NCBI GenBank assembly: GCA_945881835.1
Contig: CAMCVP010000009.1
Span: 1-64,000, forward strand
Length of the DNA: 64,000 bases
DNA from: Chryseobacterium gleum
GTDB lineage: Bacteria; Bacteroidota; Bacteroidia; Flavobacteriales_D; Sanyastnellaceae
Direction: 5' to 3'
Numbering within the stretch: position 1 is the stretch's first letter; each line of letters starts with the position of its first letter. A program made the position numbers and the translations under genes. The notes beneath the pieces were generated by a model. The model ran no database searches and was not told the DNA's origin. It saw only the letters and a list, made by a program, of their open reading frames with translations. Positions 1-64,000 of this stretch are shown piece by piece.

Positions 1-272
1 ATTTTTCCATTATTGTTCATGTGTTTTATGAACCGATGCGCGAGCATTATGATATTGAAGGTTTGTGGGCCGATGCCAATGAAATGGCGTTGCCTAAGAA
101 GGCAAAGCCAGAGCCGAAAGTAAAGGCAGCTCCAAAAGCAAAGGCAGAACCGAAAGCAAAAGCTGCAGCGAAACCGAAAGCGGAGCCAAAACCTAAGGCA
201 GCCGCTAAATCGAAAGCAGCTGCGAAACCAAAAGTGGTAACCAAGAAAATAGCAAAATCAAACGATGAGTGA
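1..272 (+). CDS. rsfS: Ribosome silencing factor RsfS, C-terminal part (5' end outside window)
   Basis: Reading from base 3 the frame gives FSIIVHVFYEPMREHYDIEG followed by LWADAN, which matches the conserved C-terminal end of RsfS (Iojap family). RsfS binds ribosomal protein L14 and keeps subunits apart in starved cells (family knowledge). The conserved part ends near base 85. It is followed by about 55 residues made almost only of Lys, Ala, Pro and Glu in AKPEPK/AAAKPK-like repeats, an unusual basic low-complexity tail. The stop TGA (270-272) overlaps the ftsH start in ATGAGTGA, so the two genes are probably translationally coupled; rsfS next to ftsH is a familiar order in Bacteroidota. The true start is upstream of the window. 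Confidence 0.85.
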   Translation, partial: FSIIVHVFYEPMREHYDIEGLWADANEMALPKKAKPEPKVKAAPKAKAEPKAKAAAKPKAEPKPKAAAKSKAAAKPKVVTKKIAKSNDE

Positions 273-2340
273 TCAGAATAATAAAAAGCCAAGTGGTCCG
301 AACAATCCAATGAAAGGTGGATTCAGTTTTTATTGGATATACGCGGTAATAGCTATTGTGCTTATTGGATTAATGATATTCAATGGCAGTTCAGACGGTT
401 CGGAAACTAACTACGCACAAGTGAAATCTTGGGCAGAGAGCAATTACATTGCTCGTGTTGAGTACAATGGTTCAGTGGGTAAAGTATACCTGGATTCTCT
501 TGGAAAGGCCAACTTGAAAGGGCAATACCCAGAGCAACGTGGAATGATGGGCACCCGTCAGGGAAGCGATTTCTGGTTTAATATTCCTCCAAGTGAACAC
601 TTCGTAGACGAGCTTCACGAGTTGGGACCCGTTCACAATTTTGAAGTGAAATTTCAACCTCCGAATGAAACCGCACAAAGTTTATTGTGGTGGTTGATTG
701 CGTTGGGAGTCATGATTGCAGCTTGGACCTTCATCATGCGTCGCATGGGCGGCGGAGGTGGTGGAGGCGGTGGCCAGATTTTCAACATAGGAAAAAGCAA
801 GGCGCAATTGTTCGACAAGGGGAAAGGAACGAATGTAACTTTTGCAGACGTTGCCGGTCTTGAAGGTGCGAAAGAAGAAGTGGAAGAGATTGTTGACTTC
901 TTGAAACATCCGAAGAAATATACCGAGCTTGGAGCGAAGATTCCGAAAGGAGCATTGCTTGTAGGACCTCCAGGTACTGGAAAGACACTTTTGGCGAAAG
1001 CTGTTGCTGGTGAGGCCCAGGTTCCATTCTTCTCGTTGTCGGGATCTGATTTTGTGGAAATGTTTGTGGGAGTAGGTGCAAGTCGAGTGCGTGATTTATT
1101 CCGTCAGGCGAAGGAGAAAGCACCTGCCATTATATTCATTGATGAGATTGATGCAATTGGACGTGCAAGAAGCAAGAGTGTAAACTTCGGAGGCAATGAC
1201 GAGCGTGAAAACACGCTGAACCAGTTGTTAACTGAAATGGATGGTTTCGGAACGAATTCAGGAATTATCATTCTAGCGGCTACGAACCGTGCAGATATTT
1301 TAGACAAGGCGTTAATGCGTGCCGGTCGTTTCGATCGTCAGATTTATGTTGACATGCCAGATGTTAAGGAGCGCGTTCAAATCTTTAATGTTCATTTGAA
1401 GAATGTAAAGACAGATCCAGCGGTTGATGTGGACTTCTTGGCTCGACAAACACCTGGATTTTCTGGAGCTGATATCGCGAACATCTGTAACGAAGCTGCG
1501 CTTATCGCTGCTCGTCACGGCGCTGCAACAGTTGAACAAAAGGATTTCTTAGCCGCTGTAGACCGTATTGTTGGCGGACTCGAGAAGAAGAATAAGATTA
1601 TTACTCCCAACGAGAAACGAGCTATTGCTTTCCACGAGGCAGGTCACGCGGTAACTTCATGGTTGTTGGAATTTGCTTCACCATTGGTGAAAGTAACGAT
1701 TGTTCCAAGAGGAAGATCTTTAGGAGCTGCTTGGTACTTGCCGGAAGAAAGACAAATTACAACAACTGATCAGATTCTTGATGAGATGTGCGCAACACTG
1801 GGTGGACGTGCTGCTGAGCAAGTTATCTTTGGAAAGATTTCAACGGGAGCTCTTTCCGATTTGGAAAAAGTAACAAAGCAAGCCTATGCCATGGTTGGAA
1901 TTTATGGTTTGAATGATCGCATTGGAAACTTGAGTTACTACGACTCTTCAGGTGAGAATCAATTTACCAAGCCATACAGCGATGAAACTGCGCGTACCAT
2001 GGATGAGGAGGTTAGCAAGTTGGTTGAAACAGCCTATCAGCGTGCCCTTCATATACTAACCGAAAATCGCGAGAAGTTAGAGGAGTTGGCTCAATTGCTT
2101 TTAGATAAGGAAGTAATTTTCAAAGAAGACTTGGAAAGAATTCTTGGTGTTCGCAAATACGTTGATCGTCAAACACAAATTGACGAAGCGGAAACAACCG
2201 CACAAATTGAAAAGGATCGCATTGATGCTGCTGCGCAAGTTGCAACTAACGATGCTGAAAATTCAAACGATATAGCTGAAGAAAGGACGGAAAGTCAGGA
2301 AACAGATTCGAATGAAACCCCAACAACAGAGGAGAATTAG
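265..2340 (+). CDS. ftsH: ATP-dependent zinc metalloprotease FtsH
   Basis: 691 aa, membrane-anchored AAA+ protease that degrades misassembled membrane proteins and some regulators. Order seen: cytoplasmic start, TM1 at about 20-40, periplasmic FtsH_ext domain (about 45-130), TM2 at about 140-158 ([19 protein letters not shown]), a run of nine glycines as linker, then the AAA+ domain with Walker A GPPGTGKT (about 234-241), Walker B IIFIDEID (about 290), the second region of homology ([20 protein letters not shown]) and the zinc site HEAGH at 457-461. The C-terminal tail of about 45 residues is rich in Asp, Glu, Thr and Asn and probably disordered. It overlaps rsfS by 8 bp and is followed after 2 bp by cdsA. 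Confidence 0.98.
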
Positions 2341-2342
2341 GC

Positions 2343-3152
2343 GTGAGTAATTTGCTGTTAAGAACCTTGGTTGGATTAATTTTTAGCCTTGTGGTAGTTG
2401 GGTCTGCATTTGCAGGCCTTTTGCCATTTACGCTACTTTTTGGTTTTTTCGCAGCCAAAGGATTTCAGGAATTTGTTCGTTTGGTGAATCCTCAGATGAA
2501 GCGTTTTCAGCGCAGAGCAGGATTGTTTATTGCAGTAGTACTTTATTTGACGGCAGCTTCAACGATGGTGTATGGTACGGATTGGCGTTGGATGTTAATT
2601 GTTCCCGTTTTGTGGTTGATGTTTTTATCTGTTGAAATGATGCGTGTAAGTGCGAGTTTTATTTTGGACACATCAACAATTTTAACTGGATTTGTATACA
2701 CTGTTGTGCCTTTCGCTCTATTGGTTTTCTTAAGTAAGGTAAATGGTGAGTTTGATGCTCGATTGCCCTTCGGATTCTTTTTAATTTTATGGGCAAACGA
2801 CACAGGTGCTTATTTAATAGGGAAGTTTTTCGGAAGGAACAAATTGTTGGAAGCGGTTTCGCCGAAGAAAACATGGGAAGGATTATTTGGCGGAATGGCG
2901 AGTGCTATTATTTCGGGATATTTCTTGTTCACGTTAATGCCCAATACTTTTTTAAGAATTGAATGGATGATTATAGCTACGATAGTTGCTGTATTCGCTA
3001 ACATTGGTGATTTAATTGAATCACAAATCAAGAGAATAAAAGGCGTTAAAGATTCTGGAAAATTACTTCCGGGACATGGAGGAGTGTTGGATCGTTTCGA
3101 TGGATTGCTAATCGCTCTTCCATTGGTAATTATTTATTTGATATTGATATAA
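2343..3152 (+). CDS. cdsA: Phosphatidate cytidylyltransferase CdsA
   Basis: 269 aa, multi-pass inner-membrane enzyme making CDP-diacylglycerol from phosphatidate and CTP, the branch point for all phospholipids. The family signature is intact at about 227-253: SQIKRIKGVKDSGKLLPGHG then GVLDRFD, including the metal-binding Lys-Asp and the final Asp. About seven hydrophobic segments are visible. The start is GTG, 2 bp after the ftsH stop. The gene is followed by psd after 1 bp, so rsfS-ftsH-cdsA-psd looks like one operon. A phosphatidylserine synthase, needed between CdsA and Psd, is not in this window. Confidence 0.96.
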   Translation: MSNLLLRTLVGLIFSLVVVGSAFAGLLPFTLLFGFFAAKGFQEFVRLVNPQMKRFQRRAGLFIAVVLYLTAASTMVYGTDWRWMLIVPVLWLMFLSVEMMRVSASFILDTSTILTGFVYTVVPFALLVFLSKVNGEFDARLPFGFFLILWANDTGAYLIGKFFGRNKLLEAVSPKKTWEGLFGGMASAIISGYFLFTLMPNTFLRIEWMIIATIVAVFANIGDLIESQIKRIKGVKDSGKLLPGHGGVLDRFDGLLIALPLVIIYLILI

Positions 3153-3153
3153 T

Positions 3154-3810
3154 ATGACTATTCACAAAGAAGGTTTTAAGATTTTGGGTGGAACACTTTT
3201 GTTTTCTACGGTACTGGTTGGCGGAGCATTTCTGTTATTCGAGACAGCTTTAATTTGGAAGTTGACGGCCATAGCTTGCGGCATCGTGTTTAGTCTTTTT
3301 TTGCAATTCTTCCGATTGCCACAACGGGTAAATCGTGCAAGTGAAAATGAACTGGTTGCACCTTGTGACGGAAAGGTAGTTGTTATTGAAGAGGTTGAAG
3401 AGCCTGAATATTTTCAAGGAAAGAGAATTCAAGTTTCTATCTTTATGTCGCCTTTGAATGTTCATGCGAATTGGACGCCTTGTTCAGGTGAAGTCAAGTA
3501 CATGAAATATCATCCCGGATTATTTTTAGTGGCTTGGCATCCGAAGAGCAGCACGGAGAATGAGCGCACAACTGTTGTAGTTGAACATGCTCCTGGAAGG
3601 GATGTGTTGCTTCGTCAAGTAGCAGGCGCAGTTGCTAGGCGTATTGTTTGGTATGTGAGTGAAGGTGATAAATTGAATACAAACGATCAGTTTGGTTTTA
3701 TCAAATTCGGAAGCCGCGTTGATTTGTATTTCCCATTAGGAACGGAGATTGTAGCAAATATTGACGATGTAACGAAGGGGAACGAAACGGTAATTGCTCG
3801 TTGGAAGTAA
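3154..3810 (+). CDS. psd: Phosphatidylserine decarboxylase, short type
   Basis: 218 aa proenzyme that converts phosphatidylserine to phosphatidylethanolamine. Two N-terminal hydrophobic stretches (about 8-48) anchor it in the membrane. Conserved features are APCDGKV (about 70), MSPLNVHANWTP (about 107-118), HP near 125-130, and the self-cleavage site IKFGS, where Ser187 should become the pyruvoyl group. The Gly-Ser form of the site and the short length fit the Bacteroidota/archaeal-like subfamily rather than the 300-aa enterobacterial enzyme. It starts 1 bp after cdsA and is followed by a strong bidirectional terminator. Confidence 0.94.
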   Translation: MTIHKEGFKILGGTLLFSTVLVGGAFLLFETALIWKLTAIACGIVFSLFLQFFRLPQRVNRASENELVAPCDGKVVVIEEVEEPEYFQGKRIQVSIFMSPLNVHANWTPCSGEVKYMKYHPGLFLVAWHPKSSTENERTTVVVEHAPGRDVLLRQVAGAVARRIVWYVSEGDKLNTNDQFGFIKFGSRVDLYFPLGTEIVANIDDVTKGNETVIARWK

Positions 3811-3825
3811 TTAATATTATTGGAA

Positions 3826-3858
3826 CAAAAAAAGGTCTGATATTTCAGACCTTTTTTT
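3826..3858. terminator. Bidirectional intrinsic terminator between psd and DUF1573 gene
   Basis: A perfect 8-bp stem AGGTCTGA/TCAGACCT with loop TATT (3833-3852) is flanked by seven A residues on the left and seven T residues on the right. It can therefore terminate both psd (+) and the convergent DUF1573 gene (-). Confidence 0.92.
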
Positions 3859-3873
3859 ATGAAAGCTTTTAAA

Positions 3874-4335
3874 TTAGTTGTTTGGAGCACCGCCTTGCTC
3901 TTTCACTGGTGCACCAGCAGGTGTTCCAGGAGCAGGAGCGTTTGGATCTGGCTCAACGTTTCCTTTGATACGAACAACTTTCACGGGTTCATTCACCGCG
4001 TTAGAGTTTATAGTAACTGATTTGTTAATAGGGCCAGGACGCTTAGTGTCATACTTCACTTGAATGATAGAAGAACCACCTGGTAAGATTGGAGTAGTGT
4101 CGCAAGTTGGAACTGTACATCCGCAAGATCCTTTGCACTTACTCAAAGTCAACGGCTCTGTTCCAGAGTTGGTTACTTTGAATTCACAAGCACCATTTCC
4201 ACCGAAGGCCACCGTTCCATAATCGTGAACTTCTTTGTCAACTGTGATTGCTGGTCCAGTTACTAATTGTGTTTGCGCCATTGCAGTGATTCCGAATCCG
4301 AGTGCAATTGCAAGAGAGAAAATTACTTTTTTCAT
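3874..4335 (-). CDS. DUF1573 domain protein with signal peptide
   Basis: 153 aa. A signal peptide (MKKVIFSLAIALGFGITAMA/Q) is followed by one DUF1573 domain (about 30-130): HDYGTVAFGG, EFKVTNSGTEPL, the cysteine motif KGSCGCTVPTC and YDTKRPG. The family has an ASH/Ig-like fold and is abundant in Bacteroidota cell envelopes; its biochemical role is not established. The C-terminal 25 residues are rich in Pro, Ala and Gly and look flexible. It lies 19 bp downstream of a paralogue with the same motif order, in the same orientation, so the pair probably arose by tandem duplication and is co-transcribed. Confidence 0.9.
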   Translation of the reverse strand: MKKVIFSLAIALGFGITAMAQTQLVTGPAITVDKEVHDYGTVAFGGNGACEFKVTNSGTEPLTLSKCKGSCGCTVPTCDTTPILPGGSSIIQVKYDTKRPGPINKSVTINSNAVNEPVKVVRIKGNVEPDPNAPAPGTPAGAPVKEQGGAPNN

Positions 4336-4354
4336 GTTGTAGTGTTATTTAAAT

Positions 4355-4765
4355 TTATTCGATGACTTCACCTTTGATGGTTAATACGGTAGGTTTTGCT
4401 TCTGGATTATTCCAGTTAACCATAACTGTTTTTGTAAAAGGGCCCATTCTGTTTGTGTCGTAGTGAACAGTGATGGTAACACTTTTCCCTGGCTCAATAG
4501 TCGTGTTAGGGTCACATTTCGGTGTCGTACATCCGCAAGAACCTTGGCAAGAACTAATGATTAGATTTTGATCACCTGTATTTGACAATTCAAAAGTGCA
4601 ATTACCATCAGAACCTTTCTTTACTTGACCGTAGTTGTTTTCCATTTTATCTGGCGTTAACATAGGTGCTCCGAAAGTTGTGATTTTTCCAGGCTGCGCT
4701 TCAGCACATCCAGCAAGACCTAAGAAGAAGGCCACTGCAGCAAAAAGGGTAAAATTGATTTTCAT
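4355..4765 (-). CDS. DUF1573 domain lipoprotein
   Basis: 136 aa. The N-terminus ends in a lipobox, FLGLAGC, with Cys20 as the lipidation site, so this copy should be membrane-anchored, whereas its downstream paralogue has an ordinary signal peptide. The DUF1573 domain (about 40-135) has NYGQVKKG, CTFELSNTGDQNL, QGSCGCTTPKC and HYDTNRMGP. A near -7 box (GATATTTG on the minus strand, 4788-4781; one mismatch to TAnnTTTG) lies 15 nt before the ATG, so this is probably the first gene of the two-gene unit. Confidence 0.9.
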   Translation of the reverse strand: MKINFTLFAAVAFFLGLAGCAEAQPGKITTFGAPMLTPDKMENNYGQVKKGSDGNCTFELSNTGDQNLIISSCQGSCGCTTPKCDPNTTIEPGKSVTITVHYDTNRMGPFTKTVMVNWNNPEAKPTVLTIKGEVIE

Positions 4766-4812
4766 ATTATTGATTGTTAGTTTTCAAATATCGGTAAGAA
4801 TTTTTAAAATCG

Positions 4813-7800
4813 CTAATGGTTCACTAAAAGCGTGCCACTTCGGAATATTTTAGATGAAGTTTCTGTAATTGTATAGAATCCGTTTGAGAATTCCGAAGTG
4901 TTTATTGTTCTAGCGGTTCCCCTTCCAAGTTCCTTAAACACCAATCTGCCTTGGGCGTCGCGAATCTCAAGATTGCTTGTTTGTGCAAGTCCTGATATAC
5001 TCAGTTGATCTCGTACTGGGTTAGGGAATAGGTTAAATGTTGAAACGTTTTCTTCTATAACTGATACAATAAAGGAATTTGCGGTACATCCGAATTCATT
5101 TATGTAGTCACAGGAGAAGAAGGAGCCCAGAGAATCGGGCACACTTGAGATAGAATCAATCGTTAATGTTCCGTCGATAATCCAGGTAATGTTGTCTTGA
5201 TTAGCGCAGTTCATACAAGTAACAAATCCAGCGTCAAAAATTAGTTCAGGCATTGTTCCTCCATTTACGAAGAGGGAAGCAGAAGGACTGTTGACCACAG
5301 TGTTTCCAACTGTGCAAGAAAGATATGGCGAGTAGGTATTTGTATTGGAATAACTGTAATTGTATGCTTCCAAATAGGATAGCGGAATATTTCCGTTACC
5401 GTTACCTAAAAAGAGTTCGCAAGAAAGTCCTTCTATATTATCTGTGCTATTTATAAAGGTTACTGAAAGCGGAGCGCATCCTTCTCCAGGGGAGAAGTTT
5501 AGCATCGGTTGAATGACGAGCATTGGTGCTGAAAATTCTGAGACGCAACCTTGACTTGAGATGGATTGCGCGGTGTAATATCCGTTTTGATAAATACCGT
5601 TTTGCAAGGTGCTTATTGCATTGGTTCCTTGAGAAAATGCGTTGTTGTCTAAGAAGTATTGCGTTGAGACTCCTGTGCAATTGGAACATAGCACCGCACC
5701 GTAAGCTGAGGTTAGTTGTGGAGTAGAAGCATTCGGATACACAGTAACAACAGGTCCGTTTTCTGTGAAAATTTGTGTGCCAACTGTACATGCAATAGAA
5801 GTGGTATAGTCGCCTTCTAACGTGTAATTCAAGCTTGTGAAATTGTCCAAAGGAAATTCTGATCCGTTAGTATGAAGTACACACGTCATACCGTTGAAAA
5901 TTGGTGTTGTGTTGGTTGCTTGAATAGTCAAAGGACCGCAGCCTGTTGATGCACTTAGCGTAAATGAAGGAATAACATGGAGCAGACTGTCTGTTGCAGA
6001 TGTGCAACCGAATTCATTGGTTATTACACCGAAATAATAACCACTCTGACTAATTGTGCCTATGCTCAATGGATTGGCTGAGTTATTCAAATTCATTCCG
6101 TTGAAGTACCAGTTGATTGAACTTTCAGTTGGAAGTCCTAAAGCAATAATTGAATCATTCGAATAAGCAAGCGGAACAGTCGTTGGGTTGGGGTGAACGG
6201 TCACAGCTTCGGCAGTATAGTATCCCGTGCTATTTCCGACCGAACAAGTTATTTCCGGACTGAATGATCCGGAATAATCATAATTGAAGGAGGCCTGCGA
6301 TACGAAAGGAATAGCACTTCCGCCGATACTATCAGAAAGAGTGCAGATTAGACCATTTACAAAATCAGTAGTGTTTAGAAACTGAACGCTAAGTGGAGCA
6401 CATCCGCTGTTGTTGGTAGTTTCGAATTGCGGTTGAATGACCAATGTAGGTTCGCTAGTCGTGGTGCAGCCTTGCGAGTCGGTGTAAGTTGCCATGTAAT
6501 AGCCGTTTTCATAAATTCCGTTTATTAAGGTCGAAATGGAATTCGTGTTCAAGCCAAGGTTGAAATTGTCTAGACTCCAACTAACATCGTAGCCAAGGGA
6601 GTTGTTATTCACTCCAACCTGACCGAAATTCCAAGCGATTTGAGGGGTGATAGGATGATTATACACTGTAATTGGTTCGAGGACGTATGTATTTGAGATA
6701 TCGCCCGCATAGCAATAAAGTGTTGGTTGGAAAATCCCTGGTTCGGTGAAGGTGAATTCGAAACTTGAACCAATGGGAGCGTAGTCTATGCCTGGTAAAA
6801 GAATCTCGCATTGAATACCAGCCGAAAGGGATGTGTTGTTTTCAATGGTCGTTGTTAGCGGAAAGCATCCGGCCGTTACAGTTGCTGTTGCATTTATTTC
6901 TAAAACGAAGTAAAAGCCTGTATCGGAAATACAACCGAATTCATTCGTGTAAACCGAAGCATAATTACCGTTTTGAAAATTATTGTTGAAGTAGGTGCTT
7001 ATGCTTTGCGCATTGGGACTAACATCCAATGCGGTTCCATTAAGGAACCACTGAATCTCATTTCCGCTATTGTTCGTTACGGAAACGTTATTTGCATTGT
7101 AATTAAGTGAAGGCGAAGGGGGAAGAGGGAACGATTCAAAAACGTGATTTTCGATTGAATAATAGTTGTTTCCGAAAGCAGAGCAAATTTCTGTAACGAA
7201 AAAGTTTTCCGGTGCGCCCATGGAATAGGTATAGGGTGACTCGAAATAAGTTCCTGGGATATTTGAGTTTTCAAAATGACAGTCAAGCACTTGCGACGCA
7301 ACAGTGGTATTTTCAAATAAAACCTCATTTGGACCGCAGGTGATTGTTTGCGAACCCTCATATTTTGGAAGCACGAAGTAGATCGAGTCTGAATAGCTGA
7401 TACAGCCGAATTCATTCATTATTCGAGCTTTATAGAACCCGTCTGTGCTATAACCAGCAGAGGCGTCTATTGTGGTTTCGGAATTAGCAATTGTGTTTTG
7501 ATTGAAAATCCATTCGAAGAAATCGGTTGTATTGTAAACGAGTGTAATGTTTGGGAAGTTTAGTTCAAGTGTGCCAGGGCTTGGAAGAGTAGAGACAAGT
7601 AGGGGATTTGTGTTCGCCGTTGACAGCTCGTTGCCTTGGTAGTATGAGAGTTGAATGCTGAATTCTCCTGGAATATTATAGACGTGGTGGTATGTAGAAG
7701 CGCAGTAATTTAAGACAGTGCCATCGCCAAAATCAACAACACAAGAATCGAAAGGAGAGAATACTGTTTGATTGTAAACGATTATACTATCGAACAAACA

Positions 7801-10800
7801 AATGTGAGGTTCTGCAATGAAAATGGAAGCTGTATTGTATTCACAACTAAAGTCATCTGTATTCGCTGAGGGATTGAAATTGTTCGCAAACTGATCGGTG
7901 CATCCGTAGAATATACAATTGAAATTATTTGTGTTCGCTTCGGGATTGTAATTGTCTGCAGTTGGATCTGTGCAACCCAGAATAACACATGTTCCGTTAT
8001 CTGTATTTGCTAACGGGTTGAAGTTTGCAGCCACTGGATTGGTGCAACCGGGCACAATACACGCAGGGTCAATTCCATCGCAATTTTCATCAATGGCATT
8101 GCCACAGATTTCTGATGCATTCGAATTAATGTTGGAATTGTTGTCGTCACAATCGCCCAAGATACCGGGTACAATACTGTAAATAATTCCAGGAGACGAA
8201 CAAGCGTTTACAATAGACAAATAGTACCCGTCACCATCAGCATCTAGATAGTAATTTGAAAACAGTACTCCTTCATCTACGGCAGTGTTGCAATTGTCGT
8301 CGATTGAATTACATAACTCAGTTGCTGTTGGGCGAATGGCTGAATTTGTGTTGTTGCAATCTGTGTTGTTGGTAGAATATCCAGCCCCTAAATTCGAACA
8401 AGAATTTGTTGCCGTTCCCGCGCCAAATCCATCTCCATCGGTGTCTAAGTAGTAGTTCACAAATGTCAGTCCGTCATCGATTAAATTGTTGCAGTTTTCG
8501 TCAATTCCATTACAAATTTCAGTAGCATTGGGACGAATGTTAGCGTTGCTGTTGTTGCAGTCGAAGTTGTTGGTGACGTAATTACCTAAAATAGGTGTGC
8601 AAGAATTCGTAGCAGGTCCGGCTCCAAATCCATCGAAGTCCGAATCTAAGTAGTAGTTTGTAAAGACAAGTCCTTCGTTTACTTGGCCATTGCAGTTGTC
8701 ATCTAGGAGGTTACATAATTCCGATGCTCCAGGCTTAACAAGCGCATTTGCATCGTTACAATCACTGTTATTTGTGACGTACCCTGTCAATGGCGAACAA
8801 GCGCTTTGGCTGCTATTTGGATTTCCAAAACCATCACCGTCAACATCTGCGAAATATGTAATGAAAGTAATTCCTTCATTGGTGAGACCATCACAGTCAT
8901 CGTCGAATGTGTTGCAAATTTCTGTAGCATTAGGATTGACATTCGCGTTAGCATCATTGCAATCAGCGGTATTTAGCAGATATCCGGCAGGAACGGAGCA
9001 AGAGGCGAGAGGTACGTTTAGATTTCCAAAATAATCACCGTCACTGTCGGCATAGTACGTGAGCGGTAAAATACAAGACCCATCATTCACCGTTGCAATG
9101 GCGGAATAGTTGCAGGCCGTTGGAATGGTGCATCCACTAACTACACACGAACCGTCGTACCAAGTTGCATTTGGATTGTAATTGGAAGAGGCAGGATAAA
9201 TACATCCTGGAATATCGCACGAACCGTCGTCAATATTAGCTGTTGCGAGGTAGTTATTCGCGAGCGGATTCGTGCAGCCCGGAGTTTGTGCTGCCGTAAA
9301 TAAATTCATTCGAACAACTGGCATTTTCGCCATGAAGAAAAGTCCATTGCTTTCAGGATAGCGAACGAAACTGGTTTGATCAATAGCGGTTCCACTGCGA
9401 CAAACTTTGAGTGCTTGGGTTCCAACGGTGTTTCCAACCATCACAATGTATACACTGTCGCTATTGAGTTGAAGTGGGGTCGGAAGTTGCAATGTAATTA
9501 GTTTTTGTTGGCCAATTGCATTTATATCCCAAGCGTTTACGGTGTAGGTAGACGATGTAGCTTGTAAATCATTGAAATCGTTTTTGTAAATCTTTGCCTG
9601 AATGGTCGTCCCTATGGCAGTTCCTGGTCCAACGGCAACAGCAATAGAAGTACATTTAACGCTATTGGTTCTTCCTTCAAAAATATTTCCAACTTGATGT
9701 GTTTGTCCGGAATAAAGTGCGCTCGGTGTAAACTCGTCTTCCATTGGACCTTCATCGCGGGCATATTGATAGTCTGTGATGAAATAATCAAGCGTGTCTT
9801 TGTTGTTGTTTGGCGCTTCGTCTGTTTGAGTTTGATTGATTTGATAAGCAATCCTGTAGTATCCTGTGGTAACGCTTGGTGTGAATCCTGTTGTTAATGT
9901 GTAGTTTGCAGTAGCTCCAGCAACAACATTCGAATTTGCAGTTGTTTGGTTATACAAAGCCGTATTCGCGGCATTGAGAACTTTTACATTGAGGTTAGAT
10001 GCTGTCTGCGTTGCGCTACCAATATTTGTTGCTTTTGCGTTGAATTTGAAAGGCACCAACATTGTTTTTGGGTAACGGTCGTAAGGCAGGTCGTGAAAAT
10101 CGTTTGGCGGAACTGGTGAAGTGTTTCCGAATGTGACGTAGCGGGTGTTGTTGATTGAAAGATTATTGATACTTGGTTTGAAAACAGTGATGTCATCGAT
10201 GGCCCAATGGTAATAACTTCCTGAATACAAGAAACGGAGTTTTACATCGGTTTGTCCAATTGCACCCGCAGGAAATGTTGCAGATTTCCATTCTGAGGTT
10301 ACGCCTGGAAAATCTGATTGGGTAATCATATCCACCCAGGTTGTTCCTCCATTGATGGAATATTGGACTTTAATGGTCGAACTGTAGTTACGAAATTGTT
10401 GCTGGTAGGTAACCACAGCACCCGTGACACCTGTTAACGAAAAAGAATTGGAAATTAGCCAAGCCGTATGCGGACCGGGATCTGGTCCTGTTCCAAAACC
10501 ACCGCACTGATTGTCATTGTCGTCCCAATAATTCGAATCGAAAATCATGAACCCGTTGCTTTGGGTAAGTGAATTGAATGCGGAACTTCCACCTGCACAT
10601 GAACCCCTTGAGGTTATGGCATTACTCGGAACGGTGCTTGGTCCGCGATATTCCCAAACCCCAATATTAGATGTGCTTCCGTTGGTCCATGTTGCTGGAA
10701 GTCCTCCTGCGAAATCCCAAGTGTACAAGGGAACGCCCAAAACTTGCGAGAAAATTTGAATTTGCGAAAAGCAAATAAAGCATAGGGTGAGTGCGGCGCG

Positions 10801-10809
10801 GTTTAGCAT
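4813..10809 (-). CDS. Giant T9SS-secreted multidomain surface protein (1998 aa)
   Basis: The N-terminal signal peptide ends near FSQ. Residues about 25-215 resemble a jelly-roll adhesion/MAM-type module with Trp and Asp pairs (WAIDDITVF). Next come an Ig-like stretch and three Cys motifs of the form GCTNP..NY....DGSC (about 505-585). Five MopE-like repeats of about 62 aa follow (about 585-915), with DxDGDGFG, DCND.NA, P.A.E.CN and IDDNCNG.VDEG, probably calcium binding; then three more Cys motifs. Six modules of about 154 aa occupy about 1000-1880, the first with a clear PKD signature (VDFGDG). The C-terminus NLFPNPVRDQLSISGL... is a type A T9SS sorting domain. The protein is therefore exported and probably surface-attached. 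Its ligand is unknown. A -7 box TATTTTTG ends 5 nt before the ATG. Confidence 0.93.
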   Translation of the reverse strand: MLNRAALTLCFICFSQIQIFSQVLGVPLYTWDFAGGLPATWTNGSTSNIGVWEYRGPSTVPSNAITSRGSCAGGSSAFNSLTQSNGFMIFDSNYWDDNDNQCGGFGTGPDPGPHTAWLISNSFSLTGVTGAVVTYQQQFRNYSSTIKVQYSINGGTTWVDMITQSDFPGVTSEWKSATFPAGAIGQTDVKLRFLYSGSYYHWAIDDITVFKPSINNLSINNTRYVTFGNTSPVPPNDFHDLPYDRYPKTMLVPFKFNAKATNIGSATQTASNLNVKVLNAANTALYNQTTANSNVVAGATANYTLTTGFTPSVTTGYYRIAYQINQTQTDEAPNNNKDTLDYFITDYQYARDEGPMEDEFTPSALYSGQTHQVGNIFEGRTNSVKCTSIAVAVGPGTAIGTTIQAKIYKNDFNDLQATSSTYTVNAWDINAIGQQKLITLQLPTPLQLNSDSVYIVMVGNTVGTQALKVCRSGTAIDQTSFVRYPESNGLFFMAKMPVVRMNLFTAAQTPGCTNPLANNYLATANIDDGSCDIPGCIYPASSNYNPNATWYDGSCVVSGCTIPTACNYSAIATVNDGSCILPLTYYADSDGDYFGNLNVPLASCSVPAGYLLNTADCNDANANVNPNATEICNTFDDDCDGLTNEGITFITYFADVDGDGFGNPNSSQSACSPLTGYVTNNSDCNDANALVKPGASELCNLLDDNCNGQVNEGLVFTNYYLDSDFDGFGAGPATNSCTPILGNYVTNNFDCNNSNANIRPNATEICNGIDENCNNLIDDGLTFVNYYLDTDGDGFGAGTATNSCSNLGAGYSTNNTDCNNTNSAIRPTATELCNSIDDNCNTAVDEGVLFSNYYLDADGDGYYLSIVNACSSPGIIYSIVPGILGDCDDNNSNINSNASEICGNAIDENCDGIDPACIVPGCTNPVAANFNPLANTDNGTCVILGCTDPTADNYNPEANTNNFNCIFYGCTDQFANNFNPSANTDDFSCEYNTASIFIAEPHICLFDSIIVYNQTVFSPFDSCVVDFGDGTVLNYCASTYHHVYNIPGEFSIQLSYYQGNELSTANTNPLLVSTLPSPGTLELNFPNITLVYNTTDFFEWIFNQNTIANSETTIDASAGYSTDGFYKARIMNEFGCISYSDSIYFVLPKYEGSQTITCGPNEVLFENTTVASQVLDCHFENSNIPGTYFESPYTYSMGAPENFFVTEICSAFGNNYYSIENHVFESFPLPPSPSLNYNANNVSVTNNSGNEIQWFLNGTALDVSPNAQSISTYFNNNFQNGNYASVYTNEFGCISDTGFYFVLEINATATVTAGCFPLTTTIENNTSLSAGIQCEILLPGIDYAPIGSSFEFTFTEPGIFQPTLYCYAGDISNTYVLEPITVYNHPITPQIAWNFGQVGVNNNSLGYDVSWSLDNFNLGLNTNSISTLINGIYENGYYMATYTDSQGCTTTSEPTLVIQPQFETTNNSGCAPLSVQFLNTTDFVNGLICTLSDSIGGSAIPFVSQASFNYDYSGSFSPEITCSVGNSTGYYTAEAVTVHPNPTTVPLAYSNDSIIALGLPTESSINWYFNGMNLNNSANPLSIGTISQSGYYFGVITNEFGCTSATDSLLHVIPSFTLSASTGCGPLTIQATNTTPIFNGMTCVLHTNGSEFPLDNFTSLNYTLEGDYTTSIACTVGTQIFTENGPVVTVYPNASTPQLTSAYGAVLCSNCTGVSTQYFLDNNAFSQGTNAISTLQNGIYQNGYYTAQSISSQGCVSEFSAPMLVIQPMLNFSPGEGCAPLSVTFINSTDNIEGLSCELFLGNGNGNIPLSYLEAYNYSYSNTNTYSPYLSCTVGNTVVNSPSASLFVNGGTMPELIFDAGFVTCMNCANQDNITWIIDGTLTIDSISSVPDSLGSFFSCDYINEFGCTANSFIVSVIEENVSTFNLFPNPVRDQLSISGLAQTSNLEIRDAQGRLVFKELGRGTARTINTSEFSNGFYTITETSSKIFRSGTLLVNH
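5150..7830 (-). repeat. Six in-frame modules of about 460 bp in the giant T9SS gene
   Basis: The Cys-Pro-Leu cores (e.g. GCAPLSVQFLNTT, GCGPLTIQATNTT, GCAPLSVTFINST) recur near 7800, 7340, 6870, 6410, 5945 and 5485, a spacing of about 460 bp (about 154 aa). Each module pairs a PKD-like half with an Ig-like half ending in NGYY..........GC. The copies are diverged at the DNA level. The spacing was counted by eye. Confidence 0.75.
8050..9070 (-). repeat. Five MopE-type Asp/Cys-rich repeats in the giant T9SS gene
   Basis: Five copies of about 62 codons share YYLD.DGDGFG, a Cys, G....N..DCN..NA.I.P.ATE.CN and IDDNCNG..DEG. The Asp-rich loops resemble thrombospondin type 3/EF-like calcium sites. 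The family name comes from a copper-associated protein, but copper binding is not shown by this sequence. Confidence 0.8.
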
Positions 10810-10814
10810 TTGCT

Positions 10815-10822
10815 CAAAAATA
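10815..10822 (-). promoter_or_regulatory. -7 box TATTTTTG, giant T9SS gene
   Basis: Exact match to TAnnTTTG on the minus strand, ending only 5 nt before the ATG at 10809. The transcript would start at or next to the start codon. Confidence 0.6.
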
Positions 10823-10888
10823 GGGCATAGCTATCGAACAAACAAGACCAAAACTTTCCTTTTATTGAAGATTCACTTGTTGAAGAAA

Positions 10889-11452
10889 TTACCGAATTCG
10901 GTCGGGATTGTTTTTTAGAAATGAATCCCAACTTTTGTAATTCCCCTTTGCTGCAAGTGGCGAACTGGTTTGAAAATAGTGACACACAGCAGCAGCTAAA
11001 CCATCTGTTGCATCCATTTTTTTTGGCATGTCCTCTTGCTTAATCTTCAATACTTGCTGCAGCATAGCAGCAACTTGTTCCTTGGAGGCGTTTCCGTTAC
11101 CGGTAATGCTTTGTTTTATTTTTCGAGGAGCGTATTCCACAACTGAGAGTTTGTGGCTGAGCGCAGCAGCAATGGCTACGCCTTGGGCTCTTCCTAATTT
11201 CAACATAGACTGCACGTTCTTACCGAAAAAGGGTGCTTCAATGGCGAGCTCATCTGGATGGAACTCTTCAATAATTTCCACACAACGGGTGAATATTTTT
11301 TCGAGTTTCAGTGCATGATCAGCGATTTTGTCCATGCGAACGACATCCATGGAGAGCAAGGTCATTTTTTTATCTTCAACACGAATAACACCGTATCCTA
11401 AAATACTGGTTCCCGGGTCAATTCCTAAAATGATTCGTTCTTTTGTGCTCAA
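10889..11452 (-). CDS. ruvC: Crossover junction endodeoxyribonuclease RuvC
   Basis: 187 aa resolvase that cuts Holliday junctions with RuvAB. The RNase H-like fold and four acidic catalytic residues are visible: Asp12 in [12 protein letters not shown], Glu72 in [11 protein letters not shown], and Asp147 and Asp150 in [13 protein letters not shown]. Length and order match the family. It lies divergent from the glycosyltransferase gene, with 36 bp between them, and upstream of the giant T9SS gene, which has its own promoter. The start ATG follows a TACCTTTG box by 19 nt. Confidence 0.96.
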
Positions 11453-11471
11453 ATGAATTTACTTTGAAGTT

Positions 11472-11479
11472 CAAAGGTA
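11472..11479 (-). promoter_or_regulatory. -7 box TACCTTTG, ruvC
   Basis: Exact TAnnTTTG match on the minus strand, 19 nt before the ruvC ATG, inside the 36-bp divergent gap to the glycosyltransferase gene. Confidence 0.6.
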
Positions 11480-11488
11480 ATCTGTTTC

Positions 11489-12511
11489 ATGAAAGTCACT
11501 TCTTCCAAAATAACGATCGTTGTTCCTTTTCGAAATATTCTCGGAAACACTGAGTCGGTGGACCCTTCGTTTCGTGCGTTGGTTCATTCCCTTGAAATCG
11601 TTTCATTAAATGTTGAAGAGATAATTTTCGTGAATGATCATTCGACCGATGCTTCAGTGGAATTTCTTTCAAAATGCAGCATCCAAAATTTGCTTGTTTT
11701 AAATCTTAACGATGATTTCACAGGAAAAAAAGCAGGGTTGGAGTTGGGTGTGAATGCTGCGAAGACAGAATACATTTGGACCATCGATTCAGATGTTGAA
11801 GTGAGTGGTTTTCATGTCGAACAATTTCAACGATTTCAATCTTCTTTGAAGGCGGAATTGGTCATACTTCCAGTTAGAATGAAATCGAAAGTTGGTGTGT
11901 TAAATATTCTTCAATCTCTTGAATGGCGATACTTGCAGTTTTTAACATGGAGTTCTGCAAGGTTGAAAATGCCGATGATGTGCAACGGTGCCAATCTTGT
12001 TTTTAAACGAGAATTATTCTTAGAGAACATTGAGTCGCATCGAACCATTTCAAGCGGTGACGATATGTTTTTGTTAAGTCATGTTTTGAAGTCAAAGGGA
12101 AAAATTGAAATGTGTTGGGAAACGTTTGGTGTAGTTGAAATTGCTCCTGTATCTTCTTGGATTGAAGCGATTGCCCAACGGGTTCGTTGGGCCGGGAAAA
12201 CGATACAACTTCCAATTACGAAATCGACTTTTTTTCATGCGCTGTTTACACTTGTAAGTGCACTACATCTGCTCGCATTAATGGGACTCTTTGAACCGTC
12301 GTTGCATTTGTTGTGTGCCTATTTTTTAATGAGCAAAGTGTTGGTTGAAGTGTTGTGCATGAGAAGTATATTTTCCATTCGGATGAGCGGTATGGAAACG
12401 ATCGTTGCCTTTCCGCAAATGTTGCTTTATCCTGTTTTCAGTCTGGTCATCTTTATAAGTAGTTTATTTTTCAAACCGAAATGGAAGGGGAGAAGAGTAA
12501 GTTTGAAGTAA
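11489..12511 (+). CDS. Family 2 glycosyltransferase, membrane-bound
   Basis: 340 aa. The N-terminal GT-A domain starts with ITIVVPFRN, has FVNDHSTD, the metal-binding DSD (Asp100-Ser-Asp102) and QRVRW at 230-234, the Q/RxxRW motif of processive GT2 enzymes such as cellulose and hyaluronan synthases. Three or four hydrophobic segments follow (about 250-335). It probably transfers sugars from a nucleotide donor at the inner membrane; the acceptor cannot be read from sequence. The gene is shorter than true polysaccharide synthases, so a lipid or short-glycan acceptor is also possible. The OppC-type permease gene begins at or just after its end. Confidence 0.85.
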   Translation: MKVTSSKITIVVPFRNILGNTESVDPSFRALVHSLEIVSLNVEEIIFVNDHSTDASVEFLSKCSIQNLLVLNLNDDFTGKKAGLELGVNAAKTEYIWTIDSDVEVSGFHVEQFQRFQSSLKAELVILPVRMKSKVGVLNILQSLEWRYLQFLTWSSARLKMPMMCNGANLVFKRELFLENIESHRTISSGDDMFLLSHVLKSKGKIEMCWETFGVVEIAPVSSWIEAIAQRVRWAGKTIQLPITKSTFFHALFTLVSALHLLALMGLFEPSLHLLCAYFLMSKVLVEVLCMRSIFSIRMSGMETIVAFPQMLLYPVFSLVIFISSLFFKPKWKGRRVSLK

Positions 12512-12513
12512 GC

Positions 12514-13536
12514 ATGAGTCCCAATTCGTCAATAAAAAGATTTGTTCTAAACAAGCTCGCCATGTCTGGCTTGATTTTCATTTCTATTGTAGTGCTCATC
12601 TCTATTTTAGGACCTCTTATTCGTTTGGATAAGTCTATAAATGCGAACGATCAAAAACTAAGTTTAGCGCTGTGTAAGCCTGGATTTGGTGTGAATTACG
12701 TTTCGTTGAAAGGCGATTCGAGTTGGATGCCCATTTCTTCTTTTGAAATGAAAGGAGATTCTGTAAGTTTGAAATTGTTTGAGAAAAATGGCGAAGGTGA
12801 AGAAGTGAAATTGTTGCGAAACAACTTGAATTTGGACGAAAATAATTCATTTATTTTTCGGAAGAAATTTCTTTTAGGTACAGATAAATACGGCCGCGAT
12901 GTCCTCTCGCGCCTAATGGCAGGAGCTTCCGTTTCTTTGTTGGTTGGAAGTATTGCGGTAATTATCTCGTTGCTTTTGGGTGTGACGTTGGGATTGTGGG
13001 CTGGCTATTTCAAGGGATGGGTCGACGCGGTAATTTCTTATTTTATTCAAGTGGTTTGGGCTATTCCAACATTGCTTTTAGTGATGGCCATTTGCTTCGC
13101 CTTTGGTACAGGGTTTTGGAAAGTGTTTATTGCAGTTGGATTAACTATGTGGGTGGAGGTAGCCCGAATTACGCGTGGGCAAGTCTTAGGCGTTCGAGAG
13201 AAGGAATACATTGAAGCTGCGAAGGCAATCGGAAATTCTTCCACTCGAATCATTTTCAAACATGTTTTACCGAATGTTCTTTCTCCGATTATTGTAATGT
13301 CGGCAGCGAATTTTGCGTCTGCAATTTTAATGGAGGCGGGGTTGAGTTTTTTGGGATTGGGTGCTCAAATTCCAACTCCGAGTTGGGGAAATATGATTCG
13401 TGAAAGCTATTCTTATTTAACAACGGATATGGCATATTTAGCTTTCTTGCCGGGAATCTGTATTATGCTTTTAGTACTTTCGTTTATGATGGTTGGAAAT
13501 GGATTGCGCGATGCCTTAGATGTTCGTGAGAATTGA
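12514..13536 (+). CDS. ABC transporter permease, OppC/DppC type
   Basis: 340 aa from the ATG at 12514; an in-frame ATG at 12481, inside the preceding gene, would add 11 residues. One N-terminal TM (about 20-40) is followed by an extracytoplasmic insert of about 80 residues, then the BPD transport domain with five TMs. GTDKYGRDVLSRLMAGA and the cytoplasmic EAA loop (EYIEAAKAIG, then HVLPN, about 231-255) are typical of peptide/nickel importer permeases. The partner OppB permease, ATPases and binding protein are not adjacent, so it must act with subunits encoded elsewhere. It follows the GT2 gene by 2 bp and precedes the barrel gene. Confidence 0.9.
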   Translation: MSPNSSIKRFVLNKLAMSGLIFISIVVLISILGPLIRLDKSINANDQKLSLALCKPGFGVNYVSLKGDSSWMPISSFEMKGDSVSLKLFEKNGEGEEVKLLRNNLNLDENNSFIFRKKFLLGTDKYGRDVLSRLMAGASVSLLVGSIAVIISLLLGVTLGLWAGYFKGWVDAVISYFIQVVWAIPTLLLVMAICFAFGTGFWKVFIAVGLTMWVEVARITRGQVLGVREKEYIEAAKAIGNSSTRIIFKHVLPNVLSPIIVMSAANFASAILMEAGLSFLGLGAQIPTPSWGNMIRESYSYLTTDMAYLAFLPGICIMLLVLSFMMVGNGLRDALDVREN

Positions 13537-13550
13537 AAAATAGATTTGAG

Positions 13551-15083
13551 ATGAAATTAAAAGTGTTAGTAGTTCTTTTGTTTTTTGTGCAGGCATTCAC
13601 TTGCCTCGCGCAACCCTCTGCTTACCCCTCTGGATTTGGATTTACGCGATCAGTGAGAGAAGCGGCGCTGAAAACAGATTCGCCGGTCTTTCTCTCTATG
13701 CAGCCCTATATGCGCAACGATTTGCCTTTATCAAAAATGGAAGGAGAGTTGAAAGACAGCGTGAAGATTTATCATGACGTTGCGGCGAAGGTTTTGCGAA
13801 AGCATATCCTAGAGTACAAAGAAGGCGATGTCCATGTTCGTATGAACTTCTTGTATGACATACGCGGAGGAAAAGATTTTACGGATACTTTGAATTACCC
13901 AAGGGCAAATAGAATTATTAGTAATACACGTGGACTATGGATTCAAGCAGATTTTGGTGAAAAGGTTTCCGTAGAGACAGGCTTTTACGAGAGTCAAGAG
14001 TACATGCCGAAATACTTGAAGAACTACGTAGACAGTTTAGGCGTTATACCTGGTTTCGGACGCGATAAAGATTTTACAGCCATTCGTGATGTTGTCGATT
14101 ACTCTTCGTCTTTTTCGCGAATTACTTTTCAGCCCAATGGTATACTTCGATTTCATATGGGATATGGAAAACATAGAATTGGAAATGGGTATCGATCGTT
14201 GCTTTGGTCAGATGGAATGTACAATTACCCTTACGCTCAATTCGATGTTACGAAGGGAAAAATTAAGTACTCGCACGTTTGGAATGTCATGCAAAGTCTT
14301 GAGCGATTGCCGTTGGGAGACACTCCAGAGTCTACCTTTAGAAGGAAGACAGGAAGTTTCTCTTATTTAAGTTGGAAGCCGAGTTCTAATGTTGAGCTTT
14401 CGCTGTTTGAATCGGTTATTTGGAATCGATACGACTCGAATTTAATGCCACAGTCACTTCCCGTTTCATTTTATTCACCGTTCATCGGAACGGGTTTTGC
14501 ACAGGCCAATTCAACACGAAATAATTTCAATGTGGGTATAGATGCAAGTGTTCGCCTCACAAAAGGGATTGAAGTTTATGGTCAGGCGTATGCTGATGCG
14601 TTGGGCGATTACAAAAAGAATGGCGCTCTGCAATTGGGTGTGCAATCGTACAACTTAGGCGTTAAGAATTTCGATTTAGGGTTTGAATACAATCGCGTTC
14701 AAAGCGATGTGTACTCTTTTTCCGCGTTATATACAGATGCTACGCATATGAACCAGACGGTGGGACATCCGTTAAACGACATGTATGAGTATGTTGTGCG
14801 ATCTCGCTATCGCTACGGTAGATATTTTGCGCGAGTTAAATGGAATTACATTGTTCAGAATAGAATGGAAGAACGCAACGACGAGCCCATGCTTATCAAT
14901 CGAAATTTGAAGCAATGGGATGTGGAAGTGGGTTATTGGATTAACCCCAAAACGAATTCAGAATTCATTGTTTCATATTCAGACCGAATAGACGATAAGT
15001 CGAATGACTTGGTGAAACAGCACGCGACAATTTTGATGTTGGGAATTCGAACTGGACTTCACGCTGTTTATCGCGATTTTTGA
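13551..15083 (+). CDS. RemB/Wzi-like outer-membrane beta-barrel protein
   Basis: 510 aa from the ATG at 13551; an in-frame TTG at 13533 would add six residues before the signal peptide. The signal peptide is MKLKVLVVLLFFVQAFTCLA/Q. The mature part is rich in alternating aromatic strands, and the segment FHMGYGKHRIGNGYRSLLWS with the following NYPYAQF matches the pattern I know from Bacteroidota capsule-assembly Wzi-like proteins, some annotated as gliding protein RemB. I infer an outer-membrane barrel involved in surface polysaccharide or gliding. The family assignment is from motif memory only. It is followed by a WecA-like gene, which fits a surface-glycan context. Confidence 0.7.
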   Translation: MKLKVLVVLLFFVQAFTCLAQPSAYPSGFGFTRSVREAALKTDSPVFLSMQPYMRNDLPLSKMEGELKDSVKIYHDVAAKVLRKHILEYKEGDVHVRMNFLYDIRGGKDFTDTLNYPRANRIISNTRGLWIQADFGEKVSVETGFYESQEYMPKYLKNYVDSLGVIPGFGRDKDFTAIRDVVDYSSSFSRITFQPNGILRFHMGYGKHRIGNGYRSLLWSDGMYNYPYAQFDVTKGKIKYSHVWNVMQSLERLPLGDTPESTFRRKTGSFSYLSWKPSSNVELSLFESVIWNRYDSNLMPQSLPVSFYSPFIGTGFAQANSTRNNFNVGIDASVRLTKGIEVYGQAYADALGDYKKNGALQLGVQSYNLGVKNFDLGFEYNRVQSDVYSFSALYTDATHMNQTVGHPLNDMYEYVVRSRYRYGRYFARVKWNYIVQNRMEERNDEPMLINRNLKQWDVEVGYWINPKTNSEFIVSYSDRIDDKSNDLVKQHATILMLGIRTGLHAVYRDF

Positions 15084-15084
15084 A

Positions 15085-15092
15085 TACATTTG
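15085..15092 (+). promoter_or_regulatory. -7 box TACATTTG, wecA-like gene
   Basis: Exact TAnnTTTG match starting just after the barrel gene's stop codon and 24 nt before the TTG start of the WecA-like gene. Confidence 0.5.
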
Positions 15093-15116
15093 GGTCAACC
15101 TTACCAAAGCTAAAAA

Positions 15117-16202
15117 TTGAAAGACCTAATCCTCTCCTTTCTAAGTGCGTTTATCATTGTTGTGGTGTCAACCCCACCGCTGATAAAAGTTGCCAAAATG
15201 AAGCATTTGGTTGATGAGCCGGGACAAGAGAGAAAACTTCATCACAAAAGTATTCCTACCCTTGGAGGAATTTTAATCTTTGCAGCAACGATCATTTCTT
15301 ATTGCTTGTGGTTTCCCTCACGTGACGCTTGGGAATTGGGAGCGAATTACAATCCGCTACAAGCCTTGAATGAATTCAAATATATTTTAGCCTCCATGTT
15401 TGCTTTGTTTTTCATTGGGCTGAAAGACGATATTGTTGGAGTAGATCCCTTGAAAAAAATGATTATTCATCTAATGGTCGGATTCACGCTTGTGGTGCTT
15501 GCAGATATTCGATTAACGGAATTTTGGGGACTTTTTGAGGTGGATAAATTGCCCTATTGGCTGAGTGTGGTCCTTTCCATTTTTATCTATGTCGTAATTG
15601 TGAATGCCATTAATTTAATAGATGGAGTTGATGGTTTAGCAGTTGGAATTGGCTTGATCGGAAGCGTTACTTTCGCCCTGTGGTTTTATAAAACTGGAGA
15701 CATGCCCTTGGCTTTATTGGCTGTAGGATTGGCGGGATCTCTTTTAGGTTTTTTGATTTTTAATTTTCAACCGGCGCGTATTTTTATGGGCGATTCAGGA
15801 TCGTTGATTATTGGCATTTGCATGTATGTGCTTGCCATGAAGTTGATTGAGTTTCCTCCTTCGAAAATGTCTGTTCCAATGCAAATAGTTTCAAAGCCAA
15901 TTTTTGCAATGGCTATTTTGGCTTATCCGTTAATCGATACTTTGCGTGTATTTACAATCCGAATCTTGAGCGGGAAATCACCGTTTTTAGCAGACAAAAA
16001 CCATATTCATCATCGCTTATTGGCGATAGGTCTGAAGCATTACCAAGTATCTTTTGCCTTGTATGCATATACCCTGTTTGTGATAGGGTCAACTTTTCTA
16101 ATGCCTGCCCAAACACCTAATATTTCTTTCTTGGTTGTTGGAAGTCTTGCCGTGTTTTTGGCCTATGTTCCCTTTTTAATTCCGAAGAAAAAAGTTAGTT
16201 GA
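15117..16202 (+). CDS. Undecaprenyl-phosphate sugar-1-phosphate transferase, WecA/TagO family
   Basis: 361 aa polytopic enzyme of the MraY/WecA superfamily, which loads a sugar-1-phosphate (usually GlcNAc-1-P) onto undecaprenyl phosphate and so starts surface glycans. Motifs: GLKDDIVG with Asp104-Asp105, NAINLIDGVDG with Asp169 and Asp172, FMGDSGS with Asp226, and a His-rich loop KNHIHHRLLAIG. About 11 hydrophobic segments are visible. The start appears to be TTG at 15117, because no ATG or GTG precedes the first membrane segment. Its stop overlaps the convergent sigma-54 regulator gene by 8 bp. MraY is less likely because the His-rich loop and order fit WecA. Confidence 0.88.
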   Translation: MKDLILSFLSAFIIVVVSTPPLIKVAKMKHLVDEPGQERKLHHKSIPTLGGILIFAATIISYCLWFPSRDAWELGANYNPLQALNEFKYILASMFALFFIGLKDDIVGVDPLKKMIIHLMVGFTLVVLADIRLTEFWGLFEVDKLPYWLSVVLSIFIYVVIVNAINLIDGVDGLAVGIGLIGSVTFALWFYKTGDMPLALLAVGLAGSLLGFLIFNFQPARIFMGDSGSLIIGICMYVLAMKLIEFPPSKMSVPMQIVSKPIFAMAILAYPLIDTLRVFTIRILSGKSPFLADKNHIHHRLLAIGLKHYQVSFALYAYTLFVIGSTFLMPAQTPNISFLVVGSLAVFLAYVPFLIPKKKVS

Positions 16203-17367
16203 AATAAGGTGTTGCATATTGCTTCACCGCTTTTTCATCGATGCTATCGCCAGAAAGAATAATCAATCGTTCAATTACGTTCCGGAATTCGCGAATGTTT
16301 CCTGTCCAATCGTGTTGCTGAAGTGCTTTTAGAGCCGCTGGCTGAATGTTCTTTTTGGGTTGTCCGTATTCATCCGCTATTTGTTGAAGGAAGTGTTCAG
16401 CCAATAATGGAAGATCTTCTTTTCTTTCATTTAATGAAGGTACTTTTATGACAATTACCGAAAGTCTATGGTATAAGTCTTCTCTGAAATTTCCGGCAGC
16501 AATTTCTTTTTTCAAGTCTTTATTCGTCGCGGCTAAAATTCGCACATTCACCTTCATGTCTTTTTCACCACCTACGCGAGTAATTTTATTTTCTTGAAGC
16601 GCCCGCAAAACCTTGGCTTGCGCAGATAGCGACATATCTCCGATTTCATCGAGAAACAGGGTGCCGTTGTCTGCTAACTCAAACTTTCCAGGCTTGGTTT
16701 TTACAGCCGAAGTAAAGGCACCTTTCTCGTGTCCGAATAATTCGCTTTCAATTAATTCAGAGGGGATTGCCGCGCAGTTCACTTCAATAAAAGCTTGCGT
16801 TGCTCTGTTACTTTTTTCGTGAAGTTGGCGCGCGACAAGTTCTTTTCCGCATCCATTTCCACCTGTAATTAAAACACGTGCGTCGGTTGGCGCTACTGTG
16901 TCGATCATTTTAATAATTTCGAGAATAGATTTGCTCTGTCCGATAATGTGCGAACCATTTACTTTGTTCAGTTTCTTTTTGAGTGTTTTCGTCTCTTTGA
17001 TGAGTGCGTCATGTTTGTTTGCATTTCGAGTTGAAACTAAAACACGATTAAGGTCTAATGGTTTTTGAATGAAATCGTATGCACCGCGCTTTATGGCTTC
17101 CACGGCGGTATCTATTGTCCCATGTCCGGTAATCATTACAACGGGAACTTGTATTTCTTCCTTTTTCAATTCAGATAAAAAATCTAACCCGTCGAGCTTT
17201 GGCATTTTAATGTCGCAGAAGATGAGGTCGAACGATTCTTTCAACACCATTTTCAATGCGGCCTCACCATCTGCTGCTTCGGCAATGATGAATCCCTCGT
17301 ATTCGAGTACTTCTTTTAACGCACTGCGAATGGCAGCTTCGTCGTCGACAATTAAAATTCTAGACAT
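16195..17367 (-). CDS. Sigma-54-dependent response regulator without DNA-binding domain
   Basis: 390 aa from the ATG at 17367. Receiver domain (about 1-120) with Asp8/Asp9, phosphoacceptor Asp52 in FCDIKMP and Lys in IQKP. AAA+ activator domain (about 140-375) with Walker A-like GGNGCGKE, loop 1 GAFTSA (most activators have GAFTGA), Walker B LFLDEIGD, and arginine fingers in the FREDLYHRL region. The protein ends about 15 residues after the AAA+ lid (NIREFRNVIERL), so the Fis-type helix-turn-helix is missing. It may activate sigma-54 from solution or through a partner. No histidine kinase is adjacent. The longer in-frame start at 17385 overlaps the -7 box, so 17367 is preferred. Confidence 0.9.
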   Translation of the reverse strand: MSRILIVDDEAAIRSALKEVLEYEGFIIAEAADGEAALKMVLKESFDLIFCDIKMPKLDGLDFLSELKKEEIQVPVVMITGHGTIDTAVEAIKRGAYDFIQKPLDLNRVLVSTRNANKHDALIKETKTLKKKLNKVNGSHIIGQSKSILEIIKMIDTVAPTDARVLITGGNGCGKELVARQLHEKSNRATQAFIEVNCAAIPSELIESELFGHEKGAFTSAVKTKPGKFELADNGTLFLDEIGDMSLSAQAKVLRALQENKITRVGGEKDMKVNVRILAATNKDLKKEIAAGNFREDLYHRLSVIVIKVPSLNERKEDLPLLAEHFLQQIADEYGQPKKNIQPAALKALQQHDWTGNIREFRNVIERLIILSGDSIDEKAVKQYATPYFN

Positions 17368-17382
17368 GGTCTTGGCTTTTGG

Positions 17383-17390
17383 CAAAAGTA
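17383..17390 (-). promoter_or_regulatory. -7 box TACTTTTG, sigma-54 regulator gene
   Basis: Exact TAnnTTTG match on the minus strand, 15 nt before the ATG at 17367. Confidence 0.6.
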
Positions 17391-17457
17391 GCGCAAAGCG
17401 TTGATAAGTTTCTTTCGGAAATGGGAAGATTGGGCCGCCTGTTCAAGGTTGGAAAAG

Positions 17458-17465
17458 TATCTTTG
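17458..17465 (+). promoter_or_regulatory. -7 box TATCTTTG, uvrD-like gene
   Basis: Exact TAnnTTTG match, separated from the GTG start at 17470 by only four bases (CAAA). This supports GTG as the start and suggests a leaderless message. No good -33 TTG at the usual 19-21 bp spacing was found. Confidence 0.6.
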
Positions 17466-17469
17466 CAAA

Positions 17470-19824
17470 GTGAGTCAAAGAGATTTTTTAAGTGAGTTGA
17501 ACGACGCTCAGCGTGCAGCAGCTCGACACATTTCGGGTCCATTAATGGTCATTGCAGGAGCGGGCTCAGGTAAGACGCGTGTCTTAACGTATCGCATAGC
17601 GCACATGATTCAAAATGGAATTGATCCGTTCAGCATACTGTCGCTAACCTTTACCAACAAAGCAGCCAAAGAAATGAAAGAACGTATTGCGAATCTTATG
17701 GGAGAGGACAATGCGCGCAACATTTGGATGGGAACTTTCCACAGCGTCTTCGCACGTATTCTTCGGTCGGAAGCCGATCGCATTGGTTATCCGAGAAACT
17801 TCAGCATCTACGATTCTGCAGATAGCAAGAGTCTTATTAAAGATATTTTGAAGGAAATGTCGCTCGACGATAAGATCTACAAGCCAGGAATGGTCCAGAA
17901 TCGAATCTCTTCCTGCAAAAACAGTCTGATTAGCGCAGCTGATTACCCCGAACAAGTTGAATTGGTCTCAGACGATCACGCTGCAAAGCGTCCATTGATG
18001 GCCGAGGTATACAGAAAGTACGATCAACGATTGTTTCAATCAGGTGCTATGGATTTCGATGATTTACTTTTCAAAACGAATGTCTTGTTCAGAGATCACG
18101 CAGACGTGCTTCACCGCTACCAGCATAAGTTTCAATTCATCATGGTAGATGAGTATCAGGATACCAACTTCTCGCAATATCTCATTGTGAAGCAACTTGC
18201 TGCTGTTACTGAGAACTTGTGTGTAGTGGGCGACGATGCTCAAAGTATCTACGCATTCCGAGGAGCGAACATTCAAAATATTCTGAACTTCAGAAAAGAC
18301 TATCCCGATTATTCGTTGTACAAATTGGAGCAGAATTACCGTTCGACAAAAGTTATTGTTGAAGCTGCGAATTCTATCATAGGTAACAATAAAAATCAGA
18401 TTAAGAAGAATGTCTGGACAGCGAATGATGAAGGGAATAAGATCCGTCTTCATCAAGCACCAACAGACAATGAAGAGGGTATGTTCGTAGCGAACACCAT
18501 TTTCAAATTACAAAAGGAAGACGGAGGAACCTATCACGATTTTGCCATTCTTTATCGCACCAATGCACAGTCTCGTGCTATGGAGGAGGCCTTAAGGAAG
18601 TTGAATATTCCTTATAAAATTTATGGTGGATTAAGTTTCTACCAGCGCAAAGAGATTAAAGATTTGTTGGCTTATTTTCGATTAACCGCCAATCACAAAG
18701 ACGAAGAAGCGTTAAAGCGCGTGATCAATTACCCAGCGCGTGGAATTGGTAAAACAACACTTGAGAAATTAATTGTTGGTGCTTCCGAGCGTGAGATTAG
18801 CATTTGGGAAATGATTGCACGTTGCTTTGAAGTAGGTATTTCTGGAGGAACTGCCAATAAGCTGAATGAATTCGTAACCATGATTCAAAGCTTTGCTACC
18901 GAGCTAACCACCAAGCCGGCTTACGACTTGGGTATGCACATTGCGGCAGCATCTGGATTGTTGGTGGAAGTTAATGCAGACCGCACCCCTGAAGGCGTTG
19001 CCCGCGTGGAAAACATTCAAGAATTACTAGCGGGTTTGAAAGAGTTTTCCGAGAGAGAAACTGAAGATGGTTCTGTTCCTTCTCTCTCAGATTTCTTGAT
19101 CGATGTAGCATTGCTAACTGATACCGAAAGTTCCGATGTAGATGAAACGAAAAGCGTTTCACTCATGACCATTCACTCTGCAAAGGGACTCGAGTTTCCA
19201 AACGTGTTCATCGTTGGAATGGAAGAAAATCTCTTCCCTTCACAAATGTCCTTGAACGCACGAGAAGACCTCGAGGAAGAGCGAAGACTTTTCTACGTTG
19301 CGTTAACACGCGCCGAGAAAAGAGCCATTCTTTCCTACGCAAATTCACGATTCAAATGGGGGCAGTTTACGTATTGCGAACCTTCTCGTTTCATCGAAGA
19401 AATCGACGAGAAATTTTTAGAAACCACTTCAGGAAAGAAAACACCGCCCCAATCGAAGTCATTCGATTTCGGTGAAGAACGTGGTAAGTTCGGCGGAGGA
19501 ATTAACAGACTTCCATTGCAAGACAAACCAAAGTCTTCTTTCCCACCTTCTTCGCCAACACCTCCGCCAATGCCTCCGCAAATTGATACGAGTAAGTTGA
19601 AGAAAGTAGACATGAATGCGCCAGTTCCGCATCCGGCAGGAGATTGGGCCTTACCGCATGAAATTCAAGTAGGAGTTGAAGTTCAACATGAAAAATTCGG
19701 TAAAGGAAAGGTCATTAAAGTGGAAGGTGATAGCCCGAATGAAAAGGCTACCGTTTTCTTTCCTTCTGAAGGGCAAAAGCAGCTGTTGTTGAAATTCGCC
19801 AAACTGAAGATTGTAGGCGCTTAA
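17470..19824 (+). CDS. uvrD: UvrD/PcrA-type DNA helicase
   Basis: 784 aa SF1A 3'-5' helicase for nucleotide excision repair, mismatch repair and replication fork clearing. Starting at GTG 17470 the protein begins (V)SQRDFLSELNDAQRAAARHI, the usual UvrD start; an upstream in-frame TTG at 17401 would add 23 unconserved residues. Motifs: Walker A AGAGSGKT (Lys35), LTFTNKAAKEM, VDEYQDTN, VGDDAQSIYAFRGA, EQNYRS, the TIHSAKGLEF motif V and VALTRAEKRA motif VI. A Pro-rich linker (about 695-715) precedes a C-terminal Tudor-like segment VQHEKFGKGKVIKVEG, as in PcrA/UvrD. Flanked by a divergent regulator and the downstream DUF4290 gene. Confidence 0.95.
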   Translation: MSQRDFLSELNDAQRAAARHISGPLMVIAGAGSGKTRVLTYRIAHMIQNGIDPFSILSLTFTNKAAKEMKERIANLMGEDNARNIWMGTFHSVFARILRSEADRIGYPRNFSIYDSADSKSLIKDILKEMSLDDKIYKPGMVQNRISSCKNSLISAADYPEQVELVSDDHAAKRPLMAEVYRKYDQRLFQSGAMDFDDLLFKTNVLFRDHADVLHRYQHKFQFIMVDEYQDTNFSQYLIVKQLAAVTENLCVVGDDAQSIYAFRGANIQNILNFRKDYPDYSLYKLEQNYRSTKVIVEAANSIIGNNKNQIKKNVWTANDEGNKIRLHQAPTDNEEGMFVANTIFKLQKEDGGTYHDFAILYRTNAQSRAMEEALRKLNIPYKIYGGLSFYQRKEIKDLLAYFRLTANHKDEEALKRVINYPARGIGKTTLEKLIVGASEREISIWEMIARCFEVGISGGTANKLNEFVTMIQSFATELTTKPAYDLGMHIAAASGLLVEVNADRTPEGVARVENIQELLAGLKEFSERETEDGSVPSLSDFLIDVALLTDTESSDVDETKSVSLMTIHSAKGLEFPNVFIVGMEENLFPSQMSLNAREDLEEERRLFYVALTRAEKRAILSYANSRFKWGQFTYCEPSRFIEEIDEKFLETTSGKKTPPQSKSFDFGEERGKFGGGINRLPLQDKPKSSFPPSSPTPPPMPPQIDTSKLKKVDMNAPVPHPAGDWALPHEIQVGVEVQHEKFGKGKVIKVEGDSPNEKATVFFPSEGQKQLLLKFAKLKIVGA

Positions 19825-19832
19825 TTGTAGTG

Positions 19833-19840
19833 TATATTTG
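19833..19840 (+). promoter_or_regulatory. Promoter with -33 TTG and -7 TATATTTG, DUF4290 gene
   Basis: TATATTTG at 19833-19840 is preceded by TTG at 19811-19813 with 19 bp between. This is the best full match to the Bacteroidota housekeeping promoter that I found here. The ATG follows 22 nt later. Confidence 0.7.
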
Positions 19841-19862
19841 TTAGACATCATTTAAATTTATT

Positions 19863-20549
19863 ATGAATCCCCACCGCTTTCAGAAGCCAGATGTTGTTGT
19901 GCCGTTAGAGATGAATAGTGCGCGTCCTGAAATTACCTTACCGGAGTACGGAAGAAATATTCAGAAAATGGTTCAGTATGCTCTAACATTAGAAGACCGC
20001 GATGAGCGCGCGCGTTGTTGCAAAGCTATCATTTCAGTAATGGGACAATTATTCCCTTACTTACGTGATATGGAAGATTTCAATCACAAACTTTGGGATC
20101 ACTTGCATATCATGAGTGATTTTCGCTTAGATGTCGATTCTCCATATCCGAAGCCAGAGCCATCTCAATTTGCTGTTAAACCCGAGCGAATTTCTTATCC
20201 GCAAGGTCCAGTGAAGTTTGGTCACTACGGAAGATATGTAGAGAAGATGATTGACAAGTGCGTGGCCATGGAAGACGGTGAAGAGAAAATGAATTTCACG
20301 CGTTCTATTGCAACGCTCATGAAACAAAATGCTTTGAATTGGAATCGTGCGACGATCACAGATGATGTGATTTTGGAAGATTTGAAGTACTTGAGCTCTG
20401 CGAAATTATCCGTTGACAATATTCAAGAGATTCACGCTGTAAAGACCATTCAAGGTTCGAAGTATAATGACTTTGTTGAAGACAGTTACCGCAACAACAA
20501 GAAGCGTAACAACAACAGTAAGAAGAAGAAATTCAAGAAGAAATATTAA
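19863..20549 (+). CDS. DUF4290 family protein
   Basis: 228 aa, soluble, with no signal peptide. The sequence (PEYGRNIQKMVQYALTLEDR, then RCCKAIISVMGQLFPYLRD and a second GRYVEKMIDK repeat near 120-150) matches the DUF4290 family, which is confined mostly to Bacteroidota and has no known function. The two similar halves suggest an internal helical repeat. The last 25 residues are a Lys/Asn-rich tail (KKRNNNSKKKKFKKKY) likely to bind nucleic acid or other acidic partners. It has its own promoter and probably leads the unit HupE-like, yidD, lipoprotein, hemB. Confidence 0.88.
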   Translation: MNPHRFQKPDVVVPLEMNSARPEITLPEYGRNIQKMVQYALTLEDRDERARCCKAIISVMGQLFPYLRDMEDFNHKLWDHLHIMSDFRLDVDSPYPKPEPSQFAVKPERISYPQGPVKFGHYGRYVEKMIDKCVAMEDGEEKMNFTRSIATLMKQNALNWNRATITDDVILEDLKYLSSAKLSVDNIQEIHAVKTIQGSKYNDFVEDSYRNNKKRNNNSKKKKFKKKY

Positions 20550-20563
20550 GTGGTGTATTTTTC

Positions 20564-21142
20564 ATGACGCTTCTCGAGGACATACAGCACGGAATATTTC
20601 ATATCATTGACGAAGGTGCCATTGATCACATCTTGTTTTTATGGGTGCTCGCTATTGGACTCACCTTTAACGATCGCCGCATGCTCTTGTGGTCGATTAC
20701 TGGATTCACATTAGGACATGCATTTGCCGCATTTGCTGTCGTTTTTAGGTTGCCAATGCTGTCAATGGAGTGGGTAGAGTTTGCGATTCCGCTCACCATT
20801 GTTGCTCGTGGGGTTCAACGCTTGATCTCTCCAACCGAGACAACAACCTTTCCTTGGAAGACTATTCTTGTTATTTCCTTGTTCGGATTCATTCATGGTT
20901 CTGCGATATCAACAGAATTGAAGATGACTTTAATGAAAGGAGATAATTTAGCCGGGAAGTTAATCGGATTTAATATCGGTGTAGAGTTGGGGCAGCTGCT
21001 TTGCATTTCAGGAATACTCTTGATTTCAATTACTTTGAATCGTCTTTTGCGCATTCATGCAAATATGGTTACCCGAATCTTATTGGTTCCTGCAATTATT
21101 TATGCAATTTTCTTAGCCGTTATTAATTTTCCTTTGAACTAA
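20564..21142 (+). CDS. HupE/UreJ-like membrane protein
   Basis: 192 aa with about six hydrophobic segments. The conserved parts HIIDEGAIDHILFLWVLA, FTLGHAFA and FGFIHGSAI fit the HupE/UreJ_2 family, whose better-known members are nickel or cobalt permeases beside hydrogenase and urease genes. His-rich membrane motifs (GHAF, FIHG) are present. No hydrogenase, urease or nickel enzyme lies nearby, so the substrate is unclear. The start ATG lies 14 bp after the DUF4290 stop. Confidence 0.75.
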   Translation: MTLLEDIQHGIFHIIDEGAIDHILFLWVLAIGLTFNDRRMLLWSITGFTLGHAFAAFAVVFRLPMLSMEWVEFAIPLTIVARGVQRLISPTETTTFPWKTILVISLFGFIHGSAISTELKMTLMKGDNLAGKLIGFNIGVELGQLLCISGILLISITLNRLLRIHANMVTRILLVPAIIYAIFLAVINFPLN

Positions 21143-21154
21143 ATACGAGTAAAT

Positions 21155-21409
21155 TTGTCTAGATTCTTGAAATGGCTTTTCATCTTGCCTATTCGATTTT
21201 ATCAGGGGTTCATTTCTCCTTGGTTAGGATCGAATTGCAGATACCAGCCGACCTGCAGCGCTTATGCTGTTGAGGCCATTCAAGAGTGGGGCGTTCTTAA
21301 GGGAATTTACATGGGAGGAAAACGAATTTTAAGTTGTCATCCTTGGGGAAAAAGTGGCTACGATCCGGTGCCAAAAAATCCGGAATTGAACAAGAAAATT
21401 AAACAGTGA
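21155..21409 (+). CDS. yidD: Membrane protein insertion efficiency factor YidD
   Basis: 84 aa, amphipathic inner-membrane-associated protein that assists YidC-dependent insertion. The family core is intact: [50 protein letters not shown] and GYDPVP. The start seems to be TTG at 21155, with another TTG at 21167; no ATG in frame fits. The start overlaps a TAAATTTG sequence (21150-21157) that matches the -7 consensus by chance or serves downstream genes. YidC and RnpA, its common neighbours elsewhere, are not here. Confidence 0.93.
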
Positions 21410-21412
21410 ATT

Positions 21413-21850
21413 ATGAAAAAGTTAGGAGTGGTTTTAGGAGTGTTTTTAGCAGTGAGCATTGTAGCATGTTTCGATTCTGAAACTGAAATTTTAAAGCAAG
21501 CGCGCACTACACAACAGGGTGTTTTGTCGAAGCAAAATGCATTGGTTGCAGATTTAGATAAAGAAATTGCTTCAGCAGAGAAAGAGATTTCTACATTGAC
21601 TCAAAACCCATTGGACAGCGCAGGAGTTATTCGTGTGAATGAATTGTCTGAACGCGTTTCTATGATTAACACGTTGAAAGACGAAGTGGTAAACTACAAA
21701 TTAAACTTGAAAGAAATTCCAGAGGGCGCTGCTATTAAAGACGACGCTTTTTTCAAGGAAATGAAAGACGAGCAAGTGTTGAAATTGGCGAAGGAACAAG
21801 ATTCGTTGTTCAATATCTTGAAGTCTCAAGTTGAATCTGAATTGTTATAA
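21413..21850 (+). CDS. Small coiled-coil lipoprotein, function unknown
   Basis: 145 aa. The N-terminal hydrophobic segment ends in SIVAC, with Cys19 as likely lipidation site. The mature part is rich in Glu, Lys, Leu and Ala and predicted by eye to be mostly helical coiled coil (about 25-140), without recognizable catalytic motifs. It starts 3 bp after yidD, and its stop overlaps the hemB start (TAATG), so it is co-transcribed and probably translationally coupled with hemB. Confidence 0.8.
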   Translation: MKKLGVVLGVFLAVSIVACFDSETEILKQARTTQQGVLSKQNALVADLDKEIASAEKEISTLTQNPLDSAGVIRVNELSERVSMINTLKDEVVNYKLNLKEIPEGAAIKDDAFFKEMKDEQVLKLAKEQDSLFNILKSQVESELL

Positions 21851-22827
21851 TGCGCATTCGTCCAAGAAGAAATAGAGCAAACGCTGCCGTTCGCGGAATG
21901 GTTCGCGAAACGAGGTTGTCTCTCGAGCAATTGGTATATCCGCTTTTTTTGTTGGAAGACAAACAGGCGGTGCAGCCGATTTTGAGCATGCCTGGAATTT
22001 CTAGATTTGGTTTGGAAAAGTTAATGGTGGAAGTAGAAGAGTGCATGAATGCAGGCGTAACAAATTTCATTTTGTTTCCTGCTGTGGATGAGAAATACAA
22101 AGACAAATACGCCACGTATTCTTTGGATGCTTCAAACTTTTATCTGACTGCTATTCGTGAGTTGAAGAAGCGCTTTCCAGAGGCGGTATTTATTTCAGAT
22201 GTGGCAATGGATCCGTACAGTTCAGACGGGCACGACGGTTTGGTGATTGATGGAAAGATCGTTAACGACGAGACGCTTCCAATTTTATCTGCCATGGCTT
22301 TGGCTCAGGCTGAAGCGGGATTTGATATAATAGGTCCGAGCGATATGATGGACGGAAGAGTAGGAGAGATACGTGACACGTTAGACGATCACGGTTTTGT
22401 GAATGTGGGTATCATGTCTTACACGGCGAAGTATGCCAGTGCTTTTTACGGACCGTTCCGCGAGGCATTGGATAGCGCACCAAAGAGCGGTGATAAGAAG
22501 ACGTATCAAATGGATTACGCCAATAGAAATGAGGCCTTGCGTGAGGCGGACTTGGATGAAGAGGAAGGAGCAGATTTTTTAATGGTGAAGCCGGCCTTGT
22601 GCTATTTAGATGTGATTCGCGATTTGAGTAATTATTCTTCCTTACCTATCGCCGCATACAACGTAAGCGGCGAGTACGCTATGCTTAAGGCAGCTGCTGA
22701 AAGAGGTTGGATTGATTACAACAAGGCCATGCCTGAAATGCTTACAAGCATAGCACGTTCTGGCGCAAGTGTTATTCTAACTTATTTCGCCAAAGAATAT
22801 GCTCAAAAATTTCATTCTAAGTTTTAG
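21850..22827 (+). CDS. hemB: Porphobilinogen synthase (delta-aminolevulinic acid dehydratase)
   Basis: 325 aa enzyme that condenses two 5-aminolevulinate molecules to porphobilinogen in haem synthesis. The two Schiff-base lysines are Lys194 (SYTAKYASAFYGPFR) and Lys247 (FLMVKPALCYLD). The metal segment reads DVAMDPYSSDGHDG, without the three cysteines of zinc-dependent forms, so this is the magnesium-type enzyme. Its 3' end overlaps the next gene by 29 bp. Confidence 0.97.
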   Translation: MRIRPRRNRANAAVRGMVRETRLSLEQLVYPLFLLEDKQAVQPILSMPGISRFGLEKLMVEVEECMNAGVTNFILFPAVDEKYKDKYATYSLDASNFYLTAIRELKKRFPEAVFISDVAMDPYSSDGHDGLVIDGKIVNDETLPILSAMALAQAEAGFDIIGPSDMMDGRVGEIRDTLDDHGFVNVGIMSYTAKYASAFYGPFREALDSAPKSGDKKTYQMDYANRNEALREADLDEEEGADFLMVKPALCYLDVIRDLSNYSSLPIAAYNVSGEYAMLKAAAERGWIDYNKAMPEMLTSIARSGASVILTYFAKEYAQKFHSKF

Positions 22828-24100
22828 TTGTTTTCTAGTAATCAGTGCGAATGCACAAAGTGATTACAAGAACATAGAACTCGTTTCTTCTAAGGGAAGA
22901 TTTTCTTCCTTCAATCCATGTGAACCAAGCATTGCAATTGACCCAACCAATCCGAAAAGAATGGTTGCTGGCTCTATCTTGAATAATGTTTACAAAAGTT
23001 GCGACGGCGGAATTACATGGGATCATGATTTGATGAAATCATCTCATGGTGTATATGGCGATCCAACTATTGTTGCATCACCAACTGGCGACTTCTACTA
23101 TCTGCATCTCGGAGATCCCGGAGATGGTGGTTACAGCAGTTCGCGATGGCTCGAGTCTATTGTGATTCAGGAATTAAATGAAAAGAAATTTTCTTGCAAG
23201 AAAAATTGTTGGTCAGACGGTATTGCTATTGGTACGAACGCGCCGAAAGATCAAGACAAGCAATGGGCAACCACTTCGAAAGACGGAAGTGAAATTTTTG
23301 TTACTTGGACCGAGTTTGATAAATACGATAGCAAGGAACCGAATGATCATTCGAGAATTCTTTTTTCAAAAGGAAAAAAAGGTGGGTCTAGTTTTTCGAA
23401 GCCCATTGCAATAAGCGATATTGAAGGTGGATGCATCGATGACGACAACACTACGGAAGGTGCAGTTCCCGCAGCGGGATTGAACAACGAAGTCTATGTG
23501 GCTTGGGCACATCGCGAATTTATCTATTTCAATAAATCCATTGATGGCGGAACAACGTGGATGCCGAAATCAAAAGTGATCATGGCAATTCCGGGTGGAT
23601 GGAATCAAGACATTCCAGGTGTTTATCGCGCCAATGGAATGCCAATCTTACTGAGTGATTTAAGCAATGGACCGAACAGAGGAACTCTCTATTTGTGTTG
23701 GAGCGATGAACGCAACGGCGACGTGGATGTTTTTGTTTCATCGTCATCGGATGGAGGAGACCACTGGACTGAAGCTGTTCGCGTAAACAACGACGATACG
23801 CATGCGCATCAGTTTTTTCCGTGGATGACGGTTGATGTAGTTACTGGAAATTTGTATGCCGTGTTTTACGACAGAAGAAATTACACAGATTATAACACCG
23901 ATGTTTATTTGGCGTCTTCCAATGATGGCGGAAAGACTTGGACCAACGAACGCATTAGCGAAAAGCCCTTCATGTCGAACGCAAGTGTATTTCTTGGAGA
24001 TTACAACAACATCTCTGCTGTGAATGGTGTTGTTCGTCCGATATGGACGCGCATCGACAACTTCGGCACGTCTGTGTGGATAGCGTTGATTCAGAAGTAA
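22799..24100 (+). CDS. Secreted Asp-box (BNR/sialidase-like) beta-propeller protein
   Basis: 433 aa. The signal peptide MLKNFILSFSCFLVISANA/Q overlaps the 3' end of hemB by 29 bp. The rest is beta-rich with at least four Asp-box motifs of the form S.DGG.TW (e.g. KSCDGGITWD, KSIDGGTTWM, SSSDGGDHWT, SSNDGGKTWT), which mark a sialidase-type propeller. The catalytic Arg triad and Tyr/Glu pair of sialidases are not evident, so glycosidase activity should not be assumed. No T9SS sorting domain is visible at the C-terminus (VWIALIQK). Convergent asnS lies 9 bp away. Confidence 0.82.
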   Translation: MLKNFILSFSCFLVISANAQSDYKNIELVSSKGRFSSFNPCEPSIAIDPTNPKRMVAGSILNNVYKSCDGGITWDHDLMKSSHGVYGDPTIVASPTGDFYYLHLGDPGDGGYSSSRWLESIVIQELNEKKFSCKKNCWSDGIAIGTNAPKDQDKQWATTSKDGSEIFVTWTEFDKYDSKEPNDHSRILFSKGKKGGSSFSKPIAISDIEGGCIDDDNTTEGAVPAAGLNNEVYVAWAHREFIYFNKSIDGGTTWMPKSKVIMAIPGGWNQDIPGVYRANGMPILLSDLSNGPNRGTLYLCWSDERNGDVDVFVSSSSDGGDHWTEAVRVNNDDTHAHQFFPWMTVDVVTGNLYAVFYDRRNYTDYNTDVYLASSNDGGKTWTNERISEKPFMSNASVFLGDYNNISAVNGVVRPIWTRIDNFGTSVWIALIQK

Positions 24101-24109
24101 AATTTCAAT

Positions 24110-25531
24110 TTAGAATTCAGCGTTCTTCGGAGTGCGTGGGAATGGAATAACATCGCGAATGTTAGTCATGCCCGTTACGTACATCACCAATCTTTCAAAG
24201 CCCAATCCGAATCCGGCGTGCTGACATGTTCCGAACTTACGTGTTTCCAAATACCACCACATACTTTCTTCTGGAATGTTGAACTGCTTACATTTTTCAA
24301 GGAGCACATCGTAGCGTTCTTCACGCTGACTTCCACCTATAATTTCACCAATACCGGGAACCAAAATATCCATAGCAGCTACGGTTTTTTGGTCTTCATT
24401 CAAACGCATGTAAAACGCCTTAATTGCAGCAGGGTAGTTGGTTAGCACAACAGGCTTTTGGAAATGCTTTTCAACCAAATATCTTTCATGTTCACTTTGA
24501 AGATCAATTCCCCATTCAATTGGGTATTTGAATTTCTTCTTTTTGTAGTGACTTGAATTCAAGAGAATGTCTATTGCTTCCGTGTAGGTGATGCGCTCGA
24601 AGGTGTTGTTCGCAACGAACTCGAGGCGCTCGATAAGTGGCGCGGTTTGACGCTCCTCTGTTGGCTTCTGTTTGTCTTCTGTTGCTTCGCGTTCTTGAAG
24701 GAAAAGCAAATCTTCTTTTCCGTTTTCCAAAACATAGCGAATGCAATACTTCAAAAAGTCTTCAGCTAAATCGGCGTTAGCCGCAAGGTCGTTGAACGCA
24801 ACTTCAGGTTCAATCATCCAGAACTCTGCAAGGTGTCTGCTTGTGTTGCTGTTTTCTGCACGGAACGTTGGTCCGAAGGTGTATACTTTTCCAAGTGCCA
24901 GCGCAGCCAATTCTGCTTCAAGTTGTCCGCTTACCGTAAGGTGCGTGTGCTTTCCGAAGAAGTCTTCTCCGAAATCTATTGTTCCGTCTTCTTTACGTGG
25001 TGGGTTTTCTAGGTCGAAGTTGGAAACCGTAAACATTTCTCCAGCGCCTTCGGCATCGCTTCCGGTAATGATTGGAGCGTGAATGTTTACGAATCCGTTT
25101 TGATTGAAATAATTGTGTATCGCGAAAGACAATTGATGACGAAGTCTGAACACCGCGCTGAACGTAGACGTGCGGAAGCGCAAGTGCGCTTTTTCACGAA
25201 GGAATTCCAACGAATGTTTTTTCATTTGAATAGGAAATTCCATCGGATTGCTTTCGCCCAAAACTTCAACTTTAGAAGCGGTAAGCTCTATCGCTTGTCC
25301 TTTTCCTAAACTCTCAGTAAGCGTTCCATGAACGGAAATACAAGCACCTGTGTGAATGCGCTTGCTGTCTTCTTCCGAAAGAGAATCGGCATTCACAACC
25401 ACTTGCAAATTTGAAATGCAAGAACCGTCGTTTAAAGCAATGAATTGCTCGTTACGAAAAGTGCGCACCCAACCGTTGAGTTGAATGGTTGTTCCTATTG
25501 GAAGTGACGAAATTATTTCTTTGATGTTCAT
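24110..25531 (-). CDS. asnS: Asparagine--tRNA ligase
   Basis: 473 aa class II aminoacyl-tRNA synthetase. An N-terminal OB-fold anticodon-binding domain (about 1-110, starting IQLNGWVRTFRN) is followed by the catalytic core. Motif 2 is FRAENSNTSRHLAEFWMIEPE-like, and motif 3 is GLGFERLVMYVTGMTNIRDV then IPFPRTP, the Asn-type ending rather than Asp. An insertion rich in Glu, Thr and Lys (about 255-275) is Bacteroidota-like. The ATG lies 17 nt after a TATATTTG box. Confidence 0.97.
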   Translation of the reverse strand: MNIKEIISSLPIGTTIQLNGWVRTFRNEQFIALNDGSCISNLQVVVNADSLSEEDSKRIHTGACISVHGTLTESLGKGQAIELTASKVEVLGESNPMEFPIQMKKHSLEFLREKAHLRFRTSTFSAVFRLRHQLSFAIHNYFNQNGFVNIHAPIITGSDAEGAGEMFTVSNFDLENPPRKEDGTIDFGEDFFGKHTHLTVSGQLEAELAALALGKVYTFGPTFRAENSNTSRHLAEFWMIEPEVAFNDLAANADLAEDFLKYCIRYVLENGKEDLLFLQEREATEDKQKPTEERQTAPLIERLEFVANNTFERITYTEAIDILLNSSHYKKKKFKYPIEWGIDLQSEHERYLVEKHFQKPVVLTNYPAAIKAFYMRLNEDQKTVAAMDILVPGIGEIIGGSQREERYDVLLEKCKQFNIPEESMWWYLETRKFGTCQHAGFGLGFERLVMYVTGMTNIRDVIPFPRTPKNAEF

Positions 25532-25548
25532 GGTGAAAAAATGAGTGG

Positions 25549-25556
25549 CAAATATA
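25549..25556 (-). promoter_or_regulatory. -7 box TATATTTG, asnS
   Basis: Exact TAnnTTTG match on the minus strand, 17 nt upstream of the asnS ATG. Confidence 0.6.
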
Positions 25557-25568
25557 CGCCACGAGGGG

Positions 25569-26255
25569 TTATACTTGGGCTAGATCGCTTTCAACAATTC
25601 CGTCGCGCATGCGAACGACGCGTTTCGCGCGAAGCGCAATGTCTTCTTCGTGTGTTACAAGAACGATAGTGTTTCCGGCTTGATGAATAATGTCGAAGAG
25701 CTGCATGATTTCTTCGCTGGTCTTGGTGTCGAGGTTCCCTGTGGGTTCATCGGCTAAGATAATGGAAGGGTGATTCACAAGCGCTCTTGCTACAGCAACG
25801 CGCTGGCGCTGTCCGCCCGAAAGTTCATTCGGCTTGTGCGTGATGCGATTTCCGAGACCTACTTGCTCCAAAACTTCTTTGGCTTTTTTCAAGCGCTCGG
25901 CTTCAGGCATACCCGCGTATACTAGAGGCAGAGCCACATTCTGAAGAGCGGTTAATCTCGGAAGGAGGTTAAAAGTTTGAAAGACGAAACCAATTTCTTT
26001 GTTTCGAATGGCTGCCAATTCTGAATCTGAAAGTTGAGCAACATTTGGTCCGTTCAGAAAATATTCTCCGGATGTTGGTGTGTCTAGGCATCCTATGATA
26101 TTCATGAGCGTAGATTTTCCTGAACCTGAAGGGCCCATTAATGCTACGTATTCATTTTTTTGAATGGTTAGATTAATGCCATTCAAGGCGCGCACGGTCT
26201 CTTCACCAATGGTGTAGAACCTGGTTAGGTTTTCAATTCTAATGACTTCGTGCAT
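25569..26255 (-). CDS. ABC transporter ATP-binding protein, LolD/MacB type
   Basis: 228 aa ATPase of the lipoprotein-release/macrolide-export subfamily. Walker [10 protein letters not shown] at 41-49, Q-loop [14 protein letters not shown], signature [15 protein letters not shown], Walker [13 protein letters not shown] and switch His in LVTHEED. The subfamily partners with FtsX-like permeases, but no permease gene is adjacent, so it works with one encoded elsewhere. A TAGTTTTG box ends only 4 nt before the ATG. Confidence 0.93.
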
Positions 26256-26259
26256 GCGG

Positions 26260-26267
26260 CAAAACTA
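26260..26267 (-). promoter_or_regulatory. -7 box TAGTTTTG, ABC ATPase gene
   Basis: Exact TAnnTTTG match on the minus strand with four bases (CCGC) before the ATG at 26255, implying a leaderless message. It lies back to back with the + strand box at 26280-26287, 12 bp away. Confidence 0.6.
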
Positions 26268-26279
26268 ACTCGGATTTGT

Positions 26280-26287
26280 TATATTTG
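26280..26287 (+). promoter_or_regulatory. -7 box TATATTTG, first choice-of-anchor L gene
   Basis: Exact TAnnTTTG match; the ATG at 26353 follows after 65 nt, the longest leader noted here. The leader has no obvious hairpin. Confidence 0.5.
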
Positions 26288-26352
26288 AAGAATAAACCTA
26301 CCCAGGCAACTTTGGGGTTCCCGATGTTGTCATTTTGGAAGAACCTTTTCGA

Positions 26353-28236
26353 ATGAAAAAAATACTATTCTTTTTTGCGATTGTCGCTGCCCATTCTGTG
26401 AATGCACAGATTGCTGTTACTTACGTTACCGCCGATCAAGCCGTTCAGACATTGTTAGGTCCAGGTGTTACTTATGCGAATCCAGTTTTTAACGGAATAG
26501 CGCAGCAGTTGGGTGAAATGACGGGTAATACCAATACTAATTTTCAGATTACAGAGGGTATTGTGATTGGTTGTTCAGATGCGCAGGAGGTTGTTCCGAA
26601 TTTTTTCGGAACGGTTATTACTCCCAATATTTCTGGAGATCCAGATTTACTGTCGGTTGCGAACTCTGTTCCGCCCTTGATTGGTCAAGGATTTACGGTT
26701 GGTTCTGTTAACAACATTGCTTCACTTGAATTTGATTTCGTTGCAATAGGTGATAGTTTGAATTTCAATTACATTTTTGGATCTGATGAATACTTAACTT
26801 GGGTGAACAGTCAGTACAATGACGTGTTCGCTTTCTTTTTGAGCGGCCCGGGCATTACAGGTCCGTATGCGAGCCCTGCGGCTTTTCCGGGTGGTTCAGT
26901 GAACATCGCAATTGTTCCGCAATCGACTCCACCGCTTCCAATTACCATTAGTTCGGTGAATAACGTATTGAATGCGCCTTATTACGTAGATAATGGTGGT
27001 GGACTTATTCCAATTAATTTAAGAGGATTTACAGTGAAATTGGCTGCTCAGTATGATTTGACTTGTGGAGAGACTTATCACATTCGTTTGGCAATTGCAA
27101 ACGGATCTGACCAAGCGTTGAAATCGGATGTAATTATTGAAGCTGGTTCATTCACAACAGGAACTGACAATGCAGGAATTTCCTCAAGTGTTGTAAACCC
27201 GGCTCCGAATATTCCACCAAACTCAGTATTGGAAGGATGTGTAAACGGACAAGTGACGTTCAACTTCCCTGATTGTTTGGCTTTGGGAGATACCGTGAAT
27301 CTTATTTTTGGAGGAACCGCAACTTATTTGGAAGATTACCACACGAATGGGGTAACTCAATTTGTGGTTGCAGATACCGCTTTCGTCATTGATATTATTC
27401 CAATCTTGGATAACATTACGGAAGGAACAGAAACGATAATCATCAGTTGTAGCTATTTGTGCGAAGGGGCTTGTGATTCGGTTTCAGTGAGTGCAACCCT
27501 AGATTTGTTAGACTATGTAGGATTTGGTGTTTCGGCAACAGAGGATTTCTTAGTTTGTCCGGGTACTTCGCAAACAGTGAATCCAGGCGCTTCAGGCGGA
27601 TGGCCTCCGTATATTTATTCTTGGTCGAATGGACAAACCAGCGCGACACAAACGTTCTCACAGGGATCAGCAGGTCCATATTCGTATACCTTCTCAGATT
27701 ATTGCGGAGCAACCTTCACAGATGATTTTGTAATTACTGAACCACCGGTGTTCGGTTTCGCCACTGAGCAAGATTTGTGTGCTGGAATTGAATCGGAGAT
27801 ATTGGTTTATGGAGGATTGGAACCATACGTTTATCAATATGATGCCTTGGCCATGTTGTTGAATCCGCTTGAAAACACCATTACCGGAATTGCAGATAAT
27901 GCCTCTGACGTTATAATAACCGACTTTTGTAACCAGCAGGCTATTATTCCTTTCATTATCACTGTTTGTGATACGCATGAGCCGAATCTATTGTTAGTGA
28001 ATGCAGATGATTATGACAATGAGCATTTCAAGATACAAGGATTAGAGAGCTTCCCGAACAGCCAGGTTCGCATTTATAACCGTTGGGGAACGTTGATCTA
28101 CGAATCGTTGAATTACAGCAATCTCAGCGCTTGGGATGCAACAGATGCTCAAGACGGGGTGTATTTTTGGGTATTCAACCGTTCTGACGGAATTAGCAGA
28201 GAAGGTTATTTCCATGTGATGCACAAGAAACCTTAA
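26353..28236 (+). CDS. Choice-of-anchor L domain protein with CHU_C-type C-terminus (copy 1)
   Basis: 627 aa from the ATG at 26353; an in-frame TTG at 26335 would add six residues before the signal peptide (MKKILFFFAIVAAHSVNA/Q). The choice-of-anchor L domain (about 20-245) includes ITEGIVIGCSD, SLEFDFVAIGDSLNFNYIFG, SDEYLTWVNSQYNDVFAFFL and TYHIRLAIANGSDQ. PKD/SprB-like repeats follow (about 380-520). The end, FPNSQVRIYNRWGTLIYES to FHVMHKKP, is a gliding-associated CHU_C (type B T9SS) domain. I infer a T9SS-exported surface or released protein. The next gene is a paralogue with the same layout. Confidence 0.9.
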   Translation: MKKILFFFAIVAAHSVNAQIAVTYVTADQAVQTLLGPGVTYANPVFNGIAQQLGEMTGNTNTNFQITEGIVIGCSDAQEVVPNFFGTVITPNISGDPDLLSVANSVPPLIGQGFTVGSVNNIASLEFDFVAIGDSLNFNYIFGSDEYLTWVNSQYNDVFAFFLSGPGITGPYASPAAFPGGSVNIAIVPQSTPPLPITISSVNNVLNAPYYVDNGGGLIPINLRGFTVKLAAQYDLTCGETYHIRLAIANGSDQALKSDVIIEAGSFTTGTDNAGISSSVVNPAPNIPPNSVLEGCVNGQVTFNFPDCLALGDTVNLIFGGTATYLEDYHTNGVTQFVVADTAFVIDIIPILDNITEGTETIIISCSYLCEGACDSVSVSATLDLLDYVGFGVSATEDFLVCPGTSQTVNPGASGGWPPYIYSWSNGQTSATQTFSQGSAGPYSYTFSDYCGATFTDDFVITEPPVFGFATEQDLCAGIESEILVYGGLEPYVYQYDALAMLLNPLENTITGIADNASDVIITDFCNQQAIIPFIITVCDTHEPNLLLVNADDYDNEHFKIQGLESFPNSQVRIYNRWGTLIYESLNYSNLSAWDATDAQDGVYFWVFNRSDGISREGYFHVMHKKP

Positions 28237-28257
28237 GAATTAGAAAGAAACGGAAAG

Positions 28258-28286
28258 CCTCAAAGAAATTTGAGGTTTTCTTTTTT
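28258..28286 (+). terminator. Intrinsic terminator after choice-of-anchor L copy 1
   Basis: Stem CCTCAAA/TTTGAGG (28258-28275) with a GAAA tetraloop, followed by TTTTCTTTTTT. It separates the two paralogous genes, so they are probably transcribed separately. Confidence 0.88.
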
Positions 28287-28342
28287 ATAGCTGTTTCTTT
28301 GTACAACTTTTTGTTAACGACGGAAGTCGTACTTAAACCAAA

Positions 28343-30352
28343 ATGACAATTATGAAAAAGAGCTTTGTTTTGTTGTTATTATTGAATGCGTTGTTCTCAA
28401 ACTTCGTTTATTCTCAATTGACTGTAGATGCTACCCAACCGATTAATACTGTCATTCAGAATTTGTTGGGACCTAATGTTCAGTTTAGTAATGTTACTTT
28501 TTCTGGAGATGCAGATCAGATAGGGTTGTTCAACTCAACAACAAGCAACCTGCCATTTCCAACGGGTGTGATTATGGGGACAGGTGGAATCTCTAATGCT
28601 ATTGGCCCGAACAACTCGGGAAGCAGCAGTTTAACAGGCGGGAATTTTGGTGCGACAGATAACGATTTAAATGCGTTGGATGGTTTAACCCACAATGATG
28701 CTGCAATCTTGGAGTTTGATTTCATCGCAACCGGGACATCTATTTCTTTTGATTATGTCTTCGCTTCAGAAGAATATCCTGAGTATACCGGAGCTGGTTC
28801 TTGTGGAGATGTGAGTGACGTCTTTGGTTTCTTTTTGTCGGGCCCAGGAATAGCAGGAACATTCAGCAATGCTTCTGTTAACATTGCGCTCATACCAGGA
28901 ACAACAGAATTCGTTTCCATCAATAATTTGAATGCGGGCTGCGATGGATTAGCCGTTCCGGATGGAGCGAATTGCAATTATTGTGAGTATTACGTATACA
29001 ACGGAACAGGGACTAACGCGCCGTATAATACCGATGCGAATTATATTGAGTACGATGGTATGACAGTGATCCTTACCGCTACCTATGACAATTTGGAATG
29101 CGGGCAAACGTATCACATTAAGTTGGCTATTGCCGACGTGTCTGATACCGCTTTCGATTCTGCGGTATTCTTGAAGGAAGGAAGTTTCAATGTAGGTGGA
29201 AGCTTAATTGAATCGGTTGCGGTGACTAACCCTGGAGTGAGTCCAATCCCAGGATTTCCAGCGAACTCTATCCTTGAAGGAGACGGTTGTTACAACGGAC
29301 AATTCGTGATTACGCCGCCGCCTTGTTTGTTCGAGAACGATACCATTCAATTAATCTATTCGGGAACGGCTACGATTGGCGAAGATTACAATACCAATGG
29401 CGTTACGGAAATTATCTTGTTTCCAGGAGTTTCGGATACTTTATTCGTAAACGGAATGATTGACAACGTGGTTGAAGGAACTCAGACGGTAACTTTTGGA
29501 AACATCACTGCTGGTTACGAAACCATTGAGATAGGATTTATCTTTTTCAATCCGTCTATTCAGGCCATGGACACAGCAACGGCGTTTTTGAATATTGTAG
29601 ATTACGTTCCAACGGAATTGGCACCTGTAACAGATATTTTGAACTTATGTCCGAGTGCTACTGTCTCAGTTAATGCCGTTCCATTAATTTCTAACGGTGT
29701 TCCAAACTACACATTCAATTGGCAAGATGGCGCTGGGACGACCATTGGAACCAACGCGGTTCAGTCATTCGCTGTGGGAAGCGGAGGTAACTATGAGTTG
29801 ACTGTAACCGACTACTGTGGGAATGCAGATTCTTCGCTCTTCATTATTACAGAGCCACCGGCAATTGTGTTTGAAGATCTTCAAGATTTGTGCACGGGTA
29901 TTGAGTCTGAAGTTTTGGTAACTGGTGGATTGGAGCCTTACGTTATTGCTCCATCTACAGCATCGGCTTTTTATGTGAATGGCGTTACAAATTCGCTTAT
30001 CGGATTCGCTGGTGGATCGTATGATGTTACGATAACCGATGCTTGTAATCAAGTTGGCGTAGTGCCTTTCATTCTTACCGTTTGCGATACGGAGGAGCCG
30101 AATATTCTTTTGATCAACGTAGATGATTACGACAACGAAAGTTTCATCATTAAAGGATTGGAAAGTTTCCCGAACAGTCAATTGCGCATCTTCAATCGTT
30201 GGGGCGGATTGATGTATGAGTCTTTGAATTACAGCAACGACAATCCATGGAATGGCACCGACGTTGAAGACGGCGTTTACTTCTGGATCTTCAATCGTTC
30301 AGACGGAATTAGCCGCGAAGGCTATGTTCACGTCCTGCACAAGAAGCCTTAA
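28343..30352 (+). CDS. Choice-of-anchor L domain protein with CHU_C-type C-terminus (copy 2)
   Basis: 669 aa from 28343, or 666 from the ATG at 28352 (MKKSFVLLLLLNALFSNFVYS signal peptide). It has the same order as its neighbour: choice-of-anchor L domain with LEFDFIATGTSISFDYVFAS, EEYPEYTGAGSCGDVSDVFG and TYHIKLAIADVSD; Ig/SprB-like repeats; and a CHU_C end (FPNSQLRIFNRWGGLMYES to YVHVLHKKP). The last 80 residues are close to identical to copy 1, while the N-terminal domain has diverged more and has an extra Cys-rich loop (about 185-225, CDGLAVPDGANCNYCEYY). This suggests tandem duplication with a shared export signal under constraint. Confidence 0.9.
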   Translation: MTIMKKSFVLLLLLNALFSNFVYSQLTVDATQPINTVIQNLLGPNVQFSNVTFSGDADQIGLFNSTTSNLPFPTGVIMGTGGISNAIGPNNSGSSSLTGGNFGATDNDLNALDGLTHNDAAILEFDFIATGTSISFDYVFASEEYPEYTGAGSCGDVSDVFGFFLSGPGIAGTFSNASVNIALIPGTTEFVSINNLNAGCDGLAVPDGANCNYCEYYVYNGTGTNAPYNTDANYIEYDGMTVILTATYDNLECGQTYHIKLAIADVSDTAFDSAVFLKEGSFNVGGSLIESVAVTNPGVSPIPGFPANSILEGDGCYNGQFVITPPPCLFENDTIQLIYSGTATIGEDYNTNGVTEIILFPGVSDTLFVNGMIDNVVEGTQTVTFGNITAGYETIEIGFIFFNPSIQAMDTATAFLNIVDYVPTELAPVTDILNLCPSATVSVNAVPLISNGVPNYTFNWQDGAGTTIGTNAVQSFAVGSGGNYELTVTDYCGNADSSLFIITEPPAIVFEDLQDLCTGIESEVLVTGGLEPYVIAPSTASAFYVNGVTNSLIGFAGGSYDVTITDACNQVGVVPFILTVCDTEEPNILLINVDDYDNESFIIKGLESFPNSQLRIFNRWGGLMYESLNYSNDNPWNGTDVEDGVYFWIFNRSDGISREGYVHVLHKKP

Positions 30353-30362
30353 GACTTAAAAA

Positions 30363-31868
30363 TCAGATCAGTGAAACCCCAGACATTGTTTGGGGTTTTT
30401 CTATTCCCAAAAGTGTAAGTACAGTTGGTGCCACATCGGCTAATTTTCCGTCGTTCACTTTTGTGATTTCTTTGTCTACAATCCACACGGGAACGGGGTT
30501 CGTGGTGTGTGCTGTATTTGGAGAGCCGTCTTCGTTTACGGCGCAGTCTGCGTTGCCGTGATCGGCAATAACGATTAAGGAATATCCCAATTCAATAGCC
30601 GTCTCTGCAACTTGCTTCAAGCAGGCATCTGTTGTTTCAATGGCTTTCACGATTGCCTCGTACACGCCAGTGTGTCCGACCATATCTGGATTAGCGAAAT
30701 TCAAACAGAAAAAATCAGGTGTTTTTTCATGAAGGAATTGAATGCAAGATGAAGCAATTTCATTCGCGCTCATTTCGGGTTGAAGATCGTATGTTGCCAC
30801 CTTTGGTGAAGGAACCATAAGTCGACTCTCTCCGTCGAAGGGCTCTTCTCTTCCGCCATTGAAAAAGAAGGTGACGTGCGGATATTTTTCGGTTTCGGCA
30901 ATGCGCAATTGCGTTTTATTTGCGGAAGACAATGTTTCTCCAAGGGTGTCTGTGAGGTTGTCTTTTTCAAAAAGAATATTTACGTTTTGAAATGAATCGT
31001 CATAACGCGTCATGGTCACATAATGCAACGGGATTTTTTTCATTCCAAAATCTGGAAAATCTTGTTGATGCAGAGCCATGGTTATTTCACGACAACGATC
31101 GGTTCTGAAGTTGAAGCAAATAACAACATCGCCTTCTTCTATGCCTTGATAATTTCCTTCGATTTGAATGGGCTCAATAAACTCATCGGTTGTTCCATTC
31201 ACATAAGATTGCGCAACGGCCAATGAAGCAGAAGGACTTTTCTCGTGTGAGCCAGTTACAAATAAATCGTAGGCTTTCTTCACGCGTTCCCAACGTTTGT
31301 CGCGATCCATGGCGAAATATCTTCCAACGACACTTGCAATTTTTGCTTGCTTTCCTTTCAAATGATTTTCTAAATCTTCAATGAATCCTTCACCACTTTT
31401 CGGGTCGCAATCTCTTCCATCTGTAATGGCATGAATGAAGACTTTTGGAAGTTCTTGCTCCTCACAAATGTCAACGAGCGCTTTCAAATGACTGATGTGC
31501 GAATGCACGCCACCATCAGAAACGAGTCCAATGAAATGCACATTCTTGTTTTCTTTTTTTGCATGTTGAAGGGCTGCAAGAAGCACTGCATTTTTGTGTA
31601 ATTCGTGGTTGCGAATACTCAGGTGAATTTTCACCAAGTCTTGATACACAACTCTGCCGGCGCCTATGTTCATGTGTCCAACTTCACTGTTTCCCATTTG
31701 TCCTTCTGGAAGTCCAACGAACTCGCCGTCTGTGCGAAGTGTTGCGTGAGCTGCTGTATTGTTCAAGTGATGCGTAAACGGAGTCTGCGCGCTAAGAATA
31801 GCGTTAGAGTGATCGTTCTTGCCGATACCCCATCCGTCTAAAATAATAAGTCCAACTTTTTTTGTCAT
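30363..31868 (-). CDS. gpmI: 2,3-bisphosphoglycerate-independent phosphoglycerate mutase
   Basis: 501 aa manganese enzyme of glycolysis that interconverts 3- and 2-phosphoglycerate. The metal-binding Asp in LIILDGWGIG, catalytic Ser in GNSEVGHMNIGAGRVVYQD, the transferase-domain loops (ITDGRDCDP, GRYFAMDRDKRWER) and the C-terminal metal site VIADHGNAD with NTAHTTNPVPV are all present. Length is normal. Its ATG overlaps the stop of the upstream histidine kinase gene by 4 bp (ATGA), so the two are translationally coupled, an unusual pairing of central metabolism with a sensor. Confidence 0.97.
   Translation of the reverse strand: MTKKVGLIILDGWGIGKNDHSNAILSAQTPFTHHLNNTAAHATLRTDGEFVGLPEGQMGNSEVGHMNIGAGRVVYQDLVKIHLSIRNHELHKNAVLLAALQHAKKENKNVHFIGLVSDGGVHSHISHLKALVDICEEQELPKVFIHAITDGRDCDPKSGEGFIEDLENHLKGKQAKIASVVGRYFAMDRDKRWERVKKAYDLFVTGSHEKSPSASLAVAQSYVNGTTDEFIEPIQIEGNYQGIEEGDVVICFNFRTDRCREITMALHQQDFPDFGMKKIPLHYVTMTRYDDSFQNVNILFEKDNLTDTLGETLSSANKTQLRIAETEKYPHVTFFFNGGREEPFDGESRLMVPSPKVATYDLQPEMSANEIASSCIQFLHEKTPDFFCLNFANPDMVGHTGVYEAIVKAIETTDACLKQVAETAIELGYSLIVIADHGNADCAVNEDGSPNTAHTTNPVPVWIVDKEITKVNDGKLADVAPTVLTLLGIEKPQTMSGVSLI
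30374..30400 (+). terminator. Terminator-like hairpin inside the 3' end of convergent gpmI
   Basis: AAACCCCA (30374-30381) pairs with TGGGGTTT (30391-30398), followed by TT on the + strand; T total is five. It follows the choice-of-anchor L copy 2 stop by 21 bp but lies within the last codons of gpmI on the other strand (encoding KPQTMSG), so one sequence serves both. Confidence 0.7.
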
Positions 31869-32803
31869 TTTGAAAATGTAATTTGAAAGCGACTTCCGCG
31901 TGGGGAGTTGTCGCTAATGTTAATCTCTGCTTTGTGGGCTTTGCAAATTTCTTTCACAATATAAAGTCCTAATCCTGTTCCTTTTTGTGAACGGGTTTGT
32001 TCATTTCCAACCCTGTGAAATTTATCGAAGACTGCTTTTCTTTCTTCCTTGGGAATGCCTATTCCGTTGTCTGAAATTTCGAGGAGGATCAAGTGCTCAC
32101 TAGACTTTAATGTGATGTCAATGGATTCGTTCTCGGGTGAATATTTGTTAGCATTTTCCAGCAAATTGAAGAGTAAACTCACAAGCATGGTTTCTTCGCC
32201 TTCCAAATAAACATTCGATTCAGTGGTGCTATTTACGGCGCGCGCAGGGAATAACTGCTGGAACCGTTTCAGTTGAATTTCAATCAGAGAAGAAAAATCA
32301 ACGGTGTGCCAATTGCCCAGTGAAGTGTTTTGTTCGAATTGTGTTGCAAGAAGAATGTTATTCACCAACGTTTCCAATCGGTTTGATTCGGAAATAATAT
32401 CGGCGCATAGATCTTGCGATTGTTCTTCGCTTAGTTTGCGGTTTTTTAATGTCTGAGAATTGAGACGAATGGCAGCAATCGGAGTCTTCAATTCGTGTGT
32501 AACAGCGAGTAAAAAGTTTTTTTCCTTTTGAGCTCTTTTCAAGTCGTGCCAAACGTTTTTGGTAATCCACCAAATTCCTACAAACAGAAGCAAAAGGAAT
32601 ACGCCACCTTCACCAATGATCATGAAAATTTTATTTCGAAGGGCATTCGCTGGAAGTGTAGCGCCTTCAGTCTTCAAGTGTTGCAAATACGCGAGCTGCA
32701 ACCGGTAGAGCTGCCATCCCCACCAAACCAATTGAAAAACCAGATAAGCGGCCATAAGGTATAGCACCCCGAGCAATCTGCGTTTATTTCGAATCGATTT
32801 CAT
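31865..32803 (-). CDS. Membrane sensor histidine kinase
   Basis: 312 aa. Two TMs (about 10-30 and 58-80) enclose a periplasmic loop of only about 27 residues. HisKA domain with phosphoacceptor His103 in AVTHELKTPIAAIR, then HATPase_c with N box LLFNLLENANKYSP, G1 ISDNGIGIP, F box FDKFHRVG and G2 GTGLGLYIVKE. The short loop suggests sensing within the membrane or through a partner. No response regulator gene is adjacent; gpmI follows with a 4-bp overlap. The ATG lies 4 nt after a TACTTTTG box, so the message should be leaderless. Confidence 0.93.
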   Translation of the reverse strand: MKSIRNKRRLLGVLYLMAAYLVFQLVWWGWQLYRLQLAYLQHLKTEGATLPANALRNKIFMIIGEGGVFLLLLFVGIWWITKNVWHDLKRAQKEKNFLLAVTHELKTPIAAIRLNSQTLKNRKLSEEQSQDLCADIISESNRLETLVNNILLATQFEQNTSLGNWHTVDFSSLIEIQLKRFQQLFPARAVNSTTESNVYLEGEETMLVSLLFNLLENANKYSPENESIDITLKSSEHLILLEISDNGIGIPKEERKAVFDKFHRVGNEQTRSQKGTGLGLYIVKEICKAHKAEINISDNSPRGSRFQITFSK

Positions 32804-32807
32804 ACTG

Positions 32808-32815
32808 CAAAAGTA
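32808..32815 (-). promoter_or_regulatory. -7 box TACTTTTG, histidine kinase-gpmI operon
   Basis: Exact TAnnTTTG match on the minus strand with four bases (CAGT) before the ATG at 32803. No convincing -33 TTG at 19-21 bp. Confidence 0.6.
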
Positions 32816-32909
32816 CGGCGCTATTCCGATTTAGTTTGAGAAACAAATGATGTTAGAAATTTAAATTTTAATTGGTTATTCATTCAGAAAGTAGATGCAA
32901 TTTTGCGTT

Positions 32910-35183
32910 ATGTTTCATTCACGTTTTGCGTTAGCGCTTTTGTTTGGTTTTGTGTTGGTTCACAGAGCAGATGCTCAGCGCGTGGGTGTAGTTCTTAGCG
33001 GAGGCGGAGCAACTGCAATGGCGCACATTGGATTTCTTCGCGCATTGGAGGAAAACAACGTTCCTGTAGATTACATCTGCGGAACGAGCATGGGTGCCGT
33101 CATTGCCTCTTTTTATGCTGCAGGTTATTCTACACGTCAAATGGATTCTTTGTGCAGAACCCCTGAATTTGCTTTACTTTCTGAGGGGCAGGATTTGCCT
33201 ATTGACATGCAATTTTATTACTTAAAATCGGAGCCCACTGCATCGATGGTGAGTTTGAAATATTCAGGCGGAGACAATATTTCCAACACCCTTCCAACCA
33301 ATTTGATCAATCCGGCATTAATGGATTGGGTGCACATGAAATTGTTGAGCGCGGCCAGTGAGGCTGCACGTCAGAATTTCGATAGTTTGTTTGTTCCGTT
33401 TCGTTGTGTTGCGGCCGACGTAAAAAACAAGCAAGAAGTAATTTTCAAAAAGGGTTCGTTGAATGAAGCCGTCCGAGCTTCTTGCACTTATCCTTTTTAC
33501 ATGCCCCCACGAAGAGTTGATGGGCTTTTGCTTTATGACGGGGGAATTTATAACAACTTCCCCATGGATGTTATGTACCGCGATTTTCATCCGGATGTAA
33601 TTTTAGGTTGCAATGTTTCTAGCGCTCCTGCGGATCCAAAGGAGAATAATTTAATGTCTCAGTTGGAGGCTATGATTATTTCGAGAAAGGATGTGTTCAT
33701 TCCTTGTGAAGAGGTCGTTATTGTTCAGCCAAACAGCAGCGGGACATCGACTTTTCAGTTTTCCAATTCTCAAATCGCAATAGATTCGGGATATGTTGCC
33801 ACGATGCGCGCCATTCCTTCCATAAAAAAAATTGTAGAACGTGAAGTCTCGGTGGAAGACTTGCTCTTTAAGCGAAAAGCGTTCGCGAAGAAATGCGCCC
33901 CACTGGTGGTTGACGAAGTGCGCTTGGAAGGCTTGCCAAAAGGACAGACACAATACATTCGGGAATTGTTGGGAAGAAAGGAGGCTGCAATCCCTTTATC
34001 AGATTTGCAGCGCACATATTTCAGAGTGCTTGCAGATGGAAGCATAAAGTCGTTGTATCCAAAGATGATTTACAAGCCGGATTGTGGAAAGTACATTTTG
34101 GACTTACACGTGCAGCGCGAGAAAGATTTGATAGTCTCGTTCGGTGGGAACTTTAGTTCGCGGTCAATTAATACGGGATATGTTGGACTTCGATATAATC
34201 TGTTCGGACGCGTGAACACAGTGCTAGAGGCCAATAGTTACTTTGGGCGCTATTACGGTTCGGTTCAAGCGAAGGCGCGTTCGAAAATAATGTTATTCAA
34301 TTTACCCGTCGCTTTCGAGGTTTCCTTCACGCAGAATCGTTGGGATTATTATAAGAGTTTGACAACTTTTTTCGAGGATGTGAAGCCCTCGTATGTCTTG
34401 TTGAACGAACAGTTTGGCGAAGCCAGTTGGATTCTTCCAGCTGGAAGAAAGGCGAAGTTTAAGATTGATGCAATCTATACGCACCAATACGATAACTATT
34501 ATCAGACAAAGAATTTTTTGAGTATCGACACAGCAGATTTAACCGCGTTTAATGCGAAGATGGTTCGTTTCAATTATGTTCGAAGTACGTTGAATCGTAT
34601 TCAATACGCTACATCTGGTTCGCAAATAAAAGTGGTGGGAAAAGGTGTTACCGGGACTGAATATACGATCCCTGGTAGCACGAGCATCAATCGAGATACG
34701 CTCTCCAATAGTCATTCTTGGCTGCAGATGCGAGTGTATTACGAAAACTACGTTATCAATCAGCCCCGCTTTTCTTTCGGTATAAAGGCAGAGGTGTTGT
34801 GGTCTGGACAAAAAGATTTTCAGAACGCTACAGCGACTTCAATCATGAGTCCAACGCCAAGTTTCTTTCCTGAATTCAGGACATTTTATTTGCCTGTGTA
34901 TCGAGGTACGTCATTCTTTACTGTTGGAATTTCGCCTGTACTTCATCTGACTAAGAATGTGGATTTAAGGGCTGATGTATACGGATATCAACCGTTTCAA
35001 GCAACAGCGGTGCCGTCTTCAGATATCTATCGAACATACACCTTGGGAAGTGGAACCTTGGTTTATCACTCGCCAATTGGTCCTGTGAGTTTATCTGCCA
35101 ATTATTACGAGCAAAAGGAAAAACCTTGGAGTGTACTTTTCAACCTCGGTTTTATCATATCGAACACTTCGCCAAGGGATTAA
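32910..35183 (+). CDS. Patatin-like phospholipase fused to an outer-membrane barrel
   Basis: 757 aa from the ATG at 32910; another in-frame ATG at 32895 adds five residues. Signal peptide (MFHSRFALALLFGFVLVHRA), then a patatin domain (about 20-215) with the oxyanion loop LSGGGATAMAHIGFL, nucleophile Ser60 in GTSMG and catalytic Asp210 in DGG. A POTRA-like region (about 310-390) and a C-terminal beta-rich barrel follow, ending in an aromatic-rich strand pattern. This layout matches type Vd-like autotransporters (PlpD/FplA) and Bacteroidota patatin-barrel proteins, which are lipid acyl hydrolases at the outer membrane. The lone gene lies divergent from the kinase operon. Confidence 0.9.
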   Translation: MFHSRFALALLFGFVLVHRADAQRVGVVLSGGGATAMAHIGFLRALEENNVPVDYICGTSMGAVIASFYAAGYSTRQMDSLCRTPEFALLSEGQDLPIDMQFYYLKSEPTASMVSLKYSGGDNISNTLPTNLINPALMDWVHMKLLSAASEAARQNFDSLFVPFRCVAADVKNKQEVIFKKGSLNEAVRASCTYPFYMPPRRVDGLLLYDGGIYNNFPMDVMYRDFHPDVILGCNVSSAPADPKENNLMSQLEAMIISRKDVFIPCEEVVIVQPNSSGTSTFQFSNSQIAIDSGYVATMRAIPSIKKIVEREVSVEDLLFKRKAFAKKCAPLVVDEVRLEGLPKGQTQYIRELLGRKEAAIPLSDLQRTYFRVLADGSIKSLYPKMIYKPDCGKYILDLHVQREKDLIVSFGGNFSSRSINTGYVGLRYNLFGRVNTVLEANSYFGRYYGSVQAKARSKIMLFNLPVAFEVSFTQNRWDYYKSLTTFFEDVKPSYVLLNEQFGEASWILPAGRKAKFKIDAIYTHQYDNYYQTKNFLSIDTADLTAFNAKMVRFNYVRSTLNRIQYATSGSQIKVVGKGVTGTEYTIPGSTSINRDTLSNSHSWLQMRVYYENYVINQPRFSFGIKAEVLWSGQKDFQNATATSIMSPTPSFFPEFRTFYLPVYRGTSFFTVGISPVLHLTKNVDLRADVYGYQPFQATAVPSSDIYRTYTLGSGTLVYHSPIGPVSLSANYYEQKEKPWSVLFNLGFIISNTSPRD

Positions 35184-35200
35184 TTCCATTGGTTCTCCGT

Positions 35201-35208
35201 ACTTTTGC
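35201..35208 (+). promoter_or_regulatory. -7 box TACTTTTG, surface-polysaccharide gene block
   Basis: Exact TAnnTTTG match 15 nt before the ATG of the Gfo/Idh gene; probably drives the four-gene block that follows. Confidence 0.6.
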
Positions 35209-35223
35209 ATCTGATAAAGCTTT

Positions 35224-36237
35224 ATGAGTAAAATTAAATTTGCGGTTATAGGCGCTGGGCACATTGGTAAGCGTCATGCTGAAATGGTTCAACGCAACGA
35301 ACAGACAGAATTGTCTGCCATGTGCGACGTTCGTTCACGCGAGGAATGCGGTGTTGCAGAGGATATTCATTTTTATCACTCTCCAGAAGATATGTTGGAG
35401 AATGAAGAGGTAGATGTTGTCTGTATTTGTACACCGAACGGTCTTCATGCCCAGCATGCCTTACTTGCATTGAAAGCAGGAAAGCACGTCGTTGTGGAAA
35501 AGCCAATGGCTTTGAATAAGGCCGATGGAGAGAAAATTATTTTTGAAGCACTTCGCGCAAATAAGCAGGTGTTCTGCGTAATGCAAAACCGATACAGTCC
35601 GCCAAGTGTTTGGATGAAAGAGCTTGTTCAATCGGGTATTTTAGGGAAAATATACATGGTGAACATTGATCTTTTCTGGAACAGAGACGATCGCTATTAC
35701 AAGAAAGGCGGTTGGAAAGGAACGCAAGATTTAGACGGAGGAACTTTGTTCACGCAGTTTTCTCACTTCATTGATATTATGTATTGGTTGTTCGGAGATA
35801 TAGACAACATTCAAGCAAGACTTCACGATTTCAATCACGCGCATTCAACTGAGTTTGAAGACTCGGGAATTGTAATGTTCGATTTGGTTGAAGGTGGAAT
35901 GGGTTCAATTAATTTCTCTACTGCTGTAAGCGGTGTGAACTACGAAAGTAGTTTGACGGTTGTTGCTGAAAAGGGTACGGTGAAAATTGGCGGACAATAC
36001 ATGAACGAAGTTGCGTATTGCCAAATTGAAAATTACACCAGGCCTGTTTTGGCGGAAGGAAATCCGGCGAACGACTATGGTCATTACAAGGGCAGTGCAG
36101 CGAATCATGTGTATATTATACAAAACGTCGTGGACGCTATAAGCGGTGTTTCCAACATTACAACCAACGCCTTGGAAGGATTGAAGGTAGTTGAGATTAT
36201 TGAGCGAATTTATTCCGCTGCGAAAACCAACGGTTAA
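35224..36237 (+). CDS. Gfo/Idh/MocA-family oxidoreductase, probably nucleotide-sugar dehydrogenase
   Basis: 337 aa NAD(P)-dependent enzyme. Rossmann motif GAGHIGKRH near the start, the family EKP motif at 92-94 (VVVEKPMALNK), and a C-terminal alpha/beta substrate domain with GGTLFTQFSHFIDIMYWLFG. The ending (HYKGSAANHVYIIQNVVDAI) resembles WbpB/WlbA-type UDP-GlcNAcA 3-dehydrogenases, so a role in making an unusual amino sugar for surface polysaccharide is likely. This is supported by the Wzx, GT4 and acyltransferase-like genes directly downstream. The exact substrate is an inference. Confidence 0.88.
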   Translation: MSKIKFAVIGAGHIGKRHAEMVQRNEQTELSAMCDVRSREECGVAEDIHFYHSPEDMLENEEVDVVCICTPNGLHAQHALLALKAGKHVVVEKPMALNKADGEKIIFEALRANKQVFCVMQNRYSPPSVWMKELVQSGILGKIYMVNIDLFWNRDDRYYKKGGWKGTQDLDGGTLFTQFSHFIDIMYWLFGDIDNIQARLHDFNHAHSTEFEDSGIVMFDLVEGGMGSINFSTAVSGVNYESSLTVVAEKGTVKIGGQYMNEVAYCQIENYTRPVLAEGNPANDYGHYKGSAANHVYIIQNVVDAISGVSNITTNALEGLKVVEIIERIYSAAKTNG

Positions 36238-36245
36238 TTCATTTC

Positions 36246-37550
36246 ATGAAGTACAGCGTATCCGAACAATTCACGAAGTTCATGCGAGCGGAATACATTA
36301 AGAATGTATTCACGCTTATGGCAGGAACCGTAATTGGTCAGGCTTTGGTTTTTGTGTTAGCTCCATTTATTACTCGTCTATTTACTCCCGAAGATTTTAC
36401 GCTTCTTGAGCAATACACCATGATTATCACCGTGCTCTCTGTTGTGGTAACAGGAAAGTACGAGTTTGCAATTATGCATCCGAAAGATCAGAACGATGCG
36501 CGACACATAGCAGCGCTCGCCTTGAAGGTAGCCTTCTACTCGTGCGTTGTGCTCTCTGTCTTTATATTGTTCTTTGCCCGCGATGTGTCTTATTGGTTAA
36601 TGAATGAACCCATTGCTATTTATCTCTGGACGATACCCATTGTTTTATTCTTCACAGCTGTCTTTAACGTTTTCAATTATTGGTTCTCTCGATTGAAACA
36701 ATACAAGGTTGCAGCAAATTCAAAAGTCTTGTCAGCGGTTTCCTCCGAGCCCATTAAGATTGCAACGGGCTTTGGCGGATGGAATGCCTCAGGTTTGATT
36801 TTCTCAACCGTAATAGGATCAATTGCAGCAGGTGCTTATGCTTTTTGGAAATTCTTGAAGTCTGAACCGGAAGGTTTGAAAAATCTTTCCAATGAAAGAA
36901 TGAAAGCCTTGGCTGCATTGCACAAAGATTACCCCATGTTTAGTATTTGGGGCAGCGTCTTGAATCGCTTGGCGCAATGGGCACACGTCGGAATATTCAC
37001 GTTGTATTATGGTTTGGTTGCTGTTGGTTTCATGGCCTTGTGCAGAAGAATTTTTATGGCGCCTTTGAATGTGGTAAGCAACTCTTATTCGCAAGTTTTC
37101 TTCCAACGCATCTCCGAAATTGAAGATCCAAAGGAATTGCGCGCGCTGTATTACAAGGTGCTCTTTCGTTTTTTAATCGCAGCAGGCGGAATGATTTTCA
37201 TTGTGCAAATGCTTCCAGGAAACACAATGGGATTTATTTTCGGTGAGGCTTGGGGAAATTCATTCATGTATTTGAAGTACTTGATTTATTGGTTCGCATT
37301 GAACTTCGTTACTTCTTCATTGGCTTTCATTACCTACAGAATTAATATGCAACGTGTGGGATTGTTTTTAGATGCGCTGCACTTTGTTTTGGCGATTCTT
37401 GCCGTGTATTTAGCGCACAGTTGGGGAATGAATGAAATAGAGGCTACGAAGTTTTTGGTGATTTCAAAAGTGATTTATTTTTCATTTAATATTCTCGTAG
37501 TGCTGTTTTTCTTGGAGCGCTATGCACGAAAGAACCAAGTGAAAGCATGA
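36246..37550 (+). CDS. Wzx-like polysaccharide flippase
   Basis: 434 aa with about 12 hydrophobic segments in the pattern of the MATE/MOP polysaccharide-export family. N-terminal VFTLMAGTVIGQALVFVLAP and FITRLFTPEDFTLLEQY are typical Wzx features. It probably flips undecaprenyl-linked oligosaccharide across the inner membrane. It starts 8 bp after the oxidoreductase gene, and its stop overlaps the GT4 start by 4 bp. Confidence 0.87.
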   Translation: MKYSVSEQFTKFMRAEYIKNVFTLMAGTVIGQALVFVLAPFITRLFTPEDFTLLEQYTMIITVLSVVVTGKYEFAIMHPKDQNDARHIAALALKVAFYSCVVLSVFILFFARDVSYWLMNEPIAIYLWTIPIVLFFTAVFNVFNYWFSRLKQYKVAANSKVLSAVSSEPIKIATGFGGWNASGLIFSTVIGSIAAGAYAFWKFLKSEPEGLKNLSNERMKALAALHKDYPMFSIWGSVLNRLAQWAHVGIFTLYYGLVAVGFMALCRRIFMAPLNVVSNSYSQVFFQRISEIEDPKELRALYYKVLFRFLIAAGGMIFIVQMLPGNTMGFIFGEAWGNSFMYLKYLIYWFALNFVTSSLAFITYRINMQRVGLFLDALHFVLAILAVYLAHSWGMNEIEATKFLVISKVIYFSFNILVVLFFLERYARKNQVKA

Positions 37551-38686
37551 AAATAATTTCGCTGCTCGTTACGAATTTTAAAAACGACAATCGGGTTTGC
37601 CGGATGGCAAAAACGCTTTCGACGAACGGATTTCCAACGACTGTCGTTGCTTGGAAGAAGGGAGATGTTTTGGCTGAAGAGAATTTCAATGGAGTGGAAG
37701 TGAAGCGAATTACAGTGAAGTCTGACCGTTGGAAACGCTCGAATATTTTTGTTGGCGCCGTTCAATATTTTGAATTCGCATTTCTAGCGGTGAAGCATTA
37801 TCGTAAAGTAGACGCTTGGCATTGCAACGATTACGAAGCGTTTGTAATTGGTGTTCTTGCAAAAATTTCTCGACCAAAATTGAAGTTGGTTTACGACTGT
37901 CATGAGTTGGAATCGCATAGAAACGGGAAAGGAGCGTTTATGCGCTTCGCTATTCGAACAATTGAAAAATTGTTTATTCCATGGACGGAATTGGTAATTA
38001 CCGTGAGTCCTTCCATTCAAGAATTTTATAAAAAGAAATACAACTTATCCTTCGTTGCATTGGTTCGAAATCTTCCGAACGAAATGCAAGTCTCACATTG
38101 GAATACCTTGCGTGAAAAACTCAATTTGAAGGACGGTCAAAGAGTTTTTCTTTATCAAGGCATGTTAGGAAAGGGAAGGGGCATTGAAGTTTTATTAAAC
38201 GCTTTTGAGTCAAGAAAAACAACAGATGCCGTAATCGTATTCATGGGATTTGGTGCATTGAAGGAACAGATTGAAGCTTTTGCTGCACGCAATAAAAACA
38301 TATTTTTTGTCCCGGCCGTTTCTTACGCCGAGATACCGTTGTACACTGGAAGCGCAGATGTTGGCGTAAATTCAGTAGAGCCAACCTGTTTAAGTTACAA
38401 GTATTCGCTTCCAAATAAATTGTTCGAGTACATTCAATCTGAAATTCCTGTTCTTACGAATCCGCTGCCCGATTGCGCAGCCTTGGTGAATGAATATAAG
38501 GTTGGAAGGGTAATCCCGGTTTGGAATGCAGACGCGATTAATGAAGTTGTAAATGACCTGTTGAAGGAAGATTTAAGCGTGTACCAACCTCATTTGAAAT
38601 CGGCTAAGAAAATTTTGAATTGGGAAGTTGAAGAACAAGTCTTAATTTCAGCATATAAATCAATTCCGGATGCAAGTAGTCGTTGA
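37547..38686 (+). CDS. Family 4 glycosyltransferase
   Basis: 379 aa GT-B enzyme. N-terminal domain with KNDNRVCRMAKTLSTNGF and CHELESHRNGKG; the C-terminal donor domain has FLYQGMLGKGRGIEVLLNAF and the E-x7-E-type region (NSVEPTCLSYKYSLPNKLFE). Retaining sugar transfer is expected. It overlaps wzx by 4 bp and the next gene by 17 bp, showing tight coupling within the polysaccharide block. Confidence 0.9.
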   Translation: MKIISLLVTNFKNDNRVCRMAKTLSTNGFPTTVVAWKKGDVLAEENFNGVEVKRITVKSDRWKRSNIFVGAVQYFEFAFLAVKHYRKVDAWHCNDYEAFVIGVLAKISRPKLKLVYDCHELESHRNGKGAFMRFAIRTIEKLFIPWTELVITVSPSIQEFYKKKYNLSFVALVRNLPNEMQVSHWNTLREKLNLKDGQRVFLYQGMLGKGRGIEVLLNAFESRKTTDAVIVFMGFGALKEQIEAFAARNKNIFFVPAVSYAEIPLYTGSADVGVNSVEPTCLSYKYSLPNKLFEYIQSEIPVLTNPLPDCAALVNEYKVGRVIPVWNADAINEVVNDLLKEDLSVYQPHLKSAKKILNWEVEEQVLISAYKSIPDASSR

Positions 38687-39563
38687 GTCTTCATCAGCAG
38701 CATTGGCCCAATGGCAGAAAAAGGGGTTTCCTGTTTTCTTGTGTGAGGCATACGGCTCAGAATTGCTACTATTGAAGTTCGTGGAAGATGCAGAGGTGAT
38801 TGCAGTGATGTGGGCGTGGGAATCTGGAAAGAAGTTGATGAACAGTCTCATTACACCGCCCTTCTCTCCGAATTGTTGGCTCACATTTTTGACCGATTAC
38901 GACAAGCCTGCAACCAAGCGTGCGAAGGAGAAAGAAGTTCAAAAGGCTTTGCTTGCTTTTGTTGGAAATGGAAAGTGGGGTTATTGGAAGTTTGATTTTC
39001 CTGTTGAGTTTACCGATTTTCAGGAAGCCATTTGGAAAGGAACCTTTCCAAAAACGAAATACACGTATCGCATTTTAGACTTGAATAGTTGGGAAGAGAA
39101 GATCGATTCAAAACTTCGAAACAAGTTGAAGCGCTTTTCAGAATTTACATTTGAAGTTAGGCCTTTCGCTGAAGATGAAATGAAATTGTTTATGGCCTCA
39201 AGTGCAGCGAAAGGAGTGGCTCATGAACAATTGCTTTCGAAGTTTAATTCGTTGAATTCAGTTTCTGCCTTCACTGTTATTGCTGAAGCGGGGCAATATC
39301 AAGCATTCTGTGCAATTGTAGACGAAGTCTGTTATTATTTGGTTTCTAGTAATGCCAAGAACGACAATGCTCTTTCAGCGTGTGGAGTAAAGTTTTGTAT
39401 TGAAGAAAGTATCCGAAGAGGGTGTTTGTCTTTCGATTTCGAAGGGTCTATGATTCCGGAAATTGAAGTGTTTTTTAGATCTTTTGGCGGCGACTTGCTT
39501 CCTTATTTTTCAATTGAGGGAGGAAGAGGAATAGCGTATTTTCTTCGGAAATTAATCAAATAA
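38670..39563 (+). CDS. GNAT/FemAB-like acyltransferase-related protein
   Basis: 297 aa, soluble. The C-terminal half (about 165-285) has a GNAT-like pattern, with LRNKLKRFSEF, AFCAIVDEVCYYLVSSNA and the ending FDFEGSMIPEIEVFFRSFGG, as in Bacteroidota proteins placed near the BioF2-like/Acetyltransf_6 group. It may acylate a sugar or amino sugar made by the upstream enzymes. Function is uncertain. It overlaps the GT4 gene by 17 bp and ends the block at a strong terminator. Confidence 0.75.
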   Translation: MQVVVESSSAALAQWQKKGFPVFLCEAYGSELLLLKFVEDAEVIAVMWAWESGKKLMNSLITPPFSPNCWLTFLTDYDKPATKRAKEKEVQKALLAFVGNGKWGYWKFDFPVEFTDFQEAIWKGTFPKTKYTYRILDLNSWEEKIDSKLRNKLKRFSEFTFEVRPFAEDEMKLFMASSAAKGVAHEQLLSKFNSLNSVSAFTVIAEAGQYQAFCAIVDEVCYYLVSSNAKNDNALSACGVKFCIEESIRRGCLSFDFEGSMIPEIEVFFRSFGGDLLPYFSIEGGRGIAYFLRKLIK

Positions 39564-39588
39564 AAAAGCCATCCGAAGATGGCTTTTT
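39562..39588. terminator. Bidirectional terminator after the polysaccharide block
   Basis: AAAAAGCCATC (39563-39573) pairs perfectly with GATGGCTTTTT (39578-39588) around a CGAA tetraloop; it serves the + strand block and the convergent TPR-like gene. Confidence 0.92.
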
Positions 39589-39605
39589 ATTCAATGTGAA
39601 AAATA

Positions 39606-40322
39606 TTAATTCGCGTATTGCGAGTAAGTCACTTGATATTCTTTGTCTTCCATGAACCACTCTTTTCCTAACTCCAACCAAGCTTTCGCTTCGGCAGAAT
39701 TTCCTTCGATGTAGAGTTTTTCAGAATAATAGATGATTGCGTTTTTCAACAAATCTTTTTGACCTTTAACTTCAACCGAGCAGGTTTTGTCGGTTAAAAG
39801 TTTCTTCGCAGTCTTATAAGCGTTTTCCGCTTCTTTCTTTTGCTTCGCTCCTTGGAATGAAACCCCAAGCATAATCCACGCACCCGCGTCGTTCGCGTCC
39901 CAGTCAATTAGGTTATCGTAAAGCGTTTTGCTTTTGGTGTACTTCATTGCATCTAACATAACTTCAGCTTCGCTTATAGCCGTGTTGCGCAATTCAGTGA
40001 AGTAGTCTTCGTGCTCTGCGTAAAACGTTTTGTTCTTGTCTTTAGAGGCATATTTAGATGCGTACTTGTAACAATCTTTTCCCGCAGTAGGAAACTTCTC
40101 TTTGAATTCATCGCGCTTCGACATTTCAAAATAGCAGCGGCTCATGAATAAATAAGGAAGAGGGTCTTTTTTTGTCTTTTCGTTTAGGGTGTATTTCTCT
40201 GCTTTGTACAAGCACTTTTCGTATTTCTCATCTACGAACATAGCAAGCAAATCGGGGTATTCTGTTTGAGCGAAGCCTTTCAGTGAGCCGATTAGAAAGA
40301 CGAATAACAATAATTTTTTCAT
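39606..40322 (-). CDS. Secreted TPR-like protein of unknown function
   Basis: 238 aa with signal peptide MKKLLLFVFLIGSLKGFA/Q. The mature protein is helical with TPR-like spacing (e.g. DPLPYLFMSRCYFEMSKRDEF; DAGAWIMLGVSFQGAKQKKEAENAYKTAKK; NAIIYYSEKLYIEGNSAEAKAWLELGKEW). It is probably a periplasmic or envelope scaffold; no enzyme motif is seen. A near -7 sequence (TGTATTTG on the minus strand) lies about 20 nt upstream. The 170-bp gap to the next, divergent gene contains only an imperfect hairpin (CATTGA/TCAATG, 40392-40408). Confidence 0.8.
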   Translation of the reverse strand: MKKLLLFVFLIGSLKGFAQTEYPDLLAMFVDEKYEKCLYKAEKYTLNEKTKKDPLPYLFMSRCYFEMSKRDEFKEKFPTAGKDCYKYASKYASKDKNKTFYAEHEDYFTELRNTAISEAEVMLDAMKYTKSKTLYDNLIDWDANDAGAWIMLGVSFQGAKQKKEAENAYKTAKKLLTDKTCSVEVKGQKDLLKNAIIYYSEKLYIEGNSAEAKAWLELGKEWFMEDKEYQVTYSQYAN

Positions 40323-40492
40323 AGGAGTAATTTTTTGGACATAGCCAAATACAATGCCTAAGGTAAGAACAGAATGTATTCAAGCCAAATTCATTGAGAA
40401 ATTCAATGTTTGTTTGAATGAAATTTATGGGGAAACCTTGTGAAATAAAGCATTGAAGTATCTTATCTTCGCGGCTATCTGAATTGAAAATC

Positions 40493-42811
40493 ATGAAGTT
40501 GAAGAATGTCTTTTTTGTATTGGCTCTGTTTGCTGGGTTTGTTGCTCAGGCGCAAGACTGCACCATTCGTGGATTTGTGAAGAGCAAGGAAAAGGGTGAG
40601 CCTGTTATGGCAGCCTTGGTTGCCCTTGAAGGAACCACTGTGGGAACGAATACAGACGAAAATGGTTATTTCAGCTTAACAAAGCTTCTGCCGGGAACGT
40701 ACTATTTGTTCGTGAAGGTGATAAATTATTCTGAATACCGCGATACTATTGTTGTGAAGCAAGGTCAATTGGTTTCAACCAATATTCTTTTGGAATCTGG
40801 GTCTAACATAATGGGCATTTTAGAAATTAACGATCAACGTTCAGAGCAGATCAATAACGTAAATATTTCTTCGGAAACACTTCGTCCAAAGGATTTCAAA
40901 CGTGTTCCTTCTTTTGGCGGACAAACGGATATTGTTCAGGTACTAACTACATTGCCGGGATTTATTTCAACGGGTGACCAAGGCGGACAAGTCTTCGTTC
41001 GTGGAGGAAGTCCAGTTCAGAATAAGGTTGTGTTAGACGGAATGATTGTCTACAATCCGTTTCACAGTATTGGTTTGTTTTCTGTTTTCGATACAGATAT
41101 TATTTCGAATGCCGACGTTTACACAGGCGGATTCGGCGCGCAATTCGGAGGAAGAATTTCTTCCGTTATTGATATCACAACGCGCGATGGAAATAAGAAA
41201 GGCCATGACGGGAAGATAGGTTTCAGTCCGTTTGGCGGCAAAATTCAATTGGAAGGGCCATTGAAAAAGTTAACGAAAAGTGGAAGTGGCATTTCTTACA
41301 TTCTGAGTGCAAAGAACAGCTACTTGGACAAGACTTCTCCGCAGGTTTATCCGTTCGTGAACGACGGAAACGGTCTGCCATTTAGCTACACCGATTTATA
41401 CGGAAAATTATCTTTTGGCGGGTCGAACGGTAGTAAGTTCAACCTATTCGGATTTTCATTCGACGATAAAGTAACGAAGTATCAAGCTTTATCGAATTTG
41501 AATTGGAAGAACGTTGGCGCGGGCGGAAACTTTGTGGTTGTTCCAACCAGTTCTCCGGTTTTAATCAACGGAAATTTCGCATGGAGCAAGTATAATATTT
41601 TGTTGGAAGAAGAAACAGTAGCAGACCGTAAGAGTGGAATTACATCGTTTAATTTCGGATTGGATTTCAACTACAGCGTAGGTAAAGATGCGATTAAGTA
41701 TGGAGTGGAAGTGGTTGGTTTTTCTACCAACTACAACACGTTCAATCCTCTTGGTGTTCGTATAGATCTAGAGCAAAACACCACCGAGCTGAATGGTTTT
41801 TTCTCTTATAAAATCAATCGTAAGAAGTTAATTGTTGAGCCAGGTTTCCGTATGCAATATTACAGTTCTCTTTCAGCCGTGTCGCCTGAACCGCGTATAG
41901 GTATTAAGTATAAGGCTACGGAGCGCTTGCGTCTGAAGACCGCTGCAGGATTGTATTCGCAAAACCTTATGGCTACCAACAGCGATAGAGATATAGTGAA
42001 TTTGTTCTACGGGTTTTTAGCTAGCCCAGATGAAATTCAAAACACAATGACTATGCCTGATGGTGAAGTTCGTGACATTGCGAATTCACTACAGAAAGCA
42101 TCGCACTTGGTTACCGGTTTCGAATTCGATATTACCGATGAGTTGAATTTAAACGTGGAAGGTTATTTGAGAAACTTCAAGCAAGTAACGAACACCAACA
42201 GAAACAAGATTTTTCCAGACGACGCAGACAATCAAGATAAGCCAGAATTACTTCGTAAAGATTTCATTTTGGAAAGTGGATTCGCCAAGGGTATTGATGT
42301 GGTGTTGAAGTATGCGACCAAGCATTCGAACATCAATGTGGTTTATTCGATTATGAATGTAGATCGTTGGGATGGATTGCGCTGGTATGACCCTGTATTC
42401 GACCGTAGACACAATGTGAACGTTGTTGCATCTCATTCTTGGGGTAAGAACGACAGTTGGGAAGTAAGTGCGCGTTGGAACTTAGGTAGTGGACTTCCTT
42501 TCACACAGACGCAAGGGGGTTATGAGCCACCGACATTGAGCGGAGGTATTTCAACGGATTACATTTACACGAACTCGAATACACTAGGCATTCAATATGC
42601 TCCTTTGAATGAAGGAAGATTACCGTGGTACCACAGAATGGACGCGAACATTCGTAAGACATACAAGTGGGAGAAATCTACTTTAGAGTTAAATCTTGGT
42701 TTAACAAATGCCTACAACAGAGCGAACGTATTTTACATTGACCGTGTAACTTCTAAACGTGTGGATCAACTTCCAATGCTTCCGTCTATTGGCCTTGAGA
42801 TGTCGTTCTAG
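40493..42811 (+). CDS. TonB-dependent receptor with carboxypeptidase-regulatory-like domain
   Basis: 772 aa from the ATG at 40493; an upstream in-frame TTG adds three residues. Signal peptide (MKLKNVFFVLALFAGFVAQA/Q), then a CarboxypepD_reg-like Ig domain (about 22-105, GFVKSKEKGEPVMAALVALE), a plug domain (about 130-250, FVRGGSPVQNKVVLDGMIVY, FGAQFGGRISSVIDITTRDG) and a 22-strand-type barrel ending in PSIGLEMSF with the terminal Phe. Such receptors import bulky ligands across the outer membrane. No SusD partner is adjacent, so a SusCD glycan system is unlikely. Its stop codon shares the palindrome CTAG with the convergent EamA gene's stop. Confidence 0.93.
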   Translation: MKLKNVFFVLALFAGFVAQAQDCTIRGFVKSKEKGEPVMAALVALEGTTVGTNTDENGYFSLTKLLPGTYYLFVKVINYSEYRDTIVVKQGQLVSTNILLESGSNIMGILEINDQRSEQINNVNISSETLRPKDFKRVPSFGGQTDIVQVLTTLPGFISTGDQGGQVFVRGGSPVQNKVVLDGMIVYNPFHSIGLFSVFDTDIISNADVYTGGFGAQFGGRISSVIDITTRDGNKKGHDGKIGFSPFGGKIQLEGPLKKLTKSGSGISYILSAKNSYLDKTSPQVYPFVNDGNGLPFSYTDLYGKLSFGGSNGSKFNLFGFSFDDKVTKYQALSNLNWKNVGAGGNFVVVPTSSPVLINGNFAWSKYNILLEEETVADRKSGITSFNFGLDFNYSVGKDAIKYGVEVVGFSTNYNTFNPLGVRIDLEQNTTELNGFFSYKINRKKLIVEPGFRMQYYSSLSAVSPEPRIGIKYKATERLRLKTAAGLYSQNLMATNSDRDIVNLFYGFLASPDEIQNTMTMPDGEVRDIANSLQKASHLVTGFEFDITDELNLNVEGYLRNFKQVTNTNRNKIFPDDADNQDKPELLRKDFILESGFAKGIDVVLKYATKHSNINVVYSIMNVDRWDGLRWYDPVFDRRHNVNVVASHSWGKNDSWEVSARWNLGSGLPFTQTQGGYEPPTLSGGISTDYIYTNSNTLGIQYAPLNEGRLPWYHRMDANIRKTYKWEKSTLELNLGLTNAYNRANVFYIDRVTSKRVDQLPMLPSIGLEMSF

Positions 42812-43713
42812 TCGTTTCGTTTTCCAACCAAATAAACCCCTGCGAAAATGAGCAGGGCGAAGAGAATTTTCTCTACCGTGATACTAGCGGTGTGATCTTG
42901 ATTTCCTATTCCAGCAAACAAAAAAGCAAACACTCCGGCCAACAATGGTTGAAGATAAATGTATGCGCTAGTAACTGTCGGAGATACTTTGCTCAGCGCA
43001 TAGATGTTCAGTAAATAGGTGAGGAAGGTTACCGCGACAATGATAAATGCGAGACTCATCCAATGCAACGGTGTGAGTGTACTCCACGCAATAGCGCTTG
43101 CATCTGAATATCCGATTGGCAAGATGAAAATTAGTCCGCAAGCGAAGACCCAAGTTACTGCCGTAATGGGTTTGTACTTTTTCATGAGCCTAGGCGCAGT
43201 GGTTAAATACAGTCCGTATGAAAGGGAGTTGATTAAAATATAAAGATCTCCCCGAAGGTAGTCGGCGCTCGCTTCGAATGGAGCGCGCAGAAGAATAATT
43301 CCCAAGGCTCCAATGGAGCCAAGCAAAATACCAGAGGCAGTCATAAGCGAAGGCCATTTTCTTTTTCCAACAAAATAAAGAATGGCCACCAAAATGGGAT
43401 TGGTGCACATGATAATGGAAGCATTCACCGGTGTAGTCAGAGACAGCCCATTGAAGAAAAACAATTGGTTGGTAGCAACGCCCGTTAATCCGCAAAAAAG
43501 GAAAAGGGGAATGTCGCGCAATTTAGGAATCTCCAAAAACTTGAAAGAAACCAAAAAGAAGAGTACTAAAGCTCCCGAAACCCTAAGAACAATGAACGCA
43601 TTAGGACCAATGGGATTGGGCATGACCCATTTAGCAATGAGGTAGTTCGCGCTATAAATGAGCGCAACTGCGAGCAAGGCTAGATGAGCACCAACATTCT
43701 TGTTATTTGCCAC
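42808..43713 (-). CDS. EamA/DMT-family transporter
   Basis: 301 aa with ten hydrophobic segments in two EamA repeats (about 8-145 and 155-295), as in RhaT/YdcZ-like metabolite exporters. The start is GTG (43713-43711), four bases after a TAATTTTG box that includes the stop codon of the upstream ArsC/Spx-like gene. The substrate cannot be read from sequence. Its stop overlaps the TonB receptor stop by 4 bp. Confidence 0.9.
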   Translation of the reverse strand: MANNKNVGAHLALLAVALIYSANYLIAKWVMPNPIGPNAFIVLRVSGALVLFFLVSFKFLEIPKLRDIPLFLFCGLTGVATNQLFFFNGLSLTTPVNASIIMCTNPILVAILYFVGKRKWPSLMTASGILLGSIGALGIILLRAPFEASADYLRGDLYILINSLSYGLYLTTAPRLMKKYKPITAVTWVFACGLIFILPIGYSDASAIAWSTLTPLHWMSLAFIIVAVTFLTYLLNIYALSKVSPTVTSAYIYLQPLLAGVFAFLFAGIGNQDHTASITVEKILFALLIFAGVYLVGKRND

Positions 43714-43717
43714 GGGG

Positions 43718-43725
43718 CAAAATTA
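43718..43725 (-). promoter_or_regulatory. -7 box TAATTTTG, EamA gene
   Basis: Exact TAnnTTTG match on the minus strand. Its first three bases are the TAA stop of the ArsC/Spx-like gene, and four bases (CCCC) separate it from the GTG start at 43713. Confidence 0.55.
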
Positions 43726-44082
43726 TTTCTTTTGAAGAAAAGCCTTCGCGGCTGCTACCACTTTCGGCGCGTTGCCAATGAAGATTTGATCGTTGAAGAT
43801 CAAAACTGGACGCTTCAAGAAGGTGTATTCTTTTAAAATGTATTTTTTATATTCCTTTTCAGAAAGTGTCTTCTCATTCAAACCTAGTTCACGATACTTC
43901 AATGCGCGACGGCTAAAAAGCGCTTCATAGCTTCCCGCTAGGGCGTGCATTTCCGTGAGTTGCTCCTCAGTAATTGAAGAGGTCTTAATGTCTTGAAGTT
44001 CTGTTCCTTTCGGAAGTGGGCTTAGCTCGTTGATGATGTTTTGGCAAGTGCCGCAATTGGCAAGATGATATATTTTTTTCAT
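43723..44082 (-). CDS. ArsC/Spx-family thioredoxin-fold protein
   Basis: 119 aa from the ATG at 44082; an in-frame start at 44130 would add 16 residues lacking homology. MKKIYHLANCGTCQNIINEL carries the redox CxxC (Cys10, Cys13), and the RRALKYRELGL and LKRPVLIFNDQIFIGN segments match arsenate reductase/Spx relatives. True arsenate reductase activity usually needs a Cys-x5-Arg arrangement; here the CxxC form is closer to Spx or YffB-like proteins, so I do not call it ArsC. It lies between purN and the EamA gene. Confidence 0.85.
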   Translation of the reverse strand: MKKIYHLANCGTCQNIINELSPLPKGTELQDIKTSSITEEQLTEMHALAGSYEALFSRRALKYRELGLNEKTLSEKEYKKYILKEYTFLKRPVLIFNDQIFIGNAPKVVAAAKAFLQKK

Positions 44083-44144
44083 ATTGAAGTTGGGGTGAAT
44101 GGCAAATTGTACAGCGAAATTACACTCCAAGGGGGTGTAACAAA

Positions 44145-44705
44145 TTACATTTTCGAAATAAAGTTTTCAATAGCTTTTGGGAAGTGCGCTATTTCAAGCG
44201 CGCGCACTTTTGATTCTATTTCAGCCGCAGAACAATTCTCTATGTTAGCTTTCGCCTGGAAGATTATTTCACCTTTGTCGAATTCTTCATTCACGAGGTG
44301 AACTGTTATTCCACTTTCCTTCTCTTTCGCTTCGCACACCGCCTCATGAACGAAATGACCGTACATACCCTTTCCTCCGAATTTGGGAAGAAGCGCTGGA
44401 TGAATATTGATGATTCTATTTTCGAAAGCCCTGACAAGGTTAGATGGAACAAGCCATAAGAATCCAGCAAGAATAACCAAATCTATTTTTCTATTCTGAA
44501 GTTCTTGAACGAATTGGTCAGATGCTTTGAAATTCTCTTTGGTCAACAGCATCGAATCGATGTTGTTGTCTTGAGCAATTTTAAAAACTCCCGCTTGGCC
44601 ATTATTGCACGCAATAAGAGAAATTTGAACGGAAGTGTTTTTGAAATGTTGAATAATGTTCGCGGCGTTGCTACCAGCTCCGGACGCTAAAATGGCAATG
44701 TTCAT
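44145..44705 (-). CDS. purN: Phosphoribosylglycinamide formyltransferase
   Basis: 186 aa enzyme that formylates GAR with 10-formyl-THF in purine synthesis. Substrate-binding ILASGAGSNAANII, the catalytic Asn-His region INIHPALLPKFGGKGMYG, HEAV and the Asp in VHLVNEEFDKGEIIFQ are intact. Its ATG overlaps the hybrid kinase stop by 4 bp, so it is translated as part of the FIST-kinase-purN unit. Confidence 0.95.
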   Translation of the reverse strand: MNIAILASGAGSNAANIIQHFKNTSVQISLIACNNGQAGVFKIAQDNNIDSMLLTKENFKASDQFVQELQNRKIDLVILAGFLWLVPSNLVRAFENRIINIHPALLPKFGGKGMYGHFVHEAVCEAKEKESGITVHLVNEEFDKGEIIFQAKANIENCSAAEIESKVRALEIAHFPKAIENFISKM

Positions 44706-46576
44706 GAATTTGTATTCGATGCAATAAGTTGGTTCAATTCTTTTTGAACTAAATAAGTTAATCGTGGTTGCATGCTCAGAATCACTTGCAACTCTGCGTG
44801 CAATTCTTTGCGCTCAAGGGCTTTGGCTTTTTGTTCTATTCTCTCAAGTAATCCTCCAGTTTTATTCAACCCGAATAACTTGAATGAAGATTTAAGTTTG
44901 TGCGTTATTTCTGAAATCTGATCCAAATCGTTTTCGTTCAATGCGAATTTTAACTCGTTGAAATGACGTTCGATTTGATCGAGAAAAACAGTAGTCATGC
45001 GTATCATTTGTTCTTTCGAACCGTTCATTAACTCACTCAGGTTTTCGAGAGAAATGTGCTCTGAGTTTTGCTCTTCATTGCTAGATGAATTCTCAATGAG
45101 GAAAATAATTTTCTCAAGAAGGAATTCAGGGTTGTAAGGCTTGGTTATGTATTCATTCATTCCAGCCTGCCAACATTTTTCTTTTTCGCTTTCGAGTGCA
45201 TTTGCGGTTAATGCAATAATAGGAACGTTCGAATTTAGATCATTGCGAATGGCTATTGCTGCTGCTACACCATCCGTTACAGGCATTTGGATGTCCATAA
45301 GAACAACATCGATGTCCTTGTTTTTTACAGCTGTGACAGCTTCTTCACCATTTTCTGCAATGTGTATGTTGGCGTTCCATTTTTTCAAAATGGTAACGGC
45401 AAGAAAACGATTTAATTCATTGTCTTCTACTATCAGAACATTCTTTCCAGTCAAATCTGATTGAGCAACAGTTACATTTTTTTCTTGTTCTGCTGCCTCC
45501 GGCATCGAAAGACAAAACTTGAATGTCGAGCCAACGTTCTTTTCACTTTCAACCTTTATTTCTCCGCCGAGCAATTCAGCAATAGATTTTGAAATGGCAA
45601 GTCCAAGACCTGTTCCGCCGAACCTACGTGTAATGGTGTTGTCTTCTTGTGAGAAGAATTCAAAAATTGTTTTGAGTTTTTCTTGATCAATACCTATTCC
45701 TGTATCTGTAACAGTAAAACAAAACTCATTTAGTTTGCCTTTCTTTTCGAAAGTGATTTTCAAAGAAACTTTTCCTTTGTCGGTAAACTTAATGGCGTTA
45801 GAAATGAGGTTGTTTAAAATTTGCCCCAATCGTGTTGGATCTCCGAAAACCCACTTGGGCATATCTTTCGGATAATCTATGCTGAAGGAAATTCCTTTTT
45901 CATCTGTACGCAAAAGATAGCTGGTGTATAGCGGATCTACAATGGAACGAATGTCAAAAGGAATGAAGTCGGCAGAGAACTTTCCGCTTTCCAATTTCGA
46001 CATGTCAAGAATGTCATTCACAATAACCATTAAACTTTTTGAAGAAGATTGAATGGCTTTTACATATTGCTTTTGCGTGTCGGAAATATCGGTGTCGGCA
46101 AGAATACCCGACATTCCAGAAATGGCGTTTATAGGAGTGCGAATCTCGTGAGAGATATTTGCCAAAAACAGTTTTCTTGTTTCTAGCGATTGTTCAGCGT
46201 TTTCTCTCGCTTCTTCCAATTGCTTCTCAAATTCTTTGCGTTCTTTAACGGTATTGGTTAATACTTCTCCAATGCGCAGAATATCGTCATCTTTAATTTC
46301 TTGTTCTGGACTGATTGTTTGAATGGCGTCTTTGATGTTGTTTATCAATGCGCGCTGAACAGCAGCCTCTTCAAATAACCTCGCGTTTTTTTCAAATAAC
46401 TCTTCGCCACTTAAACGCATAGCACGCTCAACTAACTCTCGATTGCTGTCGTACAGCAAGTAGCTTTGATTAACGCTTTTTAAAAAATTAAAAAGATGTT
46501 CTGGAATCTCCTCTTGCAAACCCAGGTATTTTTTTACCTGACGTTTCAAGAGAGGATGCAATGAATCAAAGGTCAT
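44702..46576 (-). CDS. Cytoplasmic hybrid sensor kinase (HisKA-HATPase-REC-HPt)
   Basis: 624 aa without TM segments. N-terminal helical region (about 1-135) with a coiled coil leading to HisKA His143 (FLANISHEIRTPINAISGMSG). HATPase_c with NLISNAIKFTD, VTDTGIGID and GTGLGLAISKS; a receiver domain (about 383-500) with phosphoacceptor Asp428 in VLMDIQMPVTDG; and a C-terminal HPt domain with His559 in ITHKLKSSFKLFGL. All four phosphorelay sites are on one chain, so output must pass to a separate regulator. It is coupled by 4-bp overlaps to the FIST gene upstream and purN downstream. Confidence 0.94.
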   Translation of the reverse strand: MTFDSLHPLLKRQVKKYLGLQEEIPEHLFNFLKSVNQSYLLYDSNRELVERAMRLSGEELFEKNARLFEEAAVQRALINNIKDAIQTISPEQEIKDDDILRIGEVLTNTVKERKEFEKQLEEARENAEQSLETRKLFLANISHEIRTPINAISGMSGILADTDISDTQKQYVKAIQSSSKSLMVIVNDILDMSKLESGKFSADFIPFDIRSIVDPLYTSYLLRTDEKGISFSIDYPKDMPKWVFGDPTRLGQILNNLISNAIKFTDKGKVSLKITFEKKGKLNEFCFTVTDTGIGIDQEKLKTIFEFFSQEDNTITRRFGGTGLGLAISKSIAELLGGEIKVESEKNVGSTFKFCLSMPEAAEQEKNVTVAQSDLTGKNVLIVEDNELNRFLAVTILKKWNANIHIAENGEEAVTAVKNKDIDVVLMDIQMPVTDGVAAAIAIRNDLNSNVPIIALTANALESEKEKCWQAGMNEYITKPYNPEFLLEKIIFLIENSSSNEEQNSEHISLENLSELMNGSKEQMIRMTTVFLDQIERHFNELKFALNENDLDQISEITHKLKSSFKLFGLNKTGGLLERIEQKAKALERKELHAELQVILSMQPRLTYLVQKELNQLIASNTNS

Positions 46577-47700
46577 ATTCTCTCTTTAAACGTAGTTATT
46601 GTCATAGTCTGATTATGCAAAGAGTTGATGCCGTCTGTAGATGGACATATTTCTCCATTGCTGTAGAATCCACAAAAAGTTGATTCTTGATTGTAGGTGT
46701 CAGCCACCGCTTCAATTTCTTCTTCCGTGCGGTTTTGCATGACAAGTTTCCTTCCAACGCAAGATACCATTAATGTTAAATCTGGATATTCATGTTCACT
46801 GATTTGACTTTTTGTTGCAGCGTTACTTGCGCTTTCAATTACGCGGTCAAAGTTGGCCATCATGAATTGAACTTTCGAACCAACAGGAATATTTCCTGCG
46901 AAAACCATCGTATGGTTTTCTTCATTGATAGAAAGAATAGTGCGAACGAGTTTCGTTCCGTCGGGTTTCAAAATGCAAATGGGGAAAAGCAAAGCTGCGC
47001 CCGGAAGTTCATTTGCTCGGTCTCCTAGGTATTTTTTATATAACTCAAGTGCATTGGTGTCATCTAAATCATAAAGAACATTTTCTGCGGCCTTGGTTAC
47101 CAAACGCAATGGACCAAAAAGATCCCATCCATCGTTTGATCCGTAACCAACTTCTATTGCTTCTCCATATAATCCAATAGCGACAACCATATTCTCTGAA
47201 ATCGTTGAGTTCAAACCCATAGTTGTTTTTGCAAAGCGAGCAGAATCTCCCGCCAATCCTCCTGTCACAGCAATGTGTTTCGGGAGATTTGCGGAAATAC
47301 CCGCAATCAAATGATCGCCATTCATATGGCCACCCTCAGAAAAAAGCAGGATGTGTTTCAAATCATCAGCAAGAAGCTCACTTGTAATTTGTTTTCCAAT
47401 CTCTATCGCATCTTGTCCAGCAATATTCTCTCGGGTTGATATTTTTATCGGTGTTTTTTCAAAAAGTATTGCCGTTGCAGAGGCAGAGTTTTCAAACATT
47501 TCATTGCCATGAATTTCACCTGATGTGCTTATGAGAACGATGTCTGCTTTTGGGTAAGCCGTGTGAAGTGTCTCGTAATAATGGCTATTTGGAATAATGT
47601 CAATCCCTGCAAAGACCAGAACCAATTGAGCATTGCTAAGTTGAATATTACTGGTGTCCCAGTCCTTGGTGACTGTCCATTGTATTTGCTCTGTTTTCAT
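46573..47700 (-). CDS. FIST N- and C-domain sensory protein
   Basis: 375 aa, soluble. FIST_N (about 25-220, including VLISTSGEIHGNEMFENS, AVTGGLAGDSARF) and FIST_C (about 225-370, ALLFPICI.KPDG, FCGFYSNGEICPS). FIST proteins are thought to bind small ligands such as amino acids and usually sit next to kinases or GGDEF proteins. Here the stop overlaps the start of a kinase lacking any sensor domain of its own, so I infer that this protein supplies the input. Confidence 0.93.
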   Translation of the reverse strand: MKTEQIQWTVTKDWDTSNIQLSNAQLVLVFAGIDIIPNSHYYETLHTAYPKADIVLISTSGEIHGNEMFENSASATAILFEKTPIKISTRENIAGQDAIEIGKQITSELLADDLKHILLFSEGGHMNGDHLIAGISANLPKHIAVTGGLAGDSARFAKTTMGLNSTISENMVVAIGLYGEAIEVGYGSNDGWDLFGPLRLVTKAAENVLYDLDDTNALELYKKYLGDRANELPGAALLFPICILKPDGTKLVRTILSINEENHTMVFAGNIPVGSKVQFMMANFDRVIESASNAATKSQISEHEYPDLTLMVSCVGRKLVMQNRTEEEIEAVADTYNQESTFCGFYSNGEICPSTDGINSLHNQTMTITTFKERI

Positions 47701-47836
47701 TGTTCTTTGGCTAAAAGGAGTTCGAATATACGAATTAATGAGCAGGTGCAGAATTGACTAAGGTCAGAGGCCGAACTGACAAGTGATTTCTGCTATCTTT
47801 ACACTCGAATTTTAGTAAACAACAGACGCATACTTT

Positions 47837-48541
47837 ATGTCAATTTCAGTAAGTCAGGTAGTCAAGATGTTCGGCACACAAACCGCTTTGAATGGTGTTT
47901 CCTTCGAAGCGAAAAAAGGAGAGGTCATTGGCTTCTTAGGTCCGAATGGTGCGGGAAAGAGTACAATGATGAAGATTATCACAGGCTATATTCCGTCTAT
48001 GTCGGGAAAGGTTTCTGTTTGCGGATTCGATGTAAACGAGAAACCTTTAGAAGTGAAGAGACGCGTGGGTTATTTGCCGGAGCACAATCCGTTGTACACA
48101 GACATGTATGTTCGCGAGTATCTGACTTTTGCAGGAAGTCTTCACGGAGTAAAGAATTTGAAGAATAGGGTGGAAGAGGTTATTGCCTTGGTTGGTCTAA
48201 CGCCTGAAGCGCACAAGCCTATTCAACAATTATCGAAAGGTTACCGTCAGCGTGTAGGTTTGGCTCAAGCCATTATTCACGATCCGGAAGTGTTGATTCT
48301 CGATGAACCAACGAGTGGTTTGGATCCAAATCAGATTGCAGATATTCGTGAGATTATTATTCAAATGGGGAAGGAAAAGACCGTTTTACTTTCTACCCAT
48401 ATCATGCAAGAAGTAGAGGCTATGTGTTCTCGAGTGGTAATCATTAGTAAAGGAAATGTGGTAGCGAATGCGCCTGTTAATGAGTTAACGGCTTCAGATC
48501 AGAAATTGGAACAAGTATTTAAAGAGTTGACAACGAAATGA
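47837..48541 (+). CDS. ABC transporter ATP-binding protein, GldA/NatA type
   Basis: 234 aa. Walker A GPNGAGKST (35-43), Q-loop YLPEHNPLYTDMYVREYLTF, signature LSKGYRQRVGLAQAI, Walker B VLILDEPTSGLDPNQI and switch His (LLSTHIM). The segment around the Q-loop resembles gliding protein GldA, but this protein ends after LEQVFKELTTK and is about 60 residues shorter than GldA proteins I know, so a general exporter ATPase is possible. gldF and gldG are not adjacent. The ATG is followed by DUF4834 with a 4-bp overlap. Confidence 0.88.
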   Translation: MSISVSQVVKMFGTQTALNGVSFEAKKGEVIGFLGPNGAGKSTMMKIITGYIPSMSGKVSVCGFDVNEKPLEVKRRVGYLPEHNPLYTDMYVREYLTFAGSLHGVKNLKNRVEEVIALVGLTPEAHKPIQQLSKGYRQRVGLAQAIIHDPEVLILDEPTSGLDPNQIADIREIIIQMGKEKTVLLSTHIMQEVEAMCSRVVIISKGNVVANAPVNELTASDQKLEQVFKELTTK

Positions 48542-48777
48542 TGGTTGCGAGTTTAGGTGGAGTTTTAAAAACCATTCTTTGGATTTTTATCATTTCTGGA
48601 ATTATTCGATTTGTAGTTCGTTTAACTGCGAATTATGCCGTGAGCAAAGTAAACGAAGAAGTGAATAAGAATAAAAGAAGAGAAAGCGATCCTCAGTTTG
48701 GAAATAAGCAGACGACTGGACACAAAACGCCAGACAGCGAATATGTAGATTTTGTAGAAATAAAAGATCAAGAATAA
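48538..48777 (+). CDS. DUF4834 family small membrane protein
   Basis: 79 aa with one N-terminal TM (about 5-27, SLGGVLKTILWIFIISGIIRF) and a charged tail. The layout matches DUF4834, a short Bacteroidota-specific family of unknown role that commonly lies next to YfhO genes. It overlaps the ABC gene by 4 bp and precedes yfhO by 1 bp. Confidence 0.85.
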   Translation: MMVASLGGVLKTILWIFIISGIIRFVVRLTANYAVSKVNEEVNKNKRRESDPQFGNKQTTGHKTPDSEYVDFVEIKDQE

Positions 48778-48778
48778 A

Positions 48779-51457
48779 ATGAATAAGTTTTTGAAATTGT
48801 CTTGGCCACACGCAGTGGCAATCCTTTCACTTGTGATTTTAGCGAGTGTGTATTTTTCACCGTTGTGGCAAGGTTACGATCTGAATCAACCCGATATTGT
48901 TCAGTGGAGAGGGATGTCGCAAGAGCTTTCTAACTACCGTGAACTTCACAATGAAGAGGCCCTTTGGTCGAACTCTATGTTCGGAGGAATGCCTGCATAC
49001 CAAGTTTCTACAGAACACAACGCGAACTTACTTCGTCCAATTTTACTAACCCTTCGTCTCGGTTTACCCGGCGCAATTGGAACCTTGTTCTTGTGCTTCT
49101 TGGGGTATTACATTCTCGGATTGTGTCTTCGCTTAGGTCCGTGGTACAGCTTGGTTGGAGCAGTGGCCTTCGGTTTCGCAACGATTAATATTTTGTACCT
49201 CGGTGCTGGACATACAGGTAAGGTTACTTCGATTGCATTTTTAGCTCCCGCGCTCGGCGGATTCATTCTGGCTTTCAGAGGAAGAGCCTATTTAGGTGGC
49301 GCCATTTTCATGCTTTTCTTGGGATTGAACATTGCTGCGAATCACCTTCAAATGACTTACTATTTGGCGTTCTTACTTGTTGCAGTTGCCATTGGTGAAT
49401 CGGTTCGATTAATTGTTGCGAAACAATTCAAAGCATTGGGAATGTCTTTGGCTGTGTTAGCCGTTGCAAGCGTAGTTGCTGTACTTCCAAGTGCGAGTAA
49501 CTTAATGACTACCTACGAGTACAGCAAATACACCACGCGTGGTAGTTCAGACCTTACACTTAAACCAAAGGAAAGCTCAAACATTGAACAAGAAGGTCTG
49601 AGCGGTTCTTACATTCTCGACTACAACTTTGCTTCAGGTGAACAATGGTCATTGTTAATCCCAAATGCAAAGGGCGGTGCTTCTGCTGCAATTGGAGATA
49701 AAAACAAAGAGGCTATTCCAAATGCCGCGAAAGGAAATAAAAATGTAAACAAATTCAAAGACGATTTAAAAGGAACCAACAGCTATTGGGGAGCACAGCG
49801 CTTCACCGGTGGTGCGTTCTATTTCGGTGCTGCGATTATGACGTTGTTCGTCTTGGCATTTGTTGGATTGAAAGACGGAATCAAATGGCCATTCTTGGTT
49901 ATTACCCTTCTTGCACTTGGATTATGTTTGAAAGAAATGACCGGATTGAATTCGATGTTCATTGAAAAAATTCCGATGTACAACAAGTTCCGCGATTCAA
50001 AAATGATTCTGGTTCTTATTCAAGTCATGGCTGCTGCTATGGGTATGATGTTCTTGAAGAAATTGGTTGAAGGCGAAGTGGCTTGGGGAAAGAACGGAAA
50101 GAAAATTCTTACAGGAGCAGTTGCTGTTTTTGCAATTGTGATCATGTATTTAAATGTTAGTCCAAGTTCAACAGGAACTATGATTAGCCCACAAGAGCAA
50201 GAGCAATTCGATCAATTGTCGAAGAACGCTCCAAAAGAACAAGTGGCTATGGTTGACGATTACAGCAGCGCATTGCAAGATGTTCGTGCTGAAATTTTCA
50301 AGGCCGACGCGAAGCGTTCGTTGTTCTTAGTATTGTTGGTTTCTGGCGCAGTGCTCGCGCTTGTATACGTGAACAACAAGACTTTGAAAATGGCTATTCT
50401 TCCGATTGTAGGAGTAATTGTTTTGTTCGATGGATTCAGCGTTTCAAGACGTTATCTGAATTTAGAAAAGGAAAAAGGTGCGTACAAGAAATTTGTAACG
50501 CTTGAAGAAAAGGAGATTCCTGTTAAGCCTAGCGCTGCAGACTTCTCGATTCTCGATTTGGAAAAACCTGCAGTTGCAGATTTCGACAGCAAGTCGAATG
50601 CTTTGGAACAGGCATTAACGAACTCGGGTATTTACGATCACGTGAAGACAAAAGGTGCTTTGAAGGAAGTTGCTAATTTCGGTGCCCTTCAATTGAACTC
50701 TGATTTCCGTGTGGCACGTTTGGGCAACCCGTTCAATGATGCCGAGACTTCGTTCTTCCACAAGAGCATTGGCGGTTATCACGGCGCGAAGTTGAAGCGC
50801 ATTCAAGAAGTTATCGATTTCCATTTGGCTGAAGAATTAGACAGTGCGTTGGCTTATTTGCAAGCCGGAACGTTTGATTCATTGGGTGGAAGTTTAACGG
50901 TATTGAACATGCTAAACACCAAGTATTACATTGGCAATCCAGAGCAACCTGCAATTCCAAATAAATTCGCTATGGGCAATGCTTGGTTCGTTTCTCAAGT
51001 GAAAACTACCAACAACAGCGATGAAGAAATGGTTGCGTTGGGAGAAATAAACCCAAAGATGGAAGCCACAACCCAAGCGGCTTTCGCGACGCAATTCCAT
51101 GCGCCACAAACTGCCGTGGATAGCACTGCATCTGTTCGCATGTTGGCCTACGAAACCAAAGTTTTGCGCTACGAAGTGAACAACACTTCAGCAGAAGCAC
51201 AGCCTGTTGTGTTCAGTGAAATCTATTACCCACAAGGATGGATTTGCAGAATCGATGGCAATGAAGTTGACGCTGCACGCGTGAACTACGTTCTTCGTGG
51301 GGCCATGGTTCCTGCTGGAACACACACTGTTGAATGGTCATTCGAACCAAAGGTTTGGGAGAAAGGAACAACTATATCTTACGCAGGATCGGCATTGCTT
51401 TTCACACTGCTCGCATTCGCAGGATTTATGGTTTACCGCGAAGAGAAGAAGGCGTAA
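48779..51457 (+). CDS. YfhO-family membrane protein
   Basis: 892 aa with about 13 TMs in the first 560 residues and a hydrophilic C-terminal extracytoplasmic region (about 570-860), then a final TM. The motif pattern (WSNSMFGGMPAYQVS; LGAGHTGKVTSIAFLAP) fits the YfhO family, some of whose members are GT-C-like enzymes that glycosylate lipoteichoic acid in Firmicutes. In Bacteroidota the substrate is unknown. The stop codon directly abuts the stop codon of the convergent membrane gene, with no spacer. Confidence 0.9.
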   Translation: MNKFLKLSWPHAVAILSLVILASVYFSPLWQGYDLNQPDIVQWRGMSQELSNYRELHNEEALWSNSMFGGMPAYQVSTEHNANLLRPILLTLRLGLPGAIGTLFLCFLGYYILGLCLRLGPWYSLVGAVAFGFATINILYLGAGHTGKVTSIAFLAPALGGFILAFRGRAYLGGAIFMLFLGLNIAANHLQMTYYLAFLLVAVAIGESVRLIVAKQFKALGMSLAVLAVASVVAVLPSASNLMTTYEYSKYTTRGSSDLTLKPKESSNIEQEGLSGSYILDYNFASGEQWSLLIPNAKGGASAAIGDKNKEAIPNAAKGNKNVNKFKDDLKGTNSYWGAQRFTGGAFYFGAAIMTLFVLAFVGLKDGIKWPFLVITLLALGLCLKEMTGLNSMFIEKIPMYNKFRDSKMILVLIQVMAAAMGMMFLKKLVEGEVAWGKNGKKILTGAVAVFAIVIMYLNVSPSSTGTMISPQEQEQFDQLSKNAPKEQVAMVDDYSSALQDVRAEIFKADAKRSLFLVLLVSGAVLALVYVNNKTLKMAILPIVGVIVLFDGFSVSRRYLNLEKEKGAYKKFVTLEEKEIPVKPSAADFSILDLEKPAVADFDSKSNALEQALTNSGIYDHVKTKGALKEVANFGALQLNSDFRVARLGNPFNDAETSFFHKSIGGYHGAKLKRIQEVIDFHLAEELDSALAYLQAGTFDSLGGSLTVLNMLNTKYYIGNPEQPAIPNKFAMGNAWFVSQVKTTNNSDEEMVALGEINPKMEATTQAAFATQFHAPQTAVDSTASVRMLAYETKVLRYEVNNTSAEAQPVVFSEIYYPQGWICRIDGNEVDAARVNYVLRGAMVPAGTHTVEWSFEPKVWEKGTTISYAGSALLFTLLAFAGFMVYREEKKA

Positions 51458-52174
51458 TTACAAAATGGATTTCTCGTGATGCGTAAGGTTCTGAACCAAT
51501 AGCGCAACATTAGAAGCTAGTATGAGCGGGAAGATGACAGTGACAAACCATCCGTAAGGAAAGTGAGTCGCTGCATAGTTCGGCTGAGTTAGTCCAAGCC
51601 ATTGCGAATCGCTCGGTACGCTTCCTAACACCAAAATATACTGCCAAACAATTGAGGCAATTCCAACAACATTGAAGATTGAAAAAGCAAGTTTATACTT
51701 GCTTTTTTTCTTTGGGAAAATAGGCATGCATGCCAAGGCAAGAACACCGAAGGCAATGTCGAAATTCATTCCGTAAAAAGTCATCTCCCACGGCGTTTGT
51801 TTCCATGTTGCTAAAATGTAGAACATAGATGCAATAGGAATTCTTAGATACTGCAAACTATACAACCAAGAAGGACGAAGTGCTCTTAGAAACCTTGCTC
51901 CGCGCGGTGTGAAGGCCAACAAAAGAATTAACACGGAAGAAAAAACAATAGGAAATAACAAATGTCCCGTTCCTGTTTTCTTGTCCATGAACCAACGGTT
52001 CAACGCCAAAGTAGCCTGGAAGATTGACCATCCCAATAAGGCGAGCGCGAATAGGTGCGCGCGCTGCTGCGCACGGTGATGTCCACGAACAAAGGCGTAA
52101 GTCATCATCATGCCCGCTAGCACTGTGATAATGCAAGTCACTACAATTAGCGAAAAGGGAAGGTTTTCAATCAT
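51458..52174 (-). CDS. Polytopic membrane protein, unrecognized
   Basis: 238 aa with about seven hydrophobic segments. I do not recognize the family. The N-terminus starts with a TM after a short acidic segment; a His/Arg-rich loop (RGHHRAQQRAH, about 30-40) faces one side. It lies 2 bp downstream of the DUF393 gene, so the two form a unit, which suggests a membrane role linked to that thiol protein. Confidence 0.7.
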   Translation of the reverse strand: MIENLPFSLIVVTCIITVLAGMMMTYAFVRGHHRAQQRAHLFALALLGWSIFQATLALNRWFMDKKTGTGHLLFPIVFSSVLILLLAFTPRGARFLRALRPSWLYSLQYLRIPIASMFYILATWKQTPWEMTFYGMNFDIAFGVLALACMPIFPKKKSKYKLAFSIFNVVGIASIVWQYILVLGSVPSDSQWLGLTQPNYAATHFPYGWFVTVIFPLILASNVALLVQNLTHHEKSIL

Positions 52175-52176
52175 GG

Positions 52177-52572
52177 TTATAGAAGTATTTTCGATTGCAA
52201 GGTAGGGTCAAATTCACAAGCGGTTTTTCCGTTTATGCGGTGTCTGTTTCGCGCGATAAAATTATAAATCGCATTCAATAAAAAAAGCGGACAAACGAAA
52301 GTCAGCATTAACAAAAGCGAGAGGGGTGCCTTCACTTCGTAAAACAAGCAACGAAGCGCAAGCCCTTTGTGGTATTTCTTTCCGTTTACAACCAATATAA
52401 TTCCGGAAAGTGAAGCGCGTTCTTCATCAGAAAGATGGTGCTCAGCCTCTTTTCCCTTCAACCCAGAAAAATACAAGTCGGAGTGAAGCGCATGGCTGTG
52501 AATGCGTTGCACCCAACGGTTGCAAAAGAGGCAGTCGCTGTCGAAAAAAAGTATCTTTTTGGGGCTTAACAT
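52177..52572 (-). CDS. DUF393 (DCC family) thiol-disulfide-like protein
   Basis: 131 aa from the ATG at 52572. N-terminal KKILFFDSDCLFCNRWVQ has the DxxCxxC motif of this family (Cys14, Cys17), placed after a thioredoxin-like first strand; a hydrophobic segment (about 85-110) follows. The upstream TTG start at 52590 would lie inside the -7 box, so 52572 is preferred. It shares a two-gene unit with the unknown membrane protein. Confidence 0.86.
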   Translation of the reverse strand: MLSPKKILFFDSDCLFCNRWVQRIHSHALHSDLYFSGLKGKEAEHHLSDEERASLSGIILVVNGKKYHKGLALRCLFYEVKAPLSLLLMLTFVCPLFLLNAIYNFIARNRHRINGKTACEFDPTLQSKILL

Positions 52573-52587
52573 TCGTGAGGAATTAAA

Positions 52588-52595
52588 CAAAGTTA
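52588..52595 (-). promoter_or_regulatory. -7 box TAACTTTG, DUF393 gene
   Basis: Exact TAnnTTTG match on the minus strand, 15 nt before the ATG at 52572, back to back with the + strand box at 52611. Confidence 0.6.
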
Positions 52596-52610
52596 ACCTT
52601 GAAGTGTCTT

Positions 52611-52618
52611 TACCTTTG
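52611..52618 (+). promoter_or_regulatory. -7 box TACCTTTG, GNAT-like gene unit
   Basis: Exact TAnnTTTG match 17 nt before the ATG at 52636. Confidence 0.6.
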
Positions 52619-52635
52619 CAAATCTCTAGCGAATT

Positions 52636-53898
52636 ATGGTAAACTGTTGTGTGTTTGGTGAACGAAAGAAGGTGCGATGGTCACTGGGCTCTTCCGAGCT
52701 TAGTTATACCGTGACCGATAAGTTTGCCGATGTTCCAACAGAAACATGGGATTCCTTGAATCACGAACAGAACGTTTTTCTCTCTTCGAACTATTTATCG
52801 GCTCTTTCGAAATGTTGGGAAGGAAACCTCTTTTATATTTTGTTTTTTAAAGATGAAATGCCCATTGGTATTGCGGTTTTGCAATACACCTATTTCGTTT
52901 CAGGAGAATTGAAATCGCACGTAGATGTGGAAGGCGGAGCAGGGTTTGTTGCGCGCGTCTTCGGAAGACAGTCGCGTCAATATCCGCTGGTGGTGTGTGG
53001 AAGTCCTTTCTGCACCGGTCCGCACGGATACATTTTTCAGAAGGAAATTCAGGTGGAAGAAGCCACAACGGCTTTGTGTTATGCCCTTACAGACGTTATT
53101 CATTTTTTGCGGAAAGACAAGCGCGATACACAAGCGGTTATTGTGAAGGATTTTTATCCGAAGGATTACAATGCGTTGAATGAATTGAAAGAATGTGGGT
53201 TTCACACCTTCGCAGTCGATCATTTGTTGAAGATGCCATTGGATGCCAATTGGAAGAACTTCGAAAATTATCTGAATGCCTTGAACACGAAGTTCAGAAC
53301 CAAAGCGAAAGCCGCATTGAAGAAATTCGAAGGTGTGGAAACACGTATTTGGGAAGTAGCTGATTTGTTAGAGAACGCAACGTTGGTTCAGGCGTTGTAT
53401 CGAAATGTATATGACCGCGCAGAATTCGCGATGGAGCCGTTAACGGTAGATTTTTTGGTTGAATTGAAAAATGCACTCAAAGAGAAAATGCTCATTCAAG
53501 CTTATTATGCGGCGAATGAAATCATTGGATATCAGATCGCATTAATCAACCACAAAGAATTAGAAGCGTTTTTAGTTGGAATCGATTACGAAGCAAATGC
53601 GACTTACGGCTTGTATTCGAATATGTTGCTTTCGTTTGTGAAATCCGCTATTGACGGGCAGTGTGAAGAGATAGCATTCGGAAGAACAGCGGGAGAAATA
53701 AAGTCGACTTTCGGTGCGGTGCCTGTTGAAATGCGCATTGCCTTGCGTCATCCTGGAAGATTGCGTAACGCTTTGTTGAAACTGTTCTTCACGAAAGTTC
53801 ATCCAGGAAGCGAGCCCCAACGTTTTCCATTCAAACAAGAATGGCAATCGGTTTTAGAGACTAAACAAAGGGAATGGAATTCCCAATACAATGGCTAA
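52636..53898 (+). CDS. FemAB/GNAT-like protein
   Basis: 420 aa, soluble. The two halves resemble the two GNAT folds of FemAB/BioF2-like proteins: N-terminal segment with VFLSSNYLSALSKCWEGNLF and a C-terminal half with NTKFRTKAKAALKKFEG, EIIGYQIALINHKELEAFLV and IAFGRTAGEIKSTFGA. The ending MRIALRHPGRLRNALLKLFF is rich in basic residues. The reaction is likely aminoacyl or acyl transfer; its acceptor is unknown. It overlaps the MFS gene by 8 bp. Confidence 0.78.
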   Translation: MVNCCVFGERKKVRWSLGSSELSYTVTDKFADVPTETWDSLNHEQNVFLSSNYLSALSKCWEGNLFYILFFKDEMPIGIAVLQYTYFVSGELKSHVDVEGGAGFVARVFGRQSRQYPLVVCGSPFCTGPHGYIFQKEIQVEEATTALCYALTDVIHFLRKDKRDTQAVIVKDFYPKDYNALNELKECGFHTFAVDHLLKMPLDANWKNFENYLNALNTKFRTKAKAALKKFEGVETRIWEVADLLENATLVQALYRNVYDRAEFAMEPLTVDFLVELKNALKEKMLIQAYYAANEIIGYQIALINHKELEAFLVGIDYEANATYGLYSNMLLSFVKSAIDGQCEEIAFGRTAGEIKSTFGAVPVEMRIALRHPGRLRNALLKLFFTKVHPGSEPQRFPFKQEWQSVLETKQREWNSQYNG

Positions 53899-55141
53899 TT
53901 CAACAAACAAAGAACGCTGGATCTTAGTTGCATTAGCAGCCATTCAGTTTACAAATATTGTGGACTTCATGATCATGATGCCCATGGGCGACATCTTGAA
54001 GCGCGACTTGGGCATTGGCCCGGCGGGATTCGGATGGTTGGTGAGTTCATACGGATTGGCAGCCGGGGTGACTTCTTTCTTGGGTGTGTTTTATCTCGAT
54101 AATCTTCCGCGTAAGAAAGCATTGCTCTTTGCATACTTGGGATTCATGTTGGGAACAGTAAGCAGCGCGTTAGTTCCAACTACAGATAACAACGAATTGA
54201 ATTATTACCTCTTTGTTGGCACGCGAATTTTAACGGGCATCACAGGAGGACTTCTAGGCGGATTGGTCATGTCTATTGTAGCCGATGTTTTTCCTATGGA
54301 AAGAAGAGGAAAGGCAGTTGCTGCAGTGACCCTCGCGTTTTCATTGGCCTCTATTTTAGGCGTGCCCATGGCCTTGACCATGGTCGATTTTTTTGATGGA
54401 AATTGGCACGTGCCTTTTTACATGGTAAGTGCGTTGAGTCTTCCGTTTTGGTTCATGGCTTGGAAAACACTTCCCGCGTTGCGGGATCACTTGGAACGCA
54501 GAACGCACAAGTTTCAACCCATGGAAACATTCAAGGCTTCGTTCTCGAATGTGGCGCAGCGCAATGCGTTGCTCTTTACGGTGTTGTTGGTTCTCGGACA
54601 GTTCACGATTATTTCCTTTTTAACACCCTACATGATTTCCAATGTGAAATTGGAACAACATGAAGTGAAGTACATTTATTTGGTTGGCGGATTCTGCACG
54701 GTGATTAGCAGTATTTTAATTGGAAGGGCAGTCGATAAAATTGGAAGGTTTAAGGTGTTCGGATTCTTCGCTTTGCTTTCGCTCATTCCTATTTTCATTA
54801 ACACGAATTTGCCTGAAACCGATTTGTGGATTGTCTTAACCATAGCCGGATTTTTCTTCGTCATGGTAACCGGAAGAATGATTCCGGCGAACACCATTGT
54901 AAGCGGTGTCGTGAATCCCAAGCATCGCGCAGGTTTCATGAGTTTGAATTCAGCAGCACAAAGTACTGCTTCGGGAATTAGTGCGGCCTTAGCAGGAAGC
55001 ATTATTACGCAGGCCAACGCCAATGCGCCTTTAGAGAACTATCACATTGTTGGCTACGTGGCCATGTGCTTCACACTTATGGCTTTCTTCATTATGCTTC
55101 GTTTGAAAAACTTGGCGAAAAAAGTTCAAGAAAACAATTAA
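53891..55141 (+). CDS. MFS transporter
   Basis: 416 aa with 12 TMs. MFS signature between TM2 and TM3 (SFLGVFYLDNLPRKKALLFA), DxxxMxxMP-like GDILKRDLG near TM1, and GRAVDKIGRFKVFG between TM8 and TM9. Proton-driven export of a small molecule is likely (DHA1-like). It overlaps the GNAT-like gene by 8 bp and is followed by a small gene after 12 bp. Confidence 0.92.
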   Translation: MANSTNKERWILVALAAIQFTNIVDFMIMMPMGDILKRDLGIGPAGFGWLVSSYGLAAGVTSFLGVFYLDNLPRKKALLFAYLGFMLGTVSSALVPTTDNNELNYYLFVGTRILTGITGGLLGGLVMSIVADVFPMERRGKAVAAVTLAFSLASILGVPMALTMVDFFDGNWHVPFYMVSALSLPFWFMAWKTLPALRDHLERRTHKFQPMETFKASFSNVAQRNALLFTVLLVLGQFTIISFLTPYMISNVKLEQHEVKYIYLVGGFCTVISSILIGRAVDKIGRFKVFGFFALLSLIPIFINTNLPETDLWIVLTIAGFFFVMVTGRMIPANTIVSGVVNPKHRAGFMSLNSAAQSTASGISAALAGSIITQANANAPLENYHIVGYVAMCFTLMAFFIMLRLKNLAKKVQENN

Positions 55142-55153
55142 ATTCGCAAGAAC

Positions 55154-55399
55154 ATGAGAGCCATTGAAACCATTCCACATCCGCGCATTCGAATTGTTGT
55201 CCATTCCTGGAACGGCAAGTGGATTGTTGAATTCGAAGCGGCCTCATACAAGCAAGCCATTAAGATTGATCAAGAAGCGGTGAAAACCATTGAAGCGGTC
55301 AAAGCATTATTGAACGAAGAATTTCTAACAGAGATTGAAAATCAATTTCAAAATTTACATAAAGCATGGAGCATCAACTTTCAGAAAACAAACCCGTGA
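55154..55399 (+). CDS. Small protein of unknown function (81 aa)
   Basis: 81 aa with no TM and no cysteines, and a mixed strand-then-helix pattern (RIRIVVHSWNGKWIVEFEA, then a long amphipathic helix from about 33 to 75). The start ATG lies 12 bp after the MFS stop; the 3' end overlaps the OmpH-like gene by 34 bp in another frame. Position and normal codon use suggest a real gene, but I know no family. Confidence 0.6.
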   Translation: MRAIETIPHPRIRIVVHSWNGKWIVEFEAASYKQAIKIDQEAVKTIEAVKALLNEEFLTEIENQFQNLHKAWSINFQKTNP

Positions 55400-56019
55400 A
55401 AAAACCATTCGCGTTTAACTTAATTCTGGTCATTCTTTTTGCAGGAACTTTTGTGGCCTTGTTGGTTATGTGGAGCAAGCTGAACACCGCAATGGAGTTG
55501 GCAGAGAAGTCGAAGGTGGTAGACACCATTAGCCCGGGACAAATGAAGGTTGCTTATGTGAATCTAGATTCATTGAACGCACAATATTTATTCATCACTG
55601 AGAAGTCAGCGGAGCTTGAGAAAAATGCAACTGCTGCAGAAACAAAAGTGAAGAATGAAGCGGCCTTGCGTCAGAGAGAGGTAGACGAATTAATTGCGTA
55701 TGCACAGAAAGGAAATCTTCCTGCCGATGAGCAAGCTACCGTGCAAAACAGATTGGGACAATTGCAAAATGAATTGGCGCAGATTCAGCAAAGAGAAGAA
55801 GAGATGCTTATGCAAAGCGAAGCTGCCCTTCAAGAAGATTTAAGAAAGAAGTTGGAAGTTTACACTGCGAACTACGCAAAGGCGAACGGATGGGATTACA
55901 TTTTCTCTTACCAAAGTACCGCGCCACTTATTCTTTTCGCTAATCCAATTTACGATTTGACAAGTGAGATCGTAAAGGGATTGAACGCAGAATACGAAAC
56001 TGAAAAACAAGGAAAGTAA
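55366..56019 (+). CDS. OmpH/Skp-like membrane-anchored chaperone
   Basis: 217 aa. A cytoplasmic start, TM at about 18-38, then a periplasmic OmpH-like domain: VAYVNLDSLNAQYLFITEKS and a long coiled coil (about 80-165), ending in the conserved YIFSYQSTAPLILFANPIYDLT. Skp proteins protect unfolded outer-membrane proteins; this one is tethered rather than soluble. It overlaps the small upstream gene by 34 bp, and its stop shares a base with the DUF4924 start (TAATG). Confidence 0.88.
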   Translation: MEHQLSENKPVKKPFAFNLILVILFAGTFVALLVMWSKLNTAMELAEKSKVVDTISPGQMKVAYVNLDSLNAQYLFITEKSAELEKNATAAETKVKNEAALRQREVDELIAYAQKGNLPADEQATVQNRLGQLQNELAQIQQREEEMLMQSEAALQEDLRKKLEVYTANYAKANGWDYIFSYQSTAPLILFANPIYDLTSEIVKGLNAEYETEKQGK

Positions 56020-56567
56020 TGACCATTGCTGAGCGTAAATACGCCGAGAACATAGCTGAATATGTTATCTACATGTGGCAGATGCAAGACCTGCTTCGTG
56101 CTGTAAACATGGATGTTGAATCGCTCGACGGTTTCTTGCGTTCGTTCCTTCCATCTGAAGAAAAAATTCAGGAAGAAAAAACGTGGTTCGAAGCATTGGC
56201 CAAGAGTATGAAGCGCAGCGGCGCTGAAGAAAAAGGCAATGTGGAAGAAGTACAAGAGGTTATTTCCGAATTGAATTTGCTTCACACCACTTTGAATACT
56301 CTTCTTCGCGACGATGAATACATTGCAGCAAACGAACGCGCGAAGGAAAGCCTTGACTCTTATCGTGAACGTGCAAATGGAAAAGCATTGAGTGAAGTAG
56401 AGGCCTATCTAACGGCACTTTACGGATTGATGATTTTGCGTCTTCGCAAGCAAGAGATCTCTGAAGAAACCAAAGATGCGATGAAGACTTTTTCAGATGT
56501 AATGGTACTGTTGGCGCTTCAGTACAACAAGATGAAGAAAGGCGAATCTGTTCAGCATTTGAATTAG
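56019..56567 (+). CDS. DUF4924 family protein
   Basis: 182 aa, soluble and all-helical by eye. The start IAERKYAENIAEYVIYMWQM matches the Bacteroidota family DUF4924, of unknown function. It overlaps the OmpH-like gene (TAATG) and its stop overlaps the convergent dtd stop by 4 bp (TTAG). Confidence 0.86.
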   Translation: MTIAERKYAENIAEYVIYMWQMQDLLRAVNMDVESLDGFLRSFLPSEEKIQEEKTWFEALAKSMKRSGAEEKGNVEEVQEVISELNLLHTTLNTLLRDDEYIAANERAKESLDSYRERANGKALSEVEAYLTALYGLMILRLRKQEISEETKDAMKTFSDVMVLLALQYNKMKKGESVQHLN

Positions 56568-56998
56568 TCGAAGACAATTGTAACCGGTCCGTCGTTGACC
56601 AATTCAACTTTCATATCGGCACCGAAAATTCCGGTTTCCACTTTCGTAATGCGCTTGCGCATTTCAGCAATAAAAAATTCATATAGCGGAATCGCTAGTT
56701 CAGGTCTGGCTGCTTCAATGAAACTCGGTCTGTTGCCTTTCTTGGTATCTGCGTACAGCGTAAACTGACTAATCAAGAGCATGCTTCCTTCAACATCTAA
56801 AACGCTCTTGTTCATCTTTCCTTCTTCGTCTGAAAAAATGCGCAGCTTCACAATTTTTTCTATCGTTGGAAGAATATTTTCTTCGGTGTCTGTGGAAGAA
56901 AATCCAATAAGCAGCAAGAGCCCGTGTTCTATTCTTCCAACTATTTTGGAATCTACTTTTACAGAGGCACTCGACACGCGTTGAAGAACGATTTTCAT
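56564..56998 (-). CDS. dtd: D-aminoacyl-tRNA deacylase
   Basis: 144 aa. DTD hydrolyses D-amino acids and glycine mischarged on tRNA. Motifs are intact: MKIVLQRVSSASVKVD at the start, LLISQFTLYADTKKGNRPSF (SQFTL...) and VNDGPVTIVFD (the Gly-cisPro motif) at the end. It lies 4 bp downstream of the GT-C-like gene in the same direction. Confidence 0.96.
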   Translation of the reverse strand: MKIVLQRVSSASVKVDSKIVGRIEHGLLLLIGFSSTDTEENILPTIEKIVKLRIFSDEEGKMNKSVLDVEGSMLLISQFTLYADTKKGNRPSFIEAARPELAIPLYEFFIAEMRKRITKVETGIFGADMKVELVNDGPVTIVFD

Positions 56999-57002
56999 GG
57001 AT

Positions 57003-58526
57003 TTATTTATTCGGAGTTAATATCCCACTTTCAAAAAGAAAAACATCGGTGGGTTCAGAATTCTGAACGAGCATCCAACCTTTTTCTTTGTCGTGCTTCA
57101 AAATATTCAAGTGCTGAAACTTGCTTCTGTCCCAACGCGTGGTGTCTTTTCCGTGCAAAAGAATCGTCGGGAAAACTGTCTTGTTGTATTCTGAAATAAG
57201 CCATCTTCTTCTTTCGTAATGTGGAATGTAGGTGGAAGGGAAATCGGACTGCAAGCACTGACAGCCATACGTGATCGGCTGTTCAGGGGTGTCTCCGGTT
57301 ACTGCAACAAGTAGGGCTGGATGATTTCCAAATTCATTCATTTCACGACATTGCTTTTTCAATTCATCTATACGCACCACATGAACGTACCAGGCTTTCC
57401 CTTTGTCAATGGCGTTCTCGAGAAGCGGAGAAAAGAAGATTGTTTTTATTCCAAAAGAAACAACAACAAGCAACAACGCAATGCGATTGAATTTCAATTT
57501 ATTTTTTGTGGAAAGAAAGGCATAGAAGTACAGTGAAAGGAAGATGAACACGAACGGAAGCGCGAGGAAAAATCTTCCACCCGAAAAGAAAAGTGAGTAG
57601 CCGCTTTCCTTTGTTTTTTCCATGAAGAGCGAGCCGAGAATTGCCAACAAGACGAAAGTAATTGTCCACGCTTCGAGGCGTTTGTTTTTCTTCCACAATA
57701 AAATTATTGCAGCTGGAAGTAAGAGCACGCTAATAAATCCGAAGCGCCAAAACAGCGGGGAAACCTGATCGAAATAATTGTTGAATCGGTAAATGGTTTC
57801 AAGGAAACTTGCCCAACTGAGTTTCACGCTGGGTGCTACGTGAATGAGCAATTCCGGATGCGCTTGGTAATAATGAAAGTTGAAGTAGAAGGGAAGCAGT
57901 CCGACTACAAAACCAACACCGAAGAAAAGCACTGCACGCAAAATAAATTTCTTGTTCCAATGAATGCTTGGAATAATGAGTGGAAGAAGCAATGCGCTGT
58001 TCAAATTTCCGTAAAGACCCCATCCAATAAAAACTCCAGCGAACACCAAGGAGAGGTTGGTTCGGAAATATTTCCAACAAAATAATCCGAGACTTACAAA
58101 AAAGATTCCGCCAACAAATCCTCGAGGAATGGCTGTGAGTAGACTGTATTCCAACGGAAGCAAAAGGCAAGCGATCAATGGAATAAGGGCAGATTGCGCG
58201 GAAAGTTTATGTTTGAAATAGAATGCTAAAAGAAAAAATGGTGTGGTGGAAAGGATGAGCGTTGCAAGCGGAAGCGCTGCGTAAACGGGAAATCCAATTT
58301 TCATGAAAGGCACGGCCAACAAGGGTTCTATGTTAGGGCCGTAACTTTGTCCGTAAAAGCACGGCCCGTGAAAAACACCGTTCGAAAGGTCGGTAGCCAC
58401 TTGCCACAAAAGCGTTTGATCGCTGTCTGTGTATTGAATGGAAAAGAAGAAATACACCAGCATTTTTTCAACGAGCACGAAGGCTGAAAGCACGAAAAAG
58501 AGTCTGTTGTATTGCTGTTGATTCAT
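57003..58526 (-). CDS. GT-C-like polytopic glycosyltransferase (GT39/ArnT-like), tentative
   Basis: 507 aa from the ATG at 58526. About 11 TMs follow a first periplasmic loop with the acidic motif YTDSDQTLLW, in the position of the catalytic Asp of GT-C enzymes. A hydrophilic C-terminal domain (about 390-507) faces the periplasm. Lipid-linked sugar donors are typical for GT-C proteins. No family motif is decisive, so this is tentative. dtd follows after 4 bp. Confidence 0.72.
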   Translation of the reverse strand: MNQQQYNRLFFVLSAFVLVEKMLVYFFFSIQYTDSDQTLLWQVATDLSNGVFHGPCFYGQSYGPNIEPLLAVPFMKIGFPVYAALPLATLILSTTPFFLLAFYFKHKLSAQSALIPLIACLLLPLEYSLLTAIPRGFVGGIFFVSLGLFCWKYFRTNLSLVFAGVFIGWGLYGNLNSALLLPLIIPSIHWNKKFILRAVLFFGVGFVVGLLPFYFNFHYYQAHPELLIHVAPSVKLSWASFLETIYRFNNYFDQVSPLFWRFGFISVLLLPAAIILLWKKNKRLEAWTITFVLLAILGSLFMEKTKESGYSLFFSGGRFFLALPFVFIFLSLYFYAFLSTKNKLKFNRIALLLVVVSFGIKTIFFSPLLENAIDKGKAWYVHVVRIDELKKQCREMNEFGNHPALLVAVTGDTPEQPITYGCQCLQSDFPSTYIPHYERRRWLISEYNKTVFPTILLHGKDTTRWDRSKFQHLNILKHDKEKGWMLVQNSEPTDVFLFESGILTPNK

Positions 58527-58582
58527 GGTTAAATGTCCACAAAGGATAAATGCTTGCACAAGTTATTATATTTTCGTGAGGA

Positions 58583-60682
58583 ATGTCTAAACTGGAAAAC
58601 GATATTTCATTTTTGAAGGGTGTAGGTCCTGCGCGCGCCGATCAATTCCGCATGGAATTGGGCATTCGCACGTGGGAAGATTTGCTCATGCATTATCCGT
58701 TTCGTTATGTAGATAAGAGTCAGGTTCAGAAGGTGCGCGACGTGAAGTCAGACGCCGTTGCGGTGCAGTTGCAAGGAACAATCGTTCGTTTAACAGAACT
58801 GGGTGAAGCGCGCGCCAAGCGTTTGGTCGGAATCTTTCAAGACGAGACGGGTACCATGGAGTTGGTGTGGTTCAAAGGAGCGCGTTGGCTGAAGAGCAGT
58901 TTGCCTTTGAACAAGCCTTGTTTGGTGTATGGAAAACCAACCGAGTTCAAAGGCAAATTCAATATTGCTCATCCGGAAGTGGAAGAGATTGAATCTTCGC
59001 GCATCGCTGCTGGCGTGGGTTTGAAGCCTGTGTACAGCACTACAGAGAAGATGTCGAACAGAGGTTTGAACAGCAACGTCATTGGAAAATTAACGCTGCA
59101 GTTGTGTGAAGAAGTTCGAAATGAAATTCCGGAAGTGTTGCCGCAGGAATTGATTCAGCAATACAAATTAATTTCTCGCGCGGAAGCGTTGGTGCAATTG
59201 CACGCGCCTGCGAATGCAGAGAAGTTGGAGCAGGCGCGCAGAAGATTAAAGTTTGAAGAATTGTTTTTCCTTCAGTTGCAAGTGTTGCAAACGAAGTTGG
59301 CGGGCACGGTAGAGCAGCGCGGAGTGGTGTTCGAGAAGGTGGGAGAATTATTCAATTCGTTTTATAAAAAGCATTTGCCGTTTGAATTAACGGGGGCGCA
59401 GAAGCGCGTGGTGAAAGAGATTCGCACCGATGTGGTGAAGGGCTTTCACATGAACCGTTTGGTTCAGGGCGATGTTGGAAGTGGAAAAACCATTGTTGCG
59501 CTCATGGCTATTTTGTTGGCTATTGACAACGGCTATCAAGCATGTCTCATGGCACCTACAGAGATTTTAGCGAATCAGCATTACGAAGGCATTTCGCAAT
59601 TGCTCGAGCCGTTGGGAGTTCGTGTTGAATTGTTAACCGGTTCAGTGAAGAAGAAGAGTCGTGTTCCGTTAATGGAAGATTTAAAGAGTGGTGAATTGAA
59701 GTTCATTATTGGAACGCACGCTTTGATAGAACCTGTTGTTGAGTTTGCGAATTTGGGATTGGTGGTGATCGATGAGCAACATCGGTTTGGTGTTGCGCAG
59801 CGCGCTGCCTTGTGGAAGAAGGCGGCCTTGCCTCCGCATATCTTGGTTATGACAGCAACGCCTATTCCGCGCACGTTGGCCATGACGGTGTATGGCGATT
59901 TGGATGTGAGTATTATCGATGAGCTTCCTCCGGGAAGAAAGCCGGTGAATACGCAGTGGCACACCGATGCTTATCGGTTGATGTTGTTTGAATTTATTCG
60001 CCAGGAAATTGCATTGGGTCGTCAGGTCTATGTTGTTTATCCGATGATTGAAGAGAGCGAGAAGATGGACTACAAGGATTTGTTCGACGGCTACGAGAGC
60101 ATGTCGCGCGCCTTTCCATCTCCGCAGTATTTCATTTCCATTGTTCATGGAAGAATGAAGGCAGAAGATCGCGATTTCGAGATGAAGCAATTTATAGAGA
60201 AGAAGACACAGATTATGGTGGCTACCACGGTAATTGAAGTCGGGGTGAATGTTCCGAATGCGAGTGTGATGGTGATAGAGAGTGCCGAGCGCTTTGGCTT
60301 GTCGCAGTTGCACCAGTTGCGCGGCAGGGTAGGGCGTGGAGCCGATCAGAGTTATTGTGTCCTTATGACCGGACACAAACTCAGCGACGACACGAAGTTG
60401 CGTATGGAGACGATGGTTCGCACCACAGACGGATTTGAAATTGCTGAAGTCGATTTACGCTTACGCGGTCCCGGCGATTTGGCCGGTACAGCGCAGAGTG
60501 GTGTTTTGCAGTTGCGTATCGCAGACATGGTGAAGGACCAACAGATGATGGCTGCCGCCCGCAACATCGCCAATGAATGGCTTACGGAAGATCCAAATTT
60601 ATCTAGCGAAAGCAGCGCCCCTATTCGCGAGGAACTTTTGCGTTTGAAGAAGAAGAAGAGTGATTGGAGTGGGATTTCTTAA
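58583..60682 (+). CDS. recG: ATP-dependent DNA helicase RecG
   Basis: 699 aa branch-migrating SF2 helicase that rescues stalled forks. An N-terminal wedge domain with OB fold (about 55-165) is followed by the helicase core: Walker A GDVGSGKT (296-303), motif II DEQH (397-400), TATPIPRTLAMT motif III, and VATTVIEVGVNVPNAS plus QLRGRVGRG in the second RecA domain. Length is usual. It ends at TAA 60680-60682, and the hairpin array begins at the very next base. Confidence 0.96.
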   Translation: MSKLENDISFLKGVGPARADQFRMELGIRTWEDLLMHYPFRYVDKSQVQKVRDVKSDAVAVQLQGTIVRLTELGEARAKRLVGIFQDETGTMELVWFKGARWLKSSLPLNKPCLVYGKPTEFKGKFNIAHPEVEEIESSRIAAGVGLKPVYSTTEKMSNRGLNSNVIGKLTLQLCEEVRNEIPEVLPQELIQQYKLISRAEALVQLHAPANAEKLEQARRRLKFEELFFLQLQVLQTKLAGTVEQRGVVFEKVGELFNSFYKKHLPFELTGAQKRVVKEIRTDVVKGFHMNRLVQGDVGSGKTIVALMAILLAIDNGYQACLMAPTEILANQHYEGISQLLEPLGVRVELLTGSVKKKSRVPLMEDLKSGELKFIIGTHALIEPVVEFANLGLVVIDEQHRFGVAQRAALWKKAALPPHILVMTATPIPRTLAMTVYGDLDVSIIDELPPGRKPVNTQWHTDAYRLMLFEFIRQEIALGRQVYVVYPMIEESEKMDYKDLFDGYESMSRAFPSPQYFISIVHGRMKAEDRDFEMKQFIEKKTQIMVATTVIEVGVNVPNASVMVIESAERFGLSQLHQLRGRVGRGADQSYCVLMTGHKLSDDTKLRMETMVRTTDGFEIAEVDLRLRGPGDLAGTAQSGVLQLRIADMVKDQQMMAAARNIANEWLTEDPNLSSESSAPIREELLRLKKKKSDWSGIS

Positions 60683-60855
60683 CGCAACGGAGTTGCGATG
60701 ACGGCGAAGCCGATGACACATTTCATGTGATGACCTTCTTCGAAAGATGACACTTTGTGATGACAATCTACTATTGATGACCACTGCGTGGATGACACTT
60801 TGTGATGACAATCTACGATTGATGACGAACAAGTTCGATGACCGTTCCGGATGAA
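60683..60855. repeat. GATGAC/mini-hairpin array (11 units)
   Basis: Ten exact GATGAC copies start at 60697, 60712, 60729, 60746, 60759, 60776, 60791, 60804, 60821 and 60837; a variant GATGAA starts at 60850. Between them lie short spacers that are each self-complementary but differ in sequence: CGCAACGGAGTTGCG, GGCGAAGCC, ACATTTCATGT, CTTCTTCGAAA (imperfect), ACTTTGT, AATCTACTATT (one mismatch), CACTGCGTG, ACTTTGT, AATCTACGATT, GAACAAGTTC and CGTTCCG. Read on the minus strand, each hairpin is preceded by GTCATC. Eight of these eleven loops are GNA triplets on one strand (GGA, GAA, GCA, GTA); the two ACTTTGT spacers have TTT/AAA loops and GAACAAGTTC has loop AA. The array begins at the base after the recG stop codon. 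Confidence 0.93.
60746..60835. repeat. 45-bp tandem duplication within the hairpin array
   Basis: The 30-bp pair of units GATGAC-ACTTTGT-GATGAC-AATCTACkATT at 60746-60775 recurs at 60791-60820, exactly 45 bp on, with one difference (T to G at the AATCTAC hairpin). The next hairpins after each copy differ: CACTGCGTG versus GAACAAGTTC. Confidence 0.85.
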
Positions 60856-60862
60856 AGGCAAC

Positions 60863-60933
60863 AACGAAGTTCCCGTTACGCAGTAGGAATTATGAAATAG
60901 GAATTAAACCGAAGGTTTTCCAATAACGTAGTT
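60863..60933. repeat. Continuation of mini-hairpins without GATGAC
   Basis: Five further perfect mini-hairpins with GNA loops follow the array: AACGAAGTT (60863-60871), TACGCAGTA (60877-60885), TATGAAATA (60891-60899), AAACCGAAGGTTT (60906-60918) and AACGTAGTT (60925-60933). A direct repeat TAGGAATTA (60884-60892 and 60898-60906) separates some of them. GATGAC is no longer present here, so this part looks like a degenerate or related array. Confidence 0.75.
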
Positions 60934-60938
60934 CCAGA

Positions 60939-60983
60939 GCCCCTCAGGGCGTCATCCGAACTGCCCCCAGCAAAGCTGGGGGA
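60939..60983 (+). repeat. C5AGC/GCTG5 hairpin element, copy 1
   Basis: Left stem-loop GCCC-CTCA-GGGC (60939-60950), then GTCATCCGAACTG, then the strong hairpin CCCCCAGC-AAA-GCTGGGGG (60964-60982) and A. The hexamer GTCATC lies 5' of the hairpin, as in the array on the minus strand. Confidence 0.85.
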
Positions 60984-61023
60984 TAAAGGTTGTGATGAGA
61001 GTTAATTTCAAGCAAAAAGAGCT

Positions 61024-61071
61024 AATAAAAAAAGAGAGCTCCTACTTCTGTGTAAGAGCTCTCTTTAGATT
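61024..61071. terminator. Bidirectional terminator between the two C5AGC elements
   Basis: AAAGAGAGCTC (61031-61041) pairs perfectly with GAGCTCTCTTT (61056-61066) around a 14-nt loop. Seven A residues are at the left (61027-61033), so the minus strand gene ends with seven T, and T-rich TTTTTC follows at the right. It should end the T9SS gene at 61126 and possibly recG transcripts. Confidence 0.85.
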
Positions 61072-61076
61072 TTTCT

Positions 61077-61123
61077 CCCCCAGCTTTGCTGGGGGCATTT
61101 CGGATGCCGCTCGCAGAGCGAGC
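61077..61123 (-). repeat. C5AGC/GCTG5 hairpin element, copy 2 (inverted)
   Basis: On the minus strand: GCTCGC-TCT-GCGAGC stem-loop (61123-61109), then GGCATCCGAAATG, then CCCCCAGC-AAA-GCTGGGGG (61095-61077) and A. It is the inverted relative of copy 1, with GGCATC replacing GTCATC and a different left stem. Its outer end is 2 bp from the stop codon of the last T9SS gene. Confidence 0.85.
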
Positions 61124-61125
61124 TT

Positions 61126-64000
61126 TTATTTCTGCACAACAAATCGCTTCACCACCTCATTTACTTTAATGAAGTAATTTCCATTATTGAAATTTTCAAG
61201 CTGAATGAGTTCGTTGGTTGATTGAATTTTGTTTTTGTAAATCACTTTTCCAATTGCATCGAAAACAACATATTCTTCACCGAGAAGAGATGTGTTCACT
61301 TGAAGTGTGATGCTAGTTGAAGCTGGATTAGGATAAAGTGAAATTCTTGTTGAAGTGAATTCCTCAATGCCCACTGTTGAATCGAGAATATTCGAATGCG
61401 AATAGACTAACGTTCGTTGCGGATCGCAACTTACTCCCGCCACTTCAATCATATAATATGTTTCTCCAACTGATGGATTAACATCTGTGAATGAGTTTAA
61501 GTTGCTTGCAATTGTGGTAAGCAGATTAAGTGAACTTGCAGATGAACCTCTGTAGATTGAATAGCTTCCAAAATCAAAACCTTCGTAGTCACTCCAGATT
61601 AAATTCACGTTGCTACCCAATCCTTGGTTCGCAGTTAAGTGGATTGTTTTGTGGAAGTTTGACGTAGATGATAAGATTCCGCAAGTGTCGATCAATGCGA
61701 GTTTATATCGATTTGCTTGAATTTGAGGATCTGAATTTAAGTCTTCAAAAATTCCATTAGATCCGTAGGCAACTGTTCCAATTTGTGCATACTCATTCGC
61801 AACATTGGTTTCTTTTAACACTACATATGAATTAATCAAATCTGAAGTAACCGGTTCCCAAACCACATTGTTCTTTCCCGTTACTTGATCGACAGTTACA
61901 ATACAAACTGGCACTGGATCTAGAATTGAGAAGTTCACTGATACAGGTCCAGCTGAAACTGCACATCCGTTTTCATCAATTGCTGTTATACTGAAATCTC
62001 CTGAAGCATTTACATTGATAGAACTAGCAGTAAGTCCGTTATTCCAAAGAAGGTTTGTATATGTTCCTCCTGAAACAGTCAATGTTGCTTCTCCGCCTGC
62101 ACAACCTGCGTTAGCTTGCTCAACAAGAATACTTGGAATGATTGCACTTGGCAACTCTGTTATTGAAACAATATTTGAAACTGCGGTACATCCGTTTTGA
62201 TTGATACTCACTTGATAATTTCCACCTGATGAAACTGAAATATTTTGATTTGTTTCATTTGGAATTAAAGTTCCATTCAAGTACCATTGGTAGGCAATTC
62301 CAGTAGCTGAAGTAGCTGCTTGCAATTGAAGTGTTGTTCCTGCGCAGAACGTATTGGTGGTTGAACTTGCTGCGCTTACTGAAATTGAACAGTTGTTATT
62401 TACAGCGAATAGGTAAGAAGAGACCGAGCAAGTGCCATCGCTTTCCGTAAGTGTCAATTGATAAGGTCCGTTTTGTCCCCACATAATAGACACGTTGTTT
62501 GTGCCTTGTCCAGATGCAATTGCTCCATTGGTTACAGTCCAATTGTATGTGTTTCCTGGAATTGGATTTACAATGTAGTTGTATGCGTTGAATGGTGTAA
62601 TGTTCGGATTTCCAATGATGGTTTGAGCTGCGAAAGAACTATATGTAAGAACCTTTGCTCCAGACATCCAACTTCCGGAGATTCCGTATGACGCATCTGG
62701 TATAACAAAACAAGCATAAGTTCTTGTTCCTGTGAATGCGTCAACTGTAAGAGATGAAGCAGTTGCTCCTGGAATTATGTTCCAACCTGAAGTGTTGGAT
62801 CCTGATGGAGCGGGATTGTTGCCTGTTTTGAAGTGCCATTGGAGGGAGTAGTTGGTAATTGCTGTTGGGACAGTGCTGATTGAAATATCATAACTTGTTA
62901 CCTCTGGGCAGATGGTATTGGTTGTGTTCTCAACGAAGCCATAGTCAAATGGAATTCCTGCACACGTGCAATCCGATAAATAAGCATCTAAAATTGTTGT
63001 TGAATTACCATCATCACATGTGGTACTTGTAAAATGACAAGACCCATCGTCACACCCCGCCGTTGAATTGAAATTACACGCAAGAGGGTTGGTACATCCG
63101 GCATAAATACAAGTTCCATCGTTACAAATTGCATTACTGTTGTAGTTACATGCATTCGTTTCAGTGCAACCTGGAATTAAGCAATCAAAAACACCAAGAG
63201 AAAAAGTAGTTGTGTCAGAACCAAATTCATTTACTGCGATTACCGTGTAATTTGTAAGCGATGATAAAGCTGTCGGAGTTCCTGAAATTTCACCAGTCGA
63301 AGAATTGAAAATTAATCCCGCAGGCAATTCCGGATAGATTCTCCAACTTCCTAGAGAGATTTTTTTGATTTTTTGATTAGATTCATCCGAAACTACAAGG
63401 TCACCATTCAAGTCAAGCGCTAGATCGAAAGGATTATAGAACCTCGCAAGAGTGCCAACCCCGTCAAGATCTCCAATTTCGCTACCTGCTATCGTGGATA
63501 CAAAACCTTGAGGTGTGATTTTGCGGATACGATGATTAGATTGATCTGTTACAAAAATATTATCAAAAAGATCAATGACAAGGCTATTTGGGTTATAAAA
63601 CGTAGCATTGGTGCCAGAGCCATCTAAATTACCTAAACTACCTCCAACAAAAGTTGAAACAATTCCTTCTGTAGATATTTTTCTAATAGCTTGATTTGAT
63701 TGATCAACAACAAATATGTTTCCTTGGCTATCCAGTGCAATGGCACTTGGTGAATAAAACTTACTTTCGGCAGTTGTTCCGTTCACAAATCCTTGCTCTC
63801 CCCCCGCAATAGTAGTTACATTTCCATTTGTGTCTATTTTTCTAATTCTATTGTTGTATTTGTCAGCAACATAAATGTTCCCCGATTGATCCATTGCAAT
63901 TCCTTTGGCAGCGTAAAATTGGGCGGATAAAGCGGACGCATCTAAAAATCCTTGGGTACTCCCTGCGTAATCAGTGACATTGCTATTCGAGTCGATTTTG
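61126..64000 (-). CDS. T9SS-secreted NHL-repeat protein (5' end outside window)
   Basis: At least 957 codons, open through the window's right edge: the frame continues from the Met codon at 63894 upstream through NVTDYAGSTQGFLDASALSA, so the start is beyond base 64000. At least four NHL-type repeats (NIYVADKYNNRIRKIDTNGN, IFVVDQSNQAIRKI, IFVTDQSNHRIRKI, LVVSDESNQKIKKI) form a propeller. Then come a He_PIG-like Ig domain (GLIFNSSTGEISGTPT), Cys motifs GCTETNACNYNSNA...DGTC shared with the giant protein at 4813-10809, several PKD/Ig-like domains and a T9SS type A sorting domain (SLYPNPASTSITLQV to VVKRFVVQK). It is probably a cell-surface or secreted adhesin; the ligand is unknown. Confidence 0.9.
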   Translation of the reverse strand, partial: KIDSNSNVTDYAGSTQGFLDASALSAQFYAAKGIAMDQSGNIYVADKYNNRIRKIDTNGNVTTIAGGEQGFVNGTTAESKFYSPSAIALDSQGNIFVVDQSNQAIRKISTEGIVSTFVGGSLGNLDGSGTNATFYNPNSLVIDLFDNIFVTDQSNHRIRKITPQGFVSTIAGSEIGDLDGVGTLARFYNPFDLALDLNGDLVVSDESNQKIKKISLGSWRIYPELPAGLIFNSSTGEISGTPTALSSLTNYTVIAVNEFGSDTTTFSLGVFDCLIPGCTETNACNYNSNAICNDGTCIYAGCTNPLACNFNSTAGCDDGSCHFTSTTCDDGNSTTILDAYLSDCTCAGIPFDYGFVENTTNTICPEVTSYDISISTVPTAITNYSLQWHFKTGNNPAPSGSNTSGWNIIPGATASSLTVDAFTGTRTYACFVIPDASYGISGSWMSGAKVLTYSSFAAQTIIGNPNITPFNAYNYIVNPIPGNTYNWTVTNGAIASGQGTNNVSIMWGQNGPYQLTLTESDGTCSVSSYLFAVNNNCSISVSAASSTTNTFCAGTTLQLQAATSATGIAYQWYLNGTLIPNETNQNISVSSGGNYQVSINQNGCTAVSNIVSITELPSAIIPSILVEQANAGCAGGEATLTVSGGTYTNLLWNNGLTASSINVNASGDFSITAIDENGCAVSAGPVSVNFSILDPVPVCIVTVDQVTGKNNVVWEPVTSDLINSYVVLKETNVANEYAQIGTVAYGSNGIFEDLNSDPQIQANRYKLALIDTCGILSSTSNFHKTIHLTANQGLGSNVNLIWSDYEGFDFGSYSIYRGSSASSLNLLTTIASNLNSFTDVNPSVGETYYMIEVAGVSCDPQRTLVYSHSNILDSTVGIEEFTSTRISLYPNPASTSITLQVNTSLLGEEYVVFDAIGKVIYKNKIQSTNELIQLENFNNGNYFIKVNEVVKRFVVQK

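Follow-up and report, generated by a model that had tools for sequence, protein, structure and literature searches.

What the array of short hairpins immediately downstream of recG represents, and in which form its structure matters, is the question raised by this locus. The window analyzed here, the source of all position numbers given without a contig prefix, is a stretch of 64,000 nt at the start of contig 9 of a 2.53-Mb assembly (source genome, G000). The recG gene (58583–60682, plus strand; Pfam RecG_wedge, DEAD, Helicase_C and RecG_dom3_C) ends in a stop codon at 60680–60682 that abuts the array. A first hairpin, CGCAAC-GGA-GTTGCG, with a perfect 6-bp stem (60683–60697, plus strand), follows the stop directly, and the array proper, delimited from its sequence and its ssDNA folds, occupies 60697–60855 on the same strand. 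The preliminary description had reported ten GATGAC copies plus a GATGAA alternating with hairpin spacers, and this reading was borne out: exact copies begin at 60697, 60712, 60729, 60746, 60759, 60776, 60791, 60804, 60821, and 60837, and a GATGAA at 60850 closes the array, with CGTTCCG between it and the last GATGAC (which ends at 60842). The nine spacers are, in order, GGCGAAGCC, ACATTTCATGT, CTTCTTCGAAA, ACTTTGT, AATCTACTATT, CACTGCGTG, ACTTTGT, AATCTACGATT, and GAACAAGTTC. Of these, CTTCTTCGAAA, with a single outer mismatch, and AATCTACTATT, with three paired bases only and a 5-nt loop, fall short of perfect inverted repeats, the other seven being perfect. Because GATGAC begins with G and ends with C, an outer C-G pair is part of each hairpin and the true linker is the 4-nt ATGA (TCAT on the opposite strand).

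Five more hairpins, which had been described as a continuation of the array to 60933, are indeed present, but their linkers differ (CCCGT, GGAAT, CCAAT). This inner array (60863–60933, plus strand; AAC-GAA-GTT, TAC-GCA-GTA, TAT-GAA-ATA, AAACC-GAA-GGTTT, and AAC-GTA-GTT) is kept at the same place in a second species, G001, and its type (CCAAT/GGAAT/CCCAT) is found again elsewhere in the genome. Beyond it lie a REP-like palindrome, GAGCCCCTCAGGGCGTCATCCGAACTGCCCCCAGCAAAGCTGGGGG (60937–60982, plus strand), and its inverted partner (61072–61123, minus strand; a 39-nt inverted repeat, 92% complementary), with a terminator-like hairpin carrying A and T runs at its sides (61031–61066, no strand assigned) between the two. 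A GTCATC inside the first palindrome is probably a variant of GACATC, the word present in G001, and no array linker. The partner lies downstream of a convergent minus-strand gene (61126–63894) whose product has NHL repeats and, at its C terminus, a secretion (T9SS) sorting domain (Pfam NHL, Por_Secre_tail).

The excess of linker-hairpin units over controls that the preliminary description had anticipated is present throughout the genome. GATGAC pair counts and order-level pattern counts refer to whole genomes, other G000 statistics to about half the genome and those for other species to small samples. The pattern GATGACN{5,20}GATGAC occurs 114 + 92 (206) times in G000, against 1 + 8 (9) for the reversed pattern, and a second-order Markov control gave 0 GATGAC units where the real sequence of the identical 0.84-Mb sample has 86; the two controls rule out a chance origin. 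By a test that admits 2-bp stems and loops up to 5 nt, 88 of the 94 spacers in that sample qualify as perfect inverted repeats; the 94 comprise 56 distinct sequences. A CRISPR array was rejected as an identity, the repeat being only 6 nt (not some 24–47 nt) and the spacers 7 to 13 nt and self-complementary.

An unbiased scan of 1.23 Mb of G000 for any 5- to 6-mer repeating around a perfect hairpin recovered GATGAC (98 pairs) together with AAGAT (56), ATCAAT (37), CGAATG (30), AAGGT (19), and CGAGGG (18); the Markov control, run on the first 0.84-Mb sample, gave 0 or 1 per family. Written as the bases between hairpins, the respective linkers are ATGA, AGA, TCAA, GAAT, AGG, and GAGG. In four families, the linker is exactly 4 nt and sits at the hairpin foot, and ATGA is the linker between C..G hairpins in 355 of 368 instances, a count in which overlapping loci enter more than once. 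In the AAGAT and AAGGT families, both of them often coding, many spacers do not form hairpins. On its opposite strand, the ATCAAT linker contains TTGAT (L096:5459–5699, L074:7817–8079), the insertion target of ISDra2; the match may be coincidence.

That structure, and not sequence, has been conserved is supported by the stems. Covariation was examined in 95 distinct GATGAC spacers with 3-nt loops and at least 60% of stem pairs Watson-Crick; their 316 stem pairs comprise 308 Watson-Crick, 2 GT, 4 AC, and 2 other pairs. Among spacer pairs differing at two positions, 32 are compensated and none leaves two unpaired stem positions, and single differences fall 69 times in the loop and 10 times in the stem, although both comparisons run across loci and their events are not independent. 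Stem changes without compensation had been named as speaking against selection or an enzyme acting on the hairpins; the stem differences seen here are compensated. The loop-closing pair is C-G in 85 of the 95 spacers, and 66 have either a GNA loop (27) or TNC, its equivalent read from the other strand (39), in agreement with the GNA-type loops already described. Pairing and loops behave alike in the ATCAAT and CGAATG families. When folded as ssDNA, the window array forms eleven separate hairpins, with z-scores of −2.98 and −2.83 on the two strands; folded as RNA, it is no better than shuffled sequence (z −0.04). Over 64 arrays, DNA z-scores are lower than RNA z-scores (p = 2e-13), a difference driven by GATGAC arrays and to be read with the caveat that DNA energy parameters may favor such triloops. 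For the outward strand of ATCAAT arrays the order is reversed, the RNA fold being the better one, and CGAATG arrays give little fold signal. For the GATGAC element, covariation and folding are DNA-like rather than RNA-like, which upholds the single-strand-DNA reading first proposed for it.

The arrays are also arranged in an ordered way. All 22 pairs of opposite-strand arrays within 250 bp of one another are convergent. In 9 of the 11 GATGAC pairs, the arms are separated by a core of exactly 13 nt and near-identical sequence, GCTCCGCGAAGCG or its reverse complement, and three of the seven ATCAAT pairs share a core of 20 nt. The window copy has one arm only. By gene positions from our own codon-usage gene model, GATGAC arrays with a gene nearby are oriented away from its 3′ end in 18 cases and from its 5′ end in 16, whereas gene 3′ ends are preferred by ATCAAT arrays (13 of 16) and CGAATG arrays (13 of 15). 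The convergent pairs, and the occurrence of GATGAC arrays at both gene ends, indicate that polarity belongs to an intergenic element rather than to transcripts. Some arrays lie within genes. In fdhD (C6:76463–77254; L261:16463–17257), a GATGAC array follows the residues CGICGKTAFEP in frame, and this insertion is found in six species (G000, G001, G003, G004, G005, and G006) with a varying number of units, length differences in multiples of three, the frame always kept, and covarying stems (GAGC/GCTC versus GAAC/GTTC); it is absent from the aligned FdhD proteins of other genera (G009, G011, G025, G026, and G029; G007 was not part of the alignment). A gene whose translation reads as acetyl-CoA-synthetase-like (acs) carries an in-frame AAGGT array, encoding GAMQGPAEGGE repeats, in G000 (L095:6187–8205), absent at the aligned site in G004, and one unnamed gene contains an AAGAT array in frame.

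GATGAC arrays occur in eight of nine genomes of one uncultured Flavobacteriales genus (G000 and seven of the eight others), the exception being G007, with zero matches to the array pattern; sample names suggest freshwater metagenome-assembled genomes. Among 299 genomes of the order, out-of-genus matches were rejected as arrays, since they have the appearance of Asp-rich coding sequence, of simple tandem repeats, or of isolated hits due to chance. Asp-rich coding repeats were also considered as the origin of the arrays themselves, an explanation that fits the out-of-genus matches that were read and fails for the arrays. None of the linker families was found in the sequence sampled outside the array-bearing genomes, 160 kb from G007 and some 550 kb drawn from thirteen further genera of this family. 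Viral carriage was rejected, as ten IMG/VR viral contigs matched one pattern and none had an array. Two other repeats came to light in these comparisons. Several contigs of the genus g9 (G270, G182, and G168) have 7-nt tandem repeats, GATGACA/GATGACG, unrelated to the hairpin arrays, and in a pool from ten other genera of the family (L304–L323), TAGTCACTA recurs between GTCAC/GTGAC-type words, with 20 pairs and one spacer sequence. No account of such arrays turned up in the literature searched, a weak indication that they are new.

The comparison of loci between species, suggested in the preliminary description as a check for expansion or contraction, showed arrays that lengthen and arrays that are absent. 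One orthologous locus has 8 GATGAC copies in G000 and 25 in G004; at others, arrays gain a unit or are absent, block duplications are seen within single loci, and array cassettes are common to different loci. At recG itself, the place of the GATGAC array of G000 is taken in G001 by an ATCAAT array, with the inner array and the REP-like palindrome kept, and the locus at C9:68.6 kb shows the same exchange between these species. Hairpin order differs at the swapped loci, so one array replaced another; a linker conversion with the hairpins kept was accordingly rejected. The locus comparisons caught no insertion event marked by a defined target or by duplication of one, and the one clear array absence (L261:2630 versus L280) could be a deletion. 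In G006 (C10; L113:585–2320), a long extra stretch follows a CATTCG array relative to G000 and by eye resembles an IS transposase gene. Sister linker families, convergent two-arm elements, in-frame gene copies, and the swap of linker family at recG all go beyond what had been described from the window.

Rickettsia palindromic elements occur between genes and in frame inside genes, as single longer palindromes with a family sequence. The in-frame copies in fdhD and acs are a point of likeness; here, in contrast, there are arrays of mini-hairpins with a constant linker, free stem sequence, and no family palindrome. REPINs and BIMEs (PMC3116915, PMC6006769) are likewise dispersed and mostly intergenic, with inverted hairpin pairs around a short core, a constant tag, and tandem clusters, and the present arrays have such inverted arms around a short spacer, but with arms that are themselves arrays of up to 25 short units, a palindrome free to vary, and several coexisting linker families. 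As regards mobilization within genomes, what is seen are shared cassettes and core, family swap, and presence or absence between species, with no insertion caught among them. RAYT-associated GTAG and CGTC REPs (PMC3733652, PMC8266576) share the plan of a tetranucleotide tag plus hairpin, and in some tested REPs the perfect stem and the loop matter for recognition (PMC8266576). The REP geometry proposed earlier for the window array stands in that a constant short linker precedes each hairpin, as in a guide plus hairpin, but the tag is TCAT/ATGA (or TTGA, ATTC, and CCTC in other families), and not GTAG: no GT[AG]G tetranucleotide sits at the hairpin foot, and the palindrome sequence is not conserved within the genome. 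CGTC-tagged REPs have CGTC (or TGTC/CCTC) at one end and stems of 8 to 9 bp (PMC3733652); here the linkers differ and stems are 2 to 6 bp. IS200/IS605 ends (PMC6006769) also consist of a hairpin with a 5′ guide tetranucleotide and are acted on as ssDNA, although the arrays contain no transposase gene. Hairpins made by template switching (PMC8794818, PMC8604942) are similarly perfect inverted repeats kept paired by compensated changes, but they are isolated, whereas these are arrayed with common linkers and core. We describe the arrays as a REPIN-like dispersed palindromic repeat and do not assign them to the RAYT REPs, because the tag, a conserved palindrome, and a flanking RAYT gene were each looked for and none was found.

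A PF01797 search identified Y1 genes in G000 (two), G001 (one), G004 (one), and G006 (two), and no matches in G002, G003, G005, G007, or G008, of which only G003 and G007 are about 95 to 96% complete. Both G000 proteins (C1:448580 and C14:11314) score as IS200/IS605 transposases, with one RAYT match well below the curated cut-off, and carry YIQNQKEHH/YIQNQKNHH motifs resembling subclass 1.2 of PMC6006769, for which no REPs are listed there. The Y1 genes of G000, G001, and G004 are flanked by palindromes other than the arrays. Those around the gene at C1:448580 (L085:1414–1893), GAGCCCCTNAGGGCGACAT...ATGCCCCCA...TGGGGG, are of the same kind as the window palindromes at 60937–60982 and 61072–61123, and apparently make up a REP system in a Y1 subclass for which none was reported. 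The gene at C14:11314 (L108:7233–7673; also L087 and L088) belongs to a second Y1 clade and has other flanking palindromes, GGCATGGGCTAACACCCATGCC and GAGCCCCTTGGGGCGACATTACCC.

Several explanations for the arrays were weighed. At the RNA level, a transcribed chain of hairpins might terminate transcription, protect an mRNA 3′ end or bind a protein; the window array lies directly 3′ of the recG stop, and the 3′-end preference of ATCAAT and CGAATG arrays is also what an RNA role predicts. Yet the near absence of G·U pairs (2 of 316) argues against selection on RNA, the window array has no RNA fold signal, GATGAC arrays are about as frequent at gene 5′ as at 3′ ends and lie in frame in fdhD as do AAGGT units in acs, and no Rfam family reaches its gathering score in 60400–61400, so that we regard an RNA element as highly improbable. 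In another hypothesis, an insulator or nucleoid factor binds duplex DNA at GATGAC in a sequence-specific way, with the hairpins as spacers. An almost invariant linker in copies 13 to 19 bp apart would suit such a protein, which would, however, have no need for perfect inverted-repeat spacers with covarying stems and C-G-closed GNA loops, and at recG and C9:68.6 kb its supposed site is replaced by ATCAAT between species; this, too, we hold to be very unlikely.

In a further explanation, a Y1 (HUH) single-strand-DNA transposase of these same genomes would use the arrays as substrates or landing sites, with the linker as guide tetranucleotide and the GNA hairpin as recognition structure, as in IS200/IS605 ends and REPs; 4-nt linkers at the hairpin foot in four families and an inverted two-arm layout as in REPINs speak for it. 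The genomes richest in arrays (G000, G004, G006, and G001) are those with Y1 matches, and linker-hairpin units belonging to other families lie no more than 800 bp from each of the two G000 Y1 genes, compared with 12% of genes at large, a nearness that is suggestive only. The correspondence proposed between Y1 genes and arrays holds for these four genomes and breaks down in G003 (96% complete), which has 48 array matches and no Y1 match; moreover, no GATGAC unit lies within 800 bp of any Y1 gene examined. The Y1 proteins also stay below the RAYT cut-off. Given the different flanking palindromes and the lack of a Y1 match in G003, a Y1 gene was rejected as source of the cognate enzyme of GATGAC, and the link to an HUH enzyme made in the preliminary description is at best weakly supported; we retain it as a tentative possibility. 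Alternatively, there may be no enzyme and no selection on the fold, with slippage or unequal recombination between linkers changing array length and polymerase template switching re-copying one arm from the other, so that a single change becomes a compensated pair. Such a process has been documented (PMC8794818, PMC8604942), and stems that are almost only Watson-Crick, with compensated changes, are in keeping with it, as are single loci that differ in unit number or carry duplicated blocks; fold-back would, besides, be favored by hairpins that are stable in ssDNA. Loop inversion, considered as proof of template switching, shows no excess (11 observed versus 11.7 expected by permutation), although short arms may not show it (PMC8604942), and the mechanism leaves unexplained the near-invariant linker, the 13-nt core across loci, the convergent polarity, and the restriction to one genus. 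As a complete account it appears doubtful to us; as an account of how stems stay paired, it is a serious rival.

We consider it probable that the window array is one copy of a genus-restricted dispersed repeat that matters as folded ssDNA and is built like a multi-hairpin REPIN. The unit would consist of a 4-nt linker (ATGA/TCAT) and a mini-hairpin with an outer C-G pair and usually a C-G-closed triplet loop, mostly GNA on either strand. Many copies would be two convergent arrays around a common core, often of 13 nt, and others, such as that in the window, single arms. Array length would change by recombination or slippage between linkers, cassettes would be shared between loci, and one array would at times replace another, while stems drift and yet stay paired, either because the element needs its hairpin in ssDNA or because template switching re-copies one arm. 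Against this reading stand the lack of a caught insertion and of a cognate enzyme, the 3′-end preference of the ATCAAT and CGAATG arrays, and the fold results for these two families. In this reading, the element would act as ssDNA, be mobile, and have its linker and hairpin recognized together by an enzyme, for which a Y1/HUH protein is the leading, if uncertain, candidate.

In known bacterial palindromic repeats, the palindrome is usually conserved, which makes conservation of sequence and of fold hard to separate. In the present arrays, only the fold is conserved; the loops are of the class expected of stable ssDNA mini-hairpins, and G·U pairs are almost absent. We know of no repeat class with this combination of unconstrained stems, a fixed linker, and several linker families in parallel. 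We speculate, as a rather unlikely possibility, that this is a shape-conserved, linker-coded repeat system in which the families of one genus draw on a shared stock of GNA-type mini-hairpins and differ chiefly in the fixed 3- to 4-nt linker, which would serve as address or guide for an ssDNA enzyme; if so, families with different addresses would coexist and their copies would replace each other at a site. With these arrays, one can ask in a natural setting whether folded ssDNA, as opposed to RNA or duplex DNA, is what counts in cells, and whether hairpins stay paired through selection or through template switching; the several linker families may also provide a route to an enzyme that is directed to its target by a short guide.
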